From an uncultured Tolumonas sp. (lineage in GTDB: Bacteria; Pseudomonadota; Gammaproteobacteria; Enterobacterales; Aeromonadaceae): a DNA stretch of 64,000 nt. The translations under genes were made by a program, and so were the position numbers. The first letter of the stretch is position 1. Each line of letters begins with the position of its first letter. The notes beneath the pieces are model-generated. The model did no database searches. It was given only the letters and a program-made list of their open reading frames with translations, and was not told where the DNA came from. Positions 1-64,000 of this stretch are shown here, one piece after another. The stretch covers positions 1,251,001-1,315,000 of the forward strand of contig NZ_OY782757.1 in assembly GCF_963678185.1 (NCBI RefSeq), read 5' to 3'.

Positions 1-14
1 GGAAGGATAAAGAG

Positions 15-548
15 ATGAACCAGTTATCCCAAGAAGAAAAACAAAAGATCTTACAGGATCGGGCCCGACAACTCGCCAGCACACCGGCCTATCAGCAGGA
101 TGAGCACGAATGCATTGATATCACCCGTTTTGAATTACACGGTGAACACTATGCATTCGAATCACGCTACATTCGGGAGATTGTTCCCGTTAACCATGTT
201 ACGCCCCTGCCCTGTGTGCCCGCTTTTGTAGCCGGTATCATGAATCTTCGTGGCCGCATTCTCTCTTTATTGCATCTGGACAGGCTACTCGGCTTAGCCT
301 CTGCCGGACAAACGCCGATGCAACAAGTCATTATTCTCAGTAATGACAACATGGAATTCGGTTTGCTGGTGGAACAAATCAGTGGTGTCGCCCAATTGCC
401 GTTGTCCAAGATTCAGGATGAATTACCAACGCTCAGTGAGCAAGCACAGCGCTATCTAAGAGGGCTAACGCCCGATCGCCAAATATTATTGGATGCACAA
501 TTATTGCTGAACGACCCGGCATTATGTGTTGATGAAGAAATTAACTAA
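15..548 (+). CDS. cheW: CheW-type chemotaxis adaptor protein
   Basis: This adaptor would link a chemoreceptor to the CheA kinase in the signalling array on the inner membrane. The 177-residue product has one CheW domain (about residues 35-170); the G-I-M-N-L-R-G-R stretch near residues 74-81 is the typical CheW signature. There is no signal peptide or membrane segment. A good ribosome binding site (GGAAGGA, bases 1-7) precedes the ATG. It is the first complete gene of a plus-strand operon and is followed 23 bp later by the receptor gene. In Wsp-type clusters a CheR methyltransferase and a second CheW lie nearby. Neither is inside the window, so they may lie upstream of base 1. Function is clear from the family; assignment as a WspB or WspD equivalent is inference. 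Confidence 0.9.
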   Translation: MNQLSQEEKQKILQDRARQLASTPAYQQDEHECIDITRFELHGEHYAFESRYIREIVPVNHVTPLPCVPAFVAGIMNLRGRILSLLHLDRLLGLASAGQTPMQQVIILSNDNMEFGLLVEQISGVAQLPLSKIQDELPTLSEQAQRYLRGLTPDRQILLDAQLLLNDPALCVDEEIN

Positions 549-571
549 AAATAATTAAGAGGAATGACTCC

Positions 572-2302
572 ATGAAATGGACGATTGGCAAAAAACTGGC
601 ACTGTTAGGCAGTCTGATGCTGGCAGCACTGGGCATCATGGGTGTCGTTACCTATAACAACATTGGCCGAGTGATCGAAAATTCGACTGCGCTATCGCGA
701 ACTTTTAGCGTAATTGACGCTAATAATGCCATTGCACCGAATTTGTTTTCTGCCGAATCAGCCCAACGCTCTTATTTACTCAGCGGCAGCCCTGCTTATC
801 TGCAGCTGTACCGTGAGTCCGTCGATAAAACCCGCGCGGCACTCAGCCATCTGCGTGAACTGGCATCGAATGAAGAGTCAGCACGGTTGACGAACGAGCT
901 GGAAGATATGCTGAATTCGCGTCTCAGCAGCCTGGAAATGGGCATCACCATGTATGACAAACATACTTTGGATGAATATGTTCAGCTGATGAAAGACGGT
1001 GTCGGCATTGAGTTGATGAAAAAAGTCTCTCAAAACCGTGATGCCATAGATACATTGGAACGCCATCTGGCACAGCAACGTGCAACTGAACTCACCGCCA
1101 GCAATCAGTTTGCGCAAGCGTTCATCTTATGGGGCACGCTATTAACCGTTAGCATCATGGCGGCTGCCGCCGTCTTTCTGGTGCGTAGCATCAGTAACCC
1201 GTTACATGAGCTGACCGATACCGCAAACCGGATTTCCAAAGGAGATTTATCCCAACGTACAACCTCGATCACCAAGCGCAGCGATGAAATCGGTATTTTG
1301 TCAGAAGCATTTGAGCAGATGAATGATTACCTGCAGCGGATGTCAAATGTCGCCCGTGCACTGGCTGATAACGATCTATCGGTAGATAGCAGCCCATTAT
1401 CGGAAAAAGATGCGCTGGGACACTCCTTTGCCGCGATGACCGCGAATTTCCGCAAAATGATTGCCGAAGTGAAAGATGCCGCCAAACAAATGAGTGGCTC
1501 TTCTGCCCAGATCGCAGCCCTAACCTCCCAGTTGGCGGCCAGTTCCACCGAAACAGCCGCCGCCGTCAGTGAAACTTCCACAACATTGGAAGAGATCAAA
1601 GTCACCGCCAATCAGGTGAACCAGAAATCGGCATTTGTATCGGAATCAGCGCGCAGCACCGCTCAGATGACGCAAAACGGGCAAAAAAGTGTGAATGAAA
1701 CACTCACAGGCATGAACAAAATCCGTGAACAGATGAATTTCATCGCGGAAAGTATTGTACGGTTAAGCGAACAGAGTATGGCGATTGGTGAAATCATCTC
1801 CTCGGTCGGCGATCTGGCCAGCCAATCCAATCTGCTCGCCGTTAACGCCTCTATTGAAGCAGCCAAAGCCGGTGAACACGGCAAAGGCTTTGCCGTTGTG
1901 GCGCAGGAAGTCCGCAGCCTGGCCGAGCAATCAAAAGAATCCACCGAACAGATCCGTCGTATTCTGAATGATATTCAAAAAGCGATCAGCTCAGCGGTTA
2001 TGGCAACCGAACAAGGCGGTAAAACCGTCGAAGTCAGCGTGTTGCAATCAGCTGAAACTGATAATGCCATTCAGGTGATCGGGCAAGGTGCAGGTGGTAC
2101 TGTACAGGCTGCCGCACAGATCCTGGCCTCTACCAACGAACAGGTTGCGGGTATCAATCAGGTTGCTATTGCGATGGATAATATCCGCAGCGCCAGCGAC
2201 CAGATAGTGATCAGTATGCGACAAGCGGAAGATGCCACCAGCTCGCTGAATCAGATGAGCAGCAAGCTGTGGAGTCTGATTGAACGCTTTAAGGTGAGCT
2301 GA
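572..2302 (+). CDS. Methyl-accepting chemotaxis protein with CHASE3-like sensor
   Basis: This is a transmembrane chemoreceptor. Membrane segments lie at about residues 8-28 and 184-204. The periplasmic part between them has the CHASE3-type pattern (Q-R-S-Y-L-L-S-G-S near residues 65-73, followed by a long helical region). A HAMP linker follows at about 205-257, then the cytoplasmic methyl-accepting coiled coil to residue 576. The conserved signalling tip is around residues 415-450 (N-A-S-I-E-A-A-K-A-G and G-K-G-F-A-V-V-A). The last base of its stop codon region overlaps the start of the following CheA gene (TGATG), suggesting translational coupling. The ligand cannot be deduced. In the Wsp system the receptor (WspA) responds to surface contact; whether this one does is inference from context. 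Confidence 0.93.
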   Translation: MKWTIGKKLALLGSLMLAALGIMGVVTYNNIGRVIENSTALSRTFSVIDANNAIAPNLFSAESAQRSYLLSGSPAYLQLYRESVDKTRAALSHLRELASNEESARLTNELEDMLNSRLSSLEMGITMYDKHTLDEYVQLMKDGVGIELMKKVSQNRDAIDTLERHLAQQRATELTASNQFAQAFILWGTLLTVSIMAAAAVFLVRSISNPLHELTDTANRISKGDLSQRTTSITKRSDEIGILSEAFEQMNDYLQRMSNVARALADNDLSVDSSPLSEKDALGHSFAAMTANFRKMIAEVKDAAKQMSGSSAQIAALTSQLAASSTETAAAVSETSTTLEEIKVTANQVNQKSAFVSESARSTAQMTQNGQKSVNETLTGMNKIREQMNFIAESIVRLSEQSMAIGEIISSVGDLASQSNLLAVNASIEAAKAGEHGKGFAVVAQEVRSLAEQSKESTEQIRRILNDIQKAISSAVMATEQGGKTVEVSVLQSAETDNAIQVIGQGAGGTVQAAAQILASTNEQVAGINQVAIAMDNIRSASDQIVISMRQAEDATSSLNQMSSKLWSLIERFKVS

Positions 2303-4614
2303 TGGAAAGCATGGATCAAGAGCTGCGGGCCCGGTTGCTGGAAACGTTTCTGATTGAGGCGGGAGAACATGTCGCCTCGATAAACCACGCCCTGAGCGCG
2401 CTGGAACAGAACCAATCTCCAGCCGGGCAACTAGAGATTATCTTCCGTTGTGCACATAGCCTGAAAGGCGGTGCGCGCATTGTGAATCTGCAGCTTATTG
2501 AATATCTGTGCCAATCACTGGAAAGTTTACTGTCACGCCTGCGGCAGGGGGATATTGCGATCTCCCAGTCTTTATTGAATTTGTTGCATGAAACCGTTGA
2601 TATCATCGATGTTATCTTAGCCAACAGCTCACCCGACATGCCCCCCCTGACGGTAAAAAGCACCTGCATGCAACTACGTCAACAGCTCGATAAAGCAACC
2701 GTTGAACCAGTCATATCTGTACCAACAGAGAAAACTGCGCAACCAGATATAGCCGAACCGACAGTTGTCGCGGAGTTACCCTCAGAAGCTGTTGCAACAA
2801 ATCCAGTTACAGCGCAGCCAGAGCAACATCAAGCGGCACTGAGAACGTCAACGGCTGTCAGCGATAACCCAGTTCCATCAGCTTATTCAGCGCCCAAAAA
2901 TAATGCCTTGCAGGATACAGTACGAATTCCTGCGTCTCGATTGGATAATTTGCTGGTACAAGCAGAAGAAATGATGGCACTTAAACTGGCCCTACGTCAG
3001 CATGTGCTAGGTCTGAAAACCTTACAGGAAAATCTGAATCAACTACGTCGCGAGCAAGCAAATAAAACAGAACTGAACAAAGATGGCATGCAGCAACTCG
3101 ACCGAACCTTGCTCGGTTTAGGTAAACAACTGCAGCACCTGAAACGTCACAGCGAAGAAGGTTTCCGTCAGGCCGGCAGCATGATAGAAAACCTGATCTT
3201 AGATGCCAAATCACTGCTGATGTTTCCGTTTTCTTTTGTCGCCGAAGGGTTTGCCCGTTCCGTTCGCGACATTGCCCGCGAACAAGGTAAAGAGGTCACC
3301 TTTCAACTCAGCGGTGAAACATTGGAGTTAGATCGGCGTATCTTGCAGGAGCTGAAAGATCCGTTAGTGCATTTACTGCGCAACAGTATTGATCATGGCA
3401 TTGAATCGCCCGCAGTTCGAATACGCAATAATAAACCACAGCGTGCCACTATTTCGCTCAGTGCCGGTTATACCGACAACGGCAAAGCAGAAATTATCCT
3501 GTCCGATGATGGTGCTGGGATCAATTTGCTACAAATCCGCCAAGTAGCCATAGATAAAGGCTTTATCACGCCTGAACAAAGCGCGCAAACCGATGAGCAG
3601 GCTCTGATCCCATTAATATTTCGCTCCGGTTTTTCCTCCAAACAAGATGTCTCTCATTTGTCCGGCAGAGGCTTAGGCTTGGCGATTGTGCAGGAAAAAG
3701 TTGAAAAACTTGGCGGCACAGTAGATGTCAGCTCACAAGCCGGTAAAGGAACACAATTTAGGCTGATCTTGCCGCTGACATTAGCCTCTTTCCGTGGCAT
3801 ACAAATTCGCTTAGGCGAGCACCGGTTTGCCGTTCCAACGTTAAATGTCGTGCGGGTTTTGCGCTTACCATTAGATCATATCTATACCGTAGAAGGCCGG
3901 GAAACATTGCAGGTGGAAGAACGGATAGTACCTATCGTTGCGATGTCGGGAATATTAGGTATACAAGCTGATCCGGCTGACCTACAGGAATATCGCATGC
4001 TGTTATTACTGGGTAACGAGCATGAACAGATCGCCTTCGCCGTAGATGAAGTGATTGGTGAAGATGACCTGTTGCTGAAACCACTGGGTCCGCAATTGAT
4101 ACGCGTTCGTAATCTTGCTGGCGCCACTTTATTAGGTGATGGCACTGTATTACCGATCTTGAATGCGCGCGACCTGCTGAAATCAGCCCAAGGTGGGCAC
4201 GCGCAACCGGTCAAAGTACACGACATTCCAATTGGCAAAGTTGAACCTATTCGTCACCGTATTTTGGTGGTGGATGATTCGATCACATCCCGAACCTTGC
4301 TGAAAAATGTTTTGGAATCGTATGGTTACGAAGTAAAAACAGCCTGCGATGGCACTGATGCACTAGCGTTATTACAAACCGAACCGTTTGATTTAGTCAG
4401 CTCTGATGTCGAAATGCCGCAGATGGATGGCTTCGAACTCACCGCCCGTTTACGCGCTGATGAACGGTTCGCTCGTTTACCCATCGTGCTGGTCACCAGT
4501 TTAGAATCTCAAGATGACCGACAACGTGGTGTTGAAGTCGGCGCTGATGCCTATATTGTTAAATCCAGCTTTGATCAGAGCAACTTGCTGGAAATTATCC
4601 GCAAGTTTATCTAG
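2302..4614 (+). CDS. cheA: Hybrid CheA-type histidine kinase with C-terminal receiver
   Basis: This chemotaxis-family histidine kinase takes input from the receptor and CheW and phosphorylates response regulators. Domains in order: an Hpt domain with phospho-acceptor His52 in A-H-S-L-K-G-G-A; a proline/alanine-rich linker (about 130-205); a dimerisation/coiled-coil region; a HATPase domain with N-box H-L-L-R-N-S-I-D-H-G, G1 D-D-G-A-G-I and G2 G-R-G-L-G-L-A; a CheW-like domain; and a receiver with phospho-acceptor Asp702 in S-S-D-V-E-M-P. A fused C-terminal receiver is the hallmark of WspE-type and other alternative-function CheA proteins. The P2 CheY-binding domain of flagellar CheA is not recognisable. 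The gene overlaps the receptor gene and is followed 24 bp later by cheB. Confidence 0.93.
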   Translation: MESMDQELRARLLETFLIEAGEHVASINHALSALEQNQSPAGQLEIIFRCAHSLKGGARIVNLQLIEYLCQSLESLLSRLRQGDIAISQSLLNLLHETVDIIDVILANSSPDMPPLTVKSTCMQLRQQLDKATVEPVISVPTEKTAQPDIAEPTVVAELPSEAVATNPVTAQPEQHQAALRTSTAVSDNPVPSAYSAPKNNALQDTVRIPASRLDNLLVQAEEMMALKLALRQHVLGLKTLQENLNQLRREQANKTELNKDGMQQLDRTLLGLGKQLQHLKRHSEEGFRQAGSMIENLILDAKSLLMFPFSFVAEGFARSVRDIAREQGKEVTFQLSGETLELDRRILQELKDPLVHLLRNSIDHGIESPAVRIRNNKPQRATISLSAGYTDNGKAEIILSDDGAGINLLQIRQVAIDKGFITPEQSAQTDEQALIPLIFRSGFSSKQDVSHLSGRGLGLAIVQEKVEKLGGTVDVSSQAGKGTQFRLILPLTLASFRGIQIRLGEHRFAVPTLNVVRVLRLPLDHIYTVEGRETLQVEERIVPIVAMSGILGIQADPADLQEYRMLLLLGNEHEQIAFAVDEVIGEDDLLLKPLGPQLIRVRNLAGATLLGDGTVLPILNARDLLKSAQGGHAQPVKVHDIPIGKVEPIRHRILVVDDSITSRTLLKNVLESYGYEVKTACDGTDALALLQTEPFDLVSSDVEMPQMDGFELTARLRADERFARLPIVLVTSLESQDDRQRGVEVGADAYIVKSSFDQSNLLEIIRKFI

Positions 4615-4638
4615 CCATAGGATGAGGACAACACAATT

Positions 4639-5676
4639 ATGATACGGGTGTTAATTGTTGATGACTCGGCCACTGCTGCACACATACTGAGTCGCCTGTT
4701 CAGTAGTGACCCTGAGTTTTCCGTGGTAGGCATAGCCAGTAATGGCACTGATGCCATCCAAATGGCTGCGAAACTGAAACCCGACATTATTAGCATGGAT
4801 GTGATCATGCCGGATATGGATGGTTTTGAGGCCACCCGAAAAATCATGTCCACCCAACCGACCCCGATTGTCATTGTCAGTTCAGATCAAGTCAGCATGT
4901 CTTTTCGTGCCTTGGAAGCAGGTGCGCTGGCAGCTATTGCTAAGCCTCAGCTGGATAATCAGGCAGCACTTAATAATTTTCGCGATGAACTGTTATTTAC
5001 CTTTCGTGCGATGGCAGAAGTTAAGCTGGTTCGACGAACACAGCGTACAAATCTCGCGGTTCCAGTGCAACCATCAAAAATAACCAAACCCTCGCCAGCA
5101 AAAATTGTTGTTATCGGTGCCTCGACTGGTGGCCCGCAAGCCTTGCAAGAAATATTAAAAGATCTACCAGCCTCATTCCCGTTACCAATTATTATTGTGC
5201 AACATATCTCCACCGGTTTTACCGATGGGTTAGCGCGTTGGTTAAGCCAAGGCTGTGTGTTGCCAATACAGGTTGTTACCGAAAATCAGCTGCTGCAGGG
5301 CGGACACGTTTATATTGCCCCGGAAGAAAAACACCTCGAAATAACCAAAGATAAACGATTAAAACTAGGCACTAGCGATAAAGAACATGGGGTCTGCCCT
5401 TCTGTTTCCCACTTTTTTCGTTCAGTAGCCCAAACCTATCATTCATCTGTCATTGGCATACTGTTAAGTGGCATGGGGCGTGATGGCGCGGCCGAATTAA
5501 AACTATTGCGAGACTTAGGGGCAACCACTATTGCACAAGACCAAGAAAGCTCAGTAGTGCATGGCATGCCAGGCGAAGCAATCCGACTCGGTGGCGCAAG
5601 CCATATTTTACCCGCGTCAGCTATAGCATCCACCCTCTGCAGTCTTATTACACCATTCGATAACATCGGATGTTAG
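4639..5676 (+). CDS. cheB: CheB-type receptor methylesterase/deamidase
   Basis: CheB removes methyl groups from glutamates of the chemoreceptor when its receiver is phosphorylated, giving adaptation. The 345-residue protein has a receiver domain (about 1-120, phospho-acceptor Asp54 in S-M-D-V-I-M-P-D-M-D-G) and a methylesterase domain (about 150-340). The Ser-His-Asp triad is visible: Ser162 in G-A-S-T-G-G, His189 in I-V-Q-H-I and Asp282 in G-M-G-R-D-G. In Wsp clusters the equivalent is WspF, a negative regulator. The matching methyltransferase CheR is not in the window. The 3' end overlaps the most upstream possible start of the next gene by 7 bp. Confidence 0.93.
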   Translation: MIRVLIVDDSATAAHILSRLFSSDPEFSVVGIASNGTDAIQMAAKLKPDIISMDVIMPDMDGFEATRKIMSTQPTPIVIVSSDQVSMSFRALEAGALAAIAKPQLDNQAALNNFRDELLFTFRAMAEVKLVRRTQRTNLAVPVQPSKITKPSPAKIVVIGASTGGPQALQEILKDLPASFPLPIIIVQHISTGFTDGLARWLSQGCVLPIQVVTENQLLQGGHVYIAPEEKHLEITKDKRLKLGTSDKEHGVCPSVSHFFRSVAQTYHSSVIGILLSGMGRDGAAELKLLRDLGATTIAQDQESSVVHGMPGEAIRLGGASHILPASAIASTLCSLITPFDNIGC

Positions 5677-7274
5677 TTGGATTAACTTTTATGTTAGAAA
5701 AACATCGTGGCACATCAGTACTAATCGTCGAAGATAGCGCAACACAGGCAGATCAATTACGTTTTTTCCTGGAAAAACATGGCTTCCTCGTCACAGTCAC
5801 CTGCAATGGTAAAGAAGCCTTAGCCTCACTGCAGCAGCATATTCCAGCGGTGGTGATCAGCGACATCGTGATGCCACAACTCAATGGTTACGAACTCTGT
5901 ACGGCCATCCGTAAAAACCCGCAAACTGCACATTTACCCGTGGTGTTATTGACCGCCCTTTCCAGCCCACGTGATATTTTGCTGGCGCTAGAATGCAAAG
6001 CAGATCATTTCATCACCAAACCATACAGTGAAACGTATTTGCTCTCCCGCATGGAAAGCATTCTGGAAATGATCCGTTTACGTCAAAACGGACAGCTCCC
6101 CGAGGCTTCAGAATCTGACATCTATTTCCAAGGGGAATGGTTTCATATTTCTGCAGCAAGACAGCGCATATTAGATCTGTTGATCTCAACGTATGAATCG
6201 ATGGTACTGCGAAATCAGGAGTTATTGACCGCTCAAAATGAACTGCGGGACAGCAATCTCAAGCTGGAACTGGCTGTTGATGAAGCAACCACCGCAAAAC
6301 AACAAGCACACATCATGCTGGAAGAATTATCCCGACGGGACAGTTCGATTCGGAAGACCAATGAAGAACTGCATTTAATTCATAGTATTGAATCGTTAAT
6401 TAATCAGAATAACGATTGGCAGTCATTATTCCGCTTAGTTAGTGAAAAATTATGTAACGCCAGACAATTCGGCATCCGCGACTTTGTTCGCATCAGCCTG
6501 ACAGAGCTTGATAACACGGCAACAGATGAACCGGTATGTCTGCAAGACGCCTGTTGCCATCGATGCGAACTGCCATCTGCCGTGGTTGAGCACGCAGGTC
6601 CAATATCAATGTCATGTCATCCAACCGCTACAGCAGCCGGTAAAATGACCATCCCGTTATTAGCTAAGAATAAAATAGTCGGCGTATTGTGTTGTCAGAT
6701 AGAAACAGGCTATCAACTCAGTGAACAGCAAAGAGAATTGTTAAGCTCCCTTGGTCGACAACTGGGCATGGCTTTGGAAAATATTCGTTTATATGAAGAA
6801 GCCCGCGCGCTGTCATTGCATGATCCTTTAACCGGATTAGCCAACCGCCGGTATCTGGATATCAGTTATGCCAACCAAGTCGCTCGCTCCAAACGCCATG
6901 CACAGCCGTTTTCGCTGATGTTATTGGATATCGACCACTTCAAACTGTATAACGACAACCATGGCCATGGCCAAGGTGATCGTATTCTGATCCAAGTCGC
7001 TGATGTTCTGCGAGACTCGATCCGCAGCACCGATCTGGCGGTTCGCTATGGTGGCGAAGAGTTTTTATTGCTGATCAGTGATAGTAAAGCGGATGCTGCC
7101 TTTGAGTTGGCGGAACGGATCCGCCTTCAAATCGCCGGCGAAATTGGTGTAACTATCAGTATTGGTATTGCTGACTATCGTATAAACGACAGCTTAGACA
7201 CACAAATTTTGCGCGCGGATATGGCTCTTTATAAAGCCAAAAACGCCGGACGGAACCGGGTAGAAGTGGAATAA
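5670..7274 (+). CDS. Response regulator with GAF and GGDEF domains (probable diguanylate cyclase)
   Basis: This is the likely output of the chemosensory operon: a receiver-controlled enzyme making cyclic-di-GMP from two GTP. Residues are counted from the start at 5670. Receiver domain about 10-130, phospho-acceptor Asp65 (I-S-D-I-V-M-P); a helical coiled-coil linker about 165-235; a GAF-like domain about 240-380; a GGDEF domain about 385-534. The active-site loop is G-G-E-E-F at 461-465. The inhibitory I-site R-S-T-D (452-455) lies exactly five residues before it, so the enzyme should be active and product-inhibited. WspR of Pseudomonas is a shorter REC-GGDEF protein; the GAF insert is extra. 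The GAF region carries a cysteine cluster (Cys290, 295, 296, 299, 316, 341, 342). The ATG at 5691 (M-L-E-K-H) is an equally good start; neither has a strong ribosome binding site. Confidence 0.9.
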   Translation: MLVGLTFMLEKHRGTSVLIVEDSATQADQLRFFLEKHGFLVTVTCNGKEALASLQQHIPAVVISDIVMPQLNGYELCTAIRKNPQTAHLPVVLLTALSSPRDILLALECKADHFITKPYSETYLLSRMESILEMIRLRQNGQLPEASESDIYFQGEWFHISAARQRILDLLISTYESMVLRNQELLTAQNELRDSNLKLELAVDEATTAKQQAHIMLEELSRRDSSIRKTNEELHLIHSIESLINQNNDWQSLFRLVSEKLCNARQFGIRDFVRISLTELDNTATDEPVCLQDACCHRCELPSAVVEHAGPISMSCHPTATAAGKMTIPLLAKNKIVGVLCCQIETGYQLSEQQRELLSSLGRQLGMALENIRLYEEARALSLHDPLTGLANRRYLDISYANQVARSKRHAQPFSLMLLDIDHFKLYNDNHGHGQGDRILIQVADVLRDSIRSTDLAVRYGGEEFLLLISDSKADAAFELAERIRLQIAGEIGVTISIGIADYRINDSLDTQILRADMALYKAKNAGRNRVEVE

Positions 7275-7290
7275 TCAATATAACAGGCAT

Positions 7291-7317
7291 AAAAAAGGCG
7301 CATCAAGCGCCTTTTTT
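7291..7317. terminator. Bidirectional intrinsic terminator
   Basis: An 11-bp perfect stem (7291-7301 with 7307-7317) encloses the 5-nt loop ATCAA. The arms are AAAAAAGGCGC and GCGCCTTTTTT, so each strand ends in a U-run. It lies between the convergent chemosensory operon and accA and can end both. Confidence 0.93.
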
Positions 7318-7331
7318 ATCATCATCGAGGA

Positions 7332-8288
7332 TTAGCAATAACCATTCGACATCAAACGCTGATAACGCTGCTTCAATAACTCAGGCGTATTCAGTTGCTG
7401 TAATTCTTTCAAATCAGCCTGAATACGTTGTTTTAACAAACTTGCCATTTCATCCACGTTACGATGCGCGCCACCCAGTGGTTCCGGCACAATACCATCG
7501 ATCAGTTTCAATTCTTTCAGGCGAGTTGCCGTGATGCCCATAGCATCTGCCGCCACATTCGCTTTATCAGCACTCTTCCACAGAATAGAAGCGCAGCCTT
7601 CCGGCGAAATTACAGAGTAAGTGGAATATTGCAGCATATTGACACGATCACCAACCCCGATCGCCAATGCACCGCCCGAGCCACCTTCACCGATCACGGT
7701 ACAAATAACCGGCACTTTCAGGCTGGACATCACTTTCAGATTGCGAGCAATCGCTTCTGACTGGCCACGTTCTTCTGCTCCCACCCCAGGGTAAGCACCC
7801 GGTGTGTCGATAAACGTGATGATCGGCATATTAAAACGCTCAGCCATCTGCATCAAACGCAGCGCTTTACGATAACCTTCTGGCTTTGGCATACCAAAGT
7901 TACGTTTAATTTTTTCCTGTGTATCACGACCTTTCTGATGACCAATCACCATCACAGGCTGACCATCTAAACGGGCAATACCACCCACGATCGCTTTGTC
8001 ATCGGCAAATGCACGATCACCAGCCAGCTCATCAAAATCAGTAAAGATACGAGCCAGATAATCTTCGGTGTAAGGACGCTGAGGATGACGCGCCACCTGC
8101 GAAATTTGCCATGCACCCAGATCAGAAAACAGCTTTCTGGTCAGTTCTTCATTTTTCTTTTCCAGATGCTTAATTTCATCTGTCAGATCCACACTGCCAC
8201 CGACATTCTCACTGACATGTCTCAGTTCTTCGATTTGTGCCAGTAGTTCAGCAATAGGTTGTTCAAATTCCAGAAAGTTCATATTCAT
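7332..8288 (-). CDS. accA: Acetyl-CoA carboxylase, carboxyltransferase subunit alpha
   Basis: AccA pairs with AccD to transfer the carboxyl group from carboxybiotin to acetyl-CoA, giving malonyl-CoA for fatty acid synthesis. The 318-residue product matches the family length and carries the crotonase-fold landmarks, including [10 protein letters not shown] and the conserved C-terminus Q-R-L-M-S-N-G-Y. The N-terminus [12 protein letters not shown] fits the family; an ATG two codons further in is also possible. It is the last gene of the long minus-strand block, 18 bp after dnaE, and is followed by the bidirectional terminator at 7291-7317. Its place next to dnaE is the usual gammaproteobacterial arrangement. 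Confidence 0.98.
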
Positions 8289-8306
8289 AATTTGTATCCG
8301 AAATCG

Positions 8307-11300
8307 CTACTCAAATATCAGTTCAACGTCTTGCTTGCCCACCTGGGCCCGCAGCTCGTTCAGTAGTTGATCGGTTGGCGTTACCCGCCATTCGGTCCCC
8401 AACGTCAGTTGTCCCTGTGCACCCGACCTGCGATAGCAGATATGCACAGGACACACCCCGGCACGATGGGGCGTTAATATCTCAGGCAGATTACGCATAA
8501 AGCGATCAGCCATTTCAGATTGCGTGACTTTAATCCGCAATCCCCGCGCATGACGACCACGCGCATCTTCAATCTCTAACACTTCGCGGGCCGACATTTT
8601 AATGCCCCCCGCATACTCGTCAAAGCTGATTTGACCGGTTACCACTAAAATCCGGTCTTTTTGCAACAATGACTCATACCGCTCCAACGCTTCACTGAAC
8701 AAAGTAATGTCCAGACGCCCGGAACGATCATCTAATGTCAGTATGCCCATCTTGCTGCCACGCTTGGTCACCATGATACGAGCATTTAACACCAGACCAG
8801 CAGCCACCGCCGGTTTATCACGTTCTGTTGGCTGCAGATCGCATAAACGGCCGGAAGTATAATGCTTTAGCTCTGCCAAGTATTGATTTATTGGATGGCC
8901 CGTTAAATATAAACCGAGAGTTTCACGTTCGCCATCTAACCATTTCTGATCCGACCACTCAGGTACATCAGCAAACGTCGGGGTAGGTAATACGCCATCG
9001 TCTGCAAAAATGTCACCAAACAGATCATTTTGCCCCAACGCTTTATCTTTCGCTTGCTGCTCGGCTGCCTTCATCGCCTCTTCCAGCGACGCCATTAATG
9101 CCGCACGGTGCGGACCTAACCGATCTAGTGCGCCAGCATAGATCAGTTTCTCCATCACACGTTTATTAAGTCGTTTGATATCAACACGGTTACAGAAATC
9201 GAACAGATCTTTAAATGGCCCACCCTCATTACGGGCAGCAATAATCGCTTCAACCGGGCCTTCACCGACACCTTTGACTGCACCAATACCGTAAACCACT
9301 TCACCCCGTTCATTCACGGTAAAACGATATTGCCCAGAATTCACATCAGGCGGGATCAGTTTCAGCCCCATCCGCTGGCATTCATCGACCAAGGTCACGA
9401 TCTTGTCGGTGTTGTCCATATCGGCGGTCATTACTGCCGCCATGAATTCAGCTGGGTAATGCGTCTTCAACCACAATGTTTGGTAGGAAACCAGCGCATA
9501 GGCAGCCGAGTGCGATTTGTTAAATCCGTAGCCGGCGAATTTTTCCACCAGATCGAAGATGTGCATCGCCAACTCGCCATCGACGCCATTACTCATCGCA
9601 CCGGATTCAAAACCAGAACGCTGTTTCGCCATCTCTTCTGGTTTTTTCTTACCCATCGCACGGCGCAACATGTCGGCGCCGCCCAGCGTATAACCAGCGA
9701 GGGTTTGCGCGATCTGCATAACCTGTTCTTGATACAGGATGATGCCGTAAGTCGGCTCCAGAATCGGCTGCAACGACTCATGCTGCCACTGAATATCGGG
9801 GTAGGAAATCGCTTCACGCCCATGTTTACGGTCGATGAAGTTATCCACCATGCCAGACTGCAATGGGCCAGGGCGGAACAACGCTACCAAAGCGATCATG
9901 TCTTCAAAGCAGTCTGGTTGCAGACGTTTGATCAGATCTTTCATACCGCGCGATTCTAACTGGAATACCGCAGTGGTTTCTGAGTTTTTCAGAATTTTGA
10001 AAGACGTTGGATCATCCAGCGGGATCGCCGCAATATCGACCGGCGGTTTCCCCTCTTTCGCCAGACGTGGATTGATCATATCCAGCGCCCATTTGATGAT
10101 AGTCAGCGTACGCAAGCCGAGGAAGTCGAACTTCACCAGCCCCGCATATTCCACATCATTTTTATCAAATTGGGTAACCGGCTGTAAGCCTTGGTCATCA
10201 CAATAGAGCGGAGCAAAGTCAGTAATTTTTGTCGGTGCGATAACCACACCACCGGCATGTTTACCGGCATTACGTGTGACACCTTCCAGCTTACGCGCCA
10301 TATCAATCAGCGCTTTAACTTCCTCATCCTGCTCGTATAACTCAACCAGCTTTGGTTCAGCATCAAATGCTTTCGCCAGTGTCATACCCGGGTCGGGTGG
10401 GATCAGCTTCGATATACGATCGACAAATCCATACGGGTGCCCCAGCACACGCCCCACGTCACGCACTACCGCTTTGGCCGCCATGGTACCGAACGTGATG
10501 ATCTGCGATACCGCTTCACGGCCATACATCTGGGCGACGTGGTCAATTACCTCATCGCGGCGGTCCATACAAAAATCGACGTCGAAGTCCGGCATCGAGA
10601 CACGTTCCGGGTTCAGGAAACGTTCGAACAGCAAATCGAGCGCCAGCGGATCCAAATCAGTAATTTTCAGTGCATACGCAACCAGACTACCCGCCCCCGA
10701 ACCACGCCCCGGCCCGACAGGAATATCGTTATCTTTCGACCACTGGATAAACTCCATAACGATCAAGAAGTAACCAGGAAAGCCCATCTGGTTGATAACT
10801 TTTAGCTCGATATCCAGACGCTCATCGTAAGCGAGGCGTTTTTCTGCTCGTACAGCCGGATCAGGGAAGAGAAACTCCAAGCGATCCTCCATCCCTTCTT
10901 TCGATTTCATGACCAGAAAGTCTTCTGTGGTCATATCGCCCGTTGGAAATTGTGGCAGAAAGTATTCGCCCAACCGGACGGTAACATTACAGCGTTTCGC
11001 GATTTCAACACTGTTGATTAATGCTTCTGGAATATCCTTGAACAGCTCACACATTTCATCTTGTGTGCGCATATATTGCTGATTACTAAACCGTTTTGGA
11101 CGGCGAGCATCATCTAGCGTATAACCGTCATGGATGGCAACACGGATCTCATGCGCGTCAAAATCATCTTTATTCAGGAACACTACATCGTTGGTGGCGA
11201 CAACAGGTAAATCCCGTTGTATCGCTAACTCAACTGCCATGTGCAGATAAGTTTCTTCGTCTAAACGGCCAGTACGGATCAGTTCCAAATAAAAGCGATC

Positions 11301-11789
11301 GGCAAAATGCTGCTGGTAAAACGCCGTACAACGCTCGACCATCGCCTGATTGCCTTTCAGCAAGAATTTACCGATATCCCCCATCCGTCCACCGGATAGC
11401 AAAATAACACCACCAGCGTGTTCCGCTAGCCATGCTTTATCGATAACCGGACGTCCTTGAATATGACCGCGAAGAAAGCCTTTGGAGATCAATTGGATGA
11501 GGTTTTGTTGTCCGGCGTTATCCATCGCCAGACCAACCAAGCGAAACAGTTCATCGCCCAGCTCTTCACTTTGCACCCAGAAGTCGACACCGATAATAGG
11601 CTTAATGCCTTTACCGTGCGCATCACCATAAAAACGCACCAAGCCGCTTTGGTTCATCTGGTCTGTTAACGCCATGGCCACCATTTTATCTTCGGCAACG
11701 CGCGCGACTAATGGCTTGATCTTTTGCAGACCATCCACCATCGAAAAATCAGAATGAATATGAAGATGAACGAAACGCGGTTCGGCCAT
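8307..11789 (-). CDS. dnaE: DNA polymerase III subunit alpha
   Basis: DnaE is the catalytic subunit of the replicative DNA polymerase holoenzyme. At 1160 residues it has the standard length. An N-terminal PHP domain opens with H-L-H-I-H-S-D-F-S. The family C palm follows with catalytic Asp401 and Asp403 in P-D-F-D-V-D-F (numbering identical to E. coli). Then come the beta-binding region and a C-terminal OB-fold/tau-binding region. The ATG at 11789 begins M-A-E-P-R-F-V-H-L, as expected. It lies 12 bp after rnhB and 18 bp before accA on the same strand, consistent with one transcript. Confidence 0.98.
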
Positions 11790-11801
11790 GATGTTTCCTG
11801 T

Positions 11802-12395
11802 TTAGACGAGGCCTAAAGCCAGTTTAACCGGTTTAAAACTACGACGATGTACGGATAATGCGCCATGCTCAGCCAAGGCAGCCAAATGCTGCGCCGTAGG
11901 ATAACCTTTATGCTGAGCGAAACCGTATTGCGGATATTGCAGATCTAATTCTGCCATTTCTCGGTCACGCGTTACTTTCGCTAAGATAGAGGCAGCACTG
12001 ATTTCTGCGACCAGACTATCGCCTTTCACCACGGCTTGCGAAGGCATCATCAGTGCAGGACAACGATTACCATCAATCAGCACAAATTCAGGTTGGATAT
12101 GTAATCCAACTACAGCACGCTGCATGGCCTTCATTGTGGCCTGCAAAATATTGAACTCATCAATTTCTGCAGCAGAACAACGACCAATAGCAAACGCCAA
12201 AGCATTTTCACGGATAATATCAAACAATGCTTCGCGTTTTTTTTCCGATAATTTTTTGGAATCGTTAAGACCAGAGATAGGTCGTGCTGGGTCAAGGATC
12301 ACGGCCGCGGTGACGACATCCCCGACCAGCGGACCACGACCAACTTCATCCACACCGGCAATTAACTGGTATGGAGGGTAGTTAAATGTGCTCAT
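11802..12395 (-). CDS. rnhB: Ribonuclease HII
   Basis: RNase HII cuts the RNA strand of RNA-DNA hybrids and starts removal of single ribonucleotides misincorporated into DNA. The 197-residue protein has the family motif [10 protein letters not shown] with the catalytic Asp-Glu pair, plus the conserved V-L-I-D-G-N and [11 protein letters not shown] segments that carry the remaining acidic residues. Its ATG overlaps the stop of lpxB by 4 bp (ATGA), so it is probably translationally coupled. The lpxB-rnhB-dnaE order is the common gammaproteobacterial one. Confidence 0.97.
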
Positions 12396-13573
12396 ATACG
12401 CCCTTGTAATACGTCGAGAACAGCTTGTGCCGCTTGTTTATCCGCATCACAGCGGATCAATTCGTGCAAATGGGTAAATTCATTTAGTAATGCCTGATTA
12501 TTTTGTTGCAGATAACCGCTAACTGCTGCGGCTAATTTATCCGGCGTACAATCAGGTTGGATCAGTTCAGGCACTAATTTTCGGCCCGCTAATAAATTAG
12601 GTAACGAAAAGGTGCGGATTTTTACTAATTTTTCACCAATCCAAAACGTCAATGGTTTTACTTTATACGCGACCACCATCGGACGCTTCACCAGCATTGC
12701 TTCTAGTGTTGCAGTGCCCGATGCCAGCAAAATAACATCCGCCGATGTCATGACTTGTCTGGCTTGGCCATCCACTAGCGTCATCGGTAATTCAGGTGCG
12801 ATTTGCTGTTTAATGCTTTCAAATTGCTGGCGACGCCGCGCATTCACCAATGGCACCACAAATTGCAAGGTTGGATATTGCGCACGCAATAACTGACATG
12901 CTTGTAAAAATGGTGGCGCCAGCATTTCGACTTCACCGCTGCGACTACCCGGCAATACCGCCAATACGGGGGCATCAAGCTTCAACGCCAGCAGTTCTCT
13001 TGCCGGCGCAGCGGGTGACGTCAGTGGGATGGCATCCGCCATGGTATGACCAACAAACCGACATGGTGCGTTATGTTGATCATAAAATGCTTTTTCAAAC
13101 GGCAGAAATGCCAACACCATATCTGTCGCCGCTTTGATCTTGTGGATCCGGCTCTGTCGCCATGCCCAGACTGATGGGCTAACGTAATGGATGGTTTTGA
13201 TACCAGCTTGTTTGAGCTTAAGTTCGACGCCAATATTAAAATCGGGAGCATCCACACCAATAAAAATATCCGGTGGGTTTTCTTTAAAATAACGAATGAT
13301 TTGCCGACGAACCTGCAGTAAGCGCGGCAAGCGGCCCAGTACTTCCACCAGCCCCATCACCGAAAGCTCTTCCATCTCGAACAAGGTCTCGATACCCAGT
13401 TCCTGCATACGCGGACCAGCAATACCGACAAATTCACAATCAGGATGGAGTTGTTTGAGTTGACGCATCAGACCCGCAGCAAGAATATCGCCGGAAACTT
13501 CTCCGGCGATAATACCTATACGCAGCGGCCGCTTGATAGCGGATAGATCAAGGGCGAATGATGCCACGCTCAT
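12392..13573 (-). CDS. lpxB: Lipid-A-disaccharide synthase
   Basis: LpxB is a peripheral inner-membrane glycosyltransferase that joins UDP-2,3-diacylglucosamine and lipid X into the lipid A disaccharide. The 393 residues include the N-terminal G-E-V-S-G-D segment, the long conserved [12 protein letters not shown] stretch and the nucleotide-binding region with [10 protein letters not shown]. It starts inside the 3' end of lpxA (26-bp overlap) and ends overlapping rnhB by 4 bp, so the lpxA-lpxB-rnhB reading frames are tightly packed. Confidence 0.97.
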
Positions 13574-14339
13574 TCTTTTTCAGGAATTCAACAAAAGGAG
13601 CCACAGCCGGTTCGTCTTGAGCCATAGCTTCCAGCACAGGCATAACTTCATCCAGTGTTTTACCACTACGATACAGCTCTTTGTATGCCCGTTTTACCGC
13701 AGAAATCGCTTCTGCAGAGAAACCACGACGGCGCAACCCTTCGCTGTTGATACCAAATGGGGTTGCATAATGGCCTGCAGCCATGACATACGGAGGTACA
13801 TCTTTGTTCAGAGCCGCCATACCCGCAATGAACGCATGAGAACCCACACGGCCAAATTGATGAATAGCTGCTAAACCACCAAAGATCACCCAATCACCAA
13901 TGTGAACGTGACCCGCCAAAGTGGCGTTATTGGCAAAGATACAGTCATCGCCGATCATACAATCGTGCGCAACGTGCACGTTCACCATGAACAAGTTACG
14001 ACTGCCGACTTTGGTCAAGCATTGATCCTGCACTGTGCCACGATGGAATGTGCAGTGTTCTCGGATCACGTTAGCATCGCCAATTTCCAGAAAAGTGCGC
14101 TCACCGGCGTATTTCTTGTCCTGGCAATCTTCACCAATGGATGCAAACTGGTAAATCTTATTATTACGGCCAATTTTAGTTGGCCCTTTAATGACCACAT
14201 GAGAACCAACCCATGTGCCTTCGCCGATCTCAACTTCATCGTCAACACAAGTGAAGGCACCAATTTCTACATTGGCACCAATGACTGCGTTGGGATGAAT
14301 AATCGCTGAAGTATGAATTTTAGCGCTAGGATCGATCAC
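13548..14339 (-). CDS. lpxA: Acyl-ACP--UDP-N-acetylglucosamine O-acyltransferase
   Basis: LpxA catalyses the first step of lipid A synthesis, moving a 3-hydroxyacyl chain from ACP to UDP-GlcNAc. It is a left-handed beta-helix protein built of hexapeptide repeats. I chose the GTG at 14337-14339 (V-I-D-P-S-A-K-I-H), giving 263 residues and placing the catalytic histidine at residue 125, exactly as in E. coli. The open frame extends upstream to 14396, but that start would overlap fabZ by 47 bp and add 19 residues absent from the family. With the GTG start the gap to fabZ is 10 bp. The C-terminal helical acyl-carrier-protein binding region is present. Confidence 0.96.
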
Positions 14340-14349
14340 AGGTCTTCTC

Positions 14350-14805
14350 TCAACGTTTGGCGCACATGAGTTCTGCTGAACAAACGACCTCACCATCTAC
14401 AGTAGCCACACCTGTAAATTTGGCAATACCACGGCGTTCTTTCAGGTATTCAACATCCAGTACCAATTGATCTCCTGGTACAACCGGACGTTTGAAACGT
14501 GCATTATCAATCGATGCAAAATAATACAATTCGCCCGGGTTAGGTTTACCGACCATACGGAAAGCCAGAATACCGGTAGCCTGAGCCATCGCTTCCAGAA
14601 TCAAAACGCCTGGGAATACCGGCTTTTCCGGAAAGTGTCCTTGAAAAAATGGTTCATTAAATGAAACATTTTTAATTGCTCGTAATACTTTGCGCTCTTC
14701 TGACATTTCATAATGAACGACACGATCCACCATCAAAAAAGGGTAACGGTGAGGCAGCAGCTGTAAAATATCTTGAATATCAAGCTGATTGAGTTCGTTG
14801 TTCAA
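14350..14805 (-). CDS. fabZ: 3-hydroxyacyl-[acyl-carrier-protein] dehydratase FabZ
   Basis: FabZ dehydrates 3-hydroxyacyl-ACP to trans-2-enoyl-ACP in fatty acid elongation and so competes with LpxA for the same substrate. The 151-residue protein has a single hot-dog fold with the active-site histidine in Q-G-H-F-P and the active-site glutamate in L-I-L-E-A-M-A-Q. The conserved [11 protein letters not shown] lies near the N-terminus. It sits 12 bp after lpxD and 10 bp before the lpxA start chosen here. Confidence 0.98.
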
Positions 14806-14817
14806 ACCAGGATCCTT

Positions 14818-15846
14818 TTACTTTTGTTCTTGCTTAGCGAGCAATTTTTCAATATTGGACAGACGCTTATGCATATCATCGATATGTAATGTACGCGCTG
14901 CGGTTTTTCGCCATTCTTTATTGGATTGAGCAGGTATGCCGGAAGAGTATAACCCAGGCTCCGTAATAGAGCGCATGACCATGGCCATACCAGTGACCGT
15001 AACCTGATCACAAATTTCAATATGACCATTAAAGACGGAAGCTCCGCCTATGATACAATATTTGCCTATCTTGGTACTACCGGCAAATGTAGCTGCACCC
15101 GCAATAGCTGTGCCGTAACCAATTTCAACGTTATGCGCAATCTGGCATAAGTTGTCGATAATTACATTATCGGCAATTCGAGTATTATCAATAGCACCAC
15201 GATCGATACAAGTATTGGCGCCAATTTCGACCCGATTACCAATAATTACGCCACCTAACTGTGGGATCTTGATCCATTCGCCACGTTCATTCGCGTAACC
15301 AAAACCATCAGCCCCAATCACGGTACCAGACTGGATAAGGCAATCACTGCCAATCTGCACATTGTGATAGATAGTAACATTGGCCCATAACTTAGTTTTA
15401 GAACCTAACTTACTGTTTTGACCGACAAAACAACCCGCACCAATAATAACGCCATCACCAAGAACAACACCGGACTCAATAACTGCCTTGGCACCAATCG
15501 CAACATTAGTCCCTAACACAACATCGTCAGCAATAACTGCTGTCGAATGTATGCTCACAGCTGGAGCTGGTGTAGTGTCCAATAACTGAGCTACACGGGC
15601 AAAACCAATGTAAGGATCTTTCACTACCAATGCATTAGTTTGACATGCAGCTAAATCAGCTTCTCGAAGCAAAACAGCACTGGCTTGAGTCACTGACAGA
15701 TGTTTTTGATATTTACTGTCAGATAAAAAACTGATCTCTCCAGTCTGTGCAGTTTCCAGATTCGCTATACGCTGGATTACCACGTTGGCATCGCCATGCA
15801 GTTCCGCACCCAAATGCTGAGCGAGTTGTTCCAGGGTGATGGTCAT
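14818..15846 (-). CDS. lpxD: UDP-3-O-(3-hydroxyacyl)glucosamine N-acyltransferase
   Basis: LpxD adds the N-linked acyl chain in the third step of lipid A synthesis. The 342-residue product has an N-terminal uridine-binding domain (about 1-100), a long left-handed beta-helix of hexapeptide repeats (about 100-300) containing the conserved Q-I-A-H-N-V-E-I-G segment with the catalytic histidine, and a C-terminal helix. It lies 5 bp downstream of the skp gene and belongs to the lpxD-fabZ-lpxA-lpxB run. Confidence 0.97.
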
Positions 15847-15851
15847 ATTAC

Positions 15852-16370
15852 TTAGTTGCCTTTACTAACTTGTTGGATCACTTTAGCTGAAATGTCATTT
15901 TTATCATTGGTATATACTACAGCCTGACGATTCAGCACCATATCATAGCCATCTGATTTAGCGATAGATTCAACGCTGGTCTGAATTTTTTCGAAGACTT
16001 TTTGTTGTTCTTCATTAAAACGACGACGTTGATCTTCCTGTAATGCTTGGCCTTTCAGATTAAAGTCGGCCTGCAATTCAGCCAGTTTACGTTGTGATTT
16101 AGTGCGTTCATCAGCGCTCATGAATGATTCATTTTTTTTCAGCTTAGCCGATAGTGCCTGACCATCGCTTTCCATACGTTGCATGTCACGTACGCGAGAA
16201 TCAAATTCACTTTTCAGTTTGCTTTCAATCGCCTTACGTTGCGGAATCTCACGTAAAACCTTGCCAATATCTACTACAGCAATATTTGCATCAGCAGCCT
16301 GAACTGATGCCGCAGAACCCAAAGACAGCATAGCGATAGATAAAGCAGCAACACGCATCATGGTTTTCAC
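15852..16370 (-). CDS. skp: Periplasmic OmpH/Skp-family chaperone
   Basis: Skp is a trimeric jellyfish-shaped periplasmic chaperone that holds unfolded outer membrane proteins on their way to the BAM complex. The 172-residue precursor has a signal peptide with probable cleavage at S-V-Q-A/A-D near residue 25, followed by a coiled-coil-rich domain with many charged residues. The start is a GTG (16368-16370), preceded by GGGAG at 8-9 bp. The internal Met-Met three codons later is too far from that site. It is placed between bamA and lpxD, as in most gammaproteobacteria. Confidence 0.95.
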
Positions 16371-16394
16371 TTATATAACTCCCTTTTGACGCAA

Positions 16395-18818
16395 TTAGAA
16401 TGTGCGTCCGATATTAAAGTTAAAGACTTCAGTTTTGTCGCCCGGCATTTTCTTCACCGGTTTGGCAAACGAGAACACCAGTGGCCCCATTGGAGACAAC
16501 CACTGTAATGACATACCTACAGACATGCGAAGATTTGATGGGCTAGAGTAGTCGTAATAACGATCGCAAGCATAACCACAGGTATAAATACTGTCATTGA
16601 ACGTTGTATCCCACACAGTACCAACGTCGTAGAATACGGTAGTTCGCAATTGATTTCGATATGTGTCACTGATGAATGGTGTAGGTACAATCAACTCCGC
16701 CGAGGCAACAGCAATCGCATTACCACCAATAGACTTATCTTCCGGATAAACAACCGAACCACTCACGATAGTACGGTCTAACTGAATGCCTCTTGGCCCA
16801 ACAGAATTAGACTGGAAGCCGCGCATCCATTGACTACCACCGGCATAATAATTTTCAAAGAATGGCAGAACCTGGTTGTAACCATTCTTCTGGCCATAAC
16901 CATTACCGTAGGCAGTTTTGAACCGGCCAGAAATAACCCACTGATGATCACGATCAAACGGATAATAATGTGCATCTTCAAAGCTGACTTTATAAAATTG
17001 CAAGTCAGAACCAGGTACAGTGATCTTACCTGAGGTTTGTTGGCGGTTACCCTGTGTCGGGAACATACCTTTATCTAAGTTATTACGCGTCCAAGTCAGT
17101 GACACATCATAATCATTGAATATGGCATGACCATCTTCGGTTACATCAATCGAATTGATAAACCAGAATTTATTGATTTGCGCATAGTTGGTTGTTTGGG
17201 ACAGTTTGTTATGTTCATAACCTAGCCCATACTCAAGACTGTTCAGCTCATCCAGTGGATAACCTAACGTCGCTTTAGTACCAACAGTTTCATTATCATA
17301 ATCAACCAGATTCGCATCACCGGCCGTAAACTTGTTGTAATACACTTTACCGCCCAGGCTGACACCATCTACGGTGAAATAAGGGTCGGTAAAACTCAGC
17401 TCAACGTTCTTGCTGTATTTATTGGTTTCAAAGTTAATCGCACCTTTATTACCAGAACCAAAGAAGTTGTCCTGTGAAATACCAGCTTGGAAGCTAACAC
17501 CGGATTCAGTGCCATAACCGACACCACCGTTGATTGAACCAACTGAACGTTCTTTGACTTCTACATCAAGGTCAGCTTGATCTTCATGCCCAGGAATACG
17601 ATGTGGTTGAATATCAACTTTTTCAAAATAGCCCAGTTTTTCTAAACGAGATTTTGAACTTTCAATTTTATCGCCAGATAACCAGGTCCCTTCCATTTGG
17701 CGCAGTTCACGGCGTAATACTTCATCTTTGGTGACTTGGTTACCTGTAATGTTGATCCGACGTACATAAACGCGAGGGCCTGGTTCCACATTGATGTTCA
17801 GGTCAACTTGTTTAGTTTCATCGTTCATCGTTGGATAAGTGTTCACTTTCGGATAGGCATAACCAAAACGACCGAGATATTTAGACAAAACCTCTTCGGT
17901 ATGCGTCACGTCTGCAGCAGAGTACATAGCCCCTTTTTCCAACGGAATCAGCGCACGCATTTCACCACTATGACCTTCAAGATTACCTTTCAGATCAATA
18001 TTGTTAACTGTGTATTGTTCACCTTCATGAATATTCAACGTAACGTACAAACCCTTACGGTCTGGCGTCATTGAGACTTGCGTTGAATTCACTTTGAATC
18101 GGGCATAACCGCGGTTCATATAAAAAGAACGCAGTGTTTCGATGTCAGCTTCCAGTTTCTGCTTCTGATATTTCTGATCAGCCATGAAGTTCCACCATGG
18201 CACATCATCACGCAGAGACAGCTGAGCAATCAGTTTTTCTTCTGGGAATTTGGTATTACCAACAATGTTGATCTGCTGGATCTTAGCAGATACACCTTCG
18301 ATAAATTTGAATTTCAGATTGACACGGTTACGTGGTAACGGTGTCGCAATAGCCTGTACTTTAGCGGAGTATTTACCCACGCCATAATAGAAATCTTCCA
18401 AAGATTTTTCGAGTGAGCGAAGCATAGTTCGATCTAAGGCATCGCCAACACGAACACCACTGGACTCCAGTGTTTGTTTCAACTGGTCTTCTTTAATGTC
18501 TTTGTTGCCGTCAAACTCTATCTGACTAATTGTTGGACGTTCTTTAACTTGTACGACCAAAACATCACCATCACGTGACATTTTAATATCGTCAAAATTA
18601 CCTGTCGAATAGAGTCGTTTAACCGCATTTGCACTGGAATTACTATCCAGTTTATCGCCAACACGAATAGGTAAGTTCAATAATGCAGCACCCAACGTGA
18701 CACGCTGCAATCCTTCGATACGGATATCTTTTACCGTAAAGGCATCAGCCGCCTGAGCCTGACCAATTACACTGCATGCCAACAGGCATGATGCAGCCAA
18801 AACTTTATTTACCGCCAT
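16395..18818 (-). CDS. bamA: Outer membrane protein assembly factor BamA
   Basis: BamA is the essential Omp85-family core of the machinery that inserts beta-barrel proteins into the outer membrane. The 807-residue precursor has a signal peptide (cleavage near G-Q-A-Q-A/A-D, residue 24), five POTRA repeats over about 25-425, and a 16-stranded barrel from about 430 to the end. The conserved L6 loop motif appears as W-M-R-G-F (V-R-G-F in most members), keeping the essential arginine. The C-terminus ends in a beta-signal-like F-N-I-G-R-T-F with terminal Phe. It lies 24 bp upstream of skp and 26 bp downstream of rseP. Confidence 0.98.
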
Positions 18819-18844
18819 GTTGTATTGAGATCCTTGTCTATCCG

Positions 18845-20194
18845 TTAAAAACGGGTGAAATCATTGAACAACGCAATAGCCATCAAACACATCAATACGG
18901 CTGCGCCAATCCGATAGGCAATATCCTGAACCTTCGCAGGAACTGGGCGACGTAATAGTGCTTCAATACCGAAAAACAGTAAATGACCACCATCCAGTAC
19001 CGGCAAAGGTAATAAATTCATGATACCAAGGTTAACACTGATTAGTCCCAGAAAACCCAGGAAATAAACTAAACCAAACCCCGCACTGTCCCCAGCCCCT
19101 TTTGCTATCGCAATCGGACCGCTCAAATTATCGACCGAAATTGCCCCGGTAATTAATTTTGCAACCACATCCAACGTCAGCTTGGTAACTTCAGCCATAC
19201 GTTTTATGGCATGTGGAATGGCATCTACCGGACCATACCGAACTTCTGTCAGATATTTTTCCGGCAGCGGCTTAACCACAGGCATTAATCCGGCAAATCC
19301 GATGACTTGCGTTTTGGTTTCTTTGCGATCGGGCGTTAATGTAACAGATATCGTTTGGCTATCACGTGATACCTGCAGCTGTAATGAAATTTCCGGTGAT
19401 TGTTGAATAGTTCGGGCAAAACTCTGCCAGTCAGTAATGGTTTGTTGATTAACCGAGACTATTTTATCGCCAACCTTCAGACCGGCTTTTTCTCCTGCAC
19501 CATTTGGCGTAAGTTTAGCCAGCTCAAGCTGAACTTCGGGAGATAGCGGGCTGAAACCTAATTTTTTAAAGGGTAATGGTTCATCAGGACTTAATTTCCA
19601 ATCACCCAATGGTAAACGGATTTGTTGTTGAAGCCCTGCGTCTGATTCAACTAAAAGATTTACATCCTGCTGACCAACCGCACTGACAAAACCATAACTG
19701 GCACCTTCCCAGTCGGTTACAGTTTGTTCATTGATCCGTACAATCTGCATCCCTGAGCGCAAACCAGCCTGATAGGCAATTGATGAGGGAGTAACCTCAC
19801 CAATCACCGGCTTAACACTTGGCGCGCCAATTAGAAAAACCAACCAAAATGCCACCACGGCAAACACAAAGTTAGCCAATGGCCCCGCCGCTACAATTGC
19901 AGCACGTTTGGCGATTGACTGGTTATTAAAAGCTTGTGATTTAAGTTCTGCCGGAACAGCTTCTACGCGTTCATCCAGCATTTTGACGTAACCACCCAAT
20001 GGGATCAGAGATAAAGAATATTCTGTTCCATCTTTCCCGGTTTTATTCCATAGAACTTTGCCAAATCCAAGGGAAAAACGCAGTACTTTTACACCACAAC
20101 GGCGGGCTACCCAAAAATGACCCCATTCATGGACAGCAATCAGAATAATTAATGCGATCAGAAATGATGCTAAATTCCATAATCCAGTACTCAT
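18845..20194 (-). CDS. rseP: Site-2 intramembrane zinc protease RseP
   Basis: RseP cuts the RseA-type anti-sigma factor inside the inner membrane in the sigma-E envelope stress cascade and clears remnant signal peptides. The 449-residue protein has the zinc motif H22-E23-W-G-H26 in the first membrane helix, two periplasmic PDZ domains (about 125-210 and 215-305), and the C-terminal metal-ligand motif [12 protein letters not shown]. Numbering of the motif equals E. coli RseP. The ATG overlaps the dxr stop by 4 bp. Confidence 0.97.
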
Positions 20195-21387
20195 GCTACT
20201 AATTTTCCTATTTGCTGATGGGCAGCTTGTCTGGCTTCGGAATCAATAATCAAAATGGCATCTAAGTCATTAACATGGTCATATTTTAAATTTGAAAGCA
20301 CATCAGCAACGACGCGATAAATATCAGTAAAACCAATATTACCGCCAAGAAATGCATCTACCGCAATTTCATTTGCAGCATTCAGTGCTGTTGTTGCGCC
20401 CTGCCCAGCCCAACAAGCTTCAATGGCTAATTTAAGACAGGGATAACGGGTGAAATCAACAGGCAAAAAAGAAAGTTCACCAATACGGGAGAAATCCAGC
20501 GCGCCAACACCGGAAGCAACGCGCTCAGGAAAACCCAGTGCATGCGCAATCGGCGTTCGCATATCGGGTTGCCCCATTTGTGCGAGCACCGAACCATCAC
20601 GGTATTGCACCATTGAATGAATAACAGACTGCGGATGAATGATGACCTGAATTTGCTCTGGTGCCGCATTAAACAACCATTTGGCTTCAATAAACTCCAG
20701 CCCTTTATTCATCATGGTTGCAGAATCGACAGATATTTTACGCCCCATTGACCAATTTGGATGTGTAACAGCTTGTTCTGGAGTAACAGAACTCATTTCA
20801 TCCAGCGGGGTATAACGGAATGGGCCACCGGAACCGGTTAAAAGAATTTTATCAACACCGGCAGCCTGTAAATCACAACGACCTAATGTTGATTGCGCAT
20901 CTTTAGGTAAACATTGGAAAATTGCATTATGTTCGCTATCGACAGGCAATATATGCGCACCATAACGTTGTGCTGCATCCATAAAGAGGCGACCTGACAT
21001 GACCAAGGCCTCTTTATTGGCCAGCAAGACCGTCTTTCCTTGTTCGATAGCAGCCATAGCGGGCAACAAACCCGCAGCGCCAACAATGGCAGCCATAACA
21101 ATATCAACGGATGAATGTGCTGCAACTTGGCACAATGCATCAGTGCCCGACAATACCTCTATGCTCAACCGGTGAGAAGCTAAAGCGTTTCTCAATAACA
21201 AAGCTGACGCTTCATCGGCCATGACCGCAAAAGACGGACGAAACTCCAGACAATCAGACACCATCTGTATGACATCTTTATTAGCTGTTAATGCAGTTAC
21301 GGCAAATCGTTCAGGATGTCGGCGTACGATATCCAGCGTACTGCGACCTATCGACCCAGTAGATCCGAGGATGGTCAAATACTGCAT
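20191..21387 (-). CDS. dxr: 1-deoxy-D-xylulose 5-phosphate reductoisomerase
   Basis: Dxr (IspC) converts 1-deoxy-D-xylulose 5-phosphate into 2-C-methylerythritol 4-phosphate with NADPH in the non-mevalonate isoprenoid pathway. The 398 residues start with the NADPH-binding motif G-S-T-G-S-I-G. They also include the metal and substrate loop [11 protein letters not shown] and the flexible loop [16 protein letters not shown]. Its product ultimately feeds undecaprenyl-phosphate synthesis by the nearby uppS. The gene is between cdsA and rseP; E. coli has dxr between frr and uppS. Confidence 0.98.
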
Positions 21388-21398
21388 GGTTATAACCC

Positions 21399-22244
21399 TT
21401 AGCTTAATAACAGATAACTAACGACAAACACCGGTAAAGCCGCAGTCAGACTGTCGATCCGATCCAAAACGCCACCGTGACCCGGTAACAATGATCCAGA
21501 ATCTTTAATCCCTGCTACCCGTTTAAATAGGCTTTCTGTCAGATCACCCAACACCGACGCCAACACAGCCAATACCGAGCTGATGATAATAGCCACACTT
21601 TGCTGCATTTCCGTATGGTTTTTGACAGTAACAACCACCGCCAATAATGTGGCCGCACCAACACCACCTAATAATCCTTCGATAGTTTTATTCGGACTGA
21701 CTGCAGGTAATAACTTGCGAGAACCGAATGCTCGGCCAGTAAAATAAGCGCCGGTATCTGCCACCCAAACCAGCGACATTACGAATAACAACGCCCAGCT
21801 ACCAACCTTGGTGTCGCTTTGAAAATGGTATCCACGCAACAGCAAAAGTGACCAGAAAAAAGGTAACAACGTTGATAAACCGAATAACCAGAGCAGCCAA
21901 GGGCGATTACGCCACCAAGTTTCACATCCTGGATACCGCATGATCATAACCAAAGCCAAGACCCACCAAACGATTCCAGCTAATAACACTGACCAAATCA
22001 ATGGATCTATATATCCCTGTAAAACAGGTCGTAATGGTGCGAAATAATAACTCGCCATCAGCACAATTGTGTAACTGATAGGGAAAAACAGACCTGACTC
22101 AGAAGAGGAGAAACGCCCCCATTCTCTACCCGCAAGAAAAAACAATACGGCAGCTAACAGCGAGAAATACTCAATTGGTAAATAAAACAGCCAGCCAATT
22201 GCCAACGGGATTAAAATCGAAGCGGTTATAATTCTTTGTTTCAA
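21399..22244 (-). CDS. cdsA: Phosphatidate cytidylyltransferase
   Basis: CdsA makes CDP-diacylglycerol from phosphatidate and CTP, the common precursor of phospholipids. The 281-residue polytopic membrane protein has about eight hydrophobic segments and the C-terminal family signature [10 protein letters not shown] followed by [11 protein letters not shown]. The start is unusual: the only start codon compatible with the family N-terminus (K-Q-R-I-I-T-A-S) is a TTG at 22242-22244, preceded by AAGGGA about 9 bp upstream. No in-frame ATG lies upstream. The gap to uppS is 17 bp. Confidence 0.96.
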
Positions 22245-22261
22245 CGAAAGATATCCCTTTA

Positions 22262-23041
22262 TTATGAATTATTGGCCGATGAAACCAGCCAGTTTTTTAT
22301 CTGATCACCGGTGCAGCCAAAACGGCGCTCACGGGAAATAAATGAGGCAATTGCATCCAGAAACTGCTCTTCACCAAAATCAGGCCAGAGTACTGGAGTA
22401 AAAAATAATTCAGCGTACGCAATTTGCCAAAGTAAAAAATTGCTAACCCGATGATCACCACCGGTTCGAATCAACAGATCAACATCAGGAATATCAGCCA
22501 TAGACAGATGTTCTGCCAGCAAAGCTTCATTAATTTGTTCTGGTTTTAGCGAGCCATCGCAAATCTTGGCTGTAAGTTTTTGTGTCGCCTGCACAATATC
22601 CCAGCGACCGCCATAATTAGCGGCAATGTTCAGCGTCAAACCATCATTATGAGCAGTTAAGCTTTCTGCCTCACTGATCTTCTTTTGTAGACGTTCACTA
22701 AAGCCATGAATATCACCAATCACACGTAAACGAATGTTACTGTCATGCAATTTACGCACTTCTCGTGCCAGCACAAACATAAACAATTCCATTAACGCAG
22801 ATACTTCTGTTTCTGGACGACGCCAGTTTTCACTGGAAAAGGCAAATAACGTCAGCGCCTTTATGCCCATACGTGAAGCAGTGGACACCACTTGACGAAC
22901 GGACGCCACTCCCGCTTTATGACCTGCAACACGGATTTTTCCGCGTTGCTGAGCCCAACGGCCATTACCATCCATAATGATAGCGACATGCTTCGGCAAA
23001 GATTGGTTCGCAATGTCCGAGATCGCATCCGGTAATGTCAT
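22262..23041 (-). CDS. uppS: Undecaprenyl diphosphate synthase (cis-prenyltransferase)
   Basis: UppS adds eight isoprene units to farnesyl diphosphate to form the C55 carrier lipid of cell wall and O-antigen synthesis. The protein has the family motif [10 protein letters not shown] (catalytic Asp24), F-A-F-S-S-E-N-W and the C-terminal [16 protein letters not shown] chose the ATG at 23039-23041 (259 residues) because GGAGGA lies just upstream. The 14 extra codons of the longer frame run through a terminator hairpin (23056-23089). The enzyme is cytoplasmic and membrane-associated. Confidence 0.97.
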
Positions 23042-23055
23042 TGATTCCTCCAGAT

Positions 23056-23089
23056 AAAAAAGGCGCCATGCAGCAGACTGCACGGCGCC
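23056..23089 (-). terminator. Intrinsic terminator/attenuator between frr and uppS
   Basis: On the minus strand a 12-bp stem with one mismatch (23062-23073 with 23078-23089) and a 4-nt loop is followed directly by six Us (23056-23061). The stem ends in GGCGCC on both sides. It follows the frr stop by 22 bp and lies 14 bp before the uppS start. Transcripts from rpsB-tsf-pyrH-frr should largely end here, and readthrough or a separate promoter must supply uppS and the genes after it. Confidence 0.85.
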
Positions 23090-23111
23090 CGTACTATACC
23101 CGATTAGCAGC

Positions 23112-23669
23112 TTAGATTTCCATTAGCTCTTTTTCTTTAGCGGCTAACAAGTCATCAACCAGCTTCACAAAACTGTCAGTCAGCTTCTGAATTTCTTCCT
23201 GAGCACGACGATCATCATCTTCGGTGATGTCTTTATCTTTCAGCAGCGCTTTCAGATCGGCATTGCAGTCACGACGAACGTTACGCACAGCAACACGTGC
23301 TTGCTCTGCTTCTCCACGCACCAGTTTAATCAAATCTTTACGACGTTCTTCAGTCAATGCTGGCAACGGTACACGAATAGTTGTACCTGCTGATGATGGG
23401 TTTAACCCCAGATCAGACGTCATAATGGCTTTTTCAACTGCCTGGATCATGGAACGGTCAAAAACGGAAACTGCCAGCGTACGAGAGTCTTCAACCACTA
23501 CGTTGGCAACCTGACGCAATGGAGTCGCAGAACCATAATATTCAACCGTGATCCCGTCCAACAACGCAGGTTGTGCACGACCAGTACGGATTTTTGACAT
23601 ATGAGACTTCAGTGATTCAACACTTTTAGTCATGCGATCTTTTGCATCAGTTTTAATTTCATTGATCAC
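23112..23669 (-). CDS. frr: Ribosome recycling factor
   Basis: RRF works with EF-G to split the post-termination ribosome. The 185-residue protein has the exact family length, with [16 protein letters not shown] and the [10 protein letters not shown] hinge segment. Translation starts at a GTG (23667-23669), as in E. coli frr. It is 75 bp downstream of pyrH. That gap contains an inverted repeat (23715-23742) without a strong U-run. Confidence 0.98.
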
Positions 23670-23714
23670 AATCTGTATCCTTTTTCGCTAGATTTGGCAG
23701 ATGCTTCATATTAA

Positions 23715-23742
23715 AGACTTTATGGAGCCAAAACTAAAGTCT
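23715..23742 (-). other. Inverted repeat after pyrH, possible weak terminator
   Basis: AGACTTTA (23715-23722) and TAAAGTCT (23735-23742) form a perfect 8-bp stem with a 12-nt loop, starting 2 bp after the pyrH stop codon. The following minus-strand bases (TTAATA) are only modestly U-rich, so it may slow decay of the pyrH 3' end rather than stop transcription. Confidence 0.45.
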
Positions 23743-23744
23743 GA

Positions 23745-24479
23745 TCATTTATTTTTGTGATGGATCAAAGTGCCTTCACGTTCACCCATGATCACCCGAC
23801 GCAGTGCACCCGGTTTGTTCATGTTAAATACACGGATAGGCAGATTATGGTCGCGAGCCAGTGTAAATGCTGCCAGATCCATAATTTTCAATTCCTTATC
23901 CAGAACTTCGTTGTAATCCAGTTCTGAATACAATTCCGCATCTGGGAATTTAACTGGATCAGCAGAAAATACGCCGTCCACTTTAGTTGCTTTCAATACC
24001 ACTTCAGCTTCAATTTCAATACCACGCAGACACGCTGCAGAATCAGTGGTAAAGAAAGGATTACCAGTACCAGCAGAGAAAATCACGACACGACCATTAC
24101 GCAGCAGGCTGATTGCTTCTGCCCAGTTGTAATCGTTACAGATACCTTGCAGATTGATTGCTGACATCAAACGGGCGTTTACATACGCACGGTGTAATGC
24201 GTCACGCATGGCCAGACCATTCATCACGGTCGCCAGCATACCCATGTGATCGCCGACTACGCGGTTCATACCAGCTTTTGCCAGACCAGCACCACGGAAC
24301 AGGTTACCACCACCAATGACCAGACCGACTTCAACGCCCAGTTCGATCAGTTCTTTGATCTCCTGTGCCATACGGTCTAATACAGTAGGGTCGATACCAA
24401 AACCTTCGGCGCCTTGCAGGGCTTCGCCACTTAATTTCAGCAGAACACGTTTATATGCAGTTTTCGGATGAGTGCTCAT
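23745..24479 (-). CDS. pyrH: Uridylate kinase
   Basis: PyrH phosphorylates UMP to UDP in pyrimidine nucleotide synthesis; the bacterial enzyme is a hexamer of the amino-acid-kinase fold. The 244-residue protein has the N-terminal [16 protein letters not shown] and [12 protein letters not shown] motifs. The ATG at 24479 (M-S-T-H-P-K) fits. It is separated from tsf by 67 bp containing a strong palindrome (24503-24526). Confidence 0.98.
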
Positions 24480-24502
24480 AGGTCTATTTTCCGCTCATAG
24501 AA

Positions 24503-24526
24503 AGACCGCGACATATGTCGCGGTCT
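24503..24526 (-). terminator. Probable intrinsic terminator between tsf and pyrH
   Basis: A perfect 24-bp palindrome (AGACCGCGACAT and its complement) lies 20 bp after the tsf stop. On the minus strand it is followed by TTTCT, a short U-rich tail, so termination is probably partial and pyrH partly fed by readthrough. Confidence 0.6.
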
Positions 24527-24546
24527 GTATTTAGCCGATGATTCGA

Positions 24547-25425
24547 TTAGCCCTTCATGGCAGCAATTTGTGCCTGAACTTCAGCAGCGAAATCGGTTTC
24601 TTGTTTTTCGATACCTTCACCTACTTCAAAACGGATAAAGTCCTGAACATCAGCACCTTTCTGTTTCAGCAGGTCTGCAACCAGAATTGAAGGATCTTTA
24701 ACAAATGGCTGACCAGTCAGAGAAATTTCACCAGTAAATTTCTTCATGCGGCCTTCAACCATTTTTTCTGCGATTTCTTTTGGCTTGCCAGAGTTAATCG
24801 CAATATCAACCTGAATTTCACGTTCTTTTGCAACTACTTCTGCAGAAACGTCTTCAGGTTTAACGAATTGTGGGCTGTTTGCAGCAACGTGCATAGCCAG
24901 GTCTTTCGCCAGCTCAACATCGCCACCAACCAGTTTGGTTACTACACCGATACGTGAACCGTGGATGTAAGTACCCAGGTTGTCGCCTTCAACGATCATA
25001 ACACGACGCAGGTTCATGTTTTCGCCGATCTTAGCGATCAGGTTGTTCAGAGTTACCTGAACAGATTCACCGTTACCGAAGTCAGCATTTTTCAGTGCTT
25101 CAACATCAGCAATTTTGCCAGCCAGAGCGATGTCAGCAACTTTTTCGCCCAGAGCGCGGAAGCTTGCATCTTTAGCTACGAAGTCAGTTTCGCAGTTCAG
25201 TTCCAGCATTACGGCAGTGTTGCCAGCGCTACGAGCGATGATCACACCTTCAGCAGCAATACGGCCCGCTTTTTTAGCAGCTTTTGCCTGACCAGATTTA
25301 CGCATGTTTTCAATGGCTAATTCGATGTCGCCATTTGCTTCGGTCAGTGCTTTTTTACAATCCATCATGCCTGCGGCGGTACGTTCACGCAGTTCTTTTA
25401 CCATTGCAGCAGTAATATCTGCCAT
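24547..25425 (-). CDS. tsf: Elongation factor Ts
   Basis: EF-Ts exchanges GDP for GTP on EF-Tu. The 292-residue product begins [16 protein letters not shown] and contains the C-D-F-V-A-K-type segment (C-E-T-D-F-V-A-K-D) central to EF-Tu binding. I chose the ATG at 25423-25425 because GAGGA lies about 9 bp upstream; the longer frame would start with TTG inside that binding site. It is co-transcribed with rpsB, separated by 98 bp holding a hairpin with a U-tail. Confidence 0.98.
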
Positions 25426-25463
25426 GTCATCCATCCTCAATTAAGGTAAATGCCAGTTACAGT

Positions 25464-25486
25464 AAAAGGGGCCACTGGGGCCCCTT
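25464..25486 (-). terminator. Attenuator-like terminator between rpsB and tsf
   Basis: AAGGGGCC (25466-25473) pairs with GGCCCCTT (25479-25486) around a 5-nt loop. On the minus strand the stem runs into four Us (25464-25467, overlapping the stem end). It lies 37 bp after the rpsB stop. This could reduce tsf transcription relative to rpsB by partial termination. Confidence 0.65.
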
Positions 25487-25523
25487 CAAACCTGTACGAT
25501 TTGTTGTCAGGGCCTAACTAAAA

Positions 25524-26252
25524 TTAGTTAGTTTCAACAAAACCGTCTTGTTCAGCTTGAACAACGATGTCCAGTTCACGAGCAGTGCGAACTGAATCAG
25601 CAGCAGCATTCAGGTACAGCTGTACAGCGCGGATTGCGTCGTCGTTACCTGGAATGATGTAATCTACGCCATCAGGATTAGAGTTAGTATCAACGATAGA
25701 TACAACTGGGATACCCAGGTTGTTAGCTTCTTTGATTGCGATATGTTCGTGGTCAGCGTCAACTACGAACAGAACATCAGGCAGGCCGCCCATGTCTTTG
25801 ATACCGCCCAGGCTCTTTTCCAGCTTTTCCATTTCGCGAGTACGCATCAGCGCTTCTTTCTTGGTCAGCTTTTCGAAAGTACCATCCAGAGATTGAGCTT
25901 CCAGATCTTTCAGACGTTTGATTGACTGACGAACAGTTTTCCAGTTAGTCAACATACCGCCTAACCAGCGATGGTTAACGAAGAACTGGTCACAGCTCAG
26001 AGCTGCTTCTTTAACTGCTTCAGTAGCGGCACGTTTAGTACCAACGAACAGGATTTTGCCTTTTTTAGAAGCAACGCTAGACAGATAGTTCAGCGCGTCA
26101 TCGAACATTGGAACAGTTTTTTCCAAGTTGATGATATGTACATTGTTGCGAGAACCGAAGATGAACGGCTTCATTTTTGGGTTCCAGAAACGAGTCTGGT
26201 GACCGAAGTGAACACCTGCCTGCAACATGTCGCGCATAGAAACTTTAGCCAT
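25524..26252 (-). CDS. rpsB: 30S ribosomal protein S2
   Basis: S2 binds late to the small ribosomal subunit and helps hold S1. The 242-residue protein starts [20 protein letters not shown]. It includes F-V-G-T-K-R-A-A and [12 protein letters not shown] typical of S2. The ATG at 26250-26252 follows AGAGGA; the longer open frame would run back into the regulatory leader. It is the first gene of the long minus-strand block. Confidence 0.98.
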
Positions 26253-26265
26253 TTTATTCCTCTTT

Positions 26266-26339
26266 GGGGTTGGGCCTCCACACATCCCTCACTCCGACCA
26301 TGATTGGCACCCCGGAGCGGGTTATAGATGTGTGTGTGG
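26266..26339 (-). promoter_or_regulatory. rpsB 5' leader with pseudoknot (probable S2 autoregulatory element)
   Basis: Visible pairings on the minus-strand transcript: CACACATC (26327-26334) with GATGTGTG (26279-26286), an inner CTCCG/CGGAG stem (26313-26317 with 26292-26296), and GGGGT in the inner loop region (26309-26313) with ACCCC (26266-26270) just before the ribosome binding site. GGGGT and the CTCCG stem share one base, so the pairings may be alternatives. The E. coli rpsB leader, which also gives the t44/tff RNA, has a comparable layout and mediates repression by S2. The homology is recalled, not searched. Confidence 0.7.
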
Positions 26340-26363
26340 TATGTAATGATTAATTTATGAAAT

Positions 26364-26378
26364 CGGAGAGACTCTCCG
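26364..26378 (-). other. Small perfect hairpin near the rpsB transcript start
   Basis: CGGAGAG (26364-26370) and CTCTCCG (26372-26378) are perfect complements around one base. It lies just downstream of the putative -10 element and would be at or near the 5' end of the rpsB mRNA, where such structures often protect against decay. Confidence 0.4.
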
Positions 26379-26380
26379 TT

Positions 26381-26394
26381 CGGCGCGCTTTATA
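26381..26394 (-). promoter_or_regulatory. Putative rpsB promoter -10 with GC-rich discriminator
   Basis: On the minus strand, TATAAA (26394-26389) is followed at once by GCGCGCCG (26388-26381). A GC-rich discriminator is typical of stringently controlled ribosomal promoters. I could not assign a convincing -35 element. The 310-bp divergent gap to map (26253-26562) holds this promoter, the rpsB leader, and presumably the map promoter; no other gene is seen in it. Confidence 0.5.
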
Positions 26395-26562
26395 CCATAA
26401 ACCCGCCAAGCACGCCACTTGAAATGGGTAAAACAGCACATCTTATCTGGTTTAATACGCATTCTTCCTGTTGTTGAGACTAGCACTCATTTTCTATTGT
26501 CTATAAAATCGGGAAACATACACCTGTCGGTCGGTTACAGGTTTTCAGTTCAGAGAATAATT

Positions 26563-27354
26563 ATGTCCATCATTATTAAGACCCCAGAAGAAATCGAAAA
26601 AATGCGCGTGGCGGGCCAACTGGCTGCCGATGTTCTGGAAATGATCGCACCGTATATGAAAGCCGGTATCACCACCGAAGAGTTAGATCAAATTTGTCAC
26701 GATTACATTGTGAATGTGCAGCAGGCAATTCCAGCGCCACTGAACTATCACGGCTTTCCGAAATCAACCTGCATCTCCATCAACCATGTGGTTTGCCATG
26801 GCATTCCGTCTGCAGATAAGAAGCTGAAAGATGGCGACATTGTGAATATGGACATCACCGTAATCAAAGATGGTTATCATGGTGATACGTCGCAAATGTT
26901 CATCATTGGAAAAGGCAGTATTCTCGCCGAACGCTTATGCCGCGTGGCACAAGAGTGCCTCTATCTGGCCATTAAAATGGTCAAACCTGGTGCACGTTTG
27001 GGCGATTTTGCTGCGGCCATTCAAAAACATGCGGAAGGTTGTGGTTATTCCGTTGTCCGCGAATATTGTGGTCACGGTATTGGTAAAGGCTTTCATGAAG
27101 AACCACAGGTTTTGCATTATGGTAAAGCCGGCACTGGCGCTATTATCAAAGCGGGTATGTGTTTCACCATCGAGCCAATGATTAATGCTGGTAAACCGCA
27201 ATGCAGCGTGTTGAAGGATGATTGGACGGTCGTAACGAAAGATCGTAGCTTATCTGCACAATGGGAACATACTTTGCTTGTTACCGAAGATGGATGTGAA
27301 GTCCTGACTTTACGTAAGGATGAAGAGCTGGATCGCGTTATTCATAACAGTTGA
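26563..27354 (+). CDS. map: Type I methionine aminopeptidase
   Basis: Map removes the initiator methionine from new proteins. With the ATG at 26563 (M-S-I-I-I-K-T-P-E-E) the protein has 263 residues. The five metal ligands then fall at the E. coli positions Asp97, Asp108, His171, Glu204 and Glu235, with the substrate-contacting His79. The open frame extends 48 codons upstream through the divergent promoter region and was rejected. It diverges from rpsB and is followed directly by glnD, as in many gammaproteobacteria. Confidence 0.98.
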   Translation: MSIIIKTPEEIEKMRVAGQLAADVLEMIAPYMKAGITTEELDQICHDYIVNVQQAIPAPLNYHGFPKSTCISINHVVCHGIPSADKKLKDGDIVNMDITVIKDGYHGDTSQMFIIGKGSILAERLCRVAQECLYLAIKMVKPGARLGDFAAAIQKHAEGCGYSVVREYCGHGIGKGFHEEPQVLHYGKAGTGAIIKAGMCFTIEPMINAGKPQCSVLKDDWTVVTKDRSLSAQWEHTLLVTEDGCEVLTLRKDEELDRVIHNS

Positions 27355-27404
27355 TCCTACCCCGGCTCTACAATGATGTGGAGCCTAACCCTTTGGAATT
27401 GCTT

Positions 27405-30035
27405 ATGCTTCCGGAACAACTTAACCCGAGTGCCATACCTGACGATCAACTGACTATCCCACATTGTAAAGAGTTATTGTCTCGTCTGCAGACTTGGTTA
27501 CAAGCACAGTTTATGGCGCAGGAAGATGTCCTTGAACTGGTTGCTGCACGCTCTGAATTTACCGATCTACTGCTAACTCGCTTGTGGCAAAAATTTGGAC
27601 TCGATAAACACGCCTCGCTAGCACTGATTGCTGTTGGTGGTTATGGCCGAGCTGAATTGCACCCCTATTCCGATATCGACATTCTAGTGTTAAGCCAAAA
27701 AGCCATCACGCCAGCACAAGGCGAAACCGTCAGTCAATTTCTCACTCTGCTGTGGGATCTGCGTCTGGATATCGGCCATGCGGTTCGCAGTCTGAAAGAG
27801 TGTACGCAACAGGGTAAAGAAGATATTACCGTTGCCACGAATCTGCTGGAAAGCCGTCTGATTTGCGGTTCGGTTGCTACCTTTAATGGCTTGCAAGAGT
27901 TATTACAGCCTTCCAAATTCTGGCCGAGTGATGCCTTTTTCCGTGCCAAACGTGAAGAACAGTTGTTACGCCATCAGCAATTCCAAGATACCGCTTTCCT
28001 GCTAGAACCCGATGTGAAAAGTAACCCTGGTGGTTTGCGTGATTTGCAAATCATTACCTGGATTGCCCGTCGTCAGTATGGCGCAATGTCATTGCAGGAA
28101 ATGACTAGTTTCGGCTTCTTAAATCGTGCTGAATATCTGGAATTGCAAGATTGCCAAAATTTCCTATGGCGTGTGCGTTTTGCATTGCACTTAGCGATCC
28201 AGAAAAATGACAACCGTCTGTTATTCGACCGTCAACGCATGGTCGCGCAGATGCTGGGTTATCCCGGTGAAGGTAATGCCCCGGTCGAACAGATGATGAA
28301 ACGTTTCTTTCAGACCGTACGCCGGATCACTGAATTAAACGAAATGCTGCTGCAGTTATTCGATGAAGCCATTTTAGGCAACGAGTCGACCAAAACGAAG
28401 TTATTGAATGAAAACTTCATTTTGCGTGGTACACATATTGATGTGTTAGAGCCGTCCATTTTTCAGGACGCGCCACATACGATTCTCGATCTGTTCTATC
28501 AAATTGCCGAAAACCCTGATATCACGGGGATCTACTCTTCCTGCCTGCGCGCCTTACGTGACGCCCGCCGGTGTTTAGTCATTGCCTTACAAGAACTACC
28601 TGAATGCCGTGAACGTTTTATGGCGATTTTACGTCACCCGCGTGGCATTTCGCTGCCGTTCAGTCTGATGCATGAACACGGTATTTTGGCCGCCTATCTG
28701 CCGCAATGGAGCCAGATCGTCGGGCAAATGCAGTTTGATATGTTCCATGCCTACACGGTAGATGAACACACACATCGTTTGCTAAAAAACATTTATCGCT
28801 TCCAGCAAGCTGAACGCGCCAAACTGCATCCGTTATTCTTTGAAACTTACAATCGACTGAACAAGCCAGAATTACTGTTTATTGCCGCCCTGTTCCACGA
28901 TATCGCGAAAGGGCGCGGTGGCGATCATTCTGATTTAGGCGCGAACGATGCGCTCTATTTCTGTGAATTGCATGGTTTGGATCGTTATGAAGGTCGTCTG
29001 GTTGCTTGGTTGGTGAAAAACCACCTGTTGTTCTCAGTCACCGCGCAACGCCGGGATATTTATGACCCGGATGTGATCACGGAATTTGCGCGTGTTGTGC
29101 GAGATGAAGAGCACTTAGGTTATCTCTATTGTCTGACCGTGGCCGATATTTGCGCGACCAACGATTCTCTGTGGAACGATTGGAAAGGCACTTTGCTGAA
29201 AGAACTATTTTTCGCGACACAACGTGCATTACGTCAAGGGTTGGAAAACCCGCCGGACATGCGTTTGCGCATTCGTGAAAACCAACGACAAGCGATGTTG
29301 ATCCTGAAGATTCAGGGCTATGACGAACCCAAGGTCAATCAGCTGTGGCCGCAGTTTAAAGCCGATTATTTCCTAAGACACAGCTCTGAACAGATTGCCT
29401 GGCACACGCGCCATATTCTTGATCACGCAAACAATGAAAAGCCGCTGGTTGTGTTTGGTAATCACAAAACCCGCGGTGGTAGTGAGATCTTCTTGTATTG
29501 CCGGGATATGCCAAATCTGTTTGCGACTGTGGCTGCCATTCTTGATCACAAAAATCTCGACATCCACGATGCTCAAATCATGAGCTCGAAAGAAAACTAT
29601 GTCATGGATACCTTTGTGGTGATGGAACCGAATGGTGAACCGGTTGTTACTGATCGCGTGCCCATGATTATCCAATCACTGGAGCAGGCACTGACACGTC
29701 CGGGATATGCCCTGCCACCATCACGCCCACTGTCTCGTCGGCACCGCCAATTTAATGTGCCCACCCGAGTGACCTATTTACCCGTTAAAGGTGAGCATAA
29801 ATACAGTCTGATCGAACTGGTTGCCTTAGACAGCCCCGGCGTATTAGCCCGCATCGGTTCAGTATTTCAGGCCTGCGAATTTGAAGTGCATGCAGCAAAA
29901 ATCACCACCATTGGCGAACGGGTCGAAGACTTTTTCAGTCTGTCACGCCTGGATGGGTCACCACTGACGGATGCCGATAAGAAAACGCTGGAAGAAAAAT
30001 TAGTTGAAAAACTAAATCCCGCTGACGAAATGTGA
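27405..30035 (+). CDS. glnD: Bifunctional uridylyltransferase/uridylyl-removing enzyme GlnD
   Basis: GlnD senses glutamine and controls PII proteins by adding or removing UMP, so governing nitrogen assimilation. Domains in order: a nucleotidyltransferase with G-G-Y-G-R-A-E-L-H-P-Y-S-D-I-D-I (about residues 85-105), an HD hydrolase domain with L-F-H-D-I-A-K-G-R-G-G-D-H-S (about 500-515), and two C-terminal ACT domains (about 690-770 and 795-876) that bind glutamine. I chose the ATG at 27405 (M-L-P-E-Q-L, 876 residues). The open frame reaches back to a TTG at 27351, overlapping the map stop. Confidence 0.97.
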   Translation: MLPEQLNPSAIPDDQLTIPHCKELLSRLQTWLQAQFMAQEDVLELVAARSEFTDLLLTRLWQKFGLDKHASLALIAVGGYGRAELHPYSDIDILVLSQKAITPAQGETVSQFLTLLWDLRLDIGHAVRSLKECTQQGKEDITVATNLLESRLICGSVATFNGLQELLQPSKFWPSDAFFRAKREEQLLRHQQFQDTAFLLEPDVKSNPGGLRDLQIITWIARRQYGAMSLQEMTSFGFLNRAEYLELQDCQNFLWRVRFALHLAIQKNDNRLLFDRQRMVAQMLGYPGEGNAPVEQMMKRFFQTVRRITELNEMLLQLFDEAILGNESTKTKLLNENFILRGTHIDVLEPSIFQDAPHTILDLFYQIAENPDITGIYSSCLRALRDARRCLVIALQELPECRERFMAILRHPRGISLPFSLMHEHGILAAYLPQWSQIVGQMQFDMFHAYTVDEHTHRLLKNIYRFQQAERAKLHPLFFETYNRLNKPELLFIAALFHDIAKGRGGDHSDLGANDALYFCELHGLDRYEGRLVAWLVKNHLLFSVTAQRRDIYDPDVITEFARVVRDEEHLGYLYCLTVADICATNDSLWNDWKGTLLKELFFATQRALRQGLENPPDMRLRIRENQRQAMLILKIQGYDEPKVNQLWPQFKADYFLRHSSEQIAWHTRHILDHANNEKPLVVFGNHKTRGGSEIFLYCRDMPNLFATVAAILDHKNLDIHDAQIMSSKENYVMDTFVVMEPNGEPVVTDRVPMIIQSLEQALTRPGYALPPSRPLSRRHRQFNVPTRVTYLPVKGEHKYSLIELVALDSPGVLARIGSVFQACEFEVHAAKITTIGERVEDFFSLSRLDGSPLTDADKKTLEEKLVEKLNPADEM

Positions 30036-30071
30036 TAAAAAGAACCGTTTTTTTAGGGAGAGAAAAGAGAC

Positions 30072-30899
30072 ATGTCTGACTTACAACGCATCATTGACGA
30101 CGCATTTGAGCGTCGCGATACCATTACACCAACTAGCGTCGATCCGATTGTTCGTGAAGCGGTGCTGCAAACTATCGACATGCTGGATGCAGGTCAGATC
30201 CGTGTAGCTGAAAAGCTGGCTGGGGAATGGGTAGTTCATCAATGGGTGAAAAAGGCAGTTCTGCTGTACTTCCGCATCAATGATAACGCGGCACTGCAAG
30301 GTGCTGGCACTCAGTATTACGACAAAGTACCTTTGAAATTTGCTGACTACACCCCTGAACGTTTCAAACAAGAAGCGATCCGTGTTGTGCCACCAGCAAC
30401 CGTGCGTAAAGGTTCTTTCATCGCTCGCAACGCAGTATTGCTGCCATCTTACGTCAACATCGGCGCATACGTTGGTGAAGGCACCATGGTTGATACTTGG
30501 GCAACTGTCGGTTCTTGCGCGCAGATTGGTGCTAACGTGCATCTGTCTGGTGGTGTTGGTATCGGTGGTGTTCTGGAGCCGCTGCAAGCTGGCCCAACCA
30601 TCATTGAAGACAACTGCTTCATCGGCGCTCGTTCTGAAGTGGTAGAAGGCGTGATCGTCGGTGAAGGCTCCGTTATTTCTATGGGCGTATTCATCGGTCA
30701 GTCTACCCGTATTTATGACCGCGAAACTGGCGAAATTCACTACGGTAAAGTGCCTGCCGGTTCCGTAGTTGTATCTGGTTCTCTGCCATCTAAATGTGGC
30801 AAATACAGCCTATACGCTGCAGTGATCGTGAAAAAAGTAGATGCGAAAACTCGCTCTAAAGTCGGTATCAACGGTCTGCTGCGCAGCATTGACGATTAA
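30072..30899 (+). CDS. dapD: Tetrahydrodipicolinate N-succinyltransferase
   Basis: DapD transfers succinate from succinyl-CoA to tetrahydrodipicolinate in the succinylase branch of lysine and diaminopimelate synthesis. The 275-residue protein has an N-terminal helical domain (about 1-100), a left-handed beta-helix of hexapeptide repeats (about 105-235, with [14 protein letters not shown]), and a short C-terminal domain. A purine-rich GGGAGAG lies upstream. It is 36 bp after glnD and ends at a strong terminator. Confidence 0.98.
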
Positions 30900-30928
30900 T
30901 TTTGTCTGCGGATACACCGAGTTAATAA

Positions 30929-30959
30929 AATAACGTCCCGTCATGGGACGTTATTTTTT
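30929..30959 (+). terminator. Intrinsic terminator after dapD
   Basis: AATAACGTCCC (30929-30939) pairs perfectly with GGGACGTTATT (30945-30955) around a 5-nt loop and is followed by TTTT. It closes the map-glnD-dapD group. Confidence 0.93.
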
Positions 30960-31079
30960 GTGTCAGTTCACAGAGTTAACCGGTGATTTGTGCCGTTCAC
31001 AGCAGAAATATGGAAAAGAATAGACATATCCCATACAGTAGTCAGTTCAGATTGTATCCTCGTTTTGCTGTAGAGAATT

Positions 31080-32093
31080 ATGTCGCTAAAAGCTATTGCT
31101 CAGGAATTAGGTATTTCGATCACCACTGTCAGCCGTGGCCTGAATGGTTACAGTGATGTGGCGGAACACACCCGACAACTGATCATGGCTGCCGCCGAAG
31201 CTCGTGGTTATCAGCCCAATGCGTCTGCACGTCGTTTAAAAATGGGCCGAACCGATGCGGTTGGCTTAGTTTACCCAATGACAGCCTCTGCGTTATATGA
31301 CCCCAGTTTACTGGAAATTGTCGGTGCATTAACTGGCGCGTTAGCTAATTTCAATATCGACCTGCTGATGGTGTCAGACACAGAACATGGCGGGCAATTT
31401 CCTTATATCCGCCTGATGGAAAGTCGCCGTGTGGATGCCTTGATTGTGGCAGATACGCAGGAAGACGACCCGCGAATCAATTATCTCGCCGCCAAAGGCC
31501 ACCCTTTTTTAGCACTCGGTCGCTGCAATCTGGCAACCCCGTATGCCTGGTTTGATTTTGATTGTGAAAATGCCAGCCGGTTAGCCGTGAAACACTTGAT
31601 TGCGGCAGGACATCAGCATATTGCTTATCTGGGTGGCAAAGATGATCTGGCCTTTATCAACCAGCGCCGGCAAGGTTTTTTGCAGGAAATGCAGGATGTA
31701 GGCTTAACGGTCGACCCGTCATTTGTGCTATCAACAACCATGAACCGGCGTGGTGGTTATAGTGCCATGCAGGCATTGATAAACCACCCTCACCGTCCTA
31801 CTGCCTTGTTAGTCGATAACAGTATGATTGGTGACGGCGCATTGACCGCCATGCAAGATGCCGGGCTCATTCCCGGCAAAGATATTTCGGTCATTATTTA
31901 TGACGGGCTGCCACCAGACTCCTTAGTGCAATATAACGTGACCTTTGTACAACTATCGACGACTGCGGTCATCGGCAAACAGATCTCCGATATGGTGGTT
32001 GCGTTGATTAATGGCGAATCGCCGGAAAAACTGCAGGTTTTATGGCAGGCAAAAATTATGTTGGGTGATACCGTTTCGCCGCCAATCCGCTGA
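31080..32093 (+). CDS. LacI-family transcriptional regulator of the alpha-galactoside locus
   Basis: This is a sugar-responsive DNA-binding repressor. The 337-residue protein has the LacI helix-turn-helix at residues 1-25 (L-K-A-I-A-Q-E-L-G-I-S-I-T-T-V-S-R), a hinge helix around 50-58 (P-N-A-S-A-R-R-L), and a periplasmic-binding-protein-like sensor domain (about 62-335). It lies upstream of a GH36 alpha-galactosidase in the same orientation. Two CG-centred LacI-type operators lie between the genes (32222-32262). Alpha-galactosides or galactose are therefore the probable inducers, by inference. No such operator is seen upstream of its own start. Confidence 0.92.
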   Translation: MSLKAIAQELGISITTVSRGLNGYSDVAEHTRQLIMAAAEARGYQPNASARRLKMGRTDAVGLVYPMTASALYDPSLLEIVGALTGALANFNIDLLMVSDTEHGGQFPYIRLMESRRVDALIVADTQEDDPRINYLAAKGHPFLALGRCNLATPYAWFDFDCENASRLAVKHLIAAGHQHIAYLGGKDDLAFINQRRQGFLQEMQDVGLTVDPSFVLSTTMNRRGGYSAMQALINHPHRPTALLVDNSMIGDGALTAMQDAGLIPGKDISVIIYDGLPPDSLVQYNVTFVQLSTTAVIGKQISDMVVALINGESPEKLQVLWQAKIMLGDTVSPPIR

Positions 32094-32158
32094 AATATTC
32101 CTTCTTCATTCCTCATTAACCCACGTTCTTAGCGTTACCTATCCACAAATCCTACGTA

Positions 32159-32173
32159 ACAAAACGTTACACA
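32159..32173. promoter_or_regulatory. Possible third, weak LacI-type operator
   Basis: The stretch GTAACAAAACGTTAC (near 32156-32170) contains AAAACGTT, the core shared with the two strong operators 66 bp downstream, with its CG at 32165-32166. The outer symmetry is different. This is a weak candidate only. Confidence 0.25.
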
Positions 32174-32205
32174 GATCGCATTTAATCTCTCTTTTTTGCC
32201 GCCAT

Positions 32206-32221
32206 TTTGCGTCTAATCACA
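32206..32221. promoter_or_regulatory. Possible CRP-cAMP site upstream of the GH36 gene
   Basis: TTTGC-GTCTAA-TCACA (32206-32221) matches the CRP consensus TGTGA-N6-TCACA perfectly in the right half and at 3 of 5 positions in the left. It abuts the first LacI-type operator. Catabolite control of a sugar locus is expected, but the left half is poor. Confidence 0.35.
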
Positions 32222-32262
32222 AATCCAAAACGTTTCGGTATTGATCCGAAACGTTTTGGATT
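32222..32262. promoter_or_regulatory. Paired LacI-type operators forming a 17-bp perfect inverted repeat
   Basis: AATCCAAAACGTTTCGG (32222-32238) and its exact reverse complement (32246-32262) are separated by 7 bp. Each arm is itself a near-palindrome centred on CG (CCAAAACGTTTCGG and CCGAAACGTTTTGG), the form recognised by LacI/GalR repressors. The two centres (32231/32232 and 32252/32253) are 21 bp apart, two helical turns, so two repressor dimers could sit on the same face. The site is 56 bp before the alpha-galactosidase start and 129 bp after the repressor gene. Confidence 0.85.
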
Positions 32263-32317
32263 ACTTTCCTGCCATCAGATTTACCATTGCAACTTATTCT
32301 GGCGGAGCATTAAACCA

Positions 32318-34435
32318 ATGAAGGAAAGCGTAGTTCATCTGCAAGGCAACACGTCTGACCTGATCATTCAGACCCACCCAGTCGTTGAGATTTTATATTG
32401 GGGCGACAAAATTTCTGGTGTGGAAGCAACTGCCATTCAGGCCGTAAAACGTGCAGTGCCGAATGGGCGTTTAGATGTTGATACACCCGTAACCATCAGC
32501 CCGGAACACGGTCGTGGTGTATTCAGCAGCCCTGGTATGGAAGGTAATCGTCAAGGGCTGGATTGGTCACCCGTATTTGAATTCAAAACTATTCAGCAAG
32601 ACGGTAATCATCTGCTGATCACGACCGAAGATCAGATCGCCGGTTTAAAACTGGTGTGTGAACTGAAATTAGACCCGCAAACCGATGTCTTGCAGGTTCG
32701 TAACACGCTGACCAATCTGAAATCGGCAACTTATCAGGTTGATCGTTTAGCCGTGACGCTGCCCCTACCTGAACGTGCAGACGAGTTAATGGCTTTTCAC
32801 GGACGCTGGGTACGTGAGTTCCAACCACATCGTCTCAAAGTGAAACACGGTGGTTATCAGCAGGAAAATCGCCGTGGTCGTACTTCCCACGAATATTTCC
32901 CCGGCTTTATGCAAGGAACAGCCAGTTTCAGCGAACAACAAGGTGAAGTCTGGGGATTCCATCTGGCTTGGAGTGGTAATCACCGCTTACGTTCCGATGT
33001 AAAAACCGACGGTCGTCGTTTTGTGCAGGCAGAAGCACTCTATTTCTCTGGTGAAATTACGCTGACCGAAGGCGAAAGCATCAGCACACCGTGGGTATAT
33101 GCCGCCTACAGCACACAAGGTTTGAATGGCATGAGCCATGCGTTTCATCAGTTTGTGCGGGAACAGATCATTCAGTTTCCTGACCACAAAGCGCGTCCTG
33201 TGCATTTGAACACCTGGGAAGGGATCTATTTTGATCACGACCCTGAATACATTATGCAGATGGCCAGCCGCGCCGCTGAGTTGGGTGTCGAGCGTTTCAT
33301 CATCGATGATGGCTGGTTTAAAGGCCGTAACAATGATCTGGCCGCATTGGGTGACTGGTATCTGGATACCAATAAATATCCAAATGGTCTGGAACCAGTC
33401 GTTGCTCACGTGCGCAATTTAGGAATGGAATTCGGTATCTGGGTTGAACCGGAAATGATCAATCCTGATTCTGATCTGTTCCGCGCTCACCCTGATTGGT
33501 TACTGGCGGTAGAGGGTTATCAGCAACCCACCGGTCGCTATCAGTACGTGCTCGATCTACAGAAACCAGAAGTTTTTGATTACCTGCTGGAACGTCTCGA
33601 CGATCTGCTAGGCCGCTATGATATCGCGTATGTGAAATGGGATATGAACCGTGAAATCGTACAACCTGGTCATGACGGTTATGCCGCATTAGATGGTCAG
33701 ACCAAAGCGTTGTATGACCTGTTTGATGAGCTGCGCCAACGCCATCCGAAAGTCGAATTTGAATCGTGTGCGTCCGGTGGCGGCCGCATTGATTTTGAAA
33801 TTCTGAAACGCACGCACCGCTTCTGGACTTCCGATAACAACGATGCGTTAGAACGTCAGCAGATCCAGCGCGGTATGAGTTATTTCTTCCCACCGGAAGT
33901 GATGGGTTCACACATCGGTGGCCGTCATTGCCATTGCACCCGCCGCACTCACAGCATCGGTTTCCGTGGTCTCACAGCCCTATTTGGTCATATGGGGGTA
34001 GAGCTAGACCCGGTCAAAGAAAGCGCCGAAGAGCAAGCCGGTTTTACTCATTACATCGCCCTGCATAAACAGCTTCGGCCATTGCTGCACAGCGGCAAGG
34101 TGGTGCGCATTGACCATCATGATCCGGCTTTGCAAATTAATGGCGTGATTGCGCAAGACCAATCCAGTGCCGTGTTCCTGTTCAGCCAACTAGCGATGCC
34201 AACTTATACCCTTTCTGGTAACGCACGTTTGGCCGGGCTTGATCCGACAAAACACTATCGCCTTTCGGTCTTAGATCAACCAACCAGTATGCGCACCGGT
34301 GGGGTAATGAAAAAACTACCGTTGTGGCTGGATAAAGAGATGACACTCAGTGGCGCCTGGCTGGCAAAAGCGGGATTTGCCTTACCAGTGTTGGACCCCG
34401 AAAGCGCGTTATTAATCAAATTGGATGCCGTGTAA
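32318..34435 (+). CDS. GH36 alpha-galactosidase
   Basis: This enzyme removes terminal alpha-galactose from melibiose, raffinose and related sugars. It has no signal peptide, so it should act in the cytoplasm on imported sugar. I chose the ATG at 32318 (M-K-E-S-V-V-H, 705 residues), preceded by GGCGGAG; the longer frame runs back through the operators. An N-terminal beta-sandwich (about 1-290) precedes a TIM barrel (about 300-610) and a C-terminal beta domain. The GH36 nucleophile is Asp442 in Y-V-K-W-D-M-N-R and the acid/base is Asp506 in W-T-S-D-N-N-D-A. The E-S-C-A-S-G-G-G-R-I-D substrate motif is also present. It resembles RafA/AgaA-type enzymes of about 700-730 residues. Confidence 0.95.
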   Translation: MKESVVHLQGNTSDLIIQTHPVVEILYWGDKISGVEATAIQAVKRAVPNGRLDVDTPVTISPEHGRGVFSSPGMEGNRQGLDWSPVFEFKTIQQDGNHLLITTEDQIAGLKLVCELKLDPQTDVLQVRNTLTNLKSATYQVDRLAVTLPLPERADELMAFHGRWVREFQPHRLKVKHGGYQQENRRGRTSHEYFPGFMQGTASFSEQQGEVWGFHLAWSGNHRLRSDVKTDGRRFVQAEALYFSGEITLTEGESISTPWVYAAYSTQGLNGMSHAFHQFVREQIIQFPDHKARPVHLNTWEGIYFDHDPEYIMQMASRAAELGVERFIIDDGWFKGRNNDLAALGDWYLDTNKYPNGLEPVVAHVRNLGMEFGIWVEPEMINPDSDLFRAHPDWLLAVEGYQQPTGRYQYVLDLQKPEVFDYLLERLDDLLGRYDIAYVKWDMNREIVQPGHDGYAALDGQTKALYDLFDELRQRHPKVEFESCASGGGRIDFEILKRTHRFWTSDNNDALERQQIQRGMSYFFPPEVMGSHIGGRHCHCTRRTHSIGFRGLTALFGHMGVELDPVKESAEEQAGFTHYIALHKQLRPLLHSGKVVRIDHHDPALQINGVIAQDQSSAVFLFSQLAMPTYTLSGNARLAGLDPTKHYRLSVLDQPTSMRTGGVMKKLPLWLDKEMTLSGAWLAKAGFALPVLDPESALLIKLDAV

Positions 34436-34511
34436 GCACATGACTGCTTACTCAAATAATCAAGACCTGTATACGGAAGAAACACGGTGCCGTAGCAGCT
34501 TCAGGTTAGAC

Positions 34512-34525
34512 CGAGAGAAATCTCG
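34512..34525 (+). other. Small GNRA hairpin upstream of the binding-protein gene
   Basis: CGAGA-GAAA-TCTCG forms a 5-bp stem with a GAAA tetraloop, 26 bp before the start codon at 34552. It could stabilise the mRNA end or help space expression between the alpha-galactosidase and the transporter. The 116-bp gap holds no other gene. Confidence 0.4.
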
Positions 34526-34551
34526 CTAAGTAAATATACAAGGATAAGCGA

Positions 34552-36603
34552 ATGAAACAACACACATTCAAAGTCAGCTTGTTGTCACTTTGCGTTGCAG
34601 GCGTGCTCGGCATGGTGCCGCATGCTTTTGCCGCCGATGCGCAACCTTCTGCGCTCCCTAAAGCGCAGCCATTCCCAGGCCAAGGGAAAGCGATGTTGTT
34701 ATCACAAAAAGATCTGATGGAATACAAAGCATTGCCTGCTTATTCCGAACCTGAATGGGTCAATAAACTGGTGAAAGAAGGTAAATTACCACCAGTCAAA
34801 GATCGTCTGCCCAAAGAACCGATGGTCTTTAACAGCAAAGGCATGCCTGATGGCCCCGGTGTGTATGGCGGCGTGTTCCGTATGGTTAGCGGTGGCCGCC
34901 CGGAAGGTTGGAACTATAACGCGGGTAAAAATTCCGGCTGGGGTGGCACGGAATATACCGTGGCAGAATGTCTGACCCGTACCGGCCCGTTAACGACCAT
35001 TAAGAAAGAAGAGCAGACTCCGTTGCCTAATCTGGCCAAAAGCTGGGAATGGTCTGACGATGGCAAACAACTCACCATGCATCTGATTGAAGATGCCAAA
35101 TGGTCGGATGGTAAGCCATTCTCTTCTGATGACGTCATGTTCCTGTGGAATGACAACATTCTTGATCCGCACGTGACCGCATGGGCGAATGCCGATACTT
35201 ATGGCAAAGGCACTACGCTGGAAGCGGTAGATAAAAACACCATTCGCTGGACCTTCAAAGAGCCTCGCCCGACACAATATCTGTATAGCATGGCTTTCTT
35301 CCGTATGTGCCCTGGCCCTGCGCATGTGCTGAAACAGTTCCACCCTAAATACAACAAAGACGCCACCTACAGTAGTTACGCCAATGCGTTACCCGCCGAC
35401 AAAGTCCCAGTTGTCACCATGGGTGCCTGGGCGCCAGTGTATCACAAAGCCGATCAGATGATCGTGCTGCGTCGTAACCCTTACTACTGGAAGGTTGACG
35501 AAAAAGGCCAACAGTTACCGTATATGGATGAACTGCGTTTCAAACTGTCCACCTGGACCGATCGTGAAGTGCAAACCGTTGCCGGTAATGCTGATTACGC
35601 CAACATGGAAAACCCAACCAACTACGTTGAATCGATCAAAAAATCCAAACAAGCAAACTCACCGGCACGTCTGGATTTCAGCCCGCGCTTCCTCGGCTGG
35701 TCTCTGTTTATGAACTTGTCAGAAGATCTGGGTGCCACCGATGAGCGTGAAAAAGCCATCCGTCTGTTGAACCGTCAGTTGAAATTCCGCCAAGCCATCA
35801 GTCATGCCATTGATCGTAATGCACTGGGACAAGCGATGGTACGTGGCCCGTTTGCGCGTCCTTATGCCGGTGGCCTCTATCCGGAAGGCGTCGTCAACGA
35901 TGGCTCTGTGGTTTATTACGGTTACAACCCGAAACTGGCCAAAGAGTTATTGGCTGATATCGGCTTAAAAGACACCGATGGTAACGGCATTGTGAATTGG
36001 ACCGTTGGCCCGATGAAGGGTAAAGATCTGGAAATCACCATGGTGACACCAGATGGCCCAAGTGAAACATCAATGTCAGAAGGCTTGGTTTCTATGCTGC
36101 GCGAAGTGGGTATTAAGCTGATCCCTCGCCCAATGCAAGGTGCGCAGGTGGATGCCACTTTAGGTGCCAGCAGTTATGACTTTTTCATTCGTCGTAATGA
36201 CAATGAATACATTCAGCCGATCCAACTGGCCGAAGCATTGGCACCTGTGCATGACCAAACTCCTTACTGGCATAAAGGTACCAAAACCAAACCACAAAAC
36301 CTGCTGCCGTTTGAGAAAGATCTGGTGACGTTGATCAACCAATTCCAACACGAACCTGACTTAAGCAAACAGCTGGAGATCCTCAATAAATACAACAAGG
36401 TATTTACTGAGAACGCCTACCACGTGGGTCTGGTTTCTGTTCCTGGCGCCTTGATCTTGAACAAACGTCTGAAAAACGTGCCACCAGGAACGCCAATCAT
36501 GAGCTTCCAGTGGGCGGAAGATTCCATCGTGCGTGAACGGATCTGGATCGATCCAAAATCTGCGCCGGTGGAAGAGTTGATGCCAGGCAAATTACCTGAG
36601 TAA
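34552..36603 (+). CDS. Peptide-family ABC transporter substrate-binding protein, probably for alpha-galactosides
   Basis: This is a periplasmic solute-binding protein of the DppA/OppA family (SBP_bac_5). The 683-residue precursor has a signal peptide ending near H-A-F-A/A-D (residue 28). An N-terminal extension precedes the typical core, which holds W-S-D-G-K-P-F-S-S-D-D-V and R-Q-A-I-S-H-A-I-D-R-N. It is longer than DppA (about 535 residues). A ribosome binding site AAGGA lies 7 bp before the ATG. Family homology alone would suggest peptides. The genes around it (alpha-galactosidases, LacI and MelR regulators) point to melibiose or raffinose. A precedent is AgpA of Sinorhizobium meliloti, a peptide-family binding protein for alpha-galactosides. 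Confidence 0.88.
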   Translation: MKQHTFKVSLLSLCVAGVLGMVPHAFAADAQPSALPKAQPFPGQGKAMLLSQKDLMEYKALPAYSEPEWVNKLVKEGKLPPVKDRLPKEPMVFNSKGMPDGPGVYGGVFRMVSGGRPEGWNYNAGKNSGWGGTEYTVAECLTRTGPLTTIKKEEQTPLPNLAKSWEWSDDGKQLTMHLIEDAKWSDGKPFSSDDVMFLWNDNILDPHVTAWANADTYGKGTTLEAVDKNTIRWTFKEPRPTQYLYSMAFFRMCPGPAHVLKQFHPKYNKDATYSSYANALPADKVPVVTMGAWAPVYHKADQMIVLRRNPYYWKVDEKGQQLPYMDELRFKLSTWTDREVQTVAGNADYANMENPTNYVESIKKSKQANSPARLDFSPRFLGWSLFMNLSEDLGATDEREKAIRLLNRQLKFRQAISHAIDRNALGQAMVRGPFARPYAGGLYPEGVVNDGSVVYYGYNPKLAKELLADIGLKDTDGNGIVNWTVGPMKGKDLEITMVTPDGPSETSMSEGLVSMLREVGIKLIPRPMQGAQVDATLGASSYDFFIRRNDNEYIQPIQLAEALAPVHDQTPYWHKGTKTKPQNLLPFEKDLVTLINQFQHEPDLSKQLEILNKYNKVFTENAYHVGLVSVPGALILNKRLKNVPPGTPIMSFQWAEDSIVRERIWIDPKSAPVEELMPGKLPE

Positions 36604-36624
36604 TCGGTGAATCAACAAGTTGTA

Positions 36625-36747
36625 TACCCAAAGTAATTGGCGTTACAGCAAGACGACAAGTGAATGAATCCCCATGAGCATAGAGATGCTATGTAATTGG
36701 GGTGAAGAACGCCGTCAACGACGCTGTAGCTTCAAGTACGAAGGGTA
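36625..36747. repeat. Palindromic dispersed-repeat element of about 123 bp
   Basis: The element fills most of the 201-bp gap between the binding-protein gene and the first permease gene. It begins TACCC (36625-36629) and ends GGGTA (36743-36747). The outer 25 bases of each end match the other end's reverse complement at about 18 positions. The middle carries CCCCA...TTGGGG around CATAG/CTATG. The sequence strongly recalls a roughly 125-bp intergenic palindrome common in Photorhabdus, Pectobacterium and Dickeya (same ends, same internal AATCCCCATGAGC). It has no coding capacity and would fold into a long hairpin in the mRNA. Confidence 0.75.
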
Positions 36748-36804
36748 AGTTAACAAACCGGTCACAGCTTGCTGTCGTGACCGGCCTTTAACAAGGAATG
36801 CACT

Positions 36805-37803
36805 ATGTTTAGTTTTATCATCAAGCGTTTACTGGCTGCGATCCCGCTATTACTCATTCTCAGTATGATCTCCTTTTTCCTGATCCAAGTGCCGCCGGGC
36901 GATTATGCTGATCGGTTGAAAAGCCAAGCGATCACCATGTCGGGAATGAGCGAGCAAGATGCGCAGAAAATGGCGGATAACTACCGGGAAGAACACGGTA
37001 TGAATGCCCCGTTGCCAGTGCAATACATCCATTGGATTGGCAAGATTGTGACGAAAGGTGATTTTGGCGATTCATACACCTATAACAAACCAATCAGCCA
37101 GTTGATTATGGATCGACTGCCAATGACCTTGCTGATAGCGCTAATGTGTCATTTCGGTTCTACCGTGGTGGGCACACTGCTCGGCATTTTTGTCGCCACC
37201 CGGCAATACAGTATTGCCGACACGCTGGTCACTATTTTTGCCTTCATCGGCATGACGACACCGCGTTTCGTACTCGCGCTGATCATGCTCTATCTGTTGG
37301 TATTTCACTTCGGTTCAACCAACGTCGCCGCCTTGTTTTCACCGGAATACACCATGGCCCCGTGGAGTCTGGCGAAATTCGGTAACTTGCTGGTACATAT
37401 CTGGCCGGTGCTGTTAGTCGCCATTTTTGGTGGCATGGCGCAAAACCTGCGAGTCATGCGCTCGAATATGCTGGATGTCATGCAGGCGCAATACGTGGAA
37501 ACCGCCCGCGCCAAAGGGCTGTCACCAATGCGGGTCTTGTTCCGCCACATCGTACCGAATGCCCTACATCCGATGATCATGTTTCAGGGCGTTGCCCTGC
37601 CCTACATGATTGCCGGTGAGTTGGAAATCGCGATTGTTTTTGCCCTGCCAACCGTTGGCCCACTGATCGTGCAAGCGATGCATGACCAAGACGTCTTCGT
37701 GGTGGCCTCATTCATGCTGATCCTCGCAGCCACATTGGTTATCGGCAACCTGATCGCCGATGTTGCCCTGGCGTTACTGGACCCTCGTGTCCGCCTGTCT
37801 TGA
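36805..37803 (+). CDS. ABC transporter permease, DppB/OppB type
   Basis: This is one of the two inner-membrane channel subunits of the importer. The 332-residue protein has the family's first helix (I-I-K-R-L-L-A-A-I-P-L-L-L-I-L), a periplasmic loop, and about five more helices. The cytoplasmic EAA-type loop that contacts the ATPase reads E-T-A-R-A-K-G-L-S-P...H-I-V-P-N-A-L. AAGGAA precedes the ATG. The preceding gap contains the 123-bp palindromic element, which could lower expression of the membrane subunits relative to the binding protein. The next permease starts 27 bp after its stop. Confidence 0.94.
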   Translation: MFSFIIKRLLAAIPLLLILSMISFFLIQVPPGDYADRLKSQAITMSGMSEQDAQKMADNYREEHGMNAPLPVQYIHWIGKIVTKGDFGDSYTYNKPISQLIMDRLPMTLLIALMCHFGSTVVGTLLGIFVATRQYSIADTLVTIFAFIGMTTPRFVLALIMLYLLVFHFGSTNVAALFSPEYTMAPWSLAKFGNLLVHIWPVLLVAIFGGMAQNLRVMRSNMLDVMQAQYVETARAKGLSPMRVLFRHIVPNALHPMIMFQGVALPYMIAGELEIAIVFALPTVGPLIVQAMHDQDVFVVASFMLILAATLVIGNLIADVALALLDPRVRLS

Positions 37804-37830
37804 TAAGAGGGTTTAATCGTGGAGAAAACT

Positions 37831-38955
37831 ATGCAGTCTGAAATTATTCTGGAACAAGACCCTCGCGAGCGGCCAAAAAGCACCGATGAACGTTATATCG
37901 CGCTGGTATGGCGTCGTTTTAAACGTAACAAACTGGCCTTAGTGTCGATGTGGCTGATTGTGGCAATGTTGATACTGGCGGTGTTTGCTTCCTTTTTTGC
38001 CCCACAAGATCCAGCGGAACGCAGTAACGAAAACGTCTATCTGCCACCGCAGTCGATTCATTTTTTCAGTGATGACGGTTTTTCTGTCCGCCCCTTTGTT
38101 TATCCGTATGAAACCACGTTTGATCCGGAAACATTTGAAGCGAAATATGCGCTGAACACCGATAAAAAAGTGTATCTGCAATTTTTCAGCGAAGGTTGGG
38201 AATACAACTTTCTGGGGATGACACTAAAAACACACCTGTTTTCCGCGCAAGATAATCAACGGATATATCTGCTGGGTACGGATGGCATGGGGCGTGATGA
38301 ATTGAGCCGTATCTTCCACGGTATGGGCGTCACCTTGTTGATGGCGGGTTTAATCACCACGATCTGTGTGGTCGTCGGTAGCCTGGTGGGTATTACTTCA
38401 GGTTATCTAGGTGGAAAAGCGGACTTGTGGATCCAGCGTGTGGTTGAGCTGATGCTGGCCTTTCCCGAATTACCGCTCTATCTGTCGGTGATTGCGATTT
38501 TGCCGAAAACGGTATCGCCAAAAACCACCTTTATCCTGTTCGTATTGCTGCTGGGTTGCCTGAAATGGGCACAACTGGCGCGGGAAGTGCGCGGCAAAGC
38601 GCTGGTGTTACGTGAAATGGACTATGTGAAATCGGCCATTGCCGCTGGTGCTTCGGATGGTCGTATCGTCGTGCATCACATTCTGCCGAACGTGTTATCG
38701 CATGTGATTGTGGTGGCCACCGGCATGATCCCAACCTTCATTCTGACGGAAAGTTTCCTGAGCTTCCTCGGCGTCGGCGTGCAACCACCGATGATCAGTC
38801 TGGGTCTGCTGCTAAATGCCGCCCGCGATTATCAGGTGCTCGGTTCTTACCCATGGTTGTTGGCTCCAGTCGGTTTCATTCTGGTGTCAGTATTAGTGTT
38901 CAACGCTGCCGGTGACGGTCTGCGCGATGCGGTTGATCCGTACTCAGGTCGTTAA
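37831..38955 (+). CDS. ABC transporter permease, DppC/OppC type, with enlarged periplasmic region
   Basis: This is the second channel subunit. I chose the ATG at 37831 (M-Q-S-E-I-I, 374 residues) because GGAG lies 6 bp upstream; a GTG at 37819 is the alternative. The N-terminal helix (about residues 35-58) is followed by a periplasmic segment of roughly 80 residues before the conserved G-T-D-G-M-G-R-D-E-L-S-R. Typical DppC proteins have about 300 residues, so this loop accounts for the extra length. The EAA loop reads A-I-A-A-G-A-S-D-G-R...H-I-L-P-N-V-L. It is followed 14 bp later by the ATPase gene. Confidence 0.93.
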   Translation: MQSEIILEQDPRERPKSTDERYIALVWRRFKRNKLALVSMWLIVAMLILAVFASFFAPQDPAERSNENVYLPPQSIHFFSDDGFSVRPFVYPYETTFDPETFEAKYALNTDKKVYLQFFSEGWEYNFLGMTLKTHLFSAQDNQRIYLLGTDGMGRDELSRIFHGMGVTLLMAGLITTICVVVGSLVGITSGYLGGKADLWIQRVVELMLAFPELPLYLSVIAILPKTVSPKTTFILFVLLLGCLKWAQLAREVRGKALVLREMDYVKSAIAAGASDGRIVVHHILPNVLSHVIVVATGMIPTFILTESFLSFLGVGVQPPMISLGLLLNAARDYQVLGSYPWLLAPVGFILVSVLVFNAAGDGLRDAVDPYSGR

Positions 38956-38969
38956 GCGAGGATTTTAAG

Positions 38970-40589
38970 ATGAACGAACAAACCCTGTTGGTAAACGCAG
39001 AAAACATTCAGGTCGATTTCAAAACCGAAGGCGGCATTGCACAGGCCGTGCGCGATGTTTCCTTCAAAATTTACAAAGGCCAGACAGTGGCATTGGTCGG
39101 CGAATCCGGCTCAGGGAAATCGATCTCGGCGCGCGTATTGATGAAGCTGTTACCGAAAAGCGCCATCGTGGGTAAAGCCACCCGCATTACCCTGCATGGC
39201 GAAGACATGAGCGGTTATACCGAGCAGAACATGCGCAAGATCCGTGGTAAAAAGATCGGCATGATCTTTCAGGAACCAATGACCTCGCTGAACCCGATCT
39301 ACACCGTGGGCGATCAGATCGGCGAAATCATCTGCGAACATAACCGCACGATCTCCAAACAAGCCTTGCGCGAACAAGTGCTCTCGTTACTAACTGAAAT
39401 GCAACTGCCGGAACCAGAAAAACGTATTGATCAATACCCACATCAGATGTCCGGCGGCCAGCGTCAGCGCGTAATGATCGCCATGGCCTTGGCGAATAAA
39501 CCTGACCTGCTGATTGCCGATGAGCCGACTACGGCTCTCGATGTTACCGTGCAGGCGGAAATATTGAACCTGCTGAAACGGCTGCAGGAAAAATTCCAGA
39601 TGGGAGTTTTACTGATCACGCACGACCTGACCATCGTACGCAAATACGCCGACTGGGTTTATGTGATGCAGCACGGTCAGGTAGTCGAAAATAATGAAAC
39701 CGAAAACCTATTTACCAACCCCACGCACGGTTACACGCAGCATCTGCTGAATTCCGAACCGAAAGGTACAGCCCCTGCAGTTCCGGCTGATAACCCTATT
39801 TTGTTGGAAGGTAAAAACGTACAGGTATCGTTTGTCACCGAACCCGGTAACTGGTGGTTACGCCGCCCGGAAAAACGCTTTAAGGCCGTGAAAGGGCTTG
39901 ATATAACGCTGCGGCGTGGCGAAACACTCGGCATCGTTGGCGAATCAGGATCTGGTAAAACCACGCTCGGTCACGCGATTTTACGCCTGCTCGACTCGGA
40001 AGGTGAGCTAATTTACGACGGTATGACGTTGCATGATCGTGACCGTAAAGCAATGCGTCCACTGCGCAAACGCATGCAGATCGTATTTCAAGACCCTTTT
40101 TCTTCGCTGAATCCGCGTATGACCGTACGCCAGATCATTCAAGAAGGCATGATCATTAATGGTATTGGTAGAGACGATAATGATCGTGAACAACGGGCGA
40201 TCCAGGCGTTACAGGAATCGGGTTTAGCGCCATTTGCGCTCGATCGCTTCCCACATGAATTTTCCGGCGGCCAGCGCCAGCGTATCGCCATTGCCAAAGC
40301 CATCGCCATGGAACCCGAATTCATTTTGCTGGATGAACCGACTTCTGCCCTTGATTTGTCAGTGCAAAATCAAATCATCCAATTGTTACGACAATTGCAG
40401 CAAAAACATAATCTTTCCTTCTTGTTTATCAGCCATGATTTACGGGTGGTCAGAGCGTTATGTCACCGGATCATGGTGATGCGCCACGGAGATTTAGTCG
40501 AAATGGGCGATACCGTCACGGTGATGGATAACCCAAAAGAGGAATATACTCGACGACTGATCCGGGCCGCATTTGAGGTGGCCGCCTGA
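38970..40589 (+). CDS. ABC transporter ATPase with two fused nucleotide-binding domains
   Basis: This protein powers the importer and corresponds to a fused DppD-DppF pair. Domain 1 (about residues 5-260) has Walker A G-E-S-G-S-G-K-S, signature M-S-G-G-Q-R-Q-R and Walker B L-L-I-A-D-E-P. Domain 2 (about 270-535) has G-E-S-G-S-G-K-T, F-S-G-G-Q-R-Q-R and F-I-L-L-D-E-P. Both sets look catalytically intact. Fused ATPases of this form occur in GsiA and YejF. GAGGA lies upstream of the ATG, and the gene is 33 bp before the aldo/keto reductase. Confidence 0.95.
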   Translation: MNEQTLLVNAENIQVDFKTEGGIAQAVRDVSFKIYKGQTVALVGESGSGKSISARVLMKLLPKSAIVGKATRITLHGEDMSGYTEQNMRKIRGKKIGMIFQEPMTSLNPIYTVGDQIGEIICEHNRTISKQALREQVLSLLTEMQLPEPEKRIDQYPHQMSGGQRQRVMIAMALANKPDLLIADEPTTALDVTVQAEILNLLKRLQEKFQMGVLLITHDLTIVRKYADWVYVMQHGQVVENNETENLFTNPTHGYTQHLLNSEPKGTAPAVPADNPILLEGKNVQVSFVTEPGNWWLRRPEKRFKAVKGLDITLRRGETLGIVGESGSGKTTLGHAILRLLDSEGELIYDGMTLHDRDRKAMRPLRKRMQIVFQDPFSSLNPRMTVRQIIQEGMIINGIGRDDNDREQRAIQALQESGLAPFALDRFPHEFSGGQRQRIAIAKAIAMEPEFILLDEPTSALDLSVQNQIIQLLRQLQQKHNLSFLFISHDLRVVRALCHRIMVMRHGDLVEMGDTVTVMDNPKEEYTRRLIRAAFEVAA

Positions 40590-40622
40590 TCGAATAATTA
40601 GCCGTGAATACCGGAGGAAAGC

Positions 40623-41627
40623 ATGTCGGATTATTTGCCGAATGAAGAACGTTATAGCCAGATGCATTATCGCCGTAGTGGCCAAAGTGGGTTGAAATTA
40701 CCACGTATCAGTCTTGGCCTTTGGCATAATTTTGGTGATACCGCCAATCAGGACAACAGCCGCAAACTGATCCGACACGCGTTTGATTGTGGTATCACCC
40801 ACTTCGATCTGGCGAACAACTACGGCCCACCACCGGGCACATCCGAAGAGCATTTCGGCCGTATCCTGCAGCAAGATCTTCAGGCTTATCGTGATGAGCT
40901 GATCATCTCGACTAAAGCCGGATATCCAATGTGGAATGGTCCGTATGGTGATGGTGGTAGCAAGAAATATCTTGTGTCCAGCTTGGATCAAAGCCTGCGC
41001 CGTATGAAACTGGATTATGTGGATATTTTTTATCATCACCGGCCTGATCCGAATACGCCATTGGAAGAAACCATGGCCGCGTTAGATCTGATCGTGCGTC
41101 AGGGCAAAGCGCTATATGTCGGGCTTTCTAACTATCCGGCTGAGCTGACGAAACGTGCCTCGCAGATTTTGAAATCATTGGGTACACCGTGCGTCATCCA
41201 CCAGCCCAAATACTCGATGTTTGAACGTTGGGTAGAAAATGGTTTGCTGGATGTGTTATCGGAAGAACAGATCGGCGGTATCGCGTTCTCACCGTTGGCC
41301 GGTGGGCTGCTGACTGATCGTTATCTGAACGGTATTCCAGAAGATTCGCGCGTGGCAAAAGATGGTCGTTATCTCAAAAGCACCGATATTACCGATGCCA
41401 AACTCAAAGTTATTGAAGAGCTGAATCATCTGGCATTCCTACGTGGTCAGAAGCTGGTGCAGATGGCCTTACAGTGGGTGTTACGTCAGCCATCAATCAC
41501 CTCGGTATTGATCGGGGCCAGTAAAACCAGCCAGATTGATGATGCGATTGCCGCGCCTCATTTCTGTGAACTCAGTGCAAAAGAGTTATCACGTATTGAG
41601 GAAATTCTGGCGGCTGGCAACACTTAA
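40623..41627 (+). CDS. Aldo/keto reductase of the YghZ/Gpr type
   Basis: This is an NADPH-dependent aldehyde or ketone reductase with a TIM-barrel fold. The 334 residues are collinear with E. coli YghZ, an L-glyceraldehyde 3-phosphate reductase: S-L-G-L-W-H-N-F-G near the N-terminus, the D-x-A-N-N-Y-G-P-P-P-G active-site stretch and S-T-K-A-G-Y. The catalytic Tyr and Asp of the family are in that region. A strong GGAGGA precedes the ATG. Its role in alpha-galactoside use is unknown; detoxifying a reactive sugar or triose by-product is one possibility. Being between transporter and regulator suggests co-expression. Confidence 0.9.
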   Translation: MSDYLPNEERYSQMHYRRSGQSGLKLPRISLGLWHNFGDTANQDNSRKLIRHAFDCGITHFDLANNYGPPPGTSEEHFGRILQQDLQAYRDELIISTKAGYPMWNGPYGDGGSKKYLVSSLDQSLRRMKLDYVDIFYHHRPDPNTPLEETMAALDLIVRQGKALYVGLSNYPAELTKRASQILKSLGTPCVIHQPKYSMFERWVENGLLDVLSEEQIGGIAFSPLAGGLLTDRYLNGIPEDSRVAKDGRYLKSTDITDAKLKVIEELNHLAFLRGQKLVQMALQWVLRQPSITSVLIGASKTSQIDDAIAAPHFCELSAKELSRIEEILAAGNT

Positions 41628-41651
41628 AAATCGCAGTAACAGGAGAGGTAA

Positions 41652-42551
41652 ATGCAAGACCCCGCGGAAATCAGCCCATTAAGCTGGCTACAAGCCGATG
41701 AAGTATTAAGCGTTGAATTCCGTCAGCCCGGCGATATGCCGGGCTATCACTGGCACCGCCAAGTGGAAGTGAACATTCCATTCGGCGGCCCGGTGCGTTA
41801 TCTGATCAATGGCGAACAGATCCAGCTGCCGGAAGGCCATATTGGTGTGTTCTGGGGTGTGATCCCGCATCGGCTTATCGCCTGTGAAAATTGCTCGCAA
41901 ATGGGCGTCATCAATATTCCGCTATCGCGCTTTTTAGGTCTGCCGGTTGATGATCTGCTGTTAAATAAAATCCTGCATGGCAGCGTCATAATTTCGAATG
42001 TGAAAGATCTGTTTGGCAGTCACGAATTACGCCGCTGGCATAATGATAGCCAAAGTGGTTCGCATGGTTTGTACCAGCTGATGCAAGAAGAGATCACCTT
42101 GATGATGAAACGGGTCGCGGTGTCTGGCTGGCAAGAGCTGCTACATACCTCCCCCGGCAAACTGCACAGTCTGCAGATGAATGAACGGAAAATTCGCTAT
42201 ATTCAGCAAATGCTGAGTTTTATTGCGGCTCACTATCATGAAGCGATCAGAGTGAACGAAGTGGCCGTGCAGGTACAACTGCACCCAAATTATGCGATGA
42301 ACCTGTTTAAACAGGTGATGGGTTATTCCATCAAAGATCACATCACCATGATGAAAATAAATCATGCGCGAGCATTACTGGCGGAAAGTAATCGCTCTAT
42401 CTTAGATATCTCGCTAACCACCGGCTTTAGCGCCATGAGCCGCTTCTATGAGTCATTTCATAAACTGGTTGGGGTGACACCACATCAATATCGATTAAAC
42501 ACCCGCAGTGCAGCAGAGCAACTTTATACCGCAGAAAAAGTGACAGCCTGA
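41652..42551 (+). CDS. melR: AraC-family regulator resembling melibiose activator MelR
   Basis: MelR in E. coli activates melAB in response to melibiose. The 299-residue protein has an N-terminal cupin sensor domain (about 20-140; H-W-H-R-Q-V-E-V-N-I-P-F matches the MelR H-W-H-G-Q-V-E-V-N-V-P-F segment). A C-terminal double helix-turn-helix (about 195-290) ends with the AraC signature F-x-x-M-S-R-F-Y-x-S-F-H...G-V-T-P-H-Q-Y-R. GGAGAGG lies just before the ATG. It is the last gene of the plus-strand transporter run and is convergent with melA, 25 bp away. It may control melA, the transporter, or both. Confidence 0.88.
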   Translation: MQDPAEISPLSWLQADEVLSVEFRQPGDMPGYHWHRQVEVNIPFGGPVRYLINGEQIQLPEGHIGVFWGVIPHRLIACENCSQMGVINIPLSRFLGLPVDDLLLNKILHGSVIISNVKDLFGSHELRRWHNDSQSGSHGLYQLMQEEITLMMKRVAVSGWQELLHTSPGKLHSLQMNERKIRYIQQMLSFIAAHYHEAIRVNEVAVQVQLHPNYAMNLFKQVMGYSIKDHITMMKINHARALLAESNRSILDISLTTGFSAMSRFYESFHKLVGVTPHQYRLNTRSAAEQLYTAEKVTA

Positions 42552-42560
42552 TGCTGTCAC
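42535..42560 (-). terminator. Intrinsic terminator of melA, overlapping the melR 3' end
   Basis: GTGACAGC (42540-42547) and GCTGTCAC (42553-42560) form a perfect 8-bp stem around the loop CTGAT. On the minus strand the hairpin is followed by TTTTT (42539-42535). The U-run and part of the stem are made of the last melR codons and stop. Confidence 0.8.
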
Positions 42561-42576
42561 TCCCAGTTTCAAACCA

Positions 42577-43893
42577 TTACATGCGGGCAAATTTCGGCAG
42601 CCAATCGCCATGTGCGCGACGTAAATCATCCACCAGATCGTGAATTTGATCCAAATCCAGCTCCGCGCTGGTATGCGGATCAAGATAGGCCGCATGATAG
42701 ATATATTCCGGATCTTCCGTCATCAACGCTTCCACCGTCAGCTGTTGCACATTGATGTTAGTTCGCATCAACGCCGCTAATTGCGGTTGCACATGGCCAA
42801 ATTTGACCGGCTGTACGCCGTTACGATCGACCAGACAAGCCACTTCCACCGCACAGTCTGCTGGTAAATTATCGATCAAGCCTTTGTTCAACACGTTACC
42901 GTAAATCACCGATGGTTCACCGGTCGCCAGTGAGTTAATGATCGAAGCGGCATATTCACGACTTTGTTTGATCTCAATGTCATGTTGCGTTTCGATACGT
43001 TGTAATTCAGCGGTCCAATCAGCCATCTGTTTTTCGCAACGGCGCGGATATTCATCCAGTGGAATATTAAATTTCTCGATTAAATCCGGGCGATCACGCT
43101 TAATAAACCACGGCGAATATTCGGCAAAATGTTCGCTTGATTCCGTTACGAAATAGCCGAATTTACGCAGAATTTCATATCGCACACGATTCCCATCCGG
43201 CACGTTGCCTGCAGCAGCCAATGCTTTTAAGCGAGGATACAGATCTTCTGTCGAGCCATCGGGCAGACGCTGCGTAAACTGGTTATAAAATGCCATGTGA
43301 TTGATACCAGCACAGGTATAAACCAGGTTCGCTGGTTCAACGCCCAAATCATGCGCCAGCTCTTCCGCAGTGCCCTGCACGGAATGGCACAGCCCGACAT
43401 ACTGAATTTCCGGCACCATGCGTTGCACCGCCAGACTTAAAATCGCCATTGGGTTAACGTAATTCATCAGCAACGCTTTGGGGCATAATTCTCGCATCTC
43501 ACGCGCAATCTCTACCAGCACCGGCACAGTACGCAAGCCACGCATAATGCCACCAATGCCTAACGTATCGGCGATAGTTTGGCGTAGACCATATTTTTTC
43601 GGAATATCAAAATCAACCACAGTGCTGGGTTTATAACCACCAACCTGAAACATGGTGATCACCACATCTGCACCTTGCAATACCTCACGGCGATCCAGAC
43701 TCGCGCTTACGCTAGCAGGCACTTTTAATGCAGAAATAATTTGTCTGGCAACCAATTGTGACTCTTGCAGACGTTTGCTGTCGATATCTTGCAGCGCAAT
43801 ATGGGTATAAATTAAGGCGGGTTGTTGTAATAGATCGCGCACGATATTGCGCATGAACACGGTGCTGCCAGCACCAATAATAGCGACTTTCAT
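42577..43893 (-). CDS. melA: GH4 alpha-galactosidase (melibiase)
   Basis: MelA hydrolyses melibiose by an unusual redox mechanism needing NAD+ and a divalent metal. The 438-residue protein aligns along its length with E. coli MelA: the NAD-binding G-A-G-S-T at the N-terminus, then Q-T-I-A-D-T-L-G-I-G-G-I-M-R, and metal ligands Cys169 in G-L-C-H-S-V-Q-G-T and His199 in A-G-I-N-H-M. It is cytoplasmic. The gene runs toward melR and is the second alpha-galactosidase of the locus, unrelated in fold to the GH36 enzyme. ACGGAG precedes the ATG. Confidence 0.96.
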   Translation of the reverse strand: MKVAIIGAGSTVFMRNIVRDLLQQPALIYTHIALQDIDSKRLQESQLVARQIISALKVPASVSASLDRREVLQGADVVITMFQVGGYKPSTVVDFDIPKKYGLRQTIADTLGIGGIMRGLRTVPVLVEIAREMRELCPKALLMNYVNPMAILSLAVQRMVPEIQYVGLCHSVQGTAEELAHDLGVEPANLVYTCAGINHMAFYNQFTQRLPDGSTEDLYPRLKALAAAGNVPDGNRVRYEILRKFGYFVTESSEHFAEYSPWFIKRDRPDLIEKFNIPLDEYPRRCEKQMADWTAELQRIETQHDIEIKQSREYAASIINSLATGEPSVIYGNVLNKGLIDNLPADCAVEVACLVDRNGVQPVKFGHVQPQLAALMRTNINVQQLTVEALMTEDPEYIYHAAYLDPHTSAELDLDQIHDLVDDLRRAHGDWLPKFARM

Positions 43894-43913
43894 AGAGTTG
43901 ACTCCGTAACGAT

Positions 43914-43943
43914 GGGCTTGATGTGATGCTTAGTATCAAGCCC
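43914..43943. promoter_or_regulatory. Inverted repeat over the putative melA promoter (candidate operator)
   Basis: GGGCTTGAT (43914-43922) and ATCAAGCCC (43935-43943) are perfect 9-bp arms with a 12-bp spacer, starting 21 bp upstream of the melA ATG. On the minus strand a possible promoter (GTGACC at 43961-43956, 18-bp spacer, GATACT at 43937-43932) places the -10 inside the repeat. No U-run follows, so a regulator site fits better than a terminator. Confidence 0.5.
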
Positions 43944-43986
43944 GACTGGCCCTTGGGTCACTCCACGTTACCGGCAACCTGTTCCC

Positions 43987-44013
43987 AAAAACTAAGCTTG
44001 TTCCAACAAGCTT
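43987..44013 (-). terminator. Intrinsic terminator at the end of the GNAT gene
   Basis: AAGCTTGTT (44005-44013 on the other strand) and its complement (43994-44002) form a perfect 9-bp stem with a 2-nt centre, covering the last codons and stop of the GNAT gene. Five Us (43991-43987) follow on the minus strand. It separates this operon from melA. Confidence 0.75.
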
Positions 44014-44549
44014 TTATCATGTGATTCGACATTGAAACGCATGCGCAAACCATGTCGGTTTAGACCATAATAGTCGGCCAACTGACCTGATATTTGCAGA
44101 CCCAATTGTTCATATAACGTTCGGGCCGGCATGTTCTCACAATCCACCGACAAATATATTGCCCGCAAATGCCATTGCCGCGCCAGATGCTGACTCAACC
44201 GCATCAGACAACGCCCTAACCCTTTTTGCCGATGTAACCAATGCACTGCCAGCGCACGGACTTCAAGACCACACCAGCCTTGATGTGGCAGCAAACAAAG
44301 ATAGGCCACCAGCGTTTCTTGCTGAAACAACAAAATAGTCGAGCAACACGATTTCGAAATCAGATAACGCCAGCGCCGCCGGCCAAATGCCAGATAGGGG
44401 TTAAAGCAATAGCGTTCCAGATGTAATAACGCAGGAAGATCGGATAACTCAGCGACTTTGCAATGTAAGTCAGGAATATGAGGCGGGGTCTTAAAAAACC
44501 ACGCCAACGCATCTTGCTCGCGTTGGCGTTGAGAAACGGGCTGCGTCAT
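43992..44549 (-). CDS. GNAT-family N-acetyltransferase
   Basis: This is a probable acetyl-CoA-dependent N-acetyltransferase of unknown substrate. With the ATG at 44549 (M-T-Q-P-V-S, 185 residues; GGGG lies upstream) the acetyl-CoA binding core is at about residues 85-145. It includes V-R-A-L-A-V-H-W-L-H-R-Q-K-G-L-G-R, the Q/R-x-x-G-x-G/A-type loop, and L-Y-E-Q-L-G-L-Q near the end. It resembles RimI-like enzymes acting on protein N-termini, but the similarity is too general to name it. The longer frame starts with TTG at 44564. It lies 28 bp after the PIN-like gene on the same strand and ends in its own terminator. Confidence 0.8.
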   Translation of the reverse strand: MTQPVSQRQREQDALAWFFKTPPHIPDLHCKVAELSDLPALLHLERYCFNPYLAFGRRRWRYLISKSCCSTILLFQQETLVAYLCLLPHQGWCGLEVRALAVHWLHRQKGLGRCLMRLSQHLARQWHLRAIYLSVDCENMPARTLYEQLGLQISGQLADYYGLNRHGLRMRFNVESHDKSLLEQA

Positions 44550-44577
44550 TGCAACCCCAAACAATCAGCTGAAGGCA

Positions 44578-45159
44578 TTATTTATGTAATGGTTCAGGCA
44601 GTGGTTCACCGGTGATCGGATGACGTGCTTCCAGAATATCTTTCCGCTCCATCAACTTAGAGATCAATTTGTTATCAGCCTGCTTCACTTTTTCTTCTGC
44701 TACCGCGGGCTCTGCTGCAACCACCTCAATAGGTGCTTTTTTCTGCACAGGCTTTTCAAATTGCAGTTCAGTTGGTTTAGCTGCAACTGGTGCACCGCCT
44801 TCCTGAATAATGCAGATACGGTCGTGATATTCTTCATCGATACAGTTATTCAGCAAGCTGTCGCCATCAATATCATTGGCAATAACCGTGATGTAGGCAT
44901 CCGGCATTTTTTCAATATGGCGACCTAACAACCAAGCCAGATACATTTCAACATGATGGCTACCAGTACCTTTGGTGGCCAATAACTCCACTGGCACACC
45001 ACTCATGCTCTGAATGCGTAATAATTCCTTTACGAATGCAACTGGTAACGTTTTCTGACTGGCACCGATTACAATTTCAAGCTGATTGAATTTAGACAAA
45101 TCCATGTCAAGACATTGATTTACGGCTTGATCTATAACAATCAGTATATTTTTCTGCAT
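44578..45159 (-). CDS. Uncharacterised protein with a probable PIN-like nuclease fold
   Basis: I do not recognise a named gene. The first 120 of 193 residues follow the pattern of PIN-like (NYN/PIN_7-type) domains. Asp10 lies at the end of the first strand (I-L-I-V-I-D). Glu71 is in E-M-Y-L-A-W-L-L-G-R, where relatives have D-F-H-I-A-Y-Y-L-G. Asp96 and Asp100 are in I-A-N-D-I-D-G-D-S-L-L, where relatives have S-K-D-K-G-F-D-P-L. That gives the expected acidic metal-binding set, with Glu replacing one Asp. Residues 120-193 look disordered and charged. A good promoter and AAGGA lie upstream. RNase activity is inference; no antitoxin-like partner is seen, the neighbour being a GNAT. Confidence 0.6.
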   Translation of the reverse strand: MQKNILIVIDQAVNQCLDMDLSKFNQLEIVIGASQKTLPVAFVKELLRIQSMSGVPVELLATKGTGSHHVEMYLAWLLGRHIEKMPDAYITVIANDIDGDSLLNNCIDEEYHDRICIIQEGGAPVAAKPTELQFEKPVQKKAPIEVVAAEPAVAEEKVKQADNKLISKLMERKDILEARHPITGEPLPEPLHK

Positions 45160-45180
45160 ACCCGCTATCCTTTAATTATA

Positions 45181-45209
45181 TGTATAAATAGAAGTTGCCC
45201 TCTTGCCAA
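45181..45209 (-). promoter_or_regulatory. Putative sigma-70 promoter of the PIN-like gene
   Basis: On the minus strand TTGGCA (45209-45204) and TATACA (45186-45181) are 17 bp apart. The start codon follows about 22 bp downstream of the -10. The rest of the 214-bp gap (45160-45373) holds the metH terminator; no gene is seen. Confidence 0.6.
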
Positions 45210-45324
45210 GGGAGTCAGAGTATCGGGCTTAGATTATTAGTTCAATGCTCGGTTTAACGCCTTTTTCAAAAAATATGTTTCTTGTGATCTACGTTTACAC
45301 TTTGTATATATTTTAGACTAAAAA

Positions 45325-45350
45325 ACAAACAGAGCCTGCATGCAGGCTCT
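45325..45350 (-). terminator. Intrinsic terminator of metH
   Basis: AGAGCCTGCATGCAGGCTCT (45331-45350) is a perfect 20-bp palindrome starting 23 bp after the metH stop. On the minus strand it is followed by GTTTGTTTTTT. Confidence 0.85.
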
Positions 45351-45373
45351 AAAATAATAAATAAAATACCATT

Positions 45374-48300
45374 TTATTCGATGTCATAACCCAAGTTTGG
45401 CCCCAACCAACGCTCAGCGTCGGTCAGTGTCATTCCTTTACGCTGTGCGTAATCTTCCACCTGATCTTTTTGGATCCCAGCTACGGCAAAATATTTACAT
45501 TGTGGGTGACTGAAATAGAAACCGGACACAGCTGCCGCAGGTAACATGGCATACGAATCAGTCAATTGCATACCGATAGCTTGTTCAACATTCAGTAACT
45601 GCCACAATAGCCCTTTCTCAGTATGTTCCGGGCAGGCTGGATAACCCGGAGCAGGGCGAATACCCTGGTAGTTCTCACGGATCAAATCATCGTTACTCAG
45701 ATTTTCATCGGCCGCATAACCCCAATATTCTTTACGCACCTGTGCATGCAGATATTCCGCAAACGCTTCAGCCAAACGATCACAGACCGCCTGAATGAGG
45801 ATCGCGTTGTAATCATCACCCGCCGCTTTATAAGCTTCTGCCAAAGCAGCTTCGCCAATACCGCCGGTGACAGCAAAACCGCCGAAATAATCTGCTACAC
45901 CACTCTCTTTCGGTGCCACAAAATCAGCCAGACAGTAATTCGGGAACACTTCACCATCGCGCGCTTGCATTGCTTTGTTCGTTTGCTGACGCAGGAAATG
46001 GAACGTCTGCAACACTTGAGAGCGAGACTCGTCGGTGTAGATTTCAACATCATCACCCGTGCGATTCGCCGCAAACAGACCGATGATGCCGCTGGCTTTC
46101 ACTTCACCAGTGGCTTGTAACCGATCCAGCATCGCTAACGCATCGTGATACAGACGGGTGGCTTCTTCACCAACGACTTCATCTTGTAAAATGCGCGGGT
46201 ATTTACCGGCCAACTCCCAACTGAGGAAAAATGGCGTCCAGTCGATATATTCCCGCAGCGTGGCAATTGATACATCATCAATCACTTTAGTGCCGAGCAT
46301 ATTTGGTTTTGGCGGCTGATAATTCTGCCAATCCAGTTGTAAACCATTAGCGCGGGCCGCTTCCAGCGTAACTGGCGGAGTTCGTGGTTGCTTACGGCTG
46401 TGCTGTTCTCGCACGCGCACATATTCTTCGCGCAGGCGTTCCACAAATGGCGCTTTCTGTTCCGCACTCAGCAGATTTTGTACCACTCCAACCGCTCGTG
46501 AAGCGTTAGAGACATAAACCACCGCTTCACTGTAATTTTGTTCAATCTTCACTGCAGTATGCGCTTTCGATGTCGTCGCACCACCAATCATCAACGGGAT
46601 CTTAAAACCCTGACGCTCCATCTCTTTCGCCACATACACCATTTCATCCAGCGATGGCGTGATCAAGCCAGACAGACCAATGATGTCAGCATTCTGTTCA
46701 CGAGCAGTCTGCAAAATTTTTTCGCAAGAGACCATGACCCCCAGATCGACAATTTCGTAGTTATTGCATTGCAGCACCACACCGACAATATTTTTACCGA
46801 TGTCATGCACATCGCCTTTGACCGTTGCCATGACAATCTTGCCGTTACTCTGACCCGCACTCTTACCTTGTTCAATATAAGGCTGCAAATAGGCCACCGC
46901 GCGTTTCATTACGCGAGCAGATTTAACCACCTGCGGCAGGAACATTTTTCCGGCGCCGAACAAATCGCCGACCACGTTCATACCCGCCATCAACGGGCCT
47001 TCAATCACCTCAATCGGTTTTACTGCCAATTGACGCGCTTCTTCGGTGTCTTCATCAATAAAATCAGTAATACCTTTAACGAGCGCATGTTCCAGTCGTT
47101 TACCGACTGGCCAGCTGCGCCATTCCTGTTCTCTTGGGTCAATCGCTTGTTGTGCGGCACCACCACGATATTTCTCTGCAATCGCCAACAACTCTTCGGT
47201 GGCGCCCGGATGGGTATTCCTCACCACGGCTTCGACTTTTTCTTTCAGCTCAGCCGGAATGTCTTCATAAATCGCCAGCTGACCGGCATTCACGATGCCC
47301 ATGTCCATGCCGTTTTGAATGGTGTAATAGAGGAACACGGAGTGGATCGCTTCACGCACCTGGTCGTTACCACGGAATGAGAACGACACGTTAGAAACAC
47401 CACCAGAGATCATGGCGTGCGGTAAATGGGTTTTAATGTCTTTTACCGCTTCGATGAAATCAACGGCATAGTTGTTGTGTTCATCAATACCGGTCGCGAC
47501 CGCAAAGATGTTCGGGTCGAAAATAATGTCTTCCGGCGGGAAGCCAACTTGTTCCGTCAAAATCTTATACGCGCGCTGACAGATCTCAAATTTACGCGCA
47601 CGGGTATCCGCCTGCCCGACTTCATCAAACGCCATGACGATCACTGCCGCACCGTAACGACGTAGCAATTTCGCCTGCGCGATAAATTTCTCTTCCCCTT
47701 CCTTCATAGAGATAGAGTTAACGATGCCTTTGCCCTGAATACACTTCAGACCCGCTTCGATCACTTCCCATTTGGAAGAGTCGATCATAATTGGTACACG
47801 CGAGATATCCGGCTCAGATGCAATCAGATTCAGGAAACGCACCATACACGCTTGCGCATCCAACATGCCTTCGTCCATGTTGATATCGATGATCTGCGCA
47901 CCACTGATCACTTGCTGACGCGCGATATCCAGCGCTTCGTCATATTGCTCTTCTTTGATCAAACGCTTGAATTTGGCAGAACCGGTGACGTTGGTTCGCT
48001 CACCGACGTTCACGAACATTGAGTTCTCATCAATGGTCAGCGGCTCTAAACCCGCGAGACGACAAGCTACTGGTAATGTTGGTAGCTCACGCGGCTTAAT
48101 GCCTGCTACCGCTTTTGCCATCGCACGAATATGTTCCGGTGTGGTGCCACAGCAACCACCTACCATATTCAGGAAACCTGATTCGGCCCATTCACGAATA
48201 TGGTCGGCCATTTCATCGGCTTCCAGATCATACCCACCAAAGGCGTTAGGCAGACCCGCATTCGGATGTACTGACACGTAACTTTCCGAAATACGCGCCA

Positions 48301-49087
48301 GTTCCTGCACATATTGGCGCAGCTCTTTCGGGCCCAGTGCGCAGTTCAGACCAAACGATAATGGTTCGGCATGACGCAACGAGTTATAGAAAGCTTCGGT
48401 GGTTTGGCCAGACAGCGTGCGGCCAGAGGCATCGGTGATGGTGCCAGAAATCATCACCGGCAATTTGAAACCCAGTTTGTCAAAAATGGTGTCGACTGCA
48501 AAAAATGCGGCTTTAGCATTCAGCGTATCAAAGATGGTTTCAATCATAATGATATCGACCCCACCCTCGATTAAGGCTTCGGTCGATTCTTTATAGGCGT
48601 CAACCAAAGCATCAAAGGTAACGTTACGTTTACCCGGGTCATTCACATCGGGTGAAATAGAGGCTGTACGGTTCGTCGGGCCTAAAACACCCGCCACAAA
48701 ACGCGGTTTTTCCGGCGTTTTCGCATTCCATTCATCCGCTACTTTACGCGCCAGACGAGCTGCTTCACGGTTAATTTCCGCTGACAGATCTTCCATCTGA
48801 TAATCAGCCATCGCGATACGCGTGGCATTAAAGCTGTTGGTTTCCAGAATATCCGCACCGGCCGCCAGATAAGCATCATGGATCGCCGCAATCACATCAG
48901 GTTTGGTCAGCACGAGTAAGTCGTTGTTGCCTTTCAGATCGGAAGGCCAATCGGCAAAACGCCCACCACGAAAGTCTGCTTCTTGTAGCTGATAACTTTG
49001 GATCATGGTGCCCATGCCACCATCAATGAGCAGAATACGTTCCTGTAATGACTGATGCAGTGCTGATGTATTTATCTTTACGACCAC
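45374..49087 (-). CDS. metH: Cobalamin-dependent methionine synthase
   Basis: MetH moves a methyl group from methyltetrahydrofolate to homocysteine through methylcobalamin. At 1237 residues it has the full modular length. In order: homocysteine-binding domain with zinc ligands in G-L-N-C-A-L-G and [10 protein letters not shown]; pterin-binding domain ([11 protein letters not shown]); cobalamin domains with the B12-ligand histidine in [11 protein letters not shown]; and the C-terminal AdoMet reactivation domain ([12 protein letters not shown]). The start is a GTG (49085-49087) with GAGGAA 6-7 bp upstream. It lies downstream of metA on the same strand. Confidence 0.98.
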
Positions 49088-49111
49088 GGGGGCTTCCTCA
49101 ATATCGGTGAT

Positions 49112-49182
49112 GCAGATAATTCTGAAACGGGGTTGCCCGGCATCCTAGCCGGGACAACGCAATAATAACTGAGACGGGGTTG
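49112..49182. repeat. Imperfect direct repeats flanking a hairpin between metA and metH
   Basis: Two 24-bp copies (49112-49135 and 49159-49182) both end in ACGGGGTTG and agree at about 17 positions. Between them CCCGGC (49136-49141) and GCCGGG (49148-49153) form a 6-bp stem, extendable by flanking GTTG/CAAC. There is no U-run on either strand, so it is not a standard terminator. It fills most of the 98-bp gap. Confidence 0.5.
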
Positions 49183-49185
49183 GAA

Positions 49186-50133
49186 CTAAATTTCCCAGTT
49201 ACTTTCGTTTGATTTATGCGTCAGTGAATTTAAATCAAACGGTGTCAGCTGATAAACGTAATAGTTTAGCCAATTAGAGAATAACAGATGCCCATGACTG
49301 CGCCAGCTATGATGAGGCTGATTATCTGGGTTGTTGTTCGGGTAATAATTAGCTGGAATGAGCGGGTCAATACCCGCGGCTAAATCACGATGATATTCAT
49401 GGTGTAAGGTATCGGCATCATATTCTGGATGACCGGTAACAAACACCTGACGACAGTCTTTACTGGCCGCCAGATAAACACCCGCCTCATCTGATTCAGC
49501 AAAAATCCGTAAATCCGTATTCGCCCGCACGAAATCGCCATCGAAGGAGGCATAACGGGAATGCGGAGCCAGAAACACATCATCAAACCCTCGCACCAGC
49601 GGATCTTGCTGCTCCAGTTTGCGGTGATAATAAACCCCCGACAGTTTCACATCGCGAGTCTGTTTTTCCAGGCCATACAGCACTTTTAATGCCGCTTGTG
49701 CTGCCCAACAAAGAAACAGGGTCGACGTCACATTGTGCTTAGACCACTCAATGATCTTCACCAACGTATCAAAATAGACAACATCGTCAAATTGCACCAA
49801 ACCTAACGGTGCGCCAGTGATGATTAAGCCGTCATATTTATTATCTTTGATCTGGTCAAAATCCTGATAAAAGGTCTCAACATGGATCTTCGGCGTATTT
49901 TTAGATTCCCGGTCATCGATACGCAGCAAATCCACGATCACCTGCAAAGGTGAATTCGAGAGCATGCGCATCAACTGAATTTCCGTCTCAATTTTTTTCG
50001 GCATCAAATTCAATAACAACACTTTTAATGGCCGAATATCCTGGTGCGCAGCACGGCTGTCTGTCATCACGAAGATATTTTCTTCGGTCAGCACACCCGC
50101 AGCAGGCAATTGGTCGGGAATTTTGATTGGCAT
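49186..50133 (-). CDS. metA: Homoserine O-acyltransferase MetA
   Basis: MetA activates homoserine, normally with succinyl-CoA in gammaproteobacteria, as the first committed step of methionine synthesis. With the ATG at 50131-50133 (M-P-I-K-I-P-D, GGGAG 6 bp upstream) it has 315 residues. The catalytic Cys142 ([11 protein letters not shown]) falls at the E. coli position, and T-G-H-P-E-Y-D carries the catalytic His and Glu. E. coli MetA has 309 residues. The longer frame adds five codons with no support. Acyl preference (succinyl versus acetyl) cannot be told by eye. Confidence 0.97.
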
Positions 50134-50158
50134 GACTAGCTCCCACATCTATCAGTAA

Positions 50159-50182
50159 AAACGTCTGGACATCCAGAAGCCT
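50159..50182. promoter_or_regulatory. Three tandem MetJ-type boxes upstream of metA
   Basis: AAACGTCT, GGACATCC and AGAAGCCT (50159-50182) match the 8-bp MetJ box AGACGTCT at 7, 5 and 6 positions in direct succession. They lie 25-49 bp upstream of the metA start. MetJ with S-adenosylmethionine represses met genes through such tandem boxes. The remaining gap up to 50386 (about 200 bp) holds the promoters of metA and the HD-GYP gene and no further gene. Confidence 0.6.
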
Positions 50183-50386
50183 ACACCATCCAAGTTAGCC
50201 TGTCACCAGGATCTCTTTTTATATCCAATAACAAAGATACGTTGGCGGAAATGTGGCTGATCATCGCAGCAAAATATTCTTACTGAATTACTTGATGAAA
50301 CTTTTGCGACATCCGAAACAACAAATGCTTCTCTTGATCGCCCCCATCCAGTAACCTAAGTGCAGGTTTAAGTATTACATGATGTT

Positions 50387-51664
50387 ATGGCAGAACTCCG
50401 TATATCCGTCGATCGATTACAAATCGGAAACTATATCAAGCTGCCTCTCAGCTGGCGGGATCACCCGTTCCTGCTTTCCAGCTTTATGATCAAGAAAGAA
50501 GAGCAGATCCAATTGATTCGTCAACTTGGATTAAAGCATGTCTTCATCATCCCGGAAAAATCTGACGCCCCGCCTAAACCTGCTGAAATCTTAGAAATGC
50601 CACAAAGTGACATTGATCTCGATGATGAGATCGTGACACTGCAGGAAAATATGCAGGCAGAAAAGTTACAGCGTATTGAGCAGATGAAAGAGTATCGGCG
50701 CAATGTGCAAAAAACGGAACAGTCGTTCAATCGTTCACTCGCACAGATGCGGGCTCTAATTAATAAACTGCAGAACCGGCCGTTAAATGCCATTCGTGAA
50801 GCACACGAGTTGGTGGAAGATATCACCACGCAATTGATGCAAGCTGACCAGATGGTGCTGCACCTGATGTCAGACTCACCGGAAGGTGAAAGCCTCTATT
50901 ACCATACGCTAAACGTGGCCATGTTATCGATGTTGCTGGCCAAACAATGCGGTAAAACCGCAGAAGAGATCAAACTGCTCGGTATGGCAGCAGTATTTCA
51001 CGATATTGGCAAAATCAAAATCCCCACGCAGATCCTGAGAAAAACAGAACCGCTGACCAAACCGGAAGAAAATCTGTATAAGATGCATCCGCGTTATAGC
51101 CTGAGTTTGTTGGATTTAGCGCAGGAATTTCCCGCACAGGCAAAAGGATTAATACTAAAACATCATGAACGGCTTGATGGTTCGGGTTATCCGGAAGGGT
51201 TAGTTGCTTCGCAGATCGATGATCTCAGTCAGTTAATGGCCGTGATCGATGAGTATGACTCGTTATGTCATCCGCAAATTGGCGGAAAAGCCGCCGCGAC
51301 ACCGCATACGGTGTTGTCGTTCATGTTCAAACACAAAACCAAACAGCTCAATAAAGACTATATCGGTTTACTCATCAAACATTTGGGTATTTATCCACCT
51401 GGTAGCGTGGTTGAATTATCGAATGGTCAAGTTGGGCTGGTGATGTCGGTCAATAGCCAGCGTCTATTATATCCTTCAGTGCTTATTTACGATGCAGCCA
51501 TCCCGCGCACTGAAGCTGCCGTGGTCGATTTGGAAAATATGAATTTAAGCATCAAGCGTGTGCTGTTGCCGTCCCGTTTACCGCAAGAAATCTTTGATTA
51601 TCTGAGTCCGCGAACTCGCATCAGTTACTTCTTTGACTCCTCAAGTGGAACCAGTGGTAGCTGA
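50387..51664 (+). CDS. HD-GYP domain protein with DUF3391 (probable cyclic-di-GMP phosphodiesterase)
   Basis: HD-GYP enzymes hydrolyse cyclic-di-GMP to GMP. The 425-residue protein has an N-terminal DUF3391-type domain (about 1-120: I-S-V-D-R-L-Q-I-G-N-Y-I) with a helical extension. The HD-GYP domain spans about 150-330, and a C-terminal beta region follows. The metal-site residues are present: His205-Asp206 in H-D-I-G-K, and His259-His260 followed by E-R-L-D-G-S-G-Y-P with the defining Gly267-Tyr268-Pro269. It is cytoplasmic, with no membrane segment. It appears to be monocistronic or co-transcribed with the CinA-like gene 40 bp downstream. With the GGDEF protein at 5670 the window codes for both synthesis and breakdown of this messenger. 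Confidence 0.92.
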   Translation: MAELRISVDRLQIGNYIKLPLSWRDHPFLLSSFMIKKEEQIQLIRQLGLKHVFIIPEKSDAPPKPAEILEMPQSDIDLDDEIVTLQENMQAEKLQRIEQMKEYRRNVQKTEQSFNRSLAQMRALINKLQNRPLNAIREAHELVEDITTQLMQADQMVLHLMSDSPEGESLYYHTLNVAMLSMLLAKQCGKTAEEIKLLGMAAVFHDIGKIKIPTQILRKTEPLTKPEENLYKMHPRYSLSLLDLAQEFPAQAKGLILKHHERLDGSGYPEGLVASQIDDLSQLMAVIDEYDSLCHPQIGGKAAATPHTVLSFMFKHKTKQLNKDYIGLLIKHLGIYPPGSVVELSNGQVGLVMSVNSQRLLYPSVLIYDAAIPRTEAAVVDLENMNLSIKRVLLPSRLPQEIFDYLSPRTRISYFFDSSSGTSGS

Positions 51665-51704
51665 TCGTTAGCATTTCTATGCTTAACTCAATATTGGTAT
51701 CCTC

Positions 51705-52862
51705 ATGATTATTGAAATTATTACCACCGGTGATGAAGTCCTCACCGGTTTTACCGTTGACACCAATGCGTCATGGTTAAGTCTGCAGCTGTTGGAACAA
51801 GGCTGGCAAGTTAGGCGTCGGCAAACCGTCGGTGACCGGATGGATGATTTAACGAATCTGTTGCAAGAACGCAGTCTGATTGCTGATGTCATTATTTTTA
51901 ATGGTGGTCTCGGCCCAACATCCGATGACAAAACCACCGATGCCGTTGCCCAAGTTGCTGGTGTGCCTCAAGAACTCAACACCGACTGGTTGGCCAATAT
52001 GGAGCAGAAGTTTTCTAATCGCGGACGCGCTATGCCAATCAGTAACCGCAAACAAGCGATGTTACCGCAAGGTGCTGCAGTGCTCGATAACCCGATCGGC
52101 ACAGCATGTGGCTTTAAGTTACAAATCAACAAAGCCTTATGTTATTTCACCCCCGGTGTACCGAACGAATTTAAGCAAATGGTGCAGCAGCAAATCATTC
52201 CCGATCTGCAAAAACATTACCCTTCCGGTGCCGCTACCGTTCGTCGTTATTTCACCTTTGGGATTTCAGAATCATCCTTAAGTGACCAGTTAGATACGCT
52301 CAGCTGGCCAGCGCATATTGAATTAGGCTATCGCTCATCCATGCCGATCATTGAGATGAAGCTGATAAGCCAAGACTCTGATGCCGATTTTGATACCGCG
52401 GAAAAACAGCTGTTATCGGTGATCACGCCCTATCTGGTGGCATCAGGCCAACTCGATATGCCGAACACCTTAGCTGAACTGTTACAAGGGCCGCTGGAAA
52501 TACTGGAAGGTGGCACCTATGGGCAACTGTTGTCAGATCTAGCACCAGCGATCTCGCAGCTCTGTGGTGATTACCATGCTCATTTACCAGACAGTGCTGA
52601 TGAGTTACTACAGCACATTCAACATCACTCCCGTCTGACATTAGCGATTGGTTCCGCCACTGAACAACGTTACCCAATTGCCTTGTGGGATGGTTTGCAT
52701 GGCTGGGCCCAGACCTTATATGTCCGAACACTGGATGTGACCTTACAGCGCCGGATTATCTCGTTTGCAGCCCAAGACATGCTACGCCGTTACTTGCTGA
52801 AACTACCGGCACTGGGTGAATACCAAACACTGCAGCGTACCGATAGTTCATATCGCCCTTAA
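51705..52862 (+). CDS. CinA-like protein related to E. coli YfaY
   Basis: The N-terminal domain (about 1-170) is the CinA/molybdopterin-binding fold, with E-I-I-T-T-G-D-E-V-L-T-G, N-G-G-L-G-P-T-S-D-D and the P-G-V-P-N-E-F segment. The remainder (to residue 385) is like the divergent second half of E. coli YfaY and lacks the clear PncC motifs of active NMN deamidases. CinA-family proteins act on pyridine nucleotides such as ADP-ribose or NMN; the activity of YfaY-type members is not established to my knowledge. ATG at 51705 gives the expected N-terminus. Confidence 0.85.
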   Translation: MIIEIITTGDEVLTGFTVDTNASWLSLQLLEQGWQVRRRQTVGDRMDDLTNLLQERSLIADVIIFNGGLGPTSDDKTTDAVAQVAGVPQELNTDWLANMEQKFSNRGRAMPISNRKQAMLPQGAAVLDNPIGTACGFKLQINKALCYFTPGVPNEFKQMVQQQIIPDLQKHYPSGAATVRRYFTFGISESSLSDQLDTLSWPAHIELGYRSSMPIIEMKLISQDSDADFDTAEKQLLSVITPYLVASGQLDMPNTLAELLQGPLEILEGGTYGQLLSDLAPAISQLCGDYHAHLPDSADELLQHIQHHSRLTLAIGSATEQRYPIALWDGLHGWAQTLYVRTLDVTLQRRIISFAAQDMLRRYLLKLPALGEYQTLQRTDSSYRP

Positions 52863-52871
52863 CAGACCTCT

Positions 52872-52903
52872 GGCAGTATCTCTTTTGTAGAAGAGATACT
52901 GCC
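52872..52903. terminator. Stem-loop between convergent cinA-like and YCII genes
   Basis: GGCAGTATCTCTT (52872-52884) pairs perfectly with AAGAGATACTGCC (52891-52903) around a 6-nt loop. U-runs are poor on both strands, but the position between two converging genes and the 13-bp stem suggest a transcript end shared by both. Confidence 0.6.
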
Positions 52904-52910
52904 TGTGCGT

Positions 52911-53201
52911 TTACACACCCAGCAAATTACGGAACTCATCCCCCACCATCGTTGGCATAAATTCGGTGATCTCATAATCAGCTAGTTTATGCAGATGGAA
53001 TGGGTCTGCTGCCAAGATCGGTTCCAGTGTCTCCATGCTTTCAGAGCGAGCCAGGATAATACCGCCAGTTCTCGGTACTTTGCGCCCGGAAGCAATAAAA
53101 TGACCCGCCGCATATTGTTCTTGTAAGTAGGTTTTATGCGCATCCATATGCGCTTCAATCTGTGCAATATCGGTTTTATAAGTGATAGAAACAATGAACA
53201 T
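52911..53201 (-). CDS. YCII-family small protein
   Basis: A 96-residue ferredoxin-like alpha/beta protein of the YciI superfamily. The family's conserved histidine and aspartate, proposed as an active-site pair, are visible in D-A-H-K-T-Y-L-Q and in A-A-D-P-F-H-L-H. The G-R-K-V-P-R-T-G-G-I-I-L segment is also typical. Some relatives are dehalogenase- or muconolactone-isomerase-like, but the function of this type is unknown. A GAGGTG ribosome binding site lies upstream. The gene stands alone between a convergent CinA-like gene and a divergent GNAT gene. Confidence 0.85.
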   Translation of the reverse strand: MFIVSITYKTDIAQIEAHMDAHKTYLQEQYAAGHFIASGRKVPRTGGIILARSESMETLEPILAADPFHLHKLADYEITEFMPTMVGDEFRNLLGV

Positions 53202-53274
53202 AATGCACCTCCGCTCGAATAATACAGGTTAAGATTAAACCTCATTCTGTATTTAGTATCAGTCAGTTATTCGT

Positions 53275-53781
53275 ATGATGCCACCGCTATCCACACGCCG
53301 ATTATGTTTACAGCCGCTGGTCTTACAAGATGTGGACGCAATCCGAGAAATAACGCGCGACCCTATCTTTATTCAGGCGAGCCATCATTGCCTGATGCCA
53401 ACATCAGATAACCAGTTATTACGCTGGGCTATCGAACAACAAAAACAACATCAGAATGGGAAGGGTTGTTGTTATGCCGTCCGAGATACCAAAGGGAAAG
53501 CGCTGATCGGATTAGTAATGTTGCAATCAAAAGCAGATCGTATGGAACTGAGTTATTGGTTAAGCCCATCGTATTGGCGACAAGGTTTAATGACCGAAGC
53601 GGTATCTTGTGTGCTCAGTGAATGGCTGCGTACTTATCCTCAAATTCCTGTGTATTCCAATTCTAATATCAACAATTTAGCCTCTATCGCTTTATTGAAG
53701 AAAATGGGAATGCAGATGGTGAATACTGAAGAGAAAAATGATACGCGAGAGTTTGTTTTAGGCGGAAGATATAAAGATTGA
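53275..53781 (+). CDS. GNAT-family acetyltransferase of the RimJ/RimL type
   Basis: A 168-residue acetyltransferase (Acetyltransf_3 type). Its order of motifs (T-R-R-L-C-L-Q-P-L at the N-terminus, Y-W-L-S-P-S-Y-W-R-Q-G-L-M-T-E-A, then N-I-N-N-L-A-S-I-A-L-L-K-K-M-G) matches enzymes acetylating ribosomal protein N-termini and many small-molecule relatives. The substrate is not deducible. The ribosome binding site is weak; a second ATG follows directly at 53278. Its stop codon lies inside the hairpin at 53780-53803. Confidence 0.82.
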   Translation: MMPPLSTRRLCLQPLVLQDVDAIREITRDPIFIQASHHCLMPTSDNQLLRWAIEQQKQHQNGKGCCYAVRDTKGKALIGLVMLQSKADRMELSYWLSPSYWRQGLMTEAVSCVLSEWLRTYPQIPVYSNSNINNLASIALLKKMGMQMVNTEEKNDTREFVLGGRYKD

Positions 53782-53803
53782 TGACCCCAGTTATGGGGTC
53801 ATC
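53780..53803. terminator. Hairpin between convergent GNAT and FkpA genes
   Basis: GATGACCCC (53780-53788) and GGGGTCATC (53795-53803) form a perfect 9-bp stem with a 6-nt loop, overlapping the GNAT stop codon. Neither strand has a strong U-run, so termination is probable but not certain. Confidence 0.5.
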
Positions 53804-53815
53804 AACTAAGCAGAC

Positions 53816-54601
53816 TTATTTTTTCGCTTCAGTTTTAGCTGGTGCGTCAGCAGCTTTAACCTGATCTTTCACGATTTCCAGCAATTCAACTTCAAATACC
53901 AGTACAGAGTTTGGCGGAATAGTACCGGCACCCTGTTCGCCATAAGCCAGTGCGGCAGGCAGAGTGAATTTGAATTTAGAACCAACAGGCATCAGCTGTA
54001 CACCTTCAGTCCAACCTGGAATGACGTGATCCAGTGGGAATTCAGCTGGCTCTTTACGATCATAAGAACTGTCGAATTTAGTGCCATCCGGCAGCGTACC
54101 CAGATAATGCACACGAACTACATCGCTGGCTTTTGGTTTTTCACCAGTACCCATCTTCAGCACTTCATATTGCAGACCTGATTGCGTTACTGTCACGCCA
54201 GCTTTTTTCGCGTTATCTTCCAGGTATTTTTTACCTTTCTCTAAACTTGATTTAGCATCAGTTTCAGCTTTTTTAGTCGCAGCTTCGTTAACCTTTTGAT
54301 CATACGCTTTCAGCGCTTTTTCAATATCAGCGTCGCTCATCTGGGCTTTTTTCGCCAGACCATCTTTCACGCCATTCATGATCATGTCGTTATCTAATTT
54401 CACGCCCAAATCCTGTTGGCGGGAAAGTGTTGAATTAATATAACGGCCCATAGACAAACCAATCGCGTAAGCAGATTGTTGTTCAAATGTTTTTAACTCA
54501 ACTTTGTCGGCAACTGGTGCTTTTGGCTCATCTTTCTGACAAGCAGTCATGGATACTGCAACCGCAACCGCCAACAAAGACATCTTGATCATTTTTTGCA
54601 T
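53816..54601 (-). CDS. fkpA: FkpA-type peptidyl-prolyl isomerase, probably a lipoprotein
   Basis: FkpA is an envelope chaperone and proline isomerase. The 261-residue product has an N-terminal dimerisation helix region (about 35-135) and a C-terminal FKBP domain (about 140-245) with V-H-Y-L-G-T-L-P-D-G-T-K-F-D-S-S and V-I-P-G-W-T-E-G, then an Ala/Lys-rich tail. E. coli FkpA has an ordinary signal peptide. This one reads S-M-T-A-C-Q-K-D near residue 22, a plausible lipobox, so it may be lipid-anchored. I chose the ATG at 54599-54601 because GGAG lies 6 bp upstream; a GTG four codons earlier overlaps that site. It diverges from slyX, as in E. coli. Confidence 0.92.
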   Translation of the reverse strand: MQKMIKMSLLAVAVAVSMTACQKDEPKAPVADKVELKTFEQQSAYAIGLSMGRYINSTLSRQQDLGVKLDNDMIMNGVKDGLAKKAQMSDADIEKALKAYDQKVNEAATKKAETDAKSSLEKGKKYLEDNAKKAGVTVTQSGLQYEVLKMGTGEKPKASDVVRVHYLGTLPDGTKFDSSYDRKEPAEFPLDHVIPGWTEGVQLMPVGSKFKFTLPAALAYGEQGAGTIPPNSVLVFEVELLEIVKDQVKAADAPAKTEAKK

Positions 54602-54773
54602 TATTTTCTCCACGAGAAGGATTCCGGCTCTCTGTTTATCGGTAAAGAGAGGCTGACCTAGGCAAGCGCCTTATACTAACGCCAGTTGTAAATGAACAAC
54701 AGGCAAATAAAGGTAATTGTGAGAAAAATGATACGGAATATAATGCAGAGGATAAATACCAAAGAGCGTACCG

Positions 54774-55007
54774 ATGTCACATATAAACGAGCAAAACAAA
54801 CATCTGGAAGATCGGATTGAAGAACTAGAAAGCCGCTTAGCTTTCCAAGACGATACAATTGAACAACTTAACCAAGCACTGGCCATGCAACAGCAAGATA
54901 TGGATAAGTTACGCCATCAGATGGGTTTGATTGCAACCCGCATGAAAGAGATGGTGGTCAGTCAAGTAGCGAGTCAAAGCGAAGAGACACCGCCGCCGCA
55001 TTACTGA
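54774..55007 (+). CDS. slyX: SlyX family protein
   Basis: A 77-residue coiled-coil protein matching SlyX in length and pattern (E-D-R-I-E-E-L-E-S-R-L-A-F-Q-D-D-T-I-E-Q-L-N), with the conserved proline-rich end P-P-P-H-Y. Its function is not established. Location next to fkpA is conserved in gammaproteobacteria. It ends 27 bp before a strong bidirectional terminator. Confidence 0.94.
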   Translation: MSHINEQNKHLEDRIEELESRLAFQDDTIEQLNQALAMQQQDMDKLRHQMGLIATRMKEMVVSQVASQSEETPPPHY

Positions 55008-55034
55008 GCTAAATATCCGTAATAAAACGCCAAA

Positions 55035-55070
55035 AATAAAAAACCGCCAGACATTCGGCGGTTTTTTATT
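55035..55070. terminator. Bidirectional intrinsic terminator between slyX and glnS
   Basis: AATAAAAAACCGCC (55035-55048) and GGCGGTTTTTTATT (55057-55070) are perfect 14-bp arms with an 8-nt loop. U-runs occur on both strands, ending convergent slyX and glnS. Confidence 0.94.
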
Positions 55071-55083
55071 GGCTCAGGAAAAA

Positions 55084-56754
55084 TTACGCTTCCTGTTTGG
55101 TCCAAGTATCACGCAAAGCAACGGTCAGGTTAAAGACCATTTTTTCTGGTGAAGACAGTTTATTATCCACACAGAAATAACCTTCACGCTCAAACTGATA
55201 CGCAAACTCAGGCTGTGCGGTGCTCAAGGATGGTTCCAGCTTAGCATGCGCCACAATACGCAGTGATTCTGGATTGATAGTGCTCAGGAAATCGTCTGCC
55301 GCGCCCGGATTCGCGACGCTGAACAGGCGATCATACAAACGCACTTCGACATCCAATGCATGAGCAGCTGATACCCAGTGGATAACGCCTTTCACTTTAC
55401 GACCATCGGCAGGGTTAGTGCCCAAGGTGTCGCGGTCACAAGAACAATACAGCGTAGTGATATTACCTTCCGCATCTTTTTCAACGCGTTCCGCCTTAAT
55501 GATGTAAGCGTGGCGCAGACGCACTTCTTTACCCATCACCAGACGTTTGTATTGCTTGTTGGCTTCTTCACGGAAATCAGCGCGATCAATAAAGATTTCG
55601 CGGCTGAATGGCACACTGCGTTCGCCCGCTTCCGGAATATTCGGATGATTCGCAATGGTCAGGTTTTCCACCAAATCTTCCGGATAGTTTTCCAACACCA
55701 CACGCAGCGGGTCTAACACAGCCATGGCGCGTGGTGCGCGTTCGTTCAGATCTTCACGAATGCACGACTCCAGTGAACTCATCTCAACAGTGTTGTCTTG
55801 TTTAGTCACACCGATACGATGACAAAACTCACGGATCGCTTCCGGCGTATAACCACGGCGACGCAGGCCCGATACGGTCGGCATACGCGGGTCATCCCAC
55901 CCTTCCACAATACCTTCTGTCACCAGCTGGTTCAGCTTACGCTTCGACATGATGGCATATTCGAGATTCAGGCGACTGAACTCGTATTGACGCGGATGGC
56001 AAGGGATAGAGATGTTATCCAGCACCCAATCATACAGACGACGGTTGTCTTGGAATTCCAGCGTACAGATGGAATGCGTGATGCCTTCCAAGGCGTCCGA
56101 AATACAGTGGGTAAAATCGTACATCGGATAGATGCACCATTTGTTGCCCGTCTGATGATGTTCCGCGAATTTGATACGGTAGATAACCGGATCGCGCATG
56201 ACAAAAAATGAAGATGCCATATCAATTTTGGCACGCAGGCAGGCTTCGCCTTCCTGGAAACCACCATTTTTCATTTTTTCAAACAGCGCGAGGTTTTCTT
56301 CGATGCTACGATCGCGGAATGGGCTGTTCTTACCCGGTTGCGTCAAGGTGCCACGATATTCGCGGATCTGATCAGCTGTCAGCTCGTCAACATAAGCGAG
56401 CCCTTTATTGATCAACTCAATAGCATAGGCGTGCAGTTGTTCAAAATAATCCGAGGAGTAACGCACCGCGCCATTCCACTGAAAACCTAACCATTGCACA
56501 TCACGCTGAATTGATTCGACATATTCCACTTCCTCTTTCGCAGGGTTAGTGTCATCGAAACGCAGGTTGCAAGTGCCCTGATAATCGCGGGCAATGCCAA
56601 AATTCAGACAGATGGATTTCGCATGGCCGATATGCAAATAGCCGTTAGGCTCGGGTGGGAAACGGGTTGCCACAGAGCTGTGTTTGCCGCTAGCCAGATC
56701 TTCATCAATGATCTGACGGATAAAATTGGTTGGTCGATGCTCCGCTTGGGTCAT
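55084..56754 (-). CDS. glnS: Glutaminyl-tRNA synthetase
   Basis: GlnS charges tRNA-Gln with glutamine. The 556-residue class I synthetase has the [13 protein letters not shown] motif near residue 35, the M-S-K-R-K-L motif (KMSKS equivalent) near 270, and a C-terminal anticodon-binding beta-barrel. Of two adjacent ATGs I prefer the second (56752-56754): GAGG then lies 6 bp upstream, against 3 bp for the first. The 240-bp gap upstream to nagE holds the glnS promoter and the nagE terminator, with no gene seen. Confidence 0.98.
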
Positions 56755-56926
56755 CATTCACCTCGGATAGTGATTATCTTTTTGTATACGTTAACCGAGT
56801 ATCATCCATATTTATGACACTGCGCTCAATAGGTATTTACCAAATCAAAAGCCTGAATAACGAAAGCAGGTCATATTACCTAACCATTTGTACGATAAGT
56901 GTGCAGGCAAGATGATTTGTTGCATA

Positions 56927-56964
56927 AAACAAAGCCACTGTCGGAAAATCGGACAGTGGCTTTG
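56927..56964 (-). terminator. Intrinsic terminator of nagE
   Basis: CAAAGCCACTGTC (56930-56942) and GACAGTGGCTTTG (56952-56964) form a perfect 13-bp stem with a 9-nt loop, 30 bp after the nagE stop. On the minus strand the stem runs into TTTTAT. Confidence 0.82.
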
Positions 56965-56993
56965 CAGGTATAACAAGTTCCAATGATTTGTTT

Positions 56994-58496
56994 TTAGCCT
57001 GCCAGCGCCGCTTTCATCGCTCCCGCGACAATTTCAGCCTGAGGGCCAAGCACTACTTGCAGGTTAGTGGCATTTAATTTCACCACACCACTGGCACCTA
57101 ACGCTTTTAATGCCTTGTCATCAACTTGTTTCATATCACGGACTGACAAGCGCAGGCGGGTGATACAAGCATCAATTTGTGTCAGGTTTTCTTCACCACC
57201 CAAAGCCACCAGATAGTTATTGGCTAACGCCTGCATATCTTTAGAAGCGCCTCTAACGATTTGAACATCATCATTATCGGTTTCACGGCCTGGGGTTTTC
57301 AGATCAAACCATTTGATGGCGGTATAGAACACGGTGAAATAAATCGCACCAAACACCAGACCAATCACCAACAGTAACGCAGGTTTCGTTGCCAGCCCCC
57401 AGTTGATCACAAAGTCGAACAGACCAGCCGAGAAACCAAAACCGTCAAGCACACCCAGATAGTTAGTGACCACCAGCGATAAGCCAGTCAATACCGCATG
57501 TGCCGCATACAGTGCCGGAGCCAGGAACATGAACATGAATTCCAGCGGTTCAGTCACCCCGGTCAGGAATGCAGTCAGTGCAACCGACAACAGCAAACCA
57601 CCCACCTGAGCACGGCGATCTTTCGGTGCTGCCAGATACATAGCCAGTGCCGCAGCAGGCAAACCAAACATCATGATAGGGAAGAAACCAGTCATGAATA
57701 CACCCGCAGTGTGGTCACCTGCGAAGAAGCGATTTAAGTCACCACGCGCAGCCTGCGCAGCGATATCTTTGATCACACCACCGTCAATGCCTGGAACAAC
57801 ACCACCAACTGATAAGGTTTTCACTACGTCTGGTGCCAGACAGATGTTATGCAACGCCCCCGCGACTTCATAGCTCACCTTGGTACATTCACCAAGACCA
57901 AACCAGAAGATGGAGTTCATCACATGGTGCAAACCTACTGGAATTAAAGCACGGTTTAACAAACCATAGGAAAACTCACCAATCGCCCCTGATGTAGCCA
58001 CCGCATGACCAAACGTATCAATACCATGTTGGATCGCAGGCCATACCACCCCACTGACGCCAGCCAGCACCAGACAGATCAAACCAGTCATGATAGGAAC
58101 CAGACGTTTACCACCAAAGAACGCCAGATAAGCCGGTAAATTGGTGGCATGGAAACGATTATAAGCATGACCAGCCACAATACCGGCAACGATACCGCCG
58201 AAAAACGACATATTAATGTCAGCATTAATGGTTTTTGCCGCTTCGGTTAATACCAGATAACCGGCCGCCCCAGCCAGACCCGCAGCACCGGCATCATCTT
58301 TTGACAGACCCACTGCGATACCAATCGCGAACAGCAGCGGCAACTGACCAAATATCGCGCCACCCGCTTGTGCCATAAAGGGAATGTTCAGCATATCAGC
58401 CTGACCCAGTCGCAACAGAATGGCCGCAATCGGCAGGATCGCAATCGGCAGCATAATAGCTTTACCGAGTTTTTGCGTATAACCCAGAATATTCAT
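56994..58496 (-). CDS. nagE: N-acetylglucosamine-specific PTS enzyme IICB
   Basis: NagE imports and phosphorylates GlcNAc. With the ATG at 58494-58496 (M-N-I-L-G-Y; GGAGGA upstream) it has 500 residues: a IIC membrane domain (about 1-390, ten or so helices) and a IIB domain (about 420-500) whose phosphorylated cysteine is in I-D-A-C-I-T-R-L-R. The IIA domain found at the C-terminus of E. coli NagE is absent, so phosphate must come from a separate IIA, probably Crr. Compared with E. coli NagE as I recall it, there is an insertion of about 35-40 residues before the R-F-F-A-G-D-H-T-A-G segment. It diverges from nagB. Confidence 0.95.
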   Translation of the reverse strand: MNILGYTQKLGKAIMLPIAILPIAAILLRLGQADMLNIPFMAQAGGAIFGQLPLLFAIGIAVGLSKDDAGAAGLAGAAGYLVLTEAAKTINADINMSFFGGIVAGIVAGHAYNRFHATNLPAYLAFFGGKRLVPIMTGLICLVLAGVSGVVWPAIQHGIDTFGHAVATSGAIGEFSYGLLNRALIPVGLHHVMNSIFWFGLGECTKVSYEVAGALHNICLAPDVVKTLSVGGVVPGIDGGVIKDIAAQAARGDLNRFFAGDHTAGVFMTGFFPIMMFGLPAAALAMYLAAPKDRRAQVGGLLLSVALTAFLTGVTEPLEFMFMFLAPALYAAHAVLTGLSLVVTNYLGVLDGFGFSAGLFDFVINWGLATKPALLLVIGLVFGAIYFTVFYTAIKWFDLKTPGRETDNDDVQIVRGASKDMQALANNYLVALGGEENLTQIDACITRLRLSVRDMKQVDDKALKALGASGVVKLNATNLQVVLGPQAEIVAGAMKAALAG

Positions 58497-58536
58497 TTTT
58501 TCCTCCATAAGTACATTTGTGCAGCCCCACAATCAT

Positions 58537-58559
58537 CTTAGTTCATCCAATAAACTAAG
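58537..58559. promoter_or_regulatory. Inverted repeat in the nagE-nagB control region
   Basis: CTTAGTT (58537-58543) and AACTAAG (58553-58559) are perfect 7-bp arms with a 9-bp spacer, 41 bp upstream of the nagE start. It may be an operator or a leader hairpin of nagE. Confidence 0.4.
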
Positions 58560-58562
58560 TTC

Positions 58563-58578
58563 TGTGATTTATGCCACA
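58563..58578. promoter_or_regulatory. CRP-cAMP binding site between nagE and nagB
   Basis: TGTGA-TTTATG-CCACA matches the CRP consensus TGTGA-N6-TCACA at 9 of 10 positions. The divergent E. coli nagE-nagBA promoters are also CRP-activated, which supports the call. Confidence 0.75.
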
Positions 58579-58632
58579 CAAAGCTCATTTATGCAAAAAC
58601 ATTTCTGATGATTATTGCAAATTACAGGATGT

Positions 58633-58652
58633 TTATTCACAATTAAAAATAA
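58633..58652. promoter_or_regulatory. Candidate NagC operator upstream of nagB
   Basis: TTATT and AATAA flank a 10-bp centre (CACAATTAAA), giving an AT-rich partial palindrome 29 bp before the nagB start. NagC sites have AT-rich symmetrical flanks, but I cannot score the match. Confidence 0.3.
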
Positions 58653-58681
58653 GTAGTAATACCTCATGGAGAAACACAAAA

Positions 58682-59482
58682 ATGCGTATGTTGCCGTTAA
58701 AAGATAAAGCTCAGGTTGGTTTGTGGTCTGCCCGTTATATTGCTGACCGGATTAATCAGTTTGCACCAACTGCGGAACGTCCGTTCGTACTGGGTTTGCC
58801 AACTGGCGGAACCCCACTGACAACCTATGAACAATTGATCAAACTGTATCAGCAAGGTGAAGTCAGCTTCGCCAACGTGATCACCTTCAACATGGATGAA
58901 TATGTGGGGTTAAGCGCCGATCATCCGCAGAGTTATCACCGCTTCATGTTTGATAATTTCTTTAATCACGTCGATATTCCAAAAGAAAACATCAATATTC
59001 TGGATGGCACCGCCGCAGATCTGCTGGCAGAATGTGCCGCCTATGAAGCGAAAATCACCGCGGTTGGCGGTATTAAACTGTTTTTCGGTGGTGTCGGCAG
59101 CGACGGCCACATTGCCTTCAACGAGCCAGCTTCTTCTTTGCGCTCCCGTACCCGCATTAAAACGCTGACACAAGAAACCCTGATCGATAATGCACGTTTC
59201 TTTAATGATGACATTAATCAGGTACCTAAGCTGGCACTGACCGTGGGTGTAGGCACATTGATGGATGCGGAAGAGATCCTGATCCTTGCGACCGGACACA
59301 ACAAAGCCCTAGCCGTGCAAGCAGGCATTGAAGGCAGTGTGAACCATTTATGGACGATCTCTGCCCTGCAGTTGCATCCACGTGGCCTGCTGGTGTGTGA
59401 TGAAGCCGCCACCATGGAATTAAAAGTCAAAACACTGCGTTACTTCCAGCAGCTGGAAGCCGCTGAATTAGCAAAATTTTAA
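58682..59482 (+). CDS. nagB: Glucosamine-6-phosphate deaminase
   Basis: NagB converts glucosamine 6-phosphate to fructose 6-phosphate and ammonia. With the ATG at 58682 (M-R-M-L-P-L) it has 266 residues, the E. coli length. Catalytic motifs are intact: F-N-M-D-E-Y-V-G-L (Asp72 region) and [14 protein letters not shown] with the active-site His. The open frame extends 37 codons upstream through the CRP site and was rejected; GGAG lies 9 bp before the chosen start. It is 10 bp before nagA. Confidence 0.97.
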
Positions 59483-59492
59483 GGAGGAAAAC

Positions 59493-60644
59493 ATGTACGC
59501 GCTTTGTAACAGTGTACTCCTGACAGGTTATCAACGGCTGACGGATACAGCCGTTGTGGTTGCCGAAGGAAAAGTGGTCGCGCTGTTACCACAGGCAGAA
59601 CTGCCCGCCGATCTGCCGCAACAAGATATGCAGGGGCACCTGCTCTGCCCCGGTTTTATCGATCTGCAACTGAATGGTTGCGGTGGCGTAATGTTTAATG
59701 ACACGCCGGATGTGGCGACGCTGGCGCATATGCAACGGACCAATTTACGTTCCGGCACCACCAGCTTTCTGCCGACCCTGATCAGTGACAGCGATGATGT
59801 AATTCAGCAAGCGCTCAGTGCCACCAAACAGTTCATGCAGCAACATAAGCATCAGGTGTTAGGCATGCATCTGGAGGGGCCGTATACCAACCCCAAACGA
59901 CGTGGTATTCACCCACAAGAGCAATTGCGCCAACCGTCTGATGAGATGATTGCTTATCTGAGTCAGCAAGCACCTTGGCTGAAAAAAATAACTCTGGCCC
60001 CGGAACTGAATCAGGCACGCCATATTCGCCAACTCGCGGATGGTGGCGTGACGGTCAGTATTGGTCATTCCGCCGCGACTTATGAACAAGCGATGGCGGG
60101 GTTTGATGCCGGTATTCGTTTTGCGACACATCTGTATAACGCGATGACGGCCACTGAAAATGGTCGAACCCCTGGTATCGTCGGTGCTATTTACGATCGT
60201 GATGATATTTATACCGGTGTCGTGGCCGATGGTTTTCATGTGCACTGGGCCAATGTGCGATTAGCAAAAAAAGTTCTGGGTGATCGGCTGTGTCTGGTCA
60301 CTGATGCTACCGCCGCTGCCATGCCGCCTGCAGGCTTCGAAAAATTTGATTTTTGTGGTGCAGAAGTCTTTTTACGCAACGGCCGCTGCGAAGATAGCAA
60401 CGGAACACTTGGTGGTTCGGCCCTGACCATGGTAGAAGGTGTGCAGTTATTGGTTGAGCAGGCTGGCTTGCCGCTGGATGAAGCCATTCGCATGGCCACA
60501 CTCTACCCTGCCCGCGCCATTGGTGAAGCGGATAAACTCGGTGCCATTCAGCCCGGTTACATCGCCAACCTGACGCTGCTGACAAAAGATTTTAAGATCA
60601 TAGATACCATGGTTAACGGACACTGGACAAAGGATGTTGAATGA
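59493..60644 (+). CDS. nagA: N-acetylglucosamine-6-phosphate deacetylase
   Basis: NagA removes the acetyl group from GlcNAc 6-phosphate, giving the substrate of NagB. The 383-residue amidohydrolase has the P-G-F-I-D-L-Q-L-N-G-C-G-G motif. Metal and catalytic residues appear in H-L-E-G-P, I-G-H-S-A-A-T, T-H-L-Y-N-A-M and L-V-T-D-A-T. GGAGG lies upstream. Its stop overlaps the nagC start by 4 bp (ATGA), indicating coupled translation. Confidence 0.97.
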   Translation: MYALCNSVLLTGYQRLTDTAVVVAEGKVVALLPQAELPADLPQQDMQGHLLCPGFIDLQLNGCGGVMFNDTPDVATLAHMQRTNLRSGTTSFLPTLISDSDDVIQQALSATKQFMQQHKHQVLGMHLEGPYTNPKRRGIHPQEQLRQPSDEMIAYLSQQAPWLKKITLAPELNQARHIRQLADGGVTVSIGHSAATYEQAMAGFDAGIRFATHLYNAMTATENGRTPGIVGAIYDRDDIYTGVVADGFHVHWANVRLAKKVLGDRLCLVTDATAAAMPPAGFEKFDFCGAEVFLRNGRCEDSNGTLGGSALTMVEGVQLLVEQAGLPLDEAIRMATLYPARAIGEADKLGAIQPGYIANLTLLTKDFKIIDTMVNGHWTKDVE

Positions 60645-61855
60645 GTTCACACGGAGAACGGGTTGCCAATCATGAACTGCTAAAGCAGGTTAATGCGGCA
60701 TTGGTGTATCGTTTAATTGACACCCAAGGCCCGATCTCTCGCGTTGATATCGCCCAAATTAGTGCGCTGGCGCCGGCCAGCGTCACTAATATTACCCGCC
60801 AGTTACTCGAAAACGGTTTGATCAAAGAGGTCGCCCAACAAGCATCTACCGGTGGTCGGCCCGCCATATCACTGACTACCGAACAGGCTGCTTTTTTGTT
60901 TATCTCCTGTCGCTTAGGCCGCGAGGAATTACAATGCAGCGTGATGGATCTGTCAGGTACCATTCATCAACATACGGTGACCCCGTTACTGCAGCATGAT
61001 GCCGAAGGCATTGTCAGAGCCTTGCAGCAAGCCATTGAGCAACATCTGCAAACAGCAAAAACCAAACAACAATTTATTGCTATCGCCATCACCATGGCCG
61101 GCTTGGTTGATCCGCAAACTGGCACTGTGCTGTATTCGCCGAATCACCAGATAGCTAATCTGGAACTGGCTCAGCGTCTGCAAGGTATCACTCAGTTACC
61201 GATTTATATCGGGAACGACACCCGCGCATTGGCCTTAGCAGAATATTACCTAGGTGCAGCAAAAGGCTGCCAAGACTTTATTTTAGTCAGTATTCATCAC
61301 GGTGCCGGTTCAGGGATCGTTAGTAACGGGCAATTGTTACTGGGTAAAAACCGCAATGTCGGGGAAATTGGTCATATTCAGATCGATCCATTTGGCGAGC
61401 AATGCCATTGCGGTAATTTTGGTTGTCTGGAAACGCTGGTTGCCAATAAAGCCATCATGGCACAAACCCGCACTTTATTAGCGAAAGGTCACAAAAGCAC
61501 ACTACAAAGTGAAAATCTAAGTATTGAGAAAATCTGTCAGGCAGCGATCCGAAACGATCAGGTCGCCGTACAAATCATTCGTCAGGCCGGCGAAAATTTA
61601 GGTCGGGTCTTGGCCATTCTGGTCAATCTGTTTAACCCGGAAAAGATCCTGCTGGCAGGTGAAATCGTACAAAGTGCAACAGTGCTGTTTCCGGCATTAC
61701 TGCAGCAAATTCAGCGTCAGTCACTGCCTAATTTCCATCATGAGCTACATTTAGACCAAGCTCATTTTCAAGGGCAAGGCACGATGGGTGGTTACGCATT
61801 GATTAAACGAGCGTTGCATGAAAGCGATTTATTGCAGCGAATTATGCAACCTTGA
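60641..61855 (+). CDS. nagC: ROK-family repressor NagC
   Basis: NagC represses the nag genes and is released by GlcNAc 6-phosphate. The 404-residue protein has an N-terminal winged helix (about 15-75: R-L-I-D-T-Q-G-P-I-S-R...A-P-A-S-V-T-N-I-T-R-Q-L) and a ROK domain. The ROK zinc motif C-H-C-G-N-F-G-C-L-E and G-E-I-G-H-I-Q are both intact. It closely follows the E. coli NagC pattern, including A-S-T-G-G-R. It is the last gene of nagB-nagA-nagC. No clear terminator follows within the 164-bp gap to maoP. Confidence 0.95.
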   Translation: MSSHGERVANHELLKQVNAALVYRLIDTQGPISRVDIAQISALAPASVTNITRQLLENGLIKEVAQQASTGGRPAISLTTEQAAFLFISCRLGREELQCSVMDLSGTIHQHTVTPLLQHDAEGIVRALQQAIEQHLQTAKTKQQFIAIAITMAGLVDPQTGTVLYSPNHQIANLELAQRLQGITQLPIYIGNDTRALALAEYYLGAAKGCQDFILVSIHHGAGSGIVSNGQLLLGKNRNVGEIGHIQIDPFGEQCHCGNFGCLETLVANKAIMAQTRTLLAKGHKSTLQSENLSIEKICQAAIRNDQVAVQIIRQAGENLGRVLAILVNLFNPEKILLAGEIVQSATVLFPALLQQIQRQSLPNFHHELHLDQAHFQGQGTMGGYALIKRALHESDLLQRIMQP

Positions 61856-61959
61856 ACGAATTATCTATAGCGATCAAACAGTACAAGAAAAATACAGTTA
61901 GACGTAACATTGTTCATCGATAAAAATAATTTATCATAAAGAAAAAAAACTCGATTTTT

Positions 61960-61985
61960 AAGTATGCGCGATGCTGAACATACTT
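61960..61985. promoter_or_regulatory. Inverted repeat upstream of maoP
   Basis: AAGTATG (61960-61966) and CATACTT (61979-61985) are perfect 7-bp arms with a 12-bp spacer, 34 bp before the maoP start. It could be an operator; HdfR, encoded just downstream, is a candidate by proximity only. The gap from 61856 to 62019 holds no gene. Confidence 0.4.
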
Positions 61986-62019
61986 CCCCGCGATGGAATA
62001 ACAGAGGTACTCATACGCC

Positions 62020-62349
62020 ATGAGCTTTGAATCAGAAAAACGTTTTAACGATCTGCAACACTTCCCACGTGGCATTCGCCGCAGCGGTAATTTTACTGTT
62101 GGTGAAAGTGATCTGCTGGAACGCCATGGGCATGCCATGATGGAACTGTACCAAGGCAAACGACTGCCAAAAGATGATGTAGAAACTGCATTTGTTGAAC
62201 GAGTAACTGCTGGTGATGCCGCAGGTAACCCGTTTGCCAAAGTATGGTTGAAATATATCAAGGTGATCGGTCCACGCCGCGTACACCGTCTGTGCACTTC
62301 TAACGGCGACGAAGGTAGCTTCGAAACGGTAGAAGAGCCACTGGAGTAA
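62020..62349 (+). CDS. maoP: Macrodomain Ori organisation protein MaoP (DUF413)
   Basis: In E. coli MaoP (formerly YifE), with the DNA site maoS, shapes the Ori chromosome macrodomain. The 109-residue protein has the DUF413 pattern: R-F-N-D-L-Q-H-F-P-R-G-I-R-R-S-G-N-F-T, L-L-E-R-H-G-H-A, and W-L-K-Y-I...R-V-H-R-L. No membrane segment is present. Its last base is the first base of the hdfR start codon (TAATG), so the two are coupled. Confidence 0.9.
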   Translation: MSFESEKRFNDLQHFPRGIRRSGNFTVGESDLLERHGHAMMELYQGKRLPKDDVETAFVERVTAGDAAGNPFAKVWLKYIKVIGPRRVHRLCTSNGDEGSFETVEEPLE

Positions 62350-63206
62350 TGGATACGGATCTGCTGCGTACCTTTATTGAGGTCAGCAAAACCCGTCACT
62401 TCGGACGCGCCGCCGAGAATTTGTATCTCACACAATCGGCGGTGAGTTTTCGCATTCGCCAGCTGGAACAACAGCTGGGCGTCAGCCTTTTTGCTCGTCA
62501 CCGTAACAATATTCAGTTAACCCAATCGGGTGAACATCTCCTGCCCTATGCGGAAACTATTTTGCAGACCTTAGGCCGTGCGAAACAGACCTTAGCCAAA
62601 GATGATGCCATGCAGCATCAGCTGGTGATTGGTGCACCGCAAGCCTGTTGGGAGATGGGATTACAGCAATGGCTCGATGGCTGGTTTAGCGAACAGCAAG
62701 ATCAAGCGATGCGGTTGGAAACAGGCAACCGTGAACAACTCTGTCGCCAGCTCTTAGAGCGTGCGCTTGATCTGGCCGTGATGACTGAACCGAGTAAAAT
62801 TGATGAAGTCACCGTACGTCAGGTGGGGGAATTTCAGCTTTGTCTGGTGAGTCGCACACCGCGCTTAAATACCAGCATGCTGAATGAGCAAGCGGTGATC
62901 TGGCTCGACTGGAGCACCAATATGGGCTCAGCGAACGTGCCGGCGGAATTATTGCAGCGCATGCCGACGTTACAGACCAGTTCTGTTCAGCAAGCGTTAC
63001 ATCATCTGCTTAAACATGGCGGTGTTGCTTATCTGCCGCGGCATTTTATTGCCAGTCATCTAAAAAATGGTGAATTGCATTTTGTCGATGGCGCACAAGT
63101 GCTGCCACGCCCCATCTATCTGGCTTATCGTAGTGGTAGTGAACAGCAACCTCAATTAGAGGCGCTGCTCAATCGTCCTTTACGTCTCGGCACCCAGACC
63201 GTTTAA
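62349..63206 (+). CDS. hdfR: LysR-family regulator HdfR
   Basis: HdfR in E. coli represses flhDC and controls a few other genes. The 285-residue protein begins M-D-T-D-L-L-R-T-F-I-E-V-S-K-T-R-H-F-G-R-A-A-E, nearly identical to E. coli HdfR through the helix-turn-helix (Y-L-T-Q-S-A-V-S-F-R-I-R-Q-L-E). The C-terminal effector domain is less conserved. It overlaps maoP by one base in tandem, while in E. coli the two genes diverge. Its 3' end overlaps the convergent LacI-type gene by 4 bp. Confidence 0.92.
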   Translation: MDTDLLRTFIEVSKTRHFGRAAENLYLTQSAVSFRIRQLEQQLGVSLFARHRNNIQLTQSGEHLLPYAETILQTLGRAKQTLAKDDAMQHQLVIGAPQACWEMGLQQWLDGWFSEQQDQAMRLETGNREQLCRQLLERALDLAVMTEPSKIDEVTVRQVGEFQLCLVSRTPRLNTSMLNEQAVIWLDWSTNMGSANVPAELLQRMPTLQTSSVQQALHHLLKHGGVAYLPRHFIASHLKNGELHFVDGAQVLPRPIYLAYRSGSEQQPQLEALLNRPLRLGTQTV

Positions 63207-64000
63207 AGTTTTCGCTTATTCACCTTAACTGAGCTGCTACGTAAAACCAGTCGTGGTGATAAAGTCAGATGATGAATATCGGTCTCCTTTCCTTCCACTA
63301 ACCGCATCATCTCCTGGCAACCCAAGTGGCCAATTTCACGCATCGGCTGGGAAACACTGCTGATGTTCATCACCTTTGCCAGCAAAGTGTTATCAAACCC
63401 AACCACCAGCACCTGTTCTGGCACCTGATAACCACGTTGCAGCAATATCTCAATGACTTGTTGTGCCGCCACATCGTTAAACGCAAAAATAGCGGAAAAC
63501 GGTAATGACGGGTGCGAATCCAGATAATCATTAAAACATTCCGCCAACTCGACCGCAGTCAGTGCTGGTGTTTGAATGATATTTTCGGGTTCGAGCGGTA
63601 CGCCGAGTGCAGCCAAACGATCGCTGAAACCACCGAATTTTTGCTCAACATCATCAATTGAACCTAAATAACCAATCGCGGTGTGACCCATGCTGACCAG
63701 ATGTTCCGCCACCTGTGCACCACCTTCCACATGATCTACCGCAACACTGGTTAACCCTGACAGTAGTTGAGTTAACACCACTACCGGAAACGACAGGCTA
63801 TTAAGCGTGGCAATGTGCTCGGTAGTGCGCGAACAAGGTACAATAAACAAACCGTCAATTTTATATTGCTTGCACGCATTCATCAGCGCCAGTTCACGTT
63901 GAATATCACCGCGGGAGTTAAACACCAATAGTGCCCGCCCAAGGTGCTGAGCTTCCTGTTCAACGATATCCAATAACTCGGCAAAATAAGGGTTTGCCAA
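63203..64000 (-). CDS. LacI-family regulator, 5' end beyond the window (partial)
   Basis: Only the C-terminal 265 residues are in the window. They form the periplasmic-binding-like sensor domain, starting at N-P-Y-F-A-E-L-L (normally about residue 70 of a LacI-type protein) and including G-Y-L-G-S, A-I-F-A-F-N-D and V-V-G-F-D-N. The helix-turn-helix and hinge must lie beyond base 64000. The regulated genes are presumably there too. It converges with hdfR with a 4-bp overlap and no terminator between. Confidence 0.9.
   Translation of the reverse strand: MANPYFAELLDIVEQEAQHLGRALLVFNSRGDIQRELALMNACKQYKIDGLFIVPCSRTTEHIATLNSLSFPVVVLTQLLSGLTSVAVDHVEGGAQVAEHLVSMGHTAIGYLGSIDDVEQKFGGFSDRLAALGVPLEPENIIQTPALTAVELAECFNDYLDSHPSLPFSAIFAFNDVAAQQVIEILLQRGYQVPEQVLVVGFDNTLLAKVMNISSVSQPMREIGHLGCQEMMRLVEGKETDIHHLTLSPRLVLRSSSVKVNKRKL

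Follow-up and report, generated by a model that had tools for sequence, protein, structure and literature searches.

The window analysed is a stretch of 64,000 nucleotides from an uncultured Tolumonas sp. (contig NZ_OY782757.1), and it opens within a chemosensory operon. All five genes that the initial annotation had grouped here into one tight operon lie where it placed them, on the + strand and with either no more than 24 nt between neighbors or short overlaps, and their domains are confirmed by Pfam. The operon begins before base 1 of the window, where the CheR and further CheW that the annotation proposed to look for are found directly upstream. The complete order of the seven genes is CheW, CheR-TPR, CheW, CHASE3 receptor, CheA-REC, CheB and REC-GAF-GGDEF. 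The features are listed below, with the two upstream genes in the coordinates of locus L009.

L009:9084-9611, just before window base 1: CheW no. 1, same operon
L009:9604-10986, just before window base 1: CheR-TPR, same operon
15..548, + strand: CheW no. 2, coupling the receptor to CheA (Pfam CheW)
572..2302, + strand: membrane chemoreceptor with CHASE3 sensor, HAMP and MCP signalling domain (Pfam CHASE3-HAMP-MCPsignal)
2302..4614, + strand: CheA with fused C-terminal receiver (Pfam Hpt-HATPase_c-CheW-REC)
4639..5676, + strand: CheB methylesterase with N-terminal receiver (Pfam REC-CheB_methylest)
5670..7274, + strand: output regulator REC-extension-GAF-GGDEF, a predicted phosphorylation-controlled diguanylate cyclase
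5718..6050, + strand: receiver domain of the output regulator, with D65 the phospho-acceptor by position
6066..6338, + strand: receiver extension (residues ~133-223), predicted to form a beta-hairpin and then a long helix
6348..6785, + strand: GAF domain with cysteines C295, C296, C316, C341 and C342
6816..7262, + strand: GGDEF domain, with I-site RSTD at 7023-7034 and GGEEF at 7050-7064

CheR is fused to a TPR region whose profile matches are weak, above the cut-off. CheA carries the Hpt histidine H52 and the receiver aspartate D702, and its Pfam matches are limited to Hpt, HATPase_c, CheW and Response_reg, with none to a P2 (CheY-binding) domain. In the output regulator, the GGEEF loop (residues 461-465) and the RxxD I-site (RSTD, residues 452-455) are intact, as first reported. 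The GGDEF domain gives a strong profile match, and both motifs are conserved in the Tolumonas orthologues aligned. The GAF domain has a weak Pfam match (E 2e-6, above the Pfam cut-off) and a low-confidence predicted model; its five cysteines are kept in all seven Tolumonas sequences aligned over the GAF part. Promoter and terminator scans of both operon ends found no terminator at either end, and a single promoter-like site at each, on the opposite strand. The genome contains nine PilZ matches, counted in favor of a c-di-GMP output.

Other genomes of the genus carry the operon block in conserved synteny, which places its gene set beyond chance. In three further Tolumonas genomes the site is empty, so that the seven genes are either present together or absent together at one site. 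In a tree of three flanking genes from eight genomes, built with no outgroup, the empty-site genomes are placed with low support (35/59), compatible with either gain or loss of the cassette within Tolumonas.

No flagellar or pilus gene and no free-standing CheY was found beside the operon. The initial reading of a chemosensory operon that is not flagellar and ends in a predicted diguanylate cyclase is borne out. The genome contains two further che systems, each with its own CheA; one is a separate che cluster adjoining flagellar genes, which were identified by eye from their translations. A union of the Tolumonas CheA with these two other CheA proteins is rejected (AU p = 0.005); on this and the lack of adjacent flagellar genes, assignment to a flagellar system is discarded. 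The CheA phylogeny, proposed earlier as a check of the Wsp assignment, sets the operon apart from the genome's other CheA proteins, one of them beside flagellar genes, and also rejects a union with WspE.

That assignment had treated the operon as a variant of the Wsp system of Pseudomonas and Burkholderiales (WspABCDEF-R). Taken literally, it would mean a true Wsp operon in which wspA has been relocated to lie between wspD and wspE and WspR has acquired an inserted GAF domain. The resemblance is considerable: the same seven parts are present, including CheR-TPR, two CheW proteins, a CheA-REC without a P2 match and a receiver-controlled GGDEF protein (in Tolumonas, a predicted diguanylate cyclase). 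The distance from the receptor hairpin tip to the C-terminal end is 150 residues, compared with 149-151 in the Wsp-operon receptors measured. The Tolumonas CheA also fits the account of WspE in PMC5907407, which describes a kinase with a C-terminal receiver and without a regulator-binding domain. The differences lie in gene order, ancestry and output. The synteny used as a search criterion in PMC8552884 is the order wspA to wspF with the receptor gene first, and the Tolumonas operon departs from it in having its receptor between the second CheW and CheA. Two Pseudomonadaceae-type WspA proteins that were scanned have a 4HB_MCP_1 sensor rather than CHASE3. The Tolumonas output differs from the two-domain REC-GGDEF type of WspR in carrying the extension and the GAF domain between receiver and GGDEF.

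The CheA and concatenated trees speak against a Wsp origin. The CheA tree contains 57 rows chosen from the fetched loci, and near-identical Tolumonas copies were omitted from the trees. Apart from the genome's two other CheA proteins, its rows fall into groups of 34, 9 and 12. The Tolumonas CheA lies within the 34-row clade (support 99/99), and the nine WspE rows form a separate clade (100/100). Most Wsp rows were labelled by gene order and by similarity to Cupriavidus WspE; for one of them the label was checked through its output, which aligns with the solved WspR 3bre across 333 residues (E 4e-170). Grouping Tolumonas with Wsp is rejected by the CheA tree (AU p = 0.0098) and by the concatenation of CheR, CheA and CheB (AU p = 0.0025), in which Tolumonas and 18 clade rows stand together (100/100). 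Taken singly, CheB (AU p = 0.249), CheR (p = 0.185), the output receiver (p = 0.105) and GGDEF (p = 0.126) give no rejection; these short genes do not decide the lineage on their own.

The receiver extension provides a further marker. A profile built without Tolumonas sequences scores 57-62 bits on eight of nine Tolumonas entries, the ninth being a contig piece that holds only the GGDEF domain. Among the controls, none of seven WspR proteins scores above 6.7 bits and none of 200 shuffled extension sequences above 5.2 bits, so by this profile the extension is absent from all seven WspR tested. The same extension is common to the hybrid-kinase and GGDEF-EAL outputs of the lineage to which the Tolumonas operon belongs, contrary to the idea of a GAF domain inserted into WspR. 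With the CheA and concatenated trees, the gene order and the extension all against it, the Wsp variant is ruled out as the working interpretation, and we regard a rearranged Wsp operon as very improbable.

The operon instead follows the gene order of a different lineage: CheW, CheR/TPR, CheW, MCP, CheA/REC, CheB and a receiver with extension followed by a variable part. It agrees with this lineage in order, CheA clade and extension. Members include operons from Rugosibacter (L122), Nitrosospira (L135), Geobacter (L147), Stutzerimonas (L152), Dyella (L165) and others. An MCP gene directly precedes CheA in 29 of the 34 clade rows, in none of the nine Wsp rows and in seven of the 12 others. An extension-bearing output is encoded downstream of CheA in 28 of the 34, with none among the Wsp rows or the 12 others; L106, one of the latter, has an extension-bearing output on the opposite strand. 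Of the six clade rows with no such output, three (L059, L139 and the Tolumonas fragment L216) are on contigs that end at or soon after CheB. The count is biased upward because L098, L102, L103 and L105 were fetched through the output regulator itself, as was L106 outside the clade. When these four clade rows and the three Tolumonas rows are removed, the fraction is 22/27, and the contigs of two of the remaining five (L059 and L139) end within ~0.4 kb of CheB.

The last gene of the lineage usually encodes a receiver and the hairpin-plus-long-helix extension, often followed by GAF or PAS domains and then by a kinase or GGDEF-EAL. The other outputs counted, 26 in all, comprise 15 with a terminal histidine kinase, 10 with a terminal GGDEF-EAL and one in which no output domain was found. 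Domain labels at these loci come from custom profiles with few seeds, with Pfam run on eight outputs or receptors and then on 10 receptors; by Pfam, some members have CHASE3 receptors. Since receptor-CheA adjacency, CHASE3 and an extension followed by GAF/PAS all occur here, the three features that had been taken as changes from Wsp are ordinary in this lineage. What is unusual is the GGDEF-only output together with a cysteine-rich GAF domain. Literature searches returned no named description of the operon lineage, which does not prove its absence from print, and no paper on Tolumonas and chemosensory systems.

Published systems offer partial parallels. The alternative-cellular-function (ACF) class is defined in PMC3447774 by a multidomain response regulator and a CheR-TPR in a chemosensory cluster away from flagellar and pilus genes, as is the case here. 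Regulators combining GAF/PAS with GGDEF were already described in such clusters in 2012, and PMC3447774 puts forward the idea of a second signal integrated at regulators of this kind. Rhodospirillum centenum Che3, compared by its description in PMC3868531, likewise has a receiver-bearing CheA (CheA3) acting on the N-terminal receiver of a separate sensor-domain output protein, although there the output protein, CheS3, is a kinase that also contains a PAS and two receivers. Halomonas cluster 2, as presented in PMC5907407, is a Wsp-like ACF cluster with a GGDEF output and CheR-TPR; it differs in its Hpt-REC-REC-GGDEF output, extra CheY and gene order, and in the CheA tree clusters of this kind make up a clade of their own. 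Comamonas Flm was considered as a relative and set aside, being described in PMC8880074 as Tfp class with a single-domain regulator.

Taken together, the locus is best explained as an ACF chemosensory cassette of seven genes whose lineage is separate from Wsp and whose output is predicted to make c-di-GMP, a reading that we consider likely. The signal and the biochemical steps proposed here are inferred from the sequence. The CHASE3 receptor would detect a cue that is external or arises in the envelope and, through the two CheW proteins, set CheA autophosphorylation, with CheR-TPR and CheB adapting the receptor. CheA would hand on phosphate to its fused receiver, which probably serves as a sink, as well as to CheB and to the output regulator's receiver. 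The effect of phosphorylation would then reach the GGDEF domains by way of the hairpin-and-helix extension and the GAF domain, allowing them to pair and make c-di-GMP, with the I-site limiting synthesis. The output would thus retain the lineage-typical receiver, extension and GAF domain and end in a single GGDEF in place of the usual hybrid kinase or GGDEF-EAL. A Wsp-like function is plausible. It is hardly likely that the output lacks diguanylate cyclase activity, or produces a different dinucleotide, and that the operon works chiefly through protein contact or cross-talk; the two other che systems would provide partners for such cross-talk, but the conserved catalytic and inhibitory motifs and the strong GGDEF match argue against it.

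As first suggested, the output may integrate a second signal, and the GAF domain is the candidate site. A GAF domain after the extension is common in the lineage, and 16 of 20 non-Tolumonas GAF domains in this position carry CxC-x17-C; the [2Fe-2S] cluster motif of AirS includes the same spacing (PMC4601167). The Tolumonas match to the AirS motif is partial, with the middle cysteine of CxC-x17-C out of its place, and the lineage comparison covers the three cysteines of CxC-x17-C among the four of AirS. From cysteine spacing, the domain may bind an Fe-S cluster. If ligand or redox state of the GAF were the main switch of the GGDEF domain, CheA phosphorylation would be secondary and the chemosensory core would only tune the output. 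The lineage motif and the five conserved cysteines favor such an arrangement; the displaced cysteine, the poor GAF model and the presence of the receiver and CheA phosphorylation residues speak against it, and we judge it unlikely.

On the origin of the catalytic end, the GGDEF tree weakly rejects loss of EAL from a GGDEF-EAL of the lineage (AU p = 0.039); it gives no rejection of a WspR-like origin (p = 0.126). An earlier GGDEF tree, which included badly cut rows on very long branches, had a GGDEF of the same family as the nearest Tolumonas neighbor (97/86); the tree that replaced it does not repeat the grouping. More speculatively, and in our estimate doubtful, a lineage normally ending in a hybrid kinase or GGDEF-EAL may have gained a Wsp-like c-di-GMP output independently in Tolumonas by exchange of the catalytic end. 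The cysteine-cluster GAF would then make the enzyme a two-input gate, at which an envelope cue arriving through CheA meets a second cue, redox, iron-sulphur or nitric oxide, sensed through the GAF.

Having all the parts of Wsp does not make an operon Wsp: it can instead be a member of a distinct ACF lineage, found here in several phyla, whose output end is exchangeable. The presence or absence of the cassette between Tolumonas genomes supplies a ready-made control. Should the output prove active as a diguanylate cyclase, the lineage would offer a natural comparison of one chemosensory core wired to a kinase, to GGDEF-EAL and to GGDEF through the same extension.

The operon begins before the window, so that the window starts inside it. 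The five genes of the initial annotation and their domains were confirmed (domains by Pfam), and the cheR and second cheW genes that it proposed seeking upstream of base 1 are both present as the next two genes on the contig. The full order, covering about 9.2 kb, is listed below, with L009 denoting the same contig upstream of the window.

L009:9084-9611, same strand as AMMECR1: CheW no. 1
L009:9604-10986: CheR with C-terminal TPR
Window 15-548, +: second CheW
Window 572-2302, +: CHASE3 receptor
Window 2302-4614, +: CheA-REC
Window 4639-5676, +: CheB
Window 5670-7274, +: REC-GAF-GGDEF output

The first CheW and CheR-TPR overlap by 8 nt, and 4 nt lie between CheR-TPR and the second CheW's open frame. 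The operon is flanked by AMMECR1 (Pfam; same strand) and accA (other strand; named by eye), and 48 bp separate the end of AMMECR1 from the first CheW, a same-strand spacing that makes read-through transcription possible. The upstream region L009:6561-9035 holds a radical-SAM gene (opposite strand) and a MEMO-like gene, both named by eye, and AMMECR1. Elsewhere, the genome carries two more CheA genes, one in a cluster adjoining flagellar genes and one in another cluster, and a CheV-CheR pair beside flagellar rod genes.

Within the genus, the cassette lies between AMMECR1 and accA in G000, G002, G005 and G009, and AMMECR1 is followed directly by accA in G003, G004 and G007 (about 50 bp apart in G007; G003 is 63% complete, with the empty site itself assembled). 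These filled and empty sites indicate that, in the genomes compared, the seven genes occur together or are missing together, at a single locus. In G008 the AMMECR1 side carries a diverged copy of the cassette, and the accA side a piece of GGDEF. Of 11 genomes in the genus, 7 have the operon's CheA; a partial output gene occurs in G006 as well. In a survey of 75 family genomes, only this genus gives CheR-TPR matches past query residue 304; those in the rest of the family span the CheR domain, with E-values no better than 6e-37.

The initial annotation read the operon as Wsp-like, possibly a distinct variant of the Pseudomonas surface-sensing system Wsp, and proposed a CheA phylogeny as a check. 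The tree of the P4-P5-REC region was built from 57 selected rows: 3 Tolumonas, 9 Wsp, 3 Halomonas type, 2 from this genome's other clusters and 40 others of the alternative-cellular-function (ACF) class. The Wsp rows (Cupriavidus 2, Novosphingobium 1 and six further genomes, four from one family taken as Pseudomonadaceae) were labeled Wsp because of their gene order and resemblance to Cupriavidus WspE; the output of one, L235, matches solved WspR (3bre) over 333 residues (E 4e-170). They form a single clade (100/100), and Tolumonas CheA falls outside it, within a 34-row clade (99/99) whose other members are titled Betaproteobacteria, Thermodesulfobacteriota, Verrucomicrobiota, Bacteroidota, Nitrospirota and others. 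A constraint uniting Tolumonas and Wsp is 42.5 log units worse (AU p = 0.0098). Union with the genome's two other CheA is likewise rejected (AU p = 0.005), which, with no flagellar genes adjacent, argues against a flagellar system. With CheR, CheA and CheB concatenated (34 rows, 1011 columns), Tolumonas joins 18 clade rows (100/100) and its union with Wsp is rejected (p = 0.0025); this union is not rejected by CheB (p = 0.249), CheR (p = 0.185), the output receiver (p = 0.105) or GGDEF (p = 0.126) alone.

Gene order was then compared. The receptor directly precedes CheA in 29/34 clade rows, 0/9 Wsp rows and 7/12 rows outside both, a trait that speaks against Wsp yet is not private to the clade; in Wsp rows having a receptor, its gene comes first. 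The survey PMC8552884 defines Wsp by wspA-wspF synteny together with identity of 30% or more, and the Tolumonas operon departs from that order. Wsp membership is therefore rejected on the CheA tree, the concatenation and gene order: the observation was sound but misfiled, and its functional reading is plausible. The Tolumonas receptor has a CHASE3 sensor, whereas two WspA scanned by Pfam have 4HB_MCP_1. Pfam also finds CHASE3 in clade receptors from L105, L116, L122, L125, L131, L136 and L165, and in that of L168, which is not in the CheA tree. A Wsp-order operon, L234 (G408) 8528-12613, has a CHASE3 receptor as well, so this sensor does not separate the Tolumonas operon from Wsp. Between G000 and G002, the receptor is 78% identical in its periplasmic part and 98% in its signalling part. 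Separately, a plasmid of the alphaproteobacterium Novosphingobium humi (L118, 7062-13294) carries CheR-TPR, CheW, CheA-REC, CheB and REC-GGDEF in Wsp order, with no receptor among the upstream frames kept; its CheA falls inside the Wsp clade, and PMC8552884 reports Wsp from beta- and gammaproteobacteria only.

The first 370 residues of the output were searched against 398 genomes of the phylum, scoring at most five candidates per genome. Strong matches form a block (E 1e-44 to 1e-29) over residues about 13 to 220, followed by a jump to weaker matches from 1e-25 on, mostly over the receiver, which indicates that the receiver bears an extension of ~90 residues marking a subfamily. AlphaFold (mean pLDDT 73.6, pTM 0.37) predicts it as a beta-hairpin (149-160) and long helix (162-223). 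With a profile built without Tolumonas sequences, 8/9 Tolumonas entries score 57-62 bits, the ninth being a fragment; none of 7 WspR exceeds 6.7 and none of 200 shuffled extension sequences exceeds 5.2. Read in loci cut at 1.5 kb flanks, 25 extension-bearing frames from the search comprise 22 with a histidine kinase part, 2 GAF-PAS-PAS-GGDEF, one of which extends into EAL when followed further, and 1 without a further domain found. An extension-bearing output accompanies 28/34 CheA-clade rows (15 kinase, 10 GGDEF-EAL, 2 GGDEF only, 1 without output domain), and both GGDEF-only outputs are from Tolumonas. A Synergistaceae MAG outside the tree (L151) supplies one GGDEF-only case. Other arrangements include CheB fused in-frame to receiver-extension-kinase (REC-CheB-REC-extension-HisKA-HATPase; L100, L101, L104), extra GGDEF genes between CheA and CheB (L125:12393-15361, L137:2867-4198), and an operon of this type on a contig whose record title names an ANME-2 archaeon MAG (L124; transfer or binning error).

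The GAF domain, initially taken for an insert into a WspR-like enzyme, is best read as belonging to the inherited output, since the extension is shared with clade outputs, which commonly have such domains, and was not found in the 7 WspR scored. A GAF profile built without Tolumonas gives Tolumonas 21-25 bits (best shuffle 6.2); AlphaFold models the domain poorly at 279-322. The spacing CxC-x17-C occurs in 16/20 non-Tolumonas proteins with GAF directly after the extension. In Tolumonas, C295 and C316 align to its first and last cysteines, C296 adjoins the first, and C341-C342 are kept. Staphylococcus aureus AirS is reported to hold a [2Fe-2S] cluster at Cys-X7-Cys-X-Cys-X17-Cys (PMC4601167); the fit in Tolumonas is partial, and the resemblance is a lead only toward a possible Fe-S site. 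Grouping the Tolumonas GGDEF with its own lineage's GGDEF-EAL outputs is weakly rejected (AU p = 0.039), and it groups firmly with no other GGDEF set in the tree. An exchange of the output's catalytic end is the simplest reading, though not a proved one.

The operon would probably work as a relay to c-di-GMP. The receptor and two CheW would control CheA, with CheR-TPR and CheB adapting the receptor; CheA would pass phosphate to the output receiver, and the helix and GAF would transmit the change to paired GGDEF domains, whose c-di-GMP synthesis would be limited by the I-site. The nearest experimental support comes from Rhodospirillum centenum Che3, where CheA with a mutated fused receiver is reported to phosphorylate the N-terminal receiver of the output protein, the fused receiver being proposed as a sink (PMC3868531). 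Possible c-di-GMP readers are the genome's PilZ proteins (nine matches, not all in separate genes).

A review gives ACF and Tfp as the chemosensory classes acting on c-di-GMP (PMC8846402). According to PMC3447774 (2012), multidomain regulators are encoded in CheR-TPR clusters; in some of them a GGDEF, EAL or kinase output is combined with GAF or PAS, and sensing of additional signals was proposed for these regulators. Both this general type of system and the second-signal idea of the initial annotation were thus already known. What is new, as far as the literature searched extends, is where the operon belongs, a lineage whose members share the extension and, within that lineage, a compact output with GGDEF alone.
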